From NCBI GenBank assembly GCA_020626475.1, contig JAHKZT010000004.1, positions 1-18,659 of the forward strand: 18,659 nt of DNA, in the 5' to 3' direction. Of the stretch, positions 1 to 18,659 are shown piece by piece. Origin of the DNA: a bacterium. GTDB taxonomy: Bacteria > Patescibacteriota > Saccharimonadia > Saccharimonadales > Saccharimonadaceae. Both the position numbers and the translations under genes were made by a program. Every line of letters begins with the position of its first letter. Position 1 is the first letter of the stretch. The notes beneath the pieces are model-generated. The model saw only the letters and a list, made by a program, of their open reading frames with translations, ran no database searches and was not told the DNA's origin.

Positions 1-138
1 TTAGGCGCTAAGGCGTGCGCGACCCTTAATGCGACGGCGAGCGAGAACCTTGCGGCCACTTACCGTAGCGTTGCGTTTGCGGAAACCATGCTCAACTTTG
101 CGTTGGCGCTTGTGTGGTTGAAAAGTGCGCTTTGGCAT
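1..138 (-). CDS. rpmH: 50S ribosomal protein L34
   Basis: Reverse-strand ORF of 45 residues that begins [20 protein letters not shown] and ends [12 protein letters not shown] before a TAA at 1-3. It is too short for most ORF lists. The KRTFQP start, the HGFRKR core and the [16 protein letters not shown] end are the L34 signature, and the length is normal for the family. L34 is a small, very basic protein of the large ribosomal subunit that binds 23S rRNA. The ATG at 136-138 is preceded by AGGA eight bases upstream. rpmH lying divergent from dnaA is the common bacterial origin arrangement (rpmH usually leads into rnpA, yidC and others, outside this window). Confidence 0.97.
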
Positions 139-187
139 AACTACAATCCTACTTTCTAATTATTGTTTTATTTATAAAATTATGTCT

Positions 188-216
188 ATTTTACTATTTT
201 TTTGGGGATTTTTCAA
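188..216 (-). promoter_or_regulatory. Probable rpmH promoter
   Basis: On the minus strand TTGAAA (216-211) is followed after exactly 17 bases by TAAAAT (193-188), a good sigma-70-type promoter pointing at rpmH. Transcription would start near 181, giving a leader of about 43 nt that contains the AGGA site. The -35 box lies 4 bp from a DnaA-box-like TTTTCCACA (221-229), so DnaA binding there could affect rpmH. That effect is inference. Confidence 0.6.
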
Positions 217-220
217 CTAT

Positions 221-340
221 TTTTCCACAGCTCCCTTCTCTTTATTGAATAACTATGTGGAAATCTCGTATCTGTTATTCAATTGCAAGTATTAGAAAAT
301 AATTCATTTTTGACGTTTTTTAGCGCAAAACTGTGGAAAA
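221..340. promoter_or_regulatory. DnaA-box-like sites upstream of dnaA
   Basis: Three 9-mers close to the consensus TTATCCACA lie between rpmH and dnaA: TTTTCCACA at 221-229 (plus), TGTGGAAAT at 256-264 and TGTGGAAAA at 332-340 (both minus orientation). Each keeps the CCACA core, and two are the same one-mismatch form. The site at 332-340 sits just upstream of the dnaA -10 box, where DnaA binding could repress its own gene, as known in other bacteria. The cluster may be autoregulatory or one part of a bipartite origin. Confidence 0.6.
244..283. repeat. 10-bp perfect inverted repeat upstream of dnaA
   Basis: ATTGAATAAC (244-253) is matched by its exact reverse complement GTTATTCAAT (274-283). 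The 20-nt spacer contains the DnaA-box-like TGTGGAAAT at 256-264. The arms are AT-rich and no T-tract follows, so a terminator is unlikely. It could be an operator for a dimeric regulator or an extrudable element in the origin region. Confidence 0.6.
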
Positions 341-345
341 CTTTG

Positions 346-351
346 TATAAT
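346..351 (+). promoter_or_regulatory. Probable dnaA -10 box
   Basis: A perfect TATAAT at 346-351 lies 27 bp before the dnaA ATG, so a leader of about 20 nt carrying the AGGAGG site would result. No good -35 hexamer stands at 16-18 bp spacing, and the TTGACG at 310-315 is too far away (30 bp). The DnaA-box-like TGTGGAAAA at 332-340 occupies the spacer, consistent with autoregulation. Confidence 0.5.
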
Positions 352-378
352 ATGGGGAGAAGAGGAGGTCATAAAGAG

Positions 379-1764
379 ATGCCGAACAATTGGCAAACAG
401 TTTTAGATGAAATACAAAGCTCTGTTTCTGACATGGCCTTTAAGACTTATTTCACTAATATTAAGTATATTTCCGACGAAAATGGCGTAGTCACTTTCTC
501 CGTGCCAAACTCTTTCGTTAAGTCTTCAATCGAAAAGAAATATCACGATAAAGTAATTTCCGCTCTACAGGCTGCCGGTTTTAATTGTACAGACTTTGAA
601 ATTATCATTGATGATTCCGGAAAGAAAACTGTTATTAGGAGGCCAGTAGAAATTATCCCTGGCGCAAAACCAAGCGAGCGCTCTACTACTCAATCAATTT
701 CTTCTATCGGAAGCGCACTCAAGGGTTCGTCAATTAGTCTCTCTACTAAGAGCGGCTTAAGTCCAAAATACCATCTCGATAATTATGTCGTCGGTAGTAA
801 TAATGATGTAGCGGTTGGCGCTGCTCATGCGATTGTAGAAAACCCTGGCAGTAGCTATAATCCGCTATTCCTTTATGGTGGCTCTGGTTATGGTAAGACG
901 CACTTAATTCAGGCGATTGGTAACGAAATTCATGACAGATATCCCGACATGAATGTGCTCTACGTTACAATTGAGCAGTTCTATGGTGAATTCGTTGCAT
1001 CTATTCGCAATAAAAAGCTTGAAGAGTTTAAGAAAAAATATCGTGACCTCGATGTCTTGATTGTGGATGATTTTCAGTTCATCCAGGGTAAAACCGAGTC
1101 TCAGAATGAATTTTTCCATACTTTTAATGAGCTATATAGTAAAAACAAACAAGTGATAATTGCGGCCGATCGCTTACCAAGTCAAATTGCAACAGTCGAT
1201 CCGCGTCTCGCTTCCCGCCTAACTCAAGGTATTTCAATCGATATTCAGCTCCCGGATTTTGAGACGCGCTGTGCAATTATTAAGGCAAAAGCTGAACTTA
1301 TAGGCCAAGAAATCGATAACACTACCGTTGAATATCTTGCGGAAAACTTCAACACAAATATCCGTGATCTAGAAGGTGGATTAAATCACGTATTATTGCT
1401 TGCAGACCTCAGAGGAGTTGCTACGAGTGAAGTAATCGGAGAAATTGCACCGACTAACCAGATAACCCAGCACCGCATTTCGCCTAAACAACTCATAGAG
1501 CGGGTTGCTAAATATTACAATCTTAGTTCTAAGGATTTATATGGCACGAGTCGCGTTAAAGATATTAAAGACGCGCGTCAAGTTGCAATGTATCTTCTAA
1601 ATGAAGAGTTGGGGCTTAGCTATAAAAAAATTGGCGACGACATCTTCCATAAAGATCACACAACAATTATGCATGGTGCTAAAAAAGTTAAAGCCAGCAT
1701 TAAGACTGATTTTAATCTTCGTGAACAGGTTACGGAGCTTAGGAGCAAGATTTATGAGAACTAA
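379..1764 (+). CDS. dnaA: Chromosomal replication initiator DnaA
   Basis: A 461-residue ATP-dependent initiator that binds DnaA boxes at oriC, melts the origin and loads the helicase. Domain I covers about residues 1-80 and a Ser-rich linker (domain II) about 85-125. The AAA+ domain has Walker A GGSGYGKT (167-174), Walker B VLIVDDFQF (226-234) and the box VII arginine segment DPRLASRLTQG (274-284). Domain IV carries the DNA-binding signature DHTTIMHGAKKV (426-437). The start at 379 is chosen because AGGAGG (363-368) lies 10 bp upstream and the protein then begins in the normal way (MPNNWQTVLDEI). The in-frame TTG at 283 and ATG at 352 would add unfamiliar residues and overlap the promoter. 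Length is typical for the family. Confidence 0.98.
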   Translation: MPNNWQTVLDEIQSSVSDMAFKTYFTNIKYISDENGVVTFSVPNSFVKSSIEKKYHDKVISALQAAGFNCTDFEIIIDDSGKKTVIRRPVEIIPGAKPSERSTTQSISSIGSALKGSSISLSTKSGLSPKYHLDNYVVGSNNDVAVGAAHAIVENPGSSYNPLFLYGGSGYGKTHLIQAIGNEIHDRYPDMNVLYVTIEQFYGEFVASIRNKKLEEFKKKYRDLDVLIVDDFQFIQGKTESQNEFFHTFNELYSKNKQVIIAADRLPSQIATVDPRLASRLTQGISIDIQLPDFETRCAIIKAKAELIGQEIDNTTVEYLAENFNTNIRDLEGGLNHVLLLADLRGVATSEVIGEIAPTNQITQHRISPKQLIERVAKYYNLSSKDLYGTSRVKDIKDARQVAMYLLNEELGLSYKKIGDDIFHKDHTTIMHGAKKVKASIKTDFNLREQVTELRSKIYEN

Positions 1765-1824
1765 TTGTGCAAAACTTGTTGATAAAGCTGTTAGTAAGTC
1801 TGCGAAAAAATCGTGGAAGCAAAT

Positions 1825-1833
1825 TGTGGATAA
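1825..1833 (-). promoter_or_regulatory. Consensus DnaA box
   Basis: TGTGGATAA is the exact reverse complement of the consensus TTATCCACA. It is the only perfect copy I found in the origin region, and so the likely high-affinity DnaA site. Confidence 0.8.
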
Positions 1834-1948
1834 AGTAAAAAATAATAATACTTTTACACCATCATGTGAGTTTTGCCTATTTTTCAAAAGTTTTTCGCAT
1901 AAAGTTTCAACATGTAATTTTGGGATTTTTAATCTGTTAGGTGGGAAG

Positions 1949-1988
1949 TTTTACACGTTTTACACAGCCCCTACTAATACTACTATTA
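1949..1988 (+). other. Origin unwinding element with DnaA-trio-like repeat
   Basis: Two tandem 9-mers TTTTACAC(G/A) at 1949-1966 abut GCCC. Then the triplets CTA CTA ATA CTA CTA TTA fill 1971-1988. Read 3' to 5' on the complementary strand these are GAT GAT TAT GAT GAT AAT, and five of the six fit the DnaA-trio consensus 3'-(G/A)A(T/A)-5'. In B. subtilis such trios follow a DnaA box and a GC block and bind the DnaA filament on single-stranded DNA. The 9-mers differ from TTATCCACA at two or more positions, so they would be weak DnaA sites or lineage-specific ones. Confidence 0.7.
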
Positions 1989-2020
1989 ATATAAAGGAAG
2001 GTTTTTAAAAAGGAGGAAGC

Positions 2021-3124
2021 ATGGAAGTTGAGGTTTTACAGGATAGACTCGCAAAGGCACTAAGTGTAGTAAGTCGTGTAGCAGCAAGCACAAAGGCCGG
2101 GTTGCCAATTCTTAGTAATGTTCTATTAAGAGCAGAAGATAAACAACTTACTTTAACAGCAACCAACCTAGAGTTGGCGACAGTAGAGTATGTGAATGCG
2201 AAGATTAATAAAAGTGGTACAATTACCGTTCCAGCTAGATTATTAGCTGATTTTATCTCTAACCTTCCTAAAGATAATATTAAAATGGTAGCCGACGGTG
2301 AAAAACTAACCGTTTCCTCTGGTAAATATAAATCTACTATTAATGGTATTCTCGCAGATGACTTCCCTGAGCTTCCGACTATTAATGAAAAAGAAGCGGT
2401 CGCTTTTAAGATTCCGGCTGATATTTTTAAAGAAGCGGTTAACCAAGTAATTATAGCGGCAAGTAATGATACTACGCGCCCTGCTCTTACTGGTGTCTAC
2501 TTTAATACTTTCGAAGGCGCACTTTATATTGCGGCAACCGATGGATATCGTTTGGCGGATAGAAAATTTGTCGATGATGTTAAGAGTGAAATTAAGGCAA
2601 TTGTGCCGACTCCTGCACTTCGCGAGGTTTTGAGTTCCCTTTCGGACAGTATTGAGGATGTTGAAGTGGCAATCATTGATTCACAAATTCGTTTCCGTTT
2701 AGGTGAAATTGAAATTACGTCGAAATTAATTGACGCAAGCTTCCCTGATTATCGTCAGTTAATTCCGAAGGATGCTAAAGCAAAAATTAAACTCAATAAA
2801 TCAGAATTGGTTCGCATGACGAAAGTTGCGGCATTGTTTGCGCGCGAATCTGGTGGATCAGTTGTTTGTGAAGCGAAGAAGGATGAAGGAAGCTTCGGTG
2901 TTTCTGCGGTTGCAAGTGAGGTTGGGGAAAACTCGGCAACGATGGAGGCGGATGTGGCGGAAGATGGAAAAGTTACGCTGAATTCTCGCTATCTATTAGA
3001 TGCTTTGAATGCTATTTCCGAAGATGAAGTTGAGTATAGCTTCTCTGGTAAGTTGTCTCCAATTGTACTAAGAAATATTAAGAACGCTGATTATACGCAT
3101 ATTATTATGCCGCTTAAAAGCTAA
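2021..3124 (+). CDS. dnaN: DNA polymerase III beta subunit (sliding clamp)
   Basis: A 367-residue ring-forming processivity clamp. The start MEVEVLQDRLAKALSVVSRV followed by LPILSNVLLRAED is the conserved first-domain pattern. The middle contains ATDGYRLADRK, and the end SPIVLRNI-NADYTHIIMPLKS matches the family C-terminus (usually MP-(R/K)-). Three clamp domains of about 120 residues each fit the length. AGGAGG at 2011-2016 lies four bases before the ATG. The stop TAA overlaps the recF start (TAATG), so the two genes are translationally coupled. It works with the replicative polymerase and is the normal neighbour of dnaA. Confidence 0.97.
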   Translation: MEVEVLQDRLAKALSVVSRVAASTKAGLPILSNVLLRAEDKQLTLTATNLELATVEYVNAKINKSGTITVPARLLADFISNLPKDNIKMVADGEKLTVSSGKYKSTINGILADDFPELPTINEKEAVAFKIPADIFKEAVNQVIIAASNDTTRPALTGVYFNTFEGALYIAATDGYRLADRKFVDDVKSEIKAIVPTPALREVLSSLSDSIEDVEVAIIDSQIRFRLGEIEITSKLIDASFPDYRQLIPKDAKAKIKLNKSELVRMTKVAALFARESGGSVVCEAKKDEGSFGVSAVASEVGENSATMEADVAEDGKVTLNSRYLLDALNAISEDEVEYSFSGKLSPIVLRNIKNADYTHIIMPLKS

Positions 3125-4149
3125 TGAATATTATTCAAAAAGTTAGTTTGCGAAATTTTCGCTGTCATGATGAGTTTGCGTTGGATTGTAATCGTCCGAC
3201 GACGCTCATTATTGGTGAAAATGGGAGTGGAAAAACTTCGGTGCTCGAGGCTATTTATATGGCTTTGCGTGGAAAAAGTTTTAAAGCTGTGGATAAAGAT
3301 ATTTTGCGTCGAGAAGCGGAATTTTATCGGATAGAGGTTGATCTTTATGATGCGCGCAAAGTGATTATAAGATACAATCCAGCGCTCAATAAGAAAGAAT
3401 TTGAAATCGATGGCAAGAAAAGTTTGCGTCTTCCGAAGAAGAATCGTTACCCGGTAGTACTTTTTGAGCCAAATAATATTTATTTAATTGAGTCTTCTCC
3501 GTCGCGAAGGCGTGACTATTTTGATGAGTTATTTCGTCAGATAGATAATAATTATACGGTTACTCTTGGTCGATATAATAAAGCATTAAAACAGCGCAAC
3601 GATTTATTGAAAACTGAGGGCGTACGGCGGGATGATTTATTTTCTTGGGATATTCTCTGCGCGCAGTATGGTGCGCAAATAAAAGAAATACGCTTGAGGA
3701 TTCTAGAAAAAATTAATGAGCGTATGACGGATAATTATCGCTGGATTGCGAAAAACGAAGATGAATGTAGGATTGACTATGTTGGCGAAAAAGTCGACGA
3801 GAACGCCTATATGGCGCGTCTAGCGGCAAATTTTGACCGGGATGTAGCTTTGGGTTATACGAGTTTCGGCGTGCATCGTGATGATTATAATTTTATTTTT
3901 AACAATTCTGATGCGGATGGTTCCGCGTCGCGTGGCGAAATGCGTAGTATAATTTTGGCGCTAAAATTTATTGAGGCTGGTATTTTAGAGGAAGAAACTG
4001 GTGATCGCCCTGTAGTATTATTAGACGATATCTTTTCTGAATTAGATGAAGCGCGTCAAAAACATCTTGTGCAAAACTTCAAAGATTACCAAATGATTGT
4101 GACTAGTACGAATGTTCCAGCCGAAATGACGGTTAATAAGAATTTATAG
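3124..4149 (+). CDS. recF: DNA replication and repair protein RecF
   Basis: A 341-residue SMC-like ATPase that helps load RecA at single-strand gaps. It shows the start IIQKVSLRNFRCH, Walker A GENGSGKT (31-38), FEPNNIYLI (114-122), the SFGVHRDDYNF segment (247-257), a diverged ABC signature SRGEMR (269-274) where RecF commonly has S-GQ-R, and Walker B with D-loop VVLLDDIFSELD (297-308). It is slightly shorter than many RecF proteins. It starts one base before the dnaN stop ends (TAATG). Its last 17 bases overlap the convergent gene on the minus strand, and gyrB, often found next, is absent. Confidence 0.95.
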   Translation: MNIIQKVSLRNFRCHDEFALDCNRPTTLIIGENGSGKTSVLEAIYMALRGKSFKAVDKDILRREAEFYRIEVDLYDARKVIIRYNPALNKKEFEIDGKKSLRLPKKNRYPVVLFEPNNIYLIESSPSRRRDYFDELFRQIDNNYTVTLGRYNKALKQRNDLLKTEGVRRDDLFSWDILCAQYGAQIKEIRLRILEKINERMTDNYRWIAKNEDECRIDYVGEKVDENAYMARLAANFDRDVALGYTSFGVHRDDYNFIFNNSDADGSASRGEMRSIILALKFIEAGILEEETGDRPVVLLDDIFSELDEARQKHLVQNFKDYQMIVTSTNVPAEMTVNKNL

Positions 4150-5110
4150 TTTTTAGAATTTCTTTATCTACATTTGGTGTGTTATAGATTGTGAGTATTG
4201 GTTGCGGTGTGGAAACTACTTCCCAGGCGCCATCTGAGTTTTTCTTAATGAGAATATGATAATGCGCATAAAGAGCATTCTTTTCTTTACCGTCGATATA
4301 GATGTTTGTGTAGGTATAACCGTTCTTTTCGCGAGGCTCACTGATTATGTAATTATCCGGTAATTGATAGGCAGCGCGAATGAATTTTTTTGCATCAGTG
4401 ATAGGGTTTTGCTGATATGATTCAAAACGATTTTCGTTTAGAAAGACGATATTTTGACTTTCTAATTCAACATCTTCAAAGAGTTTCATTTTCGCTACTG
4501 CGACATCTAGGTAATATGGGTCAGATTTTACGTATACGACAGGCCTATTATTATCGTCGTATTGGTAGCTGATTGAGTAGAGAGAAGTGTTGATTGGTAG
4601 ATAATTAAGGATTGGATAATCCTCTTTCTTTTTTGCGCCACGACGTTCTAGAAGTGATCCGACCATGCCTTCAACTTTTGCGTATTCTTGACGGTGTTGC
4701 TCAATGAATTCCCTTCCCTCATTGTCTATTGCGGAAAGGATGCCGTATAATTCGGCGGTTTGATTAGTAATTTCAATATCTTCTTCGTAAATTTCTAAGT
4801 GTTTGTTATATTCGACCTTTAGATGATATTTACCCGGAATAAGCCAAGTTGTTGAGCCGTTATTCACTTTCGTATCATTGAGAGTGATGGTAGCGGAGTT
4901 AGGCGCAAACTGAATAATTGTTTTGGTTTTTCCTGCGCGATAAATGAGGATGGAGATTGAGTAGATTAAAACGACGGCAAAAACGACAGCTGCAATAATT
5001 ATAGCTGCGCGACTGCGTGGGGTGCTTTGTTTTGCAAGATTTTTTGCAGCAGATTTAATTTTTGATGTTTTTTCGCTCTTTTTCTTTGGAGTAGATTTCT
5101 TTTTTGTCAT
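4133..5110 (-). CDS. Membrane-anchored protein with PEGA-like domain, unknown function
   Basis: A 325-residue protein that starts with a very Lys/Ser-rich cytoplasmic tail (MTKKKSTPKKKSEKTSK). It has one hydrophobic helix at about 36-58 and an external C-terminal part. Just after the helix lies a beta-rich stretch (FAPNSATITLNDTKV, then WLIPGKYHLKVEY) that looks like a PEGA domain, a small surface module seen in envelope proteins. The rest (about 115-325) is not recognised; its end alternates short beta-like strands. The ATG at 5110 is preferred over the in-frame GTG at 5119 because the previous gene's TAA overlaps it as TAATG and AAGGTG lies 9-10 bases upstream. It is the last gene of the secretion-like cluster, so it is probably an envelope accessory of that machine (inference). 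Confidence 0.8.
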   Translation of the reverse strand: MTKKKSTPKKKSEKTSKIKSAAKNLAKQSTPRSRAAIIIAAVVFAVVLIYSISILIYRAGKTKTIIQFAPNSATITLNDTKVNNGSTTWLIPGKYHLKVEYNKHLEIYEEDIEITNQTAELYGILSAIDNEGREFIEQHRQEYAKVEGMVGSLLERRGAKKKEDYPILNYLPINTSLYSISYQYDDNNRPVVYVKSDPYYLDVAVAKMKLFEDVELESQNIVFLNENRFESYQQNPITDAKKFIRAAYQLPDNYIISEPREKNGYTYTNIYIDGKEKNALYAHYHILIKKNSDGAWEVVSTPQPILTIYNTPNVDKEILKTINSY

Positions 5111-6894
5111 TATTGCCACACCTTATTTTGTAAATTACTCTTATAATTTAAGCCGCTTTTAGAAGAATACTTTGGATTGCGATACCAGCGAACGATGGAG
5201 CCGTTACCGAATAGAAGATCCTCGCGTCCTGCCATTGGGGCGCGTGCGGAACTTTGACCATATGATGCTGAGGCGATTTTTGAGTCGAAGCCGGCGATTT
5301 CGCCAACATAAATAAAGGTATGACCATTCGAGAACGCAATATCGCCCGCCTGAAGAATACTTGTGTCGACTTGGCGATTCGGTGAAGCATTTAAGAGAGT
5401 CCAGTTATGGGCTTTCACCCAGGCTTCCTGTGTATCGGTAGCACCTTTAGTATTATTATATTCTGGTTCGAGTCCGGAGTTTTGCGTGAGAATTGTAACG
5501 AAGCCACCACAGTCTATACCTGGAACGCCATTAATAGAACCGCCGACATAGCGTCCCTCGCTAATAGATTGCGAAACTGCGTTTGCGTAGGCTGGCATGC
5601 GATTAATGTATGGCGCTGGATGCCATTCTGGCCAAGCGTAGGATTTTACAAGTTGTGCAAATTCACCATTAACGCTACATCCTTTAGAGTTTACGTTTCC
5701 GTTTACGGCGTCATAGAGAGTGTCGGCGAAGAGTTTTGCGCCGGTAGCGTTTGGATGAATCCAGTCGGAGAAATATTTATCGGCTTTTCCTTTAACTAGT
5801 TCTTTCCAGTCAGCTACTACAATATTTGAATTGTTCTTTGCATATTCGAAGAAGAGGTTATTATTTTCGGTATATTCAAGACGAGTACTCCAGTCGGTCA
5901 CGAAAACAATATTTTTGTCTGTGCCGAGGGTTTTTATGGCCTCATCGATATCTGCGGATGTGAGATTTGGGCTGTTGGCGCCTAAGGCAAAAATAACGTT
6001 ATCTTTAATGTTCTTAGTGTTTTTTGCAATGGCTACAGCTTCATCCCAGCGACGACCGCTCTTTGCAATAATGTCGTCTTGAGTGATATCTGAGAATTTT
6101 TCGAGTAATGCGCTGTTGGATGCTACGGTAATTGAGTCGCCAAAAATTGTGAGATTTTTGCCGTTTTCGGTACCGCTTAGATTTTTGCTAGCACTTGTTC
6201 CCTTACCTGAGAACTGTTTGTAATATTCATTTGCGAAATCGCGGCGTGCGGAAGTACCTTGATATAGAAGGCCTTTATATGGTTCGTAATAAAGAATTGG
6301 TGAGTCTCCACCAACGGCACGCTCGAAGATTGCGAGAAATGCTTCGGCGGCAGCGTTTACGTCGGTTTGCTTTTTGACTTCGGTAATCCAATCAAAAGCA
6401 GATTTTTCCATGGTGAAATCGAGCTGAATTTGAAGAAGCTGATCGAGATCGCCGGCTGGGATATCTTTGGATTTTCCAGCTGGCCACCATTCGGAACCGA
6501 AATATTTTCCAAGTCCGGCCTGATTTACTTTTTCAACTAATGCTGGTGCATAATCGAGACGCCATTGAAAAAGACCCCAATAAGAACTGTTGCTTGCGCG
6601 TGTTGGCTCGACGCCAGTTTCGGCTTTGGCGTTACCGAGAATTCCGGCAACTTGCGCATCGGTAAAGCCTTTATCGATGTAGTAGTTCCAGATTTTCTCT
6701 TCGATCGTATTGCCGGCGAGCTTTGTAGCGGATGAACCACATACGTCGTCGCTACCGTTCGGATTATAGTAGAAGATATTATTTGAATTGAACATATCTA
6801 GGACATCGTCGTTTGGGATAGCGGCGAAGGCTGGCTGAACGATTAAAATTGCGGCTGTAAAAATGTAAGCCAAGAATTTAATTGATTTTTTCAT
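5110..6894 (-). CDS. Secreted triple-domain cell-wall enzyme: phage-tail-type lysozyme, SGNH hydrolase, NlpC/P60 peptidase
   Basis: A 594-residue protein with a signal peptide (MKKSIKFLAY..., likely cut after about residue 24). Residues 64-225 resemble phage-tail lysozymes: GFTDAQVAGILGNAKAE (76-92) then SYWGLFQWR (104-112), with E92 the candidate acid. Residues 247-400 form an SGNH/GDSL hydrolase: GDS with S254, G280, GAN with N307, and DWIH giving D377 and H380. Residues 430-575 look like NlpC/P60: IDCGGFV with C462 and NGHTFIYVG with H525. These families cut glycan strands, remove esters (often acetyl groups) and cut peptide stems. The gene overlaps the upstream gene by four bases (ATGA) and the downstream gene by one. 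In this setting it is a VirB1-like wall-opening enzyme, or acts on a neighbouring host cell. All key residues look intact. Confidence 0.88.
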   Translation of the reverse strand: MKKSIKFLAYIFTAAILIVQPAFAAIPNDDVLDMFNSNNIFYYNPNGSDDVCGSSATKLAGNTIEEKIWNYYIDKGFTDAQVAGILGNAKAETGVEPTRASNSSYWGLFQWRLDYAPALVEKVNQAGLGKYFGSEWWPAGKSKDIPAGDLDQLLQIQLDFTMEKSAFDWITEVKKQTDVNAAAEAFLAIFERAVGGDSPILYYEPYKGLLYQGTSARRDFANEYYKQFSGKGTSASKNLSGTENGKNLTIFGDSITVASNSALLEKFSDITQDDIIAKSGRRWDEAVAIAKNTKNIKDNVIFALGANSPNLTSADIDEAIKTLGTDKNIVFVTDWSTRLEYTENNNLFFEYAKNNSNIVVADWKELVKGKADKYFSDWIHPNATGAKLFADTLYDAVNGNVNSKGCSVNGEFAQLVKSYAWPEWHPAPYINRMPAYANAVSQSISEGRYVGGSINGVPGIDCGGFVTILTQNSGLEPEYNNTKGATDTQEAWVKAHNWTLLNASPNRQVDTSILQAGDIAFSNGHTFIYVGEIAGFDSKIASASYGQSSARAPMAGREDLLFGNGSIVRWYRNPKYSSKSGLNYKSNLQNKVWQ

Positions 6895-9668
6895 ACGAGA
6901 TAATTCCTTTTATCGATAAAGATTGGCGTAACTTGCTGAGCGATGATTGGGGTAGATTCGATTGCGGATGAATCAAGTTTTATTTTTTCTGGTTCTATAT
7001 TTTCGCTGAAAGCGTAGCGTGTACTTGAATTGTACTTTGCAATTTGATCGGAGTAGCGCGCAAACTCGAGTAAGAAGGCGATGTCGTCTTTGGTCTGGCC
7101 GGAAATGCGAGCGAGTGTACCTTCAAAGGAAGTGTCGAGCGGATGCTTTTCGTCATAGGCTTTTTGGTATGCGAGAACCGGGTTGGAATCTTCTTCGTCA
7201 GTCATAGTGCCAAGGATGCGCATATCTTCGACGTAGCGCTGATAATACTTCATTTCGCTATCCCAACGTGGATTTGTGGAACCCATTTGGCAGTTTTTGC
7301 CAGTGCCCCAATCTTGGTTAACGACGTCTTCGGCGGCATTGATGATATCGACAGCGTCGTTAATGAGGAAGGCGCTATTTCCAATAGTGCCAAAATCGGT
7401 CTGGAGTGAATTCATAATATTCGCATCGAGAACACCCCATGGTGATTCACGCTCCGTACAAACACTAATGAACTTTGCGAGTTCGGAATCTTCTTTAATG
7501 CTGCCGTCGTCATTGAGGTTTGGCTCGATGACGGAAACGTAGGTAGGGTCGTCTGGTTGTAGGTCAATTGTGGAATAATCCATGCCGACAATTTCGCCGT
7601 CATAGATATCGCAGACGGTATCTTCGAGTGCGTTGGTGCATTCGGAATAATTCGATGTGTAAATATTTGTATTATCATAGGCGGAAGTTGCTGGATTGAT
7701 GACACTAAGTGAGTTTCTAAAAACATTTGCGAAGTTAGAGAGCTGACCAAAGGCATTATTCGTATAAGACATGAAAGCAAACTTGGATAGTAGTGAACCT
7801 AGGAAGGTATTTTTGCTCGTAATGTCGAATGGACTACGATGGAGACGATCGATCTCGGCTTCTTGAGCGAGCGCGAGCGCGGTTTCGTTGTTTTGGCGCT
7901 TGATGTAATCTTCGGAGGCTGGCATGTACGCACTTCCCTGCGTTGAGAGGCGGAAGTTTGCATTAGCGGCGCCTTGCGAGAATAATTCGCCTGCTGGAAC
8001 GCCGGTGTAAGTTTCGAAGATATGTGTTGCAAAGATTTTTGCGACATATGGAATGAAAGCGTTAACGATAGTGGCGATGATGCCTGTTAGAGCGATGCCT
8101 CCGACAGTGCTTGCTACTGCGCTGACGACGAAGCTTGCTAAGGTTCCGCCAGGAACGGCATTAGCGACGAGCGACATAACGGCAGAGGCTGCTTGTACGC
8201 CATCGCAAACTACATTTGTAGCGCCTGTGCTAATTGCGATAGTGGTTGCGGCGCGGGTGACGTTTTTTATTGAATATGGCGCAGTTTCTTTAGATTCTGA
8301 CGGAGTGCTGCCGAGGATGAGCTTTGCGCCGCTGGATTGAAGTGGTGAGCCGGTGACATCTTTCGTAGAAGTCGTACCGTCTGAATCGACATATTGGACT
8401 TGGCTGGTCGTTTCACCGGTAAGGAAGTTTAGGGTTTCGTTGACTGCGGATGCATCACCCTCTCCTGCCATCATTTTACTGATTGGTTCCATGAGACTTA
8501 AGAAGTAGGCGATTGATTGATAAATCGTGTAAGCCGAAACAGTGACGGCTGCCATATTGGCGATACGGAGCGCGGAGCAAACCGGAACGCCAACGTTAGT
8601 AATTTTACCTGCGATGGAGTTTACCATCGAGCGAGCTTTGGCTTCTGGTGTGTCACCAGAGATATTCTTGGTTTCGACATCTTCGCCGTTTTTGCCGACG
8701 GTTTCTTCGCCAGTTTCTTCGTCGACATGGCGACTGACGGTATTAATGTTGCCATCGGTGCCTGTTACACGATCAGAGACGGTGTCTTTGAAATTTTGCG
8801 TGTCGGTATCGTTGTCGCCGGTCGATTTGTAATCGTTAAAAATGTCGCGTGTGGCGCCCTTTTTCTTGTAGTAGTAATCAGCGGAATCGTCGAAAAAGCC
8901 GGCAACACGGCCGCGTTTGGCTTTGTAGTAGGCTTCACGGAAATTCGCATCGGAAGCAAATTTATTTTGGAAAGAGGCAGCGTCGATGATTTCGTCGTTA
9001 TATTTGAGGACGGTCTTTGAAGTAGATAAGCCTTTTGATGCCTTAAAATTGCCGTCAGCGTCGATCTTGCCAACTTCAATACCGTTCTTTCTGAGACGGG
9101 ATTTCATGTATGGCGTGAAGGTGGTGTACTTTTGGCTGAAGTTGCTGATTTTTATCTGGTCGCCACCATTGATGAGGTATTTAAAAATACGGCTATTACG
9201 AGAGTTGTATGAGGTAAACTGAAGGTCGGTCGCTTCGGTATAGAGACTGGAAAGATGCGGTCCGAGGATGGACTGCGATGCGTAAAATAGACCGCCGCCA
9301 CCAAGAAGTAATGCGGTTATGATAGTGATTGGCGCGAAGCGTTTTTTGAACTTTCCTTTTTGGGGAATAGTTTGTTTTTCGTTGCGTCCGCGGCGAGAGC
9401 TATGTTCTCTTCTACCAGAAACGGAATTACGAAAATTACTTGAAAAATCATTAAGACGGCTACGTTCGACGTCTTTTAGCTTGTCGATAGCGCGGTCGGA
9501 AGGACGATTGGATTTCTCTTTGTCGTCTTGGTTGTCTTTGCTGGCAGATTTTTCAGCATCAGAAAGTTCTTGGCGTGCAATATAATCCGGACGAATTTCC
9601 GGGGTTTCCATGCCGTTATATGGGTCGTGTTCACGACGATATTTTTGACCTGAATTGTCTGCCGACAT
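6891..9668 (-). CDS. Large membrane protein of unknown family in the secretion cluster
   Basis: A 925-residue protein I do not recognise. Residues 1-110 are highly charged and probably cytoplasmic (many R, D, E, K). A membrane helix follows at about 111-131, then a Lys/Tyr-rich soluble region (135-355). Two further hydrophobic regions lie at about 360-400 and 485-550, the second Gly/Ala-rich. A long soluble tail (555-925) has spaced cysteines (for example C677, and DTVCDIYDG shortly after), which suggests disulfides outside the membrane. Position between VirB4 and the wall hydrolase suggests a structural channel or surface part of the T4SS-like machine. It could be a distant VirB6/TrbL-type protein, but no motif proves this. 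There is no Shine-Dalgarno site before the ATG. It ends in TGA overlapping the next ATG. Confidence 0.8.
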   Translation of the reverse strand: MSADNSGQKYRREHDPYNGMETPEIRPDYIARQELSDAEKSASKDNQDDKEKSNRPSDRAIDKLKDVERSRLNDFSSNFRNSVSGRREHSSRRGRNEKQTIPQKGKFKKRFAPITIITALLLGGGGLFYASQSILGPHLSSLYTEATDLQFTSYNSRNSRIFKYLINGGDQIKISNFSQKYTTFTPYMKSRLRKNGIEVGKIDADGNFKASKGLSTSKTVLKYNDEIIDAASFQNKFASDANFREAYYKAKRGRVAGFFDDSADYYYKKKGATRDIFNDYKSTGDNDTDTQNFKDTVSDRVTGTDGNINTVSRHVDEETGEETVGKNGEDVETKNISGDTPEAKARSMVNSIAGKITNVGVPVCSALRIANMAAVTVSAYTIYQSIAYFLSLMEPISKMMAGEGDASAVNETLNFLTGETTSQVQYVDSDGTTSTKDVTGSPLQSSGAKLILGSTPSESKETAPYSIKNVTRAATTIAISTGATNVVCDGVQAASAVMSLVANAVPGGTLASFVVSAVASTVGGIALTGIIATIVNAFIPYVAKIFATHIFETYTGVPAGELFSQGAANANFRLSTQGSAYMPASEDYIKRQNNETALALAQEAEIDRLHRSPFDITSKNTFLGSLLSKFAFMSYTNNAFGQLSNFANVFRNSLSVINPATSAYDNTNIYTSNYSECTNALEDTVCDIYDGEIVGMDYSTIDLQPDDPTYVSVIEPNLNDDGSIKEDSELAKFISVCTERESPWGVLDANIMNSLQTDFGTIGNSAFLINDAVDIINAAEDVVNQDWGTGKNCQMGSTNPRWDSEMKYYQRYVEDMRILGTMTDEEDSNPVLAYQKAYDEKHPLDTSFEGTLARISGQTKDDIAFLLEFARYSDQIAKYNSSTRYAFSENIEPEKIKLDSSAIESTPIIAQQVTPIFIDKRNYLV

Positions 9669-9677
9669 ATCGCTTTA

Positions 9678-9706
9678 ATTATACAATTTTTTAGCGGTAA
9701 AGTCGA
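9678..9706 (-). promoter_or_regulatory. Probable promoter placing the 925-aa gene on a near-leaderless mRNA
   Basis: On the minus strand TCGACT (9706-9701) is followed after 17 bases by TATAAT (9683-9678), and nine bases later by the ATG (9668). A transcript start 7 bases after the -10 box would leave a leader of only about 2 nt. No Shine-Dalgarno sequence is present before this ATG. There is no terminator in the 49-bp gap after virB4, so read-through is also likely. Confidence 0.5.
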
Positions 9707-9717
9707 CGATAAGCACT

Positions 9718-11508
9718 TTATTTTTTGGCGTTTGGATTTGTAGTGATGAGGCTCTCTTCTGTCTCGGATGCAACAATTTGAATATGAACGTGGTTTTGGC
9801 CCGCAAAGAAGAGACCTTGACCGACTGGGAAGCTGGCGAGACGCTTGCGCTCCTCGCTTGTGAGTTTGAAGACATCGGAAAGAACGTCGACGGCAGATGA
9901 AGACTGCTTGAGGAGCAACTGCATAGAGGAGTTGTTGACGATTGCACGGCCCATCTTGGAAGACATGAAGTCTTCAACGTCCTGGGTAATCGTAGTAAGA
10001 CCGAGGTAGTACTTACGAGCGCGCTTAGCAAGGCTGAAGAGGAAGCTTGCGGAATCTTCATATTTCATGAGCTGCCATGCCTCATCAACGATAAGCATAC
10101 GTTTCTTTTGGTTGGCGCGGGTAATGTTCCAAATATGATTCAAAACGATATACATAGCAACTGGACGAAGCTCGTCTTCGAGATCGCGAATGTTGAAAAC
10201 GACCATCTGGTTATTAATGTCGATGTTGCTTTGCTGCGAGAAAATACCTGCGAAAGTACCGCTAGTGTATTTGCGTAGACGGTTGGCAAGGCCTGGACCG
10301 GTGCCGCCCATGTGAAGCAAAGTATCGTAGAGGTTAATGATGGTTGGAGGAGGTGCAGTATGAGTGAGTGGGTCGCTGGTAATACCGGCGCGAGCGTAGG
10401 TATCAATAAGCGCCTGATCGAGATCGGCTTCTTCGTTTGGACTGAGCTGACCGCCGCCAAGCATTAGACGGAAGAGGCCGTGGAGTGTAACGAGGTTTGC
10501 GCGAAGTGCATCGTTTGCATCTTCGGCGTCAACGACTTTCGGTAGATCGAATGGATTAATACGAACATCGGAGCTAAGGCTAAGGCGAATATAGGTACCA
10601 CCAACGGCATCAGCAAGTTTCTGATACTCATTTTCTGGGTCGATAATAAGAACTTCGGTGCCGACCATCATAGAACGAAGGGCTTCAAGCTTAACGGTAA
10701 ATGATTTACCTGCACCAGATTTAGCGAAGACGACCATGTTGGCGTTTTCTAGTGAGAAGCGGTCGAAGATAACAAGACCGTTGTTATGCATATTAATGCC
10801 ATAAAGAATGCCCTTTTCCTGAGTAAGGTCTGCGGAAGTGAATGGGAAGCTGGTAGAAATTGCGCCAGTATTCATGTTGCGGCGAATTTGGAGCTGGTCA
10901 GAACATTGCGGCATAGTGCTGTTCATGCCCTGCTCTTGCTGAGAACTTGCAACCTTAGTGAAGATCATCTGCTGACCGAAGATGTTTTCGATTTTGTGCT
11001 GAACGAATTGAAGCTCGTCGAGAGAATCTGCATAGATGGTAATATACAGCGCATAGCGGAAGAAGCGTTCGGCGCCGACCTGGAGCTGATCGCGGAGATC
11101 CTCGGCATCGGAGATGGCAGCCTCGAGCTCAGGGTCACGAACCTTACCCTTTTCACTGTTGATATCCATCGTAGCTTCGAGCTGGGTAACCTTCTTTTGG
11201 AGGTTTTTCATGATAATGGCGGTTTCAACTGGGTAAATATACATCGAAACATCGAGGACTTCGTCCATGTTAATGATGGAGCTAAGCCAGCCAGTGACGA
11301 GTGTACGCGGATAGCCATAGACGTACATTGTGCGGCCATACTTGGTGCCGATGCGGAAATGATCGGAATGAAATTCGAGGCTAGATGGCGAAATAAGATC
11401 GCGAAGTGTAGTAATACCGGCCTCAAAGGCACGCTGGATTTCTACTTCTTCTTGAAGTTGTGCTTGAGCTGCAATATCGGCAGCGCTGAGTTGTTTTTGT
11501 TTTGCCAT
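9718..11508 (-). CDS. VirB4-family T4SS ATPase (C-terminal ATPase protein)
   Basis: A 596-residue cytoplasmic AAA-type ATPase that powers pilus assembly or substrate transfer in type IV secretion. Walker A AKSGAGKS is at 262-269 and is followed by VLIIDPENEYQKL (286-298). Walker B MLIVDEAW is at 471-478, then KRARKYYLGLTTITQDVEDF (495-514) and a conserved end region QLLLKQ (530-535). The first 230 residues correspond to the middle part of VirB4/TraC. The extreme N-terminal VirB4 domain is missing here and is encoded by the gene immediately upstream. Start ATG at 11508, with AGGAG about seven bases upstream, inside the end of that gene; one base separates the two genes. It is similar in style to the VirB4-like ATPases of Gram-positive conjugative elements. 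Confidence 0.93.
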   Translation of the reverse strand: MAKQKQLSAADIAAQAQLQEEVEIQRAFEAGITTLRDLISPSSLEFHSDHFRIGTKYGRTMYVYGYPRTLVTGWLSSIINMDEVLDVSMYIYPVETAIIMKNLQKKVTQLEATMDINSEKGKVRDPELEAAISDAEDLRDQLQVGAERFFRYALYITIYADSLDELQFVQHKIENIFGQQMIFTKVASSQQEQGMNSTMPQCSDQLQIRRNMNTGAISTSFPFTSADLTQEKGILYGINMHNNGLVIFDRFSLENANMVVFAKSGAGKSFTVKLEALRSMMVGTEVLIIDPENEYQKLADAVGGTYIRLSLSSDVRINPFDLPKVVDAEDANDALRANLVTLHGLFRLMLGGGQLSPNEEADLDQALIDTYARAGITSDPLTHTAPPPTIINLYDTLLHMGGTGPGLANRLRKYTSGTFAGIFSQQSNIDINNQMVVFNIRDLEDELRPVAMYIVLNHIWNITRANQKKRMLIVDEAWQLMKYEDSASFLFSLAKRARKYYLGLTTITQDVEDFMSSKMGRAIVNNSSMQLLLKQSSSAVDVLSDVFKLTSEERKRLASFPVGQGLFFAGQNHVHIQIVASETEESLITTNPNAKK

Positions 11509-11509
11509 A

Positions 11510-12331
11510 TTAGTTCTCCTCTCCTGGTTCAGCCTTTTTTACGTAGAGATGGGCAAGCTTATTAAAGTCGCCGAGCGGTTCGCGGACAGCAGTATCTGGG
11601 TTATTGAAGTTGTAGTAAAGCTGACCGAGTTCCTTGGTGTTGAGGCGAACAGATTGAATACCAATCTGGAAGAGACCGGAAACAACAGCTTCGGCACGGT
11701 TGTTGATTTCAGTAACGGCTTTGTCGTAGGTAGCGCGATCGATGCGCGTAACTGGCGGAGTTTTGTCTTTTGCGAAGGTTTTAAAGAAGTTTTTGGATTG
11801 CTCGAGAGCCTTCTCCGCTTCTTTGGAGGTGTAATAAGGAATGACGACAAAGAAGGATTTGTCCATAATGTTTGCTTCCTGAGAAAGAACGTCGATGAAG
11901 TTGATGTAGTCGTCCATGAGGACGCCGAGGAGCATATTATCATTTTGGCGGCGAAGGTCCATGAGGCGATCGATATAAGGAGCGATATCGACGCGCTGAG
12001 AACGAACGAGAATCTGTACGGTGAAGTTGAGAGAGTTGAGGAAGTTTTGGTAAGAATACTCAACTGCCTCGCGTTCTTCTTCGGACATAAGGTCGAAGTT
12101 GATGGATTTACAGGCAACGACGGCACGGAAGGACCCGTCTTTCATAATAACCATGGAATCACGAAGCTCGGAAATCAAAAGGCTAGATTGGGAAGAATTT
12201 GGATTGTCGTGGCGCGGTGCAGCTGCTGTATTTGGTGCTGGCTGTGTATTTGCTTGCTGAGGCATGCCTGGTTGAGCTGCTGGAGCAGCTTGTGGCATTT
12301 GGGCTGGTTGTGGTTGTTGATTTGGTTGCAC
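11510..12331 (-). CDS. TraC/VirB4 N-terminal-domain-like protein
   Basis: A 273-residue protein. Residues 1-45 are a Pro/Gln/Ala-rich disordered leader. Residues 50-270 look like the N-terminal module of VirB4/TraC proteins: SELRDSMVIMKDGSFRAVVACK (54-75), FNL-type segment INFDLMSEEE, then LNFTVQILVRSQRVD (101-115). There is no Walker motif. With the adjoining ATPase it would give a total length near that of a full VirB4, so it probably pairs with it at the membrane. The start is GTG (12331), supported by AAGGAG five bases upstream that overlaps the stop of the PrgI-family gene. Encoded between PrgI and VirB4, it belongs to the same operon. I am confident of the family assignment, less so of the exact function. 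Confidence 0.85.
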   Translation of the reverse strand: MQPNQQPQPAQMPQAAPAAQPGMPQQANTQPAPNTAAAPRHDNPNSSQSSLLISELRDSMVIMKDGSFRAVVACKSINFDLMSEEEREAVEYSYQNFLNSLNFTVQILVRSQRVDIAPYIDRLMDLRRQNDNMLLGVLMDDYINFIDVLSQEANIMDKSFFVVIPYYTSKEAEKALEQSKNFFKTFAKDKTPPVTRIDRATYDKAVTEINNRAEAVVSGLFQIGIQSVRLNTKELGQLYYNFNNPDTAVREPLGDFNKLAHLYVKKAEPGEEN

Positions 12332-12340
12332 AATGACTCC

Positions 12341-13360
12341 TTAATGTAATGATATATATACTTCGTTATCGTTCGACTTTTTCTCTTGAATACGTTTTGC
12401 TTGTTTAGCGATAGTTTCAATTGAGTAATCTGAATTGTTGGCGAGATTTTTCATTTCGGTGCTTGGCTCTGGTTTTGGTGCCGGCTGTGGGGCTGGTGCA
12501 GGTGCTGGTTGAGCCATTGGTTGTGGCGCAACTGGCTGAGTTGGTTGGATTGGCGCTTTTGGCGTGGTCGGAATAGAAATGGCAGGCGGTTGATATTGCT
12601 GAGCTTGTGGTGCAATAGGGGTGAAAGTTTGAGCTACTGGAGTTGGTGCTGGCTGTTGTACTGGCGCAGGTGCTGGTTGAGTCATTGGTTGTGGCACAAC
12701 TGGCTGAGTTGGCTGGATTGGCGCCTGATGCGCAATTTGAGGTGTTTGTTGTGGCGCAGTAGAACCATAAACGCTAGTCTGATTAATTGCATTGCGCATT
12801 TGTTCGACGAGCTGGGCGTGGCGATTTGCTGTGCTCTGCTCTAGGCTATGATCGAGGGTGTAGTTTTGATTTGCTTCGAAAATATCTTGTGCTTGAGCAG
12901 CCTCGCTGGCAATATCGTCGCGAAGGTTGGAGTTGGTGTCTTTGATGGCGTAGCCTTCGGTATCGACGATGTTAGCAAGGAAGGAGAGACGACGGCCAGC
13001 CTCTTCTTGGCTGAGGTCTTTTGTGCGGCTTTCTTCGACGTTCTTTGGCGCAGTAATGGTAATAGTGGTGTCAGATTGGCCTGGCATCCAAATGCGTTTT
13101 TGCGGTTTAAGATAGAAATCGACAACAGCAGAAAGATAAGTCTCCATAGGCTGATCTTTTTTAAGAGGTAATGCAAGTACGCCTAGGAAGATAATGATTG
13201 GAATTGGAATAATAACTAATAATGGGAAAATTTGAAACAAAAGAAAAGCAACAAAACAGAGACCCGCGGCAATCATCAAATAGACGAATTGGCGGAAGCT
13301 AAAAGGACCGAGGAGTTTATCATCTGCCTCGACATCCTGCGGGACCTTATATTGAGCCAT
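12341..13360 (-). CDS. PrgI-family T4SS inner-membrane protein with Pro/Gln-rich tail
   Basis: A 339-residue protein. Residues 1-100 match the PrgI pattern: MAQYKVPQDVEADDKLLGPFS, two close membrane helices (about 25-44 and 46-66), then ALPLKKDQPMETYLSAVVDFYLKP. PrgI-type proteins occur just before VirB4 in many Gram-positive and CPR type IV systems and are thought to join the ATPase to the membrane channel. Residues 105-200 are hydrophilic. Residues 200-300 form a Pro/Gln/Ala-rich low-complexity region with a 21-residue unit repeated at 213-233 and 269-289. The last 35 residues (KNLANNSDYSIETIAKQ...) return to ordered-looking charged sequence. The ATG at 13360 has no Shine-Dalgarno site; an extended -10 box lies six bases before it. 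Confidence 0.9.
   Translation of the reverse strand: MAQYKVPQDVEADDKLLGPFSFRQFVYLMIAAGLCFVAFLLFQIFPLLVIIPIPIIIFLGVLALPLKKDQPMETYLSAVVDFYLKPQKRIWMPGQSDTTITITAPKNVEESRTKDLSQEEAGRRLSFLANIVDTEGYAIKDTNSNLRDDIASEAAQAQDIFEANQNYTLDHSLEQSTANRHAQLVEQMRNAINQTSVYGSTAPQQTPQIAHQAPIQPTQPVVPQPMTQPAPAPVQQPAPTPVAQTFTPIAPQAQQYQPPAISIPTTPKAPIQPTQPVAPQPMAQPAPAPAPQPAPKPEPSTEMKNLANNSDYSIETIAKQAKRIQEKKSNDNEVYISLH
12498..12724. repeat. Pair of 59-bp direct repeats inside the PrgI-family gene
   Basis: 12498-12556 and 12666-12724 are direct copies with a 168-bp period and 3 mismatches in 59 bases. The period is a multiple of three, so the repeat stays in frame and encodes the two APIQPTQPV-PQPM-QPAPAP units. Such near-identical DNA suggests a recent duplication or slippage, and a site prone to length variation. 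Confidence 0.85.
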
Positions 13361-13366
13361 ACTTTT

Positions 13367-13375
13367 ATTTTAACA
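13367..13375 (-). promoter_or_regulatory. Extended -10 promoter of the PrgI-VirB4 operon
   Basis: Minus-strand TG-T-TAAAAT (13375-13367) is an extended -10 element. Exactly six bases separate it from the ATG (13360), so a start 7 bases after the box would be the A of the ATG itself. The only DNA between the upstream terminator hairpin and this ATG is 28 bp, which forces any promoter to lie here or to overlap the hairpin. No good -35 box is seen, as is usual for extended -10 promoters. Confidence 0.5.
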
Positions 13376-13388
13376 TAAACGCAATAGG

Positions 13389-13416
13389 AAAAGGACCGCG
13401 TAAATGCGGTCCTTTT
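13389..13416 (-). terminator. Rho-independent terminator after the VirB6-like gene
   Basis: AAAAGGACCGC (13389-13399) pairs perfectly with GCGGTCCTTTT (13406-13416) around a 6-base loop. On the minus strand the hairpin is followed by TTTT, 16 bases past the VirB6-like stop codon. On the plus strand the T-run is longer still (TTTTTT, then another T-run), so it can work both ways. It separates the VirB6-like transcript from the PrgI-VirB4 operon. Confidence 0.88.
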
Positions 13417-13432
13417 TTAGATTTTTTTGTTT

Positions 13433-16381
13433 TTAGTCTCTGACGCCAAGCATCTTGCGGACGGCTGGGTTCATGCCAGTACGCTGGCTTGCCATAGACT
13501 TCTCTGTATTGAGCTGATGGATTTGCGTCTGGAGCGCGTCGTGGAGACGTTTGTTGACGACTCGACCATTAATGGTGACGGTTGCGCCAGCGGCATTACC
13601 GTCGATTGCAAGCATTGCTTCATTTAATTGAGTAATAGTTGCAGTCTTTAGTGTTGCTAATTGTGGTGCAGTCATGTCGCCAACGAAGCTTAGGATATTT
13701 GATGCGTAAGAATCCTGATGGTCGAAGAAGAATTTATTGTCCGGATGATCTGCTGGTTTTTTGCTATCGTAACCGCCAGTAAAGAATTTATTAAAGGAGG
13801 CTAAGCGTTCGCCGTCCATCTGGCCAGAACAGACCGCGGAACGGAGATATTTGATCGGATAAGTAGCAAGATTTTCATTTCCGTTTGCGTCATGCGCGAT
13901 AACGCCGGCTTTTTGGTCGTCGAGCTTTTGGTTCCACATCGTGCGATCGGCGCTTGCGATTGCTTTCCAATCGCTAAGTGCATTGCCGAGTACAACGACG
14001 TTTGTTTTGCTTGCTGCGCCCATATCGTGGTCGCCTGCAAGTGTTGCACCGCTAGACCAAGTTTCGTAGTCGATGAAGGATTCGATATCTTTGCCCTTAC
14101 CATTCATGCCACGGCGCATCATATTAGCCTTAGCCCATTGTGCAGCGTCGAGGTCTTCTTGTTTGAAGGTGAGACAAATATCGTTGAGTTCCTTTTGGAA
14201 GCGGATATTACCTTCGCCGTAAGCTTCTTTAGAATATCTACGAAGAACATCGCCAATGTCGTCTTTATCGCCACGTTTGTACATGACTTCAAGAGCGGCG
14301 GACATTGAGTTGTAGTCCTTGTTTTGGAAGGCATTGATGAGTTGACGCTTGATACGTGGACCAGCTTCATAATCATCGTAAAGCTCAACATAGTTACTGC
14401 GGGCTTCGTGGTCAACTTTGCGCTTAGCGGTAACAGCGTCGGCGAGAGTGGCATTGATAGCTTTTTGGCCAGTGTCGTAGATTTCCTTTTCGGACGCGGT
14501 AAGGTTGCCGCCACGTAGTGCGCTGAGCTGGGTTGCGGTTAGCGTATTGCCAGTTCTCTTGATGACATCTTTTTCATCGTTATTAAGGCCTTCACCTCTA
14601 GCGATTTTTTGGATAGCGCCGCGCTTGAGTACTGCTTCATCGTAGGCATCTTTCTTTGCTTTAGCGGAATCGTAATCTGAGGCATTAATGTTGAAGGCAT
14701 CGAGGACGCGTTGATGGATGGCGTTTCTGCTCGTCTCTACATTATCGTGAATGAGCTTCGCGCGGTGTTCCATATTATTAAGCGTAACTTGGCGTTTGCG
14801 TGATTCGGCAGTAGCGGCGTCGACGATTGCATTATCGTAGCCGCGGTTAGTAGCATGAATGGCGCGAGCCATACTGCGACCACGAATGCGAGGATCGGTT
14901 CCGTCAGCTTTGAAGCCTTCATCGAAATCGCTCTCGACGTTCATACGCGCATTAGCGTTATTCATCTTGGCGAGTTCGTTTTGATAATGGCGAAGACCGC
15001 GTCTATTGAGGGTGCCATCGCGGCGGCGCCAGCTTGTCATCGCGTTAGTTAGGTTGCGATCTTTGTTACTTGCCGCGAGCTCAGCGGCATCAAATTCACG
15101 CTTAGTACGCTGTTTTTCGAGATACTGTGCGAGGCGAGTAGATGGCATGATAGGATTGCGCTTGTTGATTTGCTTCTGCTTTGCAAGTGCTTGTTGGCCT
15201 GCAGAGTAACGGCCGAAGGCGCCCAATGGGCGGGCTGCGGCGCGATTGATGCTGCCGCTGATTTTGCCGAGAACAGAGTTAGACATGCGCATGAGCGGAA
15301 TTGACATAAAGAGTGGAAGAACCTTTACGGCAATGCCGAGAACGATGCCGAGCCAGTTGGTTGCAGAAGTGATAATTACAAGACCAGCGAGCTGAGATGC
15401 ACCATAAAGAATGCTAAACATCGGGTAGAAGAATAGCATCTGGGCAAGCATTTGATACCATTTTTTGAACCATTTATCGGTATTTGGAAGCATGTAAGCA
15501 ATGATTGCGAGAGGCGAGATCATGACTAAGAGATAGATGAGTGCCTGACGTGCGGCCATTGTTACGACTGCGGAAATTACGGCAATGAGACCAGAGAGAA
15601 GAATTGGGAGAAGTAGCCAAATGACGCCGCCGATACTACCGTAAACTAATGCACCGGCGAAAACTGCGCCTGCCGTGCCGATGCCGAGCATAGCTGCAAC
15701 GATGCCACCAACAGAGGCGCCGTTAGCAACTTCGGAAATAGTACCATTTTCGATTGCGATATTTTGGACATTTACGAAGAAGTCCTGGAAGGCGTTACCG
15801 AGAATATTGCTGAGGTCGACGGCAAGCGTACAGATAATGTAGCTGAGGTTGACGAGGATGGCGGAAATAATAATGCGCGGCAATGCTTTTTTGATGCCGT
15901 AGTTATTAATACCGAAGCCGGTAAGCTGAGAGATGATGATGACGAGAATAAAGATAATGAAGATAGTATTTGTAATGTCTTTAAAGTATTCCCAGACGAC
16001 GTAGGTTGGTGATTCGTTATCGGTTGGAAGCGGATTTACTTCGATAATCTGAGTTAAGAGATCGTAGGCGCCGTCGATAACATTACCAAAAAGACCCGCG
16101 CCTGGACAAATAATCCAGCCGAGGCTACCTACCTGGTCATAACAACTAACTTTAGAGGATTCTTCGTCCTCTTCTTCCCCGTCGTTATTATCATTATCAG
16201 TAGTTTCGTTTCCGTTTTCGTCGGTAGTAGTGTCTGCATCTGGTTCATCTGTTACTACAGTAGTATCGTCGTTATTGCCATTACCAGTATCCGGAGTAGC
16301 AAAAACTGGGCCGGATAGCGCTAGTATGCCAAATACGGCCGCTATAACAGATAGGACTATGCTTTTAATACACTTGCCCAT
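13433..16381 (-). CDS. VirB6/TrbL-like multi-pass membrane protein with long soluble tail
   Basis: A 982-residue protein: signal peptide 1-28 (ends PVFA), an Asp/Glu/Thr/Asn-rich acidic stretch (31-76), and a hydrophobic core with about seven membrane helices (roughly 137-152, 168-190, 225-246, 250-275, 279-298, 311-335, 345-364). A charged soluble C-terminal region of about 610 residues follows. The helix-rich core with a conserved-looking stretch AARQALIYLLVMISPLAIIA fits the VirB6/TrbL channel proteins of type IV systems. The long tail is not recognised. I place the start at the second ATG (16381). The upstream in-frame ATG at 16402 would put the -10 box inside the coding region, and only the second start gives an ordinary signal peptide. 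There is no Shine-Dalgarno site. It has its own promoter and terminator. Confidence 0.85.
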   Translation of the reverse strand: MGKCIKSIVLSVIAAVFGILALSGPVFATPDTGNGNNDDTTVVTDEPDADTTTDENGNETTDNDNNDGEEEDEESSKVSCYDQVGSLGWIICPGAGLFGNVIDGAYDLLTQIIEVNPLPTDNESPTYVVWEYFKDITNTIFIIFILVIIISQLTGFGINNYGIKKALPRIIISAILVNLSYIICTLAVDLSNILGNAFQDFFVNVQNIAIENGTISEVANGASVGGIVAAMLGIGTAGAVFAGALVYGSIGGVIWLLLPILLSGLIAVISAVVTMAARQALIYLLVMISPLAIIAYMLPNTDKWFKKWYQMLAQMLFFYPMFSILYGASQLAGLVIITSATNWLGIVLGIAVKVLPLFMSIPLMRMSNSVLGKISGSINRAAARPLGAFGRYSAGQQALAKQKQINKRNPIMPSTRLAQYLEKQRTKREFDAAELAASNKDRNLTNAMTSWRRRDGTLNRRGLRHYQNELAKMNNANARMNVESDFDEGFKADGTDPRIRGRSMARAIHATNRGYDNAIVDAATAESRKRQVTLNNMEHRAKLIHDNVETSRNAIHQRVLDAFNINASDYDSAKAKKDAYDEAVLKRGAIQKIARGEGLNNDEKDVIKRTGNTLTATQLSALRGGNLTASEKEIYDTGQKAINATLADAVTAKRKVDHEARSNYVELYDDYEAGPRIKRQLINAFQNKDYNSMSAALEVMYKRGDKDDIGDVLRRYSKEAYGEGNIRFQKELNDICLTFKQEDLDAAQWAKANMMRRGMNGKGKDIESFIDYETWSSGATLAGDHDMGAASKTNVVVLGNALSDWKAIASADRTMWNQKLDDQKAGVIAHDANGNENLATYPIKYLRSAVCSGQMDGERLASFNKFFTGGYDSKKPADHPDNKFFFDHQDSYASNILSFVGDMTAPQLATLKTATITQLNEAMLAIDGNAAGATVTINGRVVNKRLHDALQTQIHQLNTEKSMASQRTGMNPAVRKMLGVRD

Positions 16382-16390
16382 AACTCTTTT

Positions 16391-16419
16391 ATTATAGCAC
16401 ACATAAGCTTTTTAGTCAA
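16391..16419 (-). promoter_or_regulatory. Strong promoter of the VirB6-like gene, leaderless geometry
   Basis: Minus-strand TTGACT (16419-16414), a 17-base spacer and TATAAT (16396-16391) form a near-consensus sigma-70-type promoter. Nine bases after the -10 box comes the ATG (16381). The expected transcript start is 16382-16385, so the mRNA would have about 1-4 untranslated bases. This is the clearest of the near-leaderless starts in the window. Confidence 0.8.
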
Positions 16420-16533
16420 GTATTATGTTGTATTTTTTGGATATTTCATGCGGTTTTTGGAAAAAGCTAAAAAATAAGATAATATATATTGCTTCTGGCG
16501 AACCATGGCATGTTAATCTAAAATAAATATAAG

Positions 16534-16542
16534 TGGTATAAT
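16534..16542 (+). promoter_or_regulatory. Extended -10 promoter of the pilin operon
   Basis: TGG-TATAAT is a perfect extended -10 element pointing right. Eleven bases separate it from the ATG at 16554, giving an expected leader of about 4-5 nt. The AAGG at 16549-16552 is one base from the ATG, too close for a normal ribosome site. It is divergent from the VirB6-like promoter, with about 115 bp between the two promoters, so the two transcription units could be co-regulated. Confidence 0.7.
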
Positions 16543-16553
16543 TTAGGTAAGGT

Positions 16554-17213
16554 ATGAAAAAGAAAATATTTCTATTAACGGTCGTAGTTAGCATATGTAG
16601 TTTCGCAATTAATTATAGTGAAGCTTCTGCATATACGAAGAACGAGTTGGGGCAATTATGTCAAACGATGGGCGGTACTTGGAGTGAGTCTTCCTTGAAG
16701 TGTACTGGCGGCGGTGTTAATTCGTCGAGTTGTTCTAGCTATGGAGGTAGCTATTCGAATCCAACCAGCAATGGGCATGATTTTACGCCTACCTGTTCCT
16801 GGACCTATGGTAGTTTAGGCAGCGATACTAATAGTGATTCTTCGACTACTGGCGGTGACGGTAGCATTGCAGATGTAAGTGAAGGCCAATGTACGTCTAT
16901 TCTCCCCGGCGGTTGGTGTGATGGCAAAGATGGCATCGGTAGCATCATTAATATGATTGTCTCTATTTTGACTGGCGCAGTTGTAGTTGCTGGTACGATT
17001 GGTATTATTATTTGCGGTTTCTTATGGATGACGGCTAGAGACAATGAAGCACAAGTGGCGATGGCGAAGAAGCGTATGCTAGATATTGTAATTGGTATTG
17101 TTGCATGGGTATTGCTGGCATTGATTGCGAATTTATTTATTCCAAAGACCTCGAGCGATATCGAATCAGATATGGGTTATAATGGAAATAGTAGTAAGGA
17201 TATAAAAGCATGA
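16554..17213 (+). CDS. T4SS pilin-like protein with Cys/Ser/Gly-rich ectodomain
   Basis: A 219-residue secreted or membrane protein. It has a signal peptide (about 1-26, ending ASA). A Cys/Ser/Gly-rich part follows (27-128, seven cysteines: 36, 50, 60, 81, 113, 122 plus C15 in the signal). Then come two membrane helices (about 131-158 and 175-195) joined by the charged loop ARDNEAQVAMAKKR (161-174), and a polar tail. The two-helix hairpin with a short basic loop is the architecture of VirB2/TrbC-type pilins and of the T4SS-pilin families found in CPR bacteria. The loop lacks the QGDP motif of the next three genes, so it may be a minor or tip subunit. Its TGA overlaps the next ATG (ATGA), showing translational coupling. 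Confidence 0.8.
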   Translation: MKKKIFLLTVVVSICSFAINYSEASAYTKNELGQLCQTMGGTWSESSLKCTGGGVNSSSCSSYGGSYSNPTSNGHDFTPTCSWTYGSLGSDTNSDSSTTGGDGSIADVSEGQCTSILPGGWCDGKDGIGSIINMIVSILTGAVVVAGTIGIIICGFLWMTARDNEAQVAMAKKRMLDIVIGIVAWVLLALIANLFIPKTSSDIESDMGYNGNSSKDIKA

Positions 17214-17869
17214 AAAAACTATTTTTCGGTTTTGCGGTGGCGGTAATGTCAGTTTTGGGTGTTGCAATGTTGCCTATGCAGAATGCGTCGGCTGCAGGCT
17301 GCGAATCGCACTTTTTAGGTCTGCCTGCTTGGTATGACGGTCTAACGGAGGGAAATGACTGCAAAATTAAGTCTCCTAAGGATGATGAGGATGTAAAGGC
17401 CTATGTTTGGACGATAGTCTTGAACGTGATGGGCATCATCACTGGCTTAATTGGCTATCTGGCGATTGGCTTTGTGATGTGGGGCGGCATTCAATATATG
17501 ATTGCTCAGGGCGATCCTGGCAAAGTCGCTAAAGGTAAAAAGACAATTACAAATGCGGTGATTGGTTTAGTGATTTCGATGACAGCCTCCATCCTGAGTG
17601 GGGCTATTTCTGGCATAGTGTCTGGCGTTAAAGATAGTGCAGATGGCGCTACATTCTTCCAAGGAATATTTAATAAAGTCTTTTTCTGGAGTGGCGTGGT
17701 TGCCGTGATCATGATTATCTATGGCGGTATTCAGTACATTACTAGTACAGGCAATCCGGCTGGTACTGCGAAGGCGAAGACGACGATTCTTTACTCTGTG
17801 ATTGGTTTGCTGGTAGTTATTACGGCGGCCGCAATCGTAAACGTAGTAGTAGGAGCAATGCCAGACTAA
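17210..17869 (+). CDS. Tandem-duplicated T4SS pilin-like protein
   Basis: A 219-residue protein with a signal peptide (about 1-28, ending ASA), a short ectodomain with C31 and C51, and then two complete pilin hairpins in one chain. The repeats are GGIQYMIAQGDPGKVAKGKK (92-111) and GGIQYITSTGNPAGTAKAKT (172-191), each between two membrane helices and 80 residues apart. Over the 34-residue core (91-124 against 171-204) I count 16 identities. The first copy has QGDP, the second TGNP. AAGGA lies ten bases before the ATG. It overlaps the previous stop (ATGA) and the following start (TAATG). It is probably an integral pilus-subunit-like membrane protein; a fused pair could fix subunit order or act as a base. 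Confidence 0.85.
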   Translation: MKKLFFGFAVAVMSVLGVAMLPMQNASAAGCESHFLGLPAWYDGLTEGNDCKIKSPKDDEDVKAYVWTIVLNVMGIITGLIGYLAIGFVMWGGIQYMIAQGDPGKVAKGKKTITNAVIGLVISMTASILSGAISGIVSGVKDSADGATFFQGIFNKVFFWSGVVAVIMIIYGGIQYITSTGNPAGTAKAKTTILYSVIGLLVVITAAAIVNVVVGAMPD

Positions 17870-18306
17870 TGAAAAAGAAAATATTATTACTAGTAGCCGC
17901 GCTGGCGGCGATGGTCGGTTTATTAATGCCGGGCGCAGTCTATGCGACCGATGGCGGAACAGGCAATGGCGAGGCGACGGGTGAAGATGCAAGTGCTAGT
18001 GATTTCTGTAAAAATGTGAAAAATACTAGTAGTCCTGCATATAATTCTCTTTGCGGCGGCGCAAAAGGTGAGGCTGATGCCGAGGCGGTAGTAAAAGATG
18101 TATTAAATGTCGTGTTTACTTGGGTTGGTATTATAGCGGTAATTGTAATTATTATCGGCGGCGTATTATATATGACCGCGCAGGGCGATCCGGGCAAACT
18201 CGCGCACGCAAAAAATGCAATTATGTTTGCGGTGATAGGCTTAATTGTTGCTCTGCTCTCGTTTGCGATTGTTAACTTTGTGCTTGATAGAATGCAAGGT
18301 GCATAA
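17869..18306 (+). CDS. T4SS pilin-like protein
   Basis: A 145-residue protein. It has a signal peptide (1-26, MKKKILLLVAALAAMVG... ending VYA). A short Gly/Glu/Ala-rich ectodomain has C47 and C62, a probable disulfide. Membrane helix 1 is at about 81-103, the loop AQGDPGKLAHAKN at 104-116 and helix 2 at 117-139. The size after signal removal and the hairpin form are those of VirB2/TrbC-type pilins, making this the best candidate for a major subunit. The ATG overlaps the previous stop as TAATG, and AGGAG lies about a dozen bases upstream. Confidence 0.85.
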   Translation: MKKKILLLVAALAAMVGLLMPGAVYATDGGTGNGEATGEDASASDFCKNVKNTSSPAYNSLCGGAKGEADAEAVVKDVLNVVFTWVGIIAVIVIIIGGVLYMTAQGDPGKLAHAKNAIMFAVIGLIVALLSFAIVNFVLDRMQGA

Positions 18307-18320
18307 AGAAAGGAAAAATT

Positions 18321-18608
18321 GTGGTTTGGAAAGTTATAGCTTCGAGTATTAAACAGCAGGTCCAAGATATAAATGGTGCGGACCATACACTAGAAAATGA
18401 TATGTATAATATCATCAATGGCGTCATGATGGTTGTTGGTATTGTTGCAGTAATTGTAATTATTGTCGGTGGCGTAAACTATGCTACGTCGCAAGGCGAT
18501 CCGAGCAAGGTGACAAAAGGCAAGAAGGTGCTGATTGGTGGTATTGTTGGCTTAATTATTGTATTGCTAGCATTTGCTATAGTTAATTTCGTCTTAAAAG
18601 CGCTTTAA
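18321..18608 (+). CDS. Short T4SS pilin-like protein without signal peptide
   Basis: A 95-residue protein with a GTG start at 18321, supported by AGGA at 18311-18314 (six bases away). There is no cleavable signal. A polar N-terminal part (1-30) leads straight into helix 1 (about 32-54), the loop SQGDPSKVTKGKK (57-69) and helix 2 (70-92). The core GGVNYATSQGDPSKV closely follows GGVLYMTAQGDPGKL of the upstream gene, so the two are paralogues. Lack of a signal suggests direct membrane insertion. It could be an inner-membrane assembly partner rather than a fibre subunit. It sits 14 bases after the previous gene, in the same operon. Confidence 0.83.
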   Translation: MVWKVIASSIKQQVQDINGADHTLENDMYNIINGVMMVVGIVAVIVIIVGGVNYATSQGDPSKVTKGKKVLIGGIVGLIIVLLAFAIVNFVLKAL

Positions 18609-18647
18609 TAATATGTTATTATAAGTATTAAGGATATACTTTTTCAA

Positions 18648-18659
18648 AAAGGAGAAGAA
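18648..18659 (+). promoter_or_regulatory. Ribosome binding site of the next gene (beyond window)
   Basis: AAAGGAG at 18648-18654 is a strong Shine-Dalgarno sequence, and the window ends five bases later. The next gene of the pilin operon must start just outside. The 39 bases before it (18609-18647) show no terminator hairpin, so the operon probably continues. Confidence 0.6.

What the first reader, a model, noticed from the sequence alone, without database searches (positions are those of the whole stretch)
9660..16560. Secretion-cluster transcription units look leaderless, while internal genes use Shine-Dalgarno sites
Seen: in four places a -10 box lies 6-11 bases before the ATG. These are TATAAT-N9-ATG at 9683-9668 and 16396-16381, TG-T-TAAAAT-N6-ATG at 13375-13360, and TGG-TATAAT-N11-ATG at 16534-16554. 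Two also have -35 hexamers at exactly 17 bp (TTGACT and TCGACT). None has a usable Shine-Dalgarno site. In contrast, operon-internal genes (11508, 12331, 18321) and dnaA/dnaN have AGGA/AGGAGG. Known: leaderless mRNAs are translated by 70S ribosomes in some lineages. Inference: the first genes of these units use a different initiation mode, which would decouple them from SD-dependent control.
Basis: partly seen in the sequence, partly recalled or inferred. Interest (0 to 1): 0.8.

Follow-up and report, generated by a model that had tools for sequence, protein, structure and literature searches.

The report
Leaderless genes common in Saccharibacteria
In this tiny bacterium the messages for several secretion genes appear to begin at, or within a few letters of, the start codon, with no ribosome landing site; the same arrangement turns up in many unrelated genes of the sampled genome and of relatives, so it looks like a general way of starting translation there rather than something special to secretion.

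Summary
In detail: all four -10 boxes lie where stated, 6-11 nt before the ATG, with no usable Shine-Dalgarno (SD) site. It exceeds chance but is not specific to the secretion cluster. In a 19% sample of this genome, 16 of 60 unit-leading genes have a -10 box 6-10 nt before the start (200 shuffles: mean 2.7, maximum 7); in samples of 13 genomes of the same order, 81 of 348 (mean 14.6, maximum 29); in 44 E. coli starts, none. At the commonest spacing, 6 nt, the base before ATG is a pyrimidine in 93% of 75 genes against 52% of 480 others, pointing to transcription from the A of ATG. The PrgI gene keeps a near box in 74 of 77 loci, SD in 0 of 77; VirB4 shows the reverse. The gene at 13433-16381 has its promoter fused to the ATG in the window's kin, but 17-62 nt away in most other clades. 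The pilin box (16554) is the weakest. Internal genes show the signal too, less often. Leaderless bacterial genes are known; seven lineage-specific literature searches found no report for Saccharibacteria. No transcript ends are mapped.

The parts
13361..13375 (-). Extended -10 box (TG-T-TAAAAT, 13375-13367) and the 6 nt between it and the ATG of the PrgI-family gene; predicted transcript start on the A of the ATG
   Evidence: Coordinates; near box in 74 of 77 orthologs, SD in 0 of 77
12341..13360 (-). PrgI-family T4SS protein gene, 339 aa, predicted leaderless
   Evidence: PF12666 4.4e-13 from residue 5; start trusted by alignment in 77 of 77 orthologs
13386..13412 (-). Terminator-like hairpin (GGACCGC-N6-GCGGTCC, 13412-13393) with T-rich tail, just upstream of the PrgI promoter; hairpin ends 32 nt before the ATG
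   Evidence: similar hairpin ending 28-66 nt before the ATG in 28 of 77 relatives, 0 of 159 control starts
16382..16419 (-). Promoter TTGACT-N17-TATAAT with TG extension, 9 nt before the ATG at 16381; predicted leader 0-3 nt
   Evidence: a promoter-like site of this type found in 72 of 73 relatives
13433..16381 (-). Large secretion-cluster gene with a signal-peptide-like N-terminus (by eye); no Pfam match, called virB6 in my scripts as a label only
9669..9706 (-). Promoter TCGACT-N17-TATAAT, 9 nt before the ATG at 9668
   Evidence: -10 box at 5-11 nt in 22 of 24 orthologs with a trusted start (of 38 found; only 2 with TG extension), SD in 0 of 24
6891..9668 (-). 925-aa secretion-cluster protein gene without a Pfam match, predicted near-leaderless
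16534..16553 (+). Extended -10 box TGG-TATAAT, 11 nt before the ATG at 16554; predicted leader about 5 nt; weakest of the four
   Evidence: 12 nt in L003, but 26-38 nt from box to ATG in L002, L006, L008, L009, L018, L020 (starts there not verified)
16554..17213 (+). T4SS pilin gene (first of four pilin genes)
   Evidence: PF18895 1.4e-7
9718..11508 (-). VirB4/TraG-type ATPase gene, internal, SD-led: the contrast case
   Evidence: PF19044 1.8e-30; SD in 77 of 77 orthologs with a trusted start (of 80), near -10 box in 0
11510..12331 (-). Internal gene with AAGGAG before its GTG

Best explanation
The organism, a Saccharibacteria lineage, uses two start modes side by side. Roughly a fifth of unit-leading genes, and fewer internal ones, have a sigma-70 type extended -10 promoter (consensus near TRTGNTATAAT) butted against the ORF, so that RNA polymerase begins at the A of the ATG (spacing 6-7) or a few bases before it (8-11). 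The mRNA then starts with AUG, or has a leader of at most about 5 nt, and cannot hold an SD site. Initiation on such mRNAs would be by the leaderless route (70S ribosomes binding a 5' AUG). Other leading genes have a -10 box further up (20-44 nt) and mostly an SD, and internal genes about half SD by a simple tetramer test. Three secretion-cluster starts (13360, 16381, 9668) fit the leaderless or near-leaderless mode well and 16554 only loosely. Shown: the sequence pattern, its excess, its conservation and the start-site signature. Inferred: the actual 5' ends and the ribosomal route.
For: Excess at 6-10 nt over 200 dinucleotide shuffles: own sample 16 of 60 leading genes (mean 2.7, max 7); 13 genomes of the order 81 of 348 (14.6, max 29); E. 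coli 0 of 44 starts. Gene starts were called without upstream information. Start-site signature: pyrimidine at -1 in 93% of 75 spacing-6 genes against 52% of 480 genes without a near box (58% of the 253 leading ones); at 147 -10 sites lying 20-44 nt from a start the pyrimidine-purine step is 0.40 at position 7 after the box against 0.18-0.28 at positions 2-6 and 8-13, and at spacing 6 position 7 is the A of the ATG. SD tetramers in 5 of 105 genes with a near box, 55 of 78 leading genes with a box at 20-44 nt, 215 of 413 others (partly mechanical, as the box fills the SD site). PrgI: near box in 74 of 77, SD 0 of 77; VirB4 the reverse, 0 and 77 of 77. A terminator-like hairpin ending 32 nt before the PrgI ATG leaves no room for a long leader. 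ObgE and MnmA are 58 nt apart and divergent, with boxes at 6 and 7 nt, and their Pfam matches begin at residues 3 and 1. The anti-SD CCTCCTTTCT is present in the six relatives whose 16S 3' end I could read.
Against: No transcript 5' end was mapped. The gene caller is home-made, favours ATG and missed the right start of 16554 in its strict setting. Spacings 9-11 could give leaders of 2-5 nt rather than none; the -1 pyrimidine is also high at 9 (91% of 22), 10 (86% of 7) and 11 (92% of 12), where a start on the ATG is less expected, and only 50% of 16 at spacing 8, so that sign is not clean. In other families of the order the PrgI box is found in only 7 of 17 loci. Single genomes are small samples and uneven, e.g. 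G002 3 of 25 at 6-11 nt with the tolerant caller but 7 of 36 with the strict one, G035 2 of 21. The window genome's own 16S was not found. Ortholog counts are not independent.
Confidence: 0.85

Rival explanations
1. The boxes are real promoters, but most translated mRNA comes from promoters further upstream, with longer leaders; the near start is minor.
For: The gene at 9668 lies only 49 nt behind VirB4 and could be read through. Some genes have a second -10-like site, e.g. 16554 at 29 nt.
Against: Terminator-like hairpins ending 28-66 nt before the PrgI ATG in 28 of 77 loci, 0 of 159 controls. Divergent pairs 58-70 nt apart leave little room. No SD would be available on a longer mRNA at PrgI (0 of 77).
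Confidence: 0.1
2. Short-leader rather than leaderless (overlaps with the best explanation): spacings 8-11 give 2-5 nt leaders, and these genes are started by ordinary 30S complexes without SD.
For: Two of the four window genes have spacing 9 and one 11. In spacing-9 genes a pyrimidine-purine step at position 7 occurs in 50% of 22. The -1 pyrimidine bias persists at spacings 9-11.
Against: In leading genes of 13 genomes the peak is at 6 (37 of 348) and 7 (17), falling to 4 at 11. In spacing-9 genes the step at the ATG itself is in 91% of 22.
Confidence: 0.3
3. Wrong start codons: true starts lie downstream and the leaders are of ordinary length.
For: Start calling from sequence is error-prone.
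Against: PrgI starts are supported by alignment in 77 of 77 loci. 16381 and 16554 open signal-peptide-like segments (by eye). Pfam matches begin at the first residues for MnmA, Obg and trigger factor.
Confidence: 0.03
4. Chance TATAAT-like words in AT-rich intergenic DNA.
For: Own sample GC is 39%.
Against: 200 dinucleotide shuffles never reach the observed counts in the own and 13-genome samples; a sharp peak at one spacing; the -1 pyrimidine bias.
Confidence: 0.02

Closest known systems
TA-led (leaderless) genes of bacteria as defined by Zheng et al. 2011 (PMC3160421, passages seen)
   Same: TANNNT core about 10-12 bp before the start, excess over dinucleotide shuffles; mixed with SD-led genes in one genome
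   Different: That survey of 953 bacterial genomes does not mention TM7 in its main text (0 occurrences); here the box is an extended TRTGNTATAAT
Leaderless transcriptomes of Mycobacterium and Deinococcus (search listing; review PMC9031893, passages)
   Same: A fifth or more of genes start with AUG; SD genes exist alongside
   Different: In Mycobacterium the 5' ends are mapped; here they are predicted. Different phylum, reduced genome
Actinobacterial leaderless mode (Actinobacteria are the usual hosts of cultured Saccharibacteria; recalled)
   Same: Similar share of genes (more than twenty percent in Actinobacteria by Zheng et al.)
   Different: No evidence here of transfer; the signal also appears in other Patescibacteria families

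Membership tests
Leaderless (TA-led) bacterial genes | TANNNT -10 core at about 6-10 nt before the start codon | tested here: met
   Three of four window genes at 6, 9, 9; the fourth at 11
Leaderless (TA-led) bacterial genes | Excess over dinucleotide-preserving shuffles genome-wide | tested here: met
   On samples, not whole genomes: own 16 of 60 against max 7 in 200 shuffles; 13 relatives 81 of 348 against max 29
Leaderless (TA-led) bacterial genes | No SD site upstream | tested here: met
   PrgI 0 of 77; 9668 gene 0 of 24 trusted orthologs
Leaderless (TA-led) bacterial genes | Start-site signature (pyrimidine-purine) at the ATG | tested here: met
   93% of 75 at spacing 6 against 52% of 480; less clean at other spacings: 50% of 16 at 8, 92% of 12 at 11
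Leaderless (TA-led) bacterial genes | Mapped transcript 5' end at or within a few nt of the AUG | not testable with these tools
   No 5'-end data for Saccharibacteria seen in the searches
Leaderless (TA-led) bacterial genes | Initiation by 70S ribosomes | not testable with these tools
   Needs biochemistry
Type IV secretion cluster | VirB4-type ATPase, PrgI and T4SS pilins together | tested here: met
   PF19044, PF12666, PF18895 in four genes

The most novel reading that the evidence does not exclude
Leaderless initiation is an old, standing second start mode of Saccharibacteria and of several other Patescibacteria lineages (absent or lost in some), covering about a fifth of transcription units. 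Individual secretion genes switch between it and a leadered mode, in many species with the SD inside a hairpin, while keeping the same core promoter: the 13433-16381 gene has its promoter fused to the ATG in the window's kin and 17-62 nt away in most sister clades.
Probability: 0.5. Interest if true: 0.68.

Novelty: new member of a known kind. Interest (0 to 1): 0.55.

Why it matters
Saccharibacteria are epibionts with very small genomes and are hard to do genetics in. If about a fifth of their units are leaderless, gene callers that demand an SD will misplace starts, expression constructs for them could dispense with a leader, and a deep-branching group joins the lineages in which the leaderless mode can be studied. 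The secretion-cluster gene with one promoter and two leader states offers a natural test of what a leader is for.

Tried and rejected
Secretion-cluster specificity: rejected. N-terminal hydrophobicity as a common trait of genes with a near box: no difference (19 of 95 against 46 of 257, p = 0.65). Strict first/internal dichotomy: rejected, since internal genes also peak at 6 nt (17 of 177 at spacing 6). Loss of the anti-SD: not seen in six relatives; of eight relatives with a 16S match I could not read the 3' end in two, and the own genome had no match. Loss of ribosomal protein S1 as a cause: the rpsA search rang in 78 of 78 Patescibacteria genomes, over the family's cut-off in none, and in the controls in 14 of 14, over it in 2, so nothing follows. 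Consensus fold of the leader of the 13433-16381 gene: RNAalifold on a mixed alignment of 43 leaders, and on a subset of similar length, gave no structure, although single leaders fold into a short hairpin. A blast of dnaN against E. coli found nothing and was not needed. Direction of the leader switch: 2 changes on the VirB4 tree (24 leaderless, 49 leadered rows, shuffled mean 20.3), but only one long-branched outgroup, so left open. In that labelling I set L042 as leaderless by eye although the script picked another promoter, and L048 and L073 as leadered although an in-frame ATG follows the box at 1 and 4 nt; L043 was dropped (no promoter found). First pilin gene: no trusted start in 21 orthologs by alignment; a positional scan found a box at 5-12 nt in 30 of 71 loci, starts not verified. 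E. coli control: I used 44 of the 48 CDS listed, leaving out thrL, mbiA, mokC and hokC, and did not split them into leading and internal.
Full report
WHAT WAS CLAIMED AND CHECKED. The window is a whole contig (C200) of a genome of 807,705 bases in 265 contigs, 81.6% complete; its VirB4 is 99% identical to that of a public Saccharibacteria record (L002). It holds dnaA, dnaN and a recF-like gene (label from position and an SMC_N match), then a minus-strand type IV secretion cluster (VirB4/TraG-type ATPase 9718-11508, PrgI 12341-13360, and large proteins without Pfam matches at 6891-9668 and 13433-16381), and four plus-strand T4SS pilin genes. Distances from box to ATG ('spacing' below) are 9 (9668), 9 (16381), 6 (13360) and 11 (16554). 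Internal genes (11508, 12331, 18321) and dnaA and dnaN have SD-like sites.

IS IT MORE THAN CHANCE. I called genes with a codon model that sees nothing upstream of the start and counted boxes (TA at 1-2, T at 6, at most one mismatch to TAA between) by spacing. 'Leading' genes have an opposite-strand neighbour at least 40 nt away, or at least 80 nt of free upstream DNA; 'internal' genes have a same-strand neighbour within 30 nt. Own sample (40 contigs, 149,990 bases, window not counted): leading genes 12 of 60 at 6-7 nt (200 dinucleotide shuffles: mean 1.2, max 5) and 16 of 60 at 6-10 (2.7, max 7); internal 5 of 34 (0.9, max 4). Samples of thirteen genomes of the same genus, family or order: leading 54 of 348 at 6-7 (6.0, max 18) and 81 of 348 at 6-10 (14.6, max 29); internal 24 of 177 at 6-10 (3.8, max 11). 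E. coli K-12, 44 annotated starts: none at 6-10, one at 11. Per spacing the 13-genome leading count is 37 at 6, 17 at 7, then 12, 10, 6, 4 at 8 to 11; elsewhere from 0 to 49 it is 0-11 and mostly 1-7. Single genomes are uneven small samples: G002 gave 3 of 25 at 6-11 with the tolerant caller and 7 of 36 with the strict one, G035 2 of 21 at 6-7 and none at 8-11.

WHERE TRANSCRIPTION STARTS. At 147 -10 sites lying 20-44 nt from a start, the pyrimidine-purine step stands at 0.40 at position 7 after the box, against 0.18-0.28 at positions 2-6 and 8-13 (position 1 is trivially high because the box ends in T). That calibrates the start in these genomes; at spacing 6 that position is the A of the ATG. 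The base before ATG is a pyrimidine in 93% of 75 spacing-6 genes, against 52% of 480 genes without a near box (58% of 253 leading ones). At other spacings the sign is mixed: 74% of 34 at 7, 50% of 16 at 8, 91% of 22 at 9, 86% of 7 at 10, 92% of 12 at 11; the last three are more than a start on the ATG alone would predict. The box is extended: at spacing 6, T -15 is 64% and G -14 is 71% of 76. So I read 13360 as leaderless, 16381 and 9668 as having 0-3 nt, and 16554 about 5 nt.

CONSERVATION. In 80 public loci around VirB4 the PrgI gene has a near box (5-11 nt) in 74 of 77 with readable upstream DNA, 73 of them TG-extended, and an SD tetramer in none; VirB4 downstream has SD in 77 of 77 trusted starts (of 80) and a near box in none. 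A terminator-like hairpin ends 28-66 nt before the PrgI ATG in 28 of 77 (32 nt in the window), against 0 of 159 control starts, so a long leader is unlikely there. In 17 readable loci of other families of the order the box is present in 7. The gene at 9668 has a near box in 22 of 24 orthologs with a trusted start, of 38 found.

A NATURAL EXPERIMENT. For the 13433-16381 gene a scan found a promoter-like site (TG-extended -10 with a -35) in 72 of 73 relatives, in most of them with the same TTGAC and a shared spacer. In 23 of these (plus the window) the box lies 9-10 nt before the ATG; 3 of those 23 hold an SD tetramer in that gap. In 49 I scored it as leadered: in 47 of them the gap from box to start is 17-62 nt (the leader being about 6 nt shorter), and 28 of the 49 hold an SD tetramer, often GGGAGG within a short predicted hairpin. 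On the VirB4 tree the two states need 2 changes. Which state is older is not settled. The pilin start 16554 has close kin with a box 26-38 nt from the ATG (L002, L006, L008, L009, L018, L020) and one with 12 (L003), so it is the weakest of the four.

NOT A SECRETION TRAIT. Of 24 genes with a near box in the own sample I scanned 20 with Pfam; 15 matched at 1e-8, among them ObgE, MnmA, leucyl-tRNA synthetase, trigger factor, a release factor, a dihydrouridine synthase and a phosphoglucomutase/phosphomannomutase, also a sortase-domain protein.

WIDER REACH. Eleven Patescibacteria genomes outside the order, two 20-kb stretches each, pooled: leading 14 of 213 at 6-7 (3.5, max 10) and 23 of 213 at 6-10 (8.1, max 16). 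I then enlarged four of the eleven to six stretches each, two of them (G100, G061) because they had looked positive: 6-10 nt counts exceed all 200 shuffles in three (G100 11 of 67, max 8; G061 10 of 38, max 7; G084 9 of 63, max 5) and not in the fourth (G082 1 of 72, mean 2.8). A single-contig genome of the own order gave 8 of 45 (mean 1.5, max 6), internal 0 of 28.

LITERATURE. Zheng et al. 2011 (PMC3160421, passages) established that TANNNT signals near the start most probably mean leaderless genes and that these are widespread in bacteria. Nakagawa et al. 2017 (PMC5397173, passages) surveyed 260 prokaryotes in 14 bacterial and three archaeal phyla; TM7 and Saccharibacteria have 0 occurrences in its main text. 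Ten searches ran and an eleventh failed on a word form. Seven joined leaderless or Shine-Dalgarno with a name of the lineage or candidate phyla; none listed a paper reporting leaderless genes in Saccharibacteria or Patescibacteria by title or abstract start. Of their joint hits I opened four for passages: three only cite a title with the word (PMC7441243, PMC6851277, PMC10434106) and one remarks on YchF and leaderless mRNA (PMC12641178); the others (such as PMC13361665, PMC12369343, PMC9251427) I saw only in the listing. The library lacks most subscription papers, the GeneMarkS-2 paper and preprints, so absence here is weak.

VERDICT. Observation confirmed; leaderless or near-leaderless reading well supported by sequence; cluster specificity not supported; control by a different initiation mode is inference. 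A new lineage for a known kind of gene, with a testable two-state promoter as the most interesting part.

Noticed in passing
L025-L029, L031, L054, L064, L069 upstream of the 13433-16381 ortholog: 33-35 nt between -10 box and ATG, with a predicted hairpin of about 6 bp (CGCCT...AGGCG) whose 3' arm holds the GGGAGG SD site; missing in the window's clade. It may be a translation-regulating hairpin.
   Followed up: partly
L112 13106-13165: Divergent ObgE and MnmA genes only 58 nt apart, each with its own -10 box 6-7 nt before the ATG: two back-to-back leaderless promoters.
   Followed up: partly
16391-16419 and relatives: The spacer next to the -10 box of the 13433-16381 gene (GCTTATGYGTG) is shared by many clades, perhaps more than a promoter alone would need; a regulator site is possible.
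   Followed up: no
1765-2020: Stretch between dnaA and dnaN without a gene called by my caller, a possible replication origin region.
   Followed up: no
5110-6894: Gene with a phage-tail-lysozyme domain (PF18013, 4.2e-19) in the secretion cluster.
   Followed up: no
G061, G084, G100 against G082: Other Patescibacteria differ: three show the near -10 excess, one does not.
   Followed up: partly
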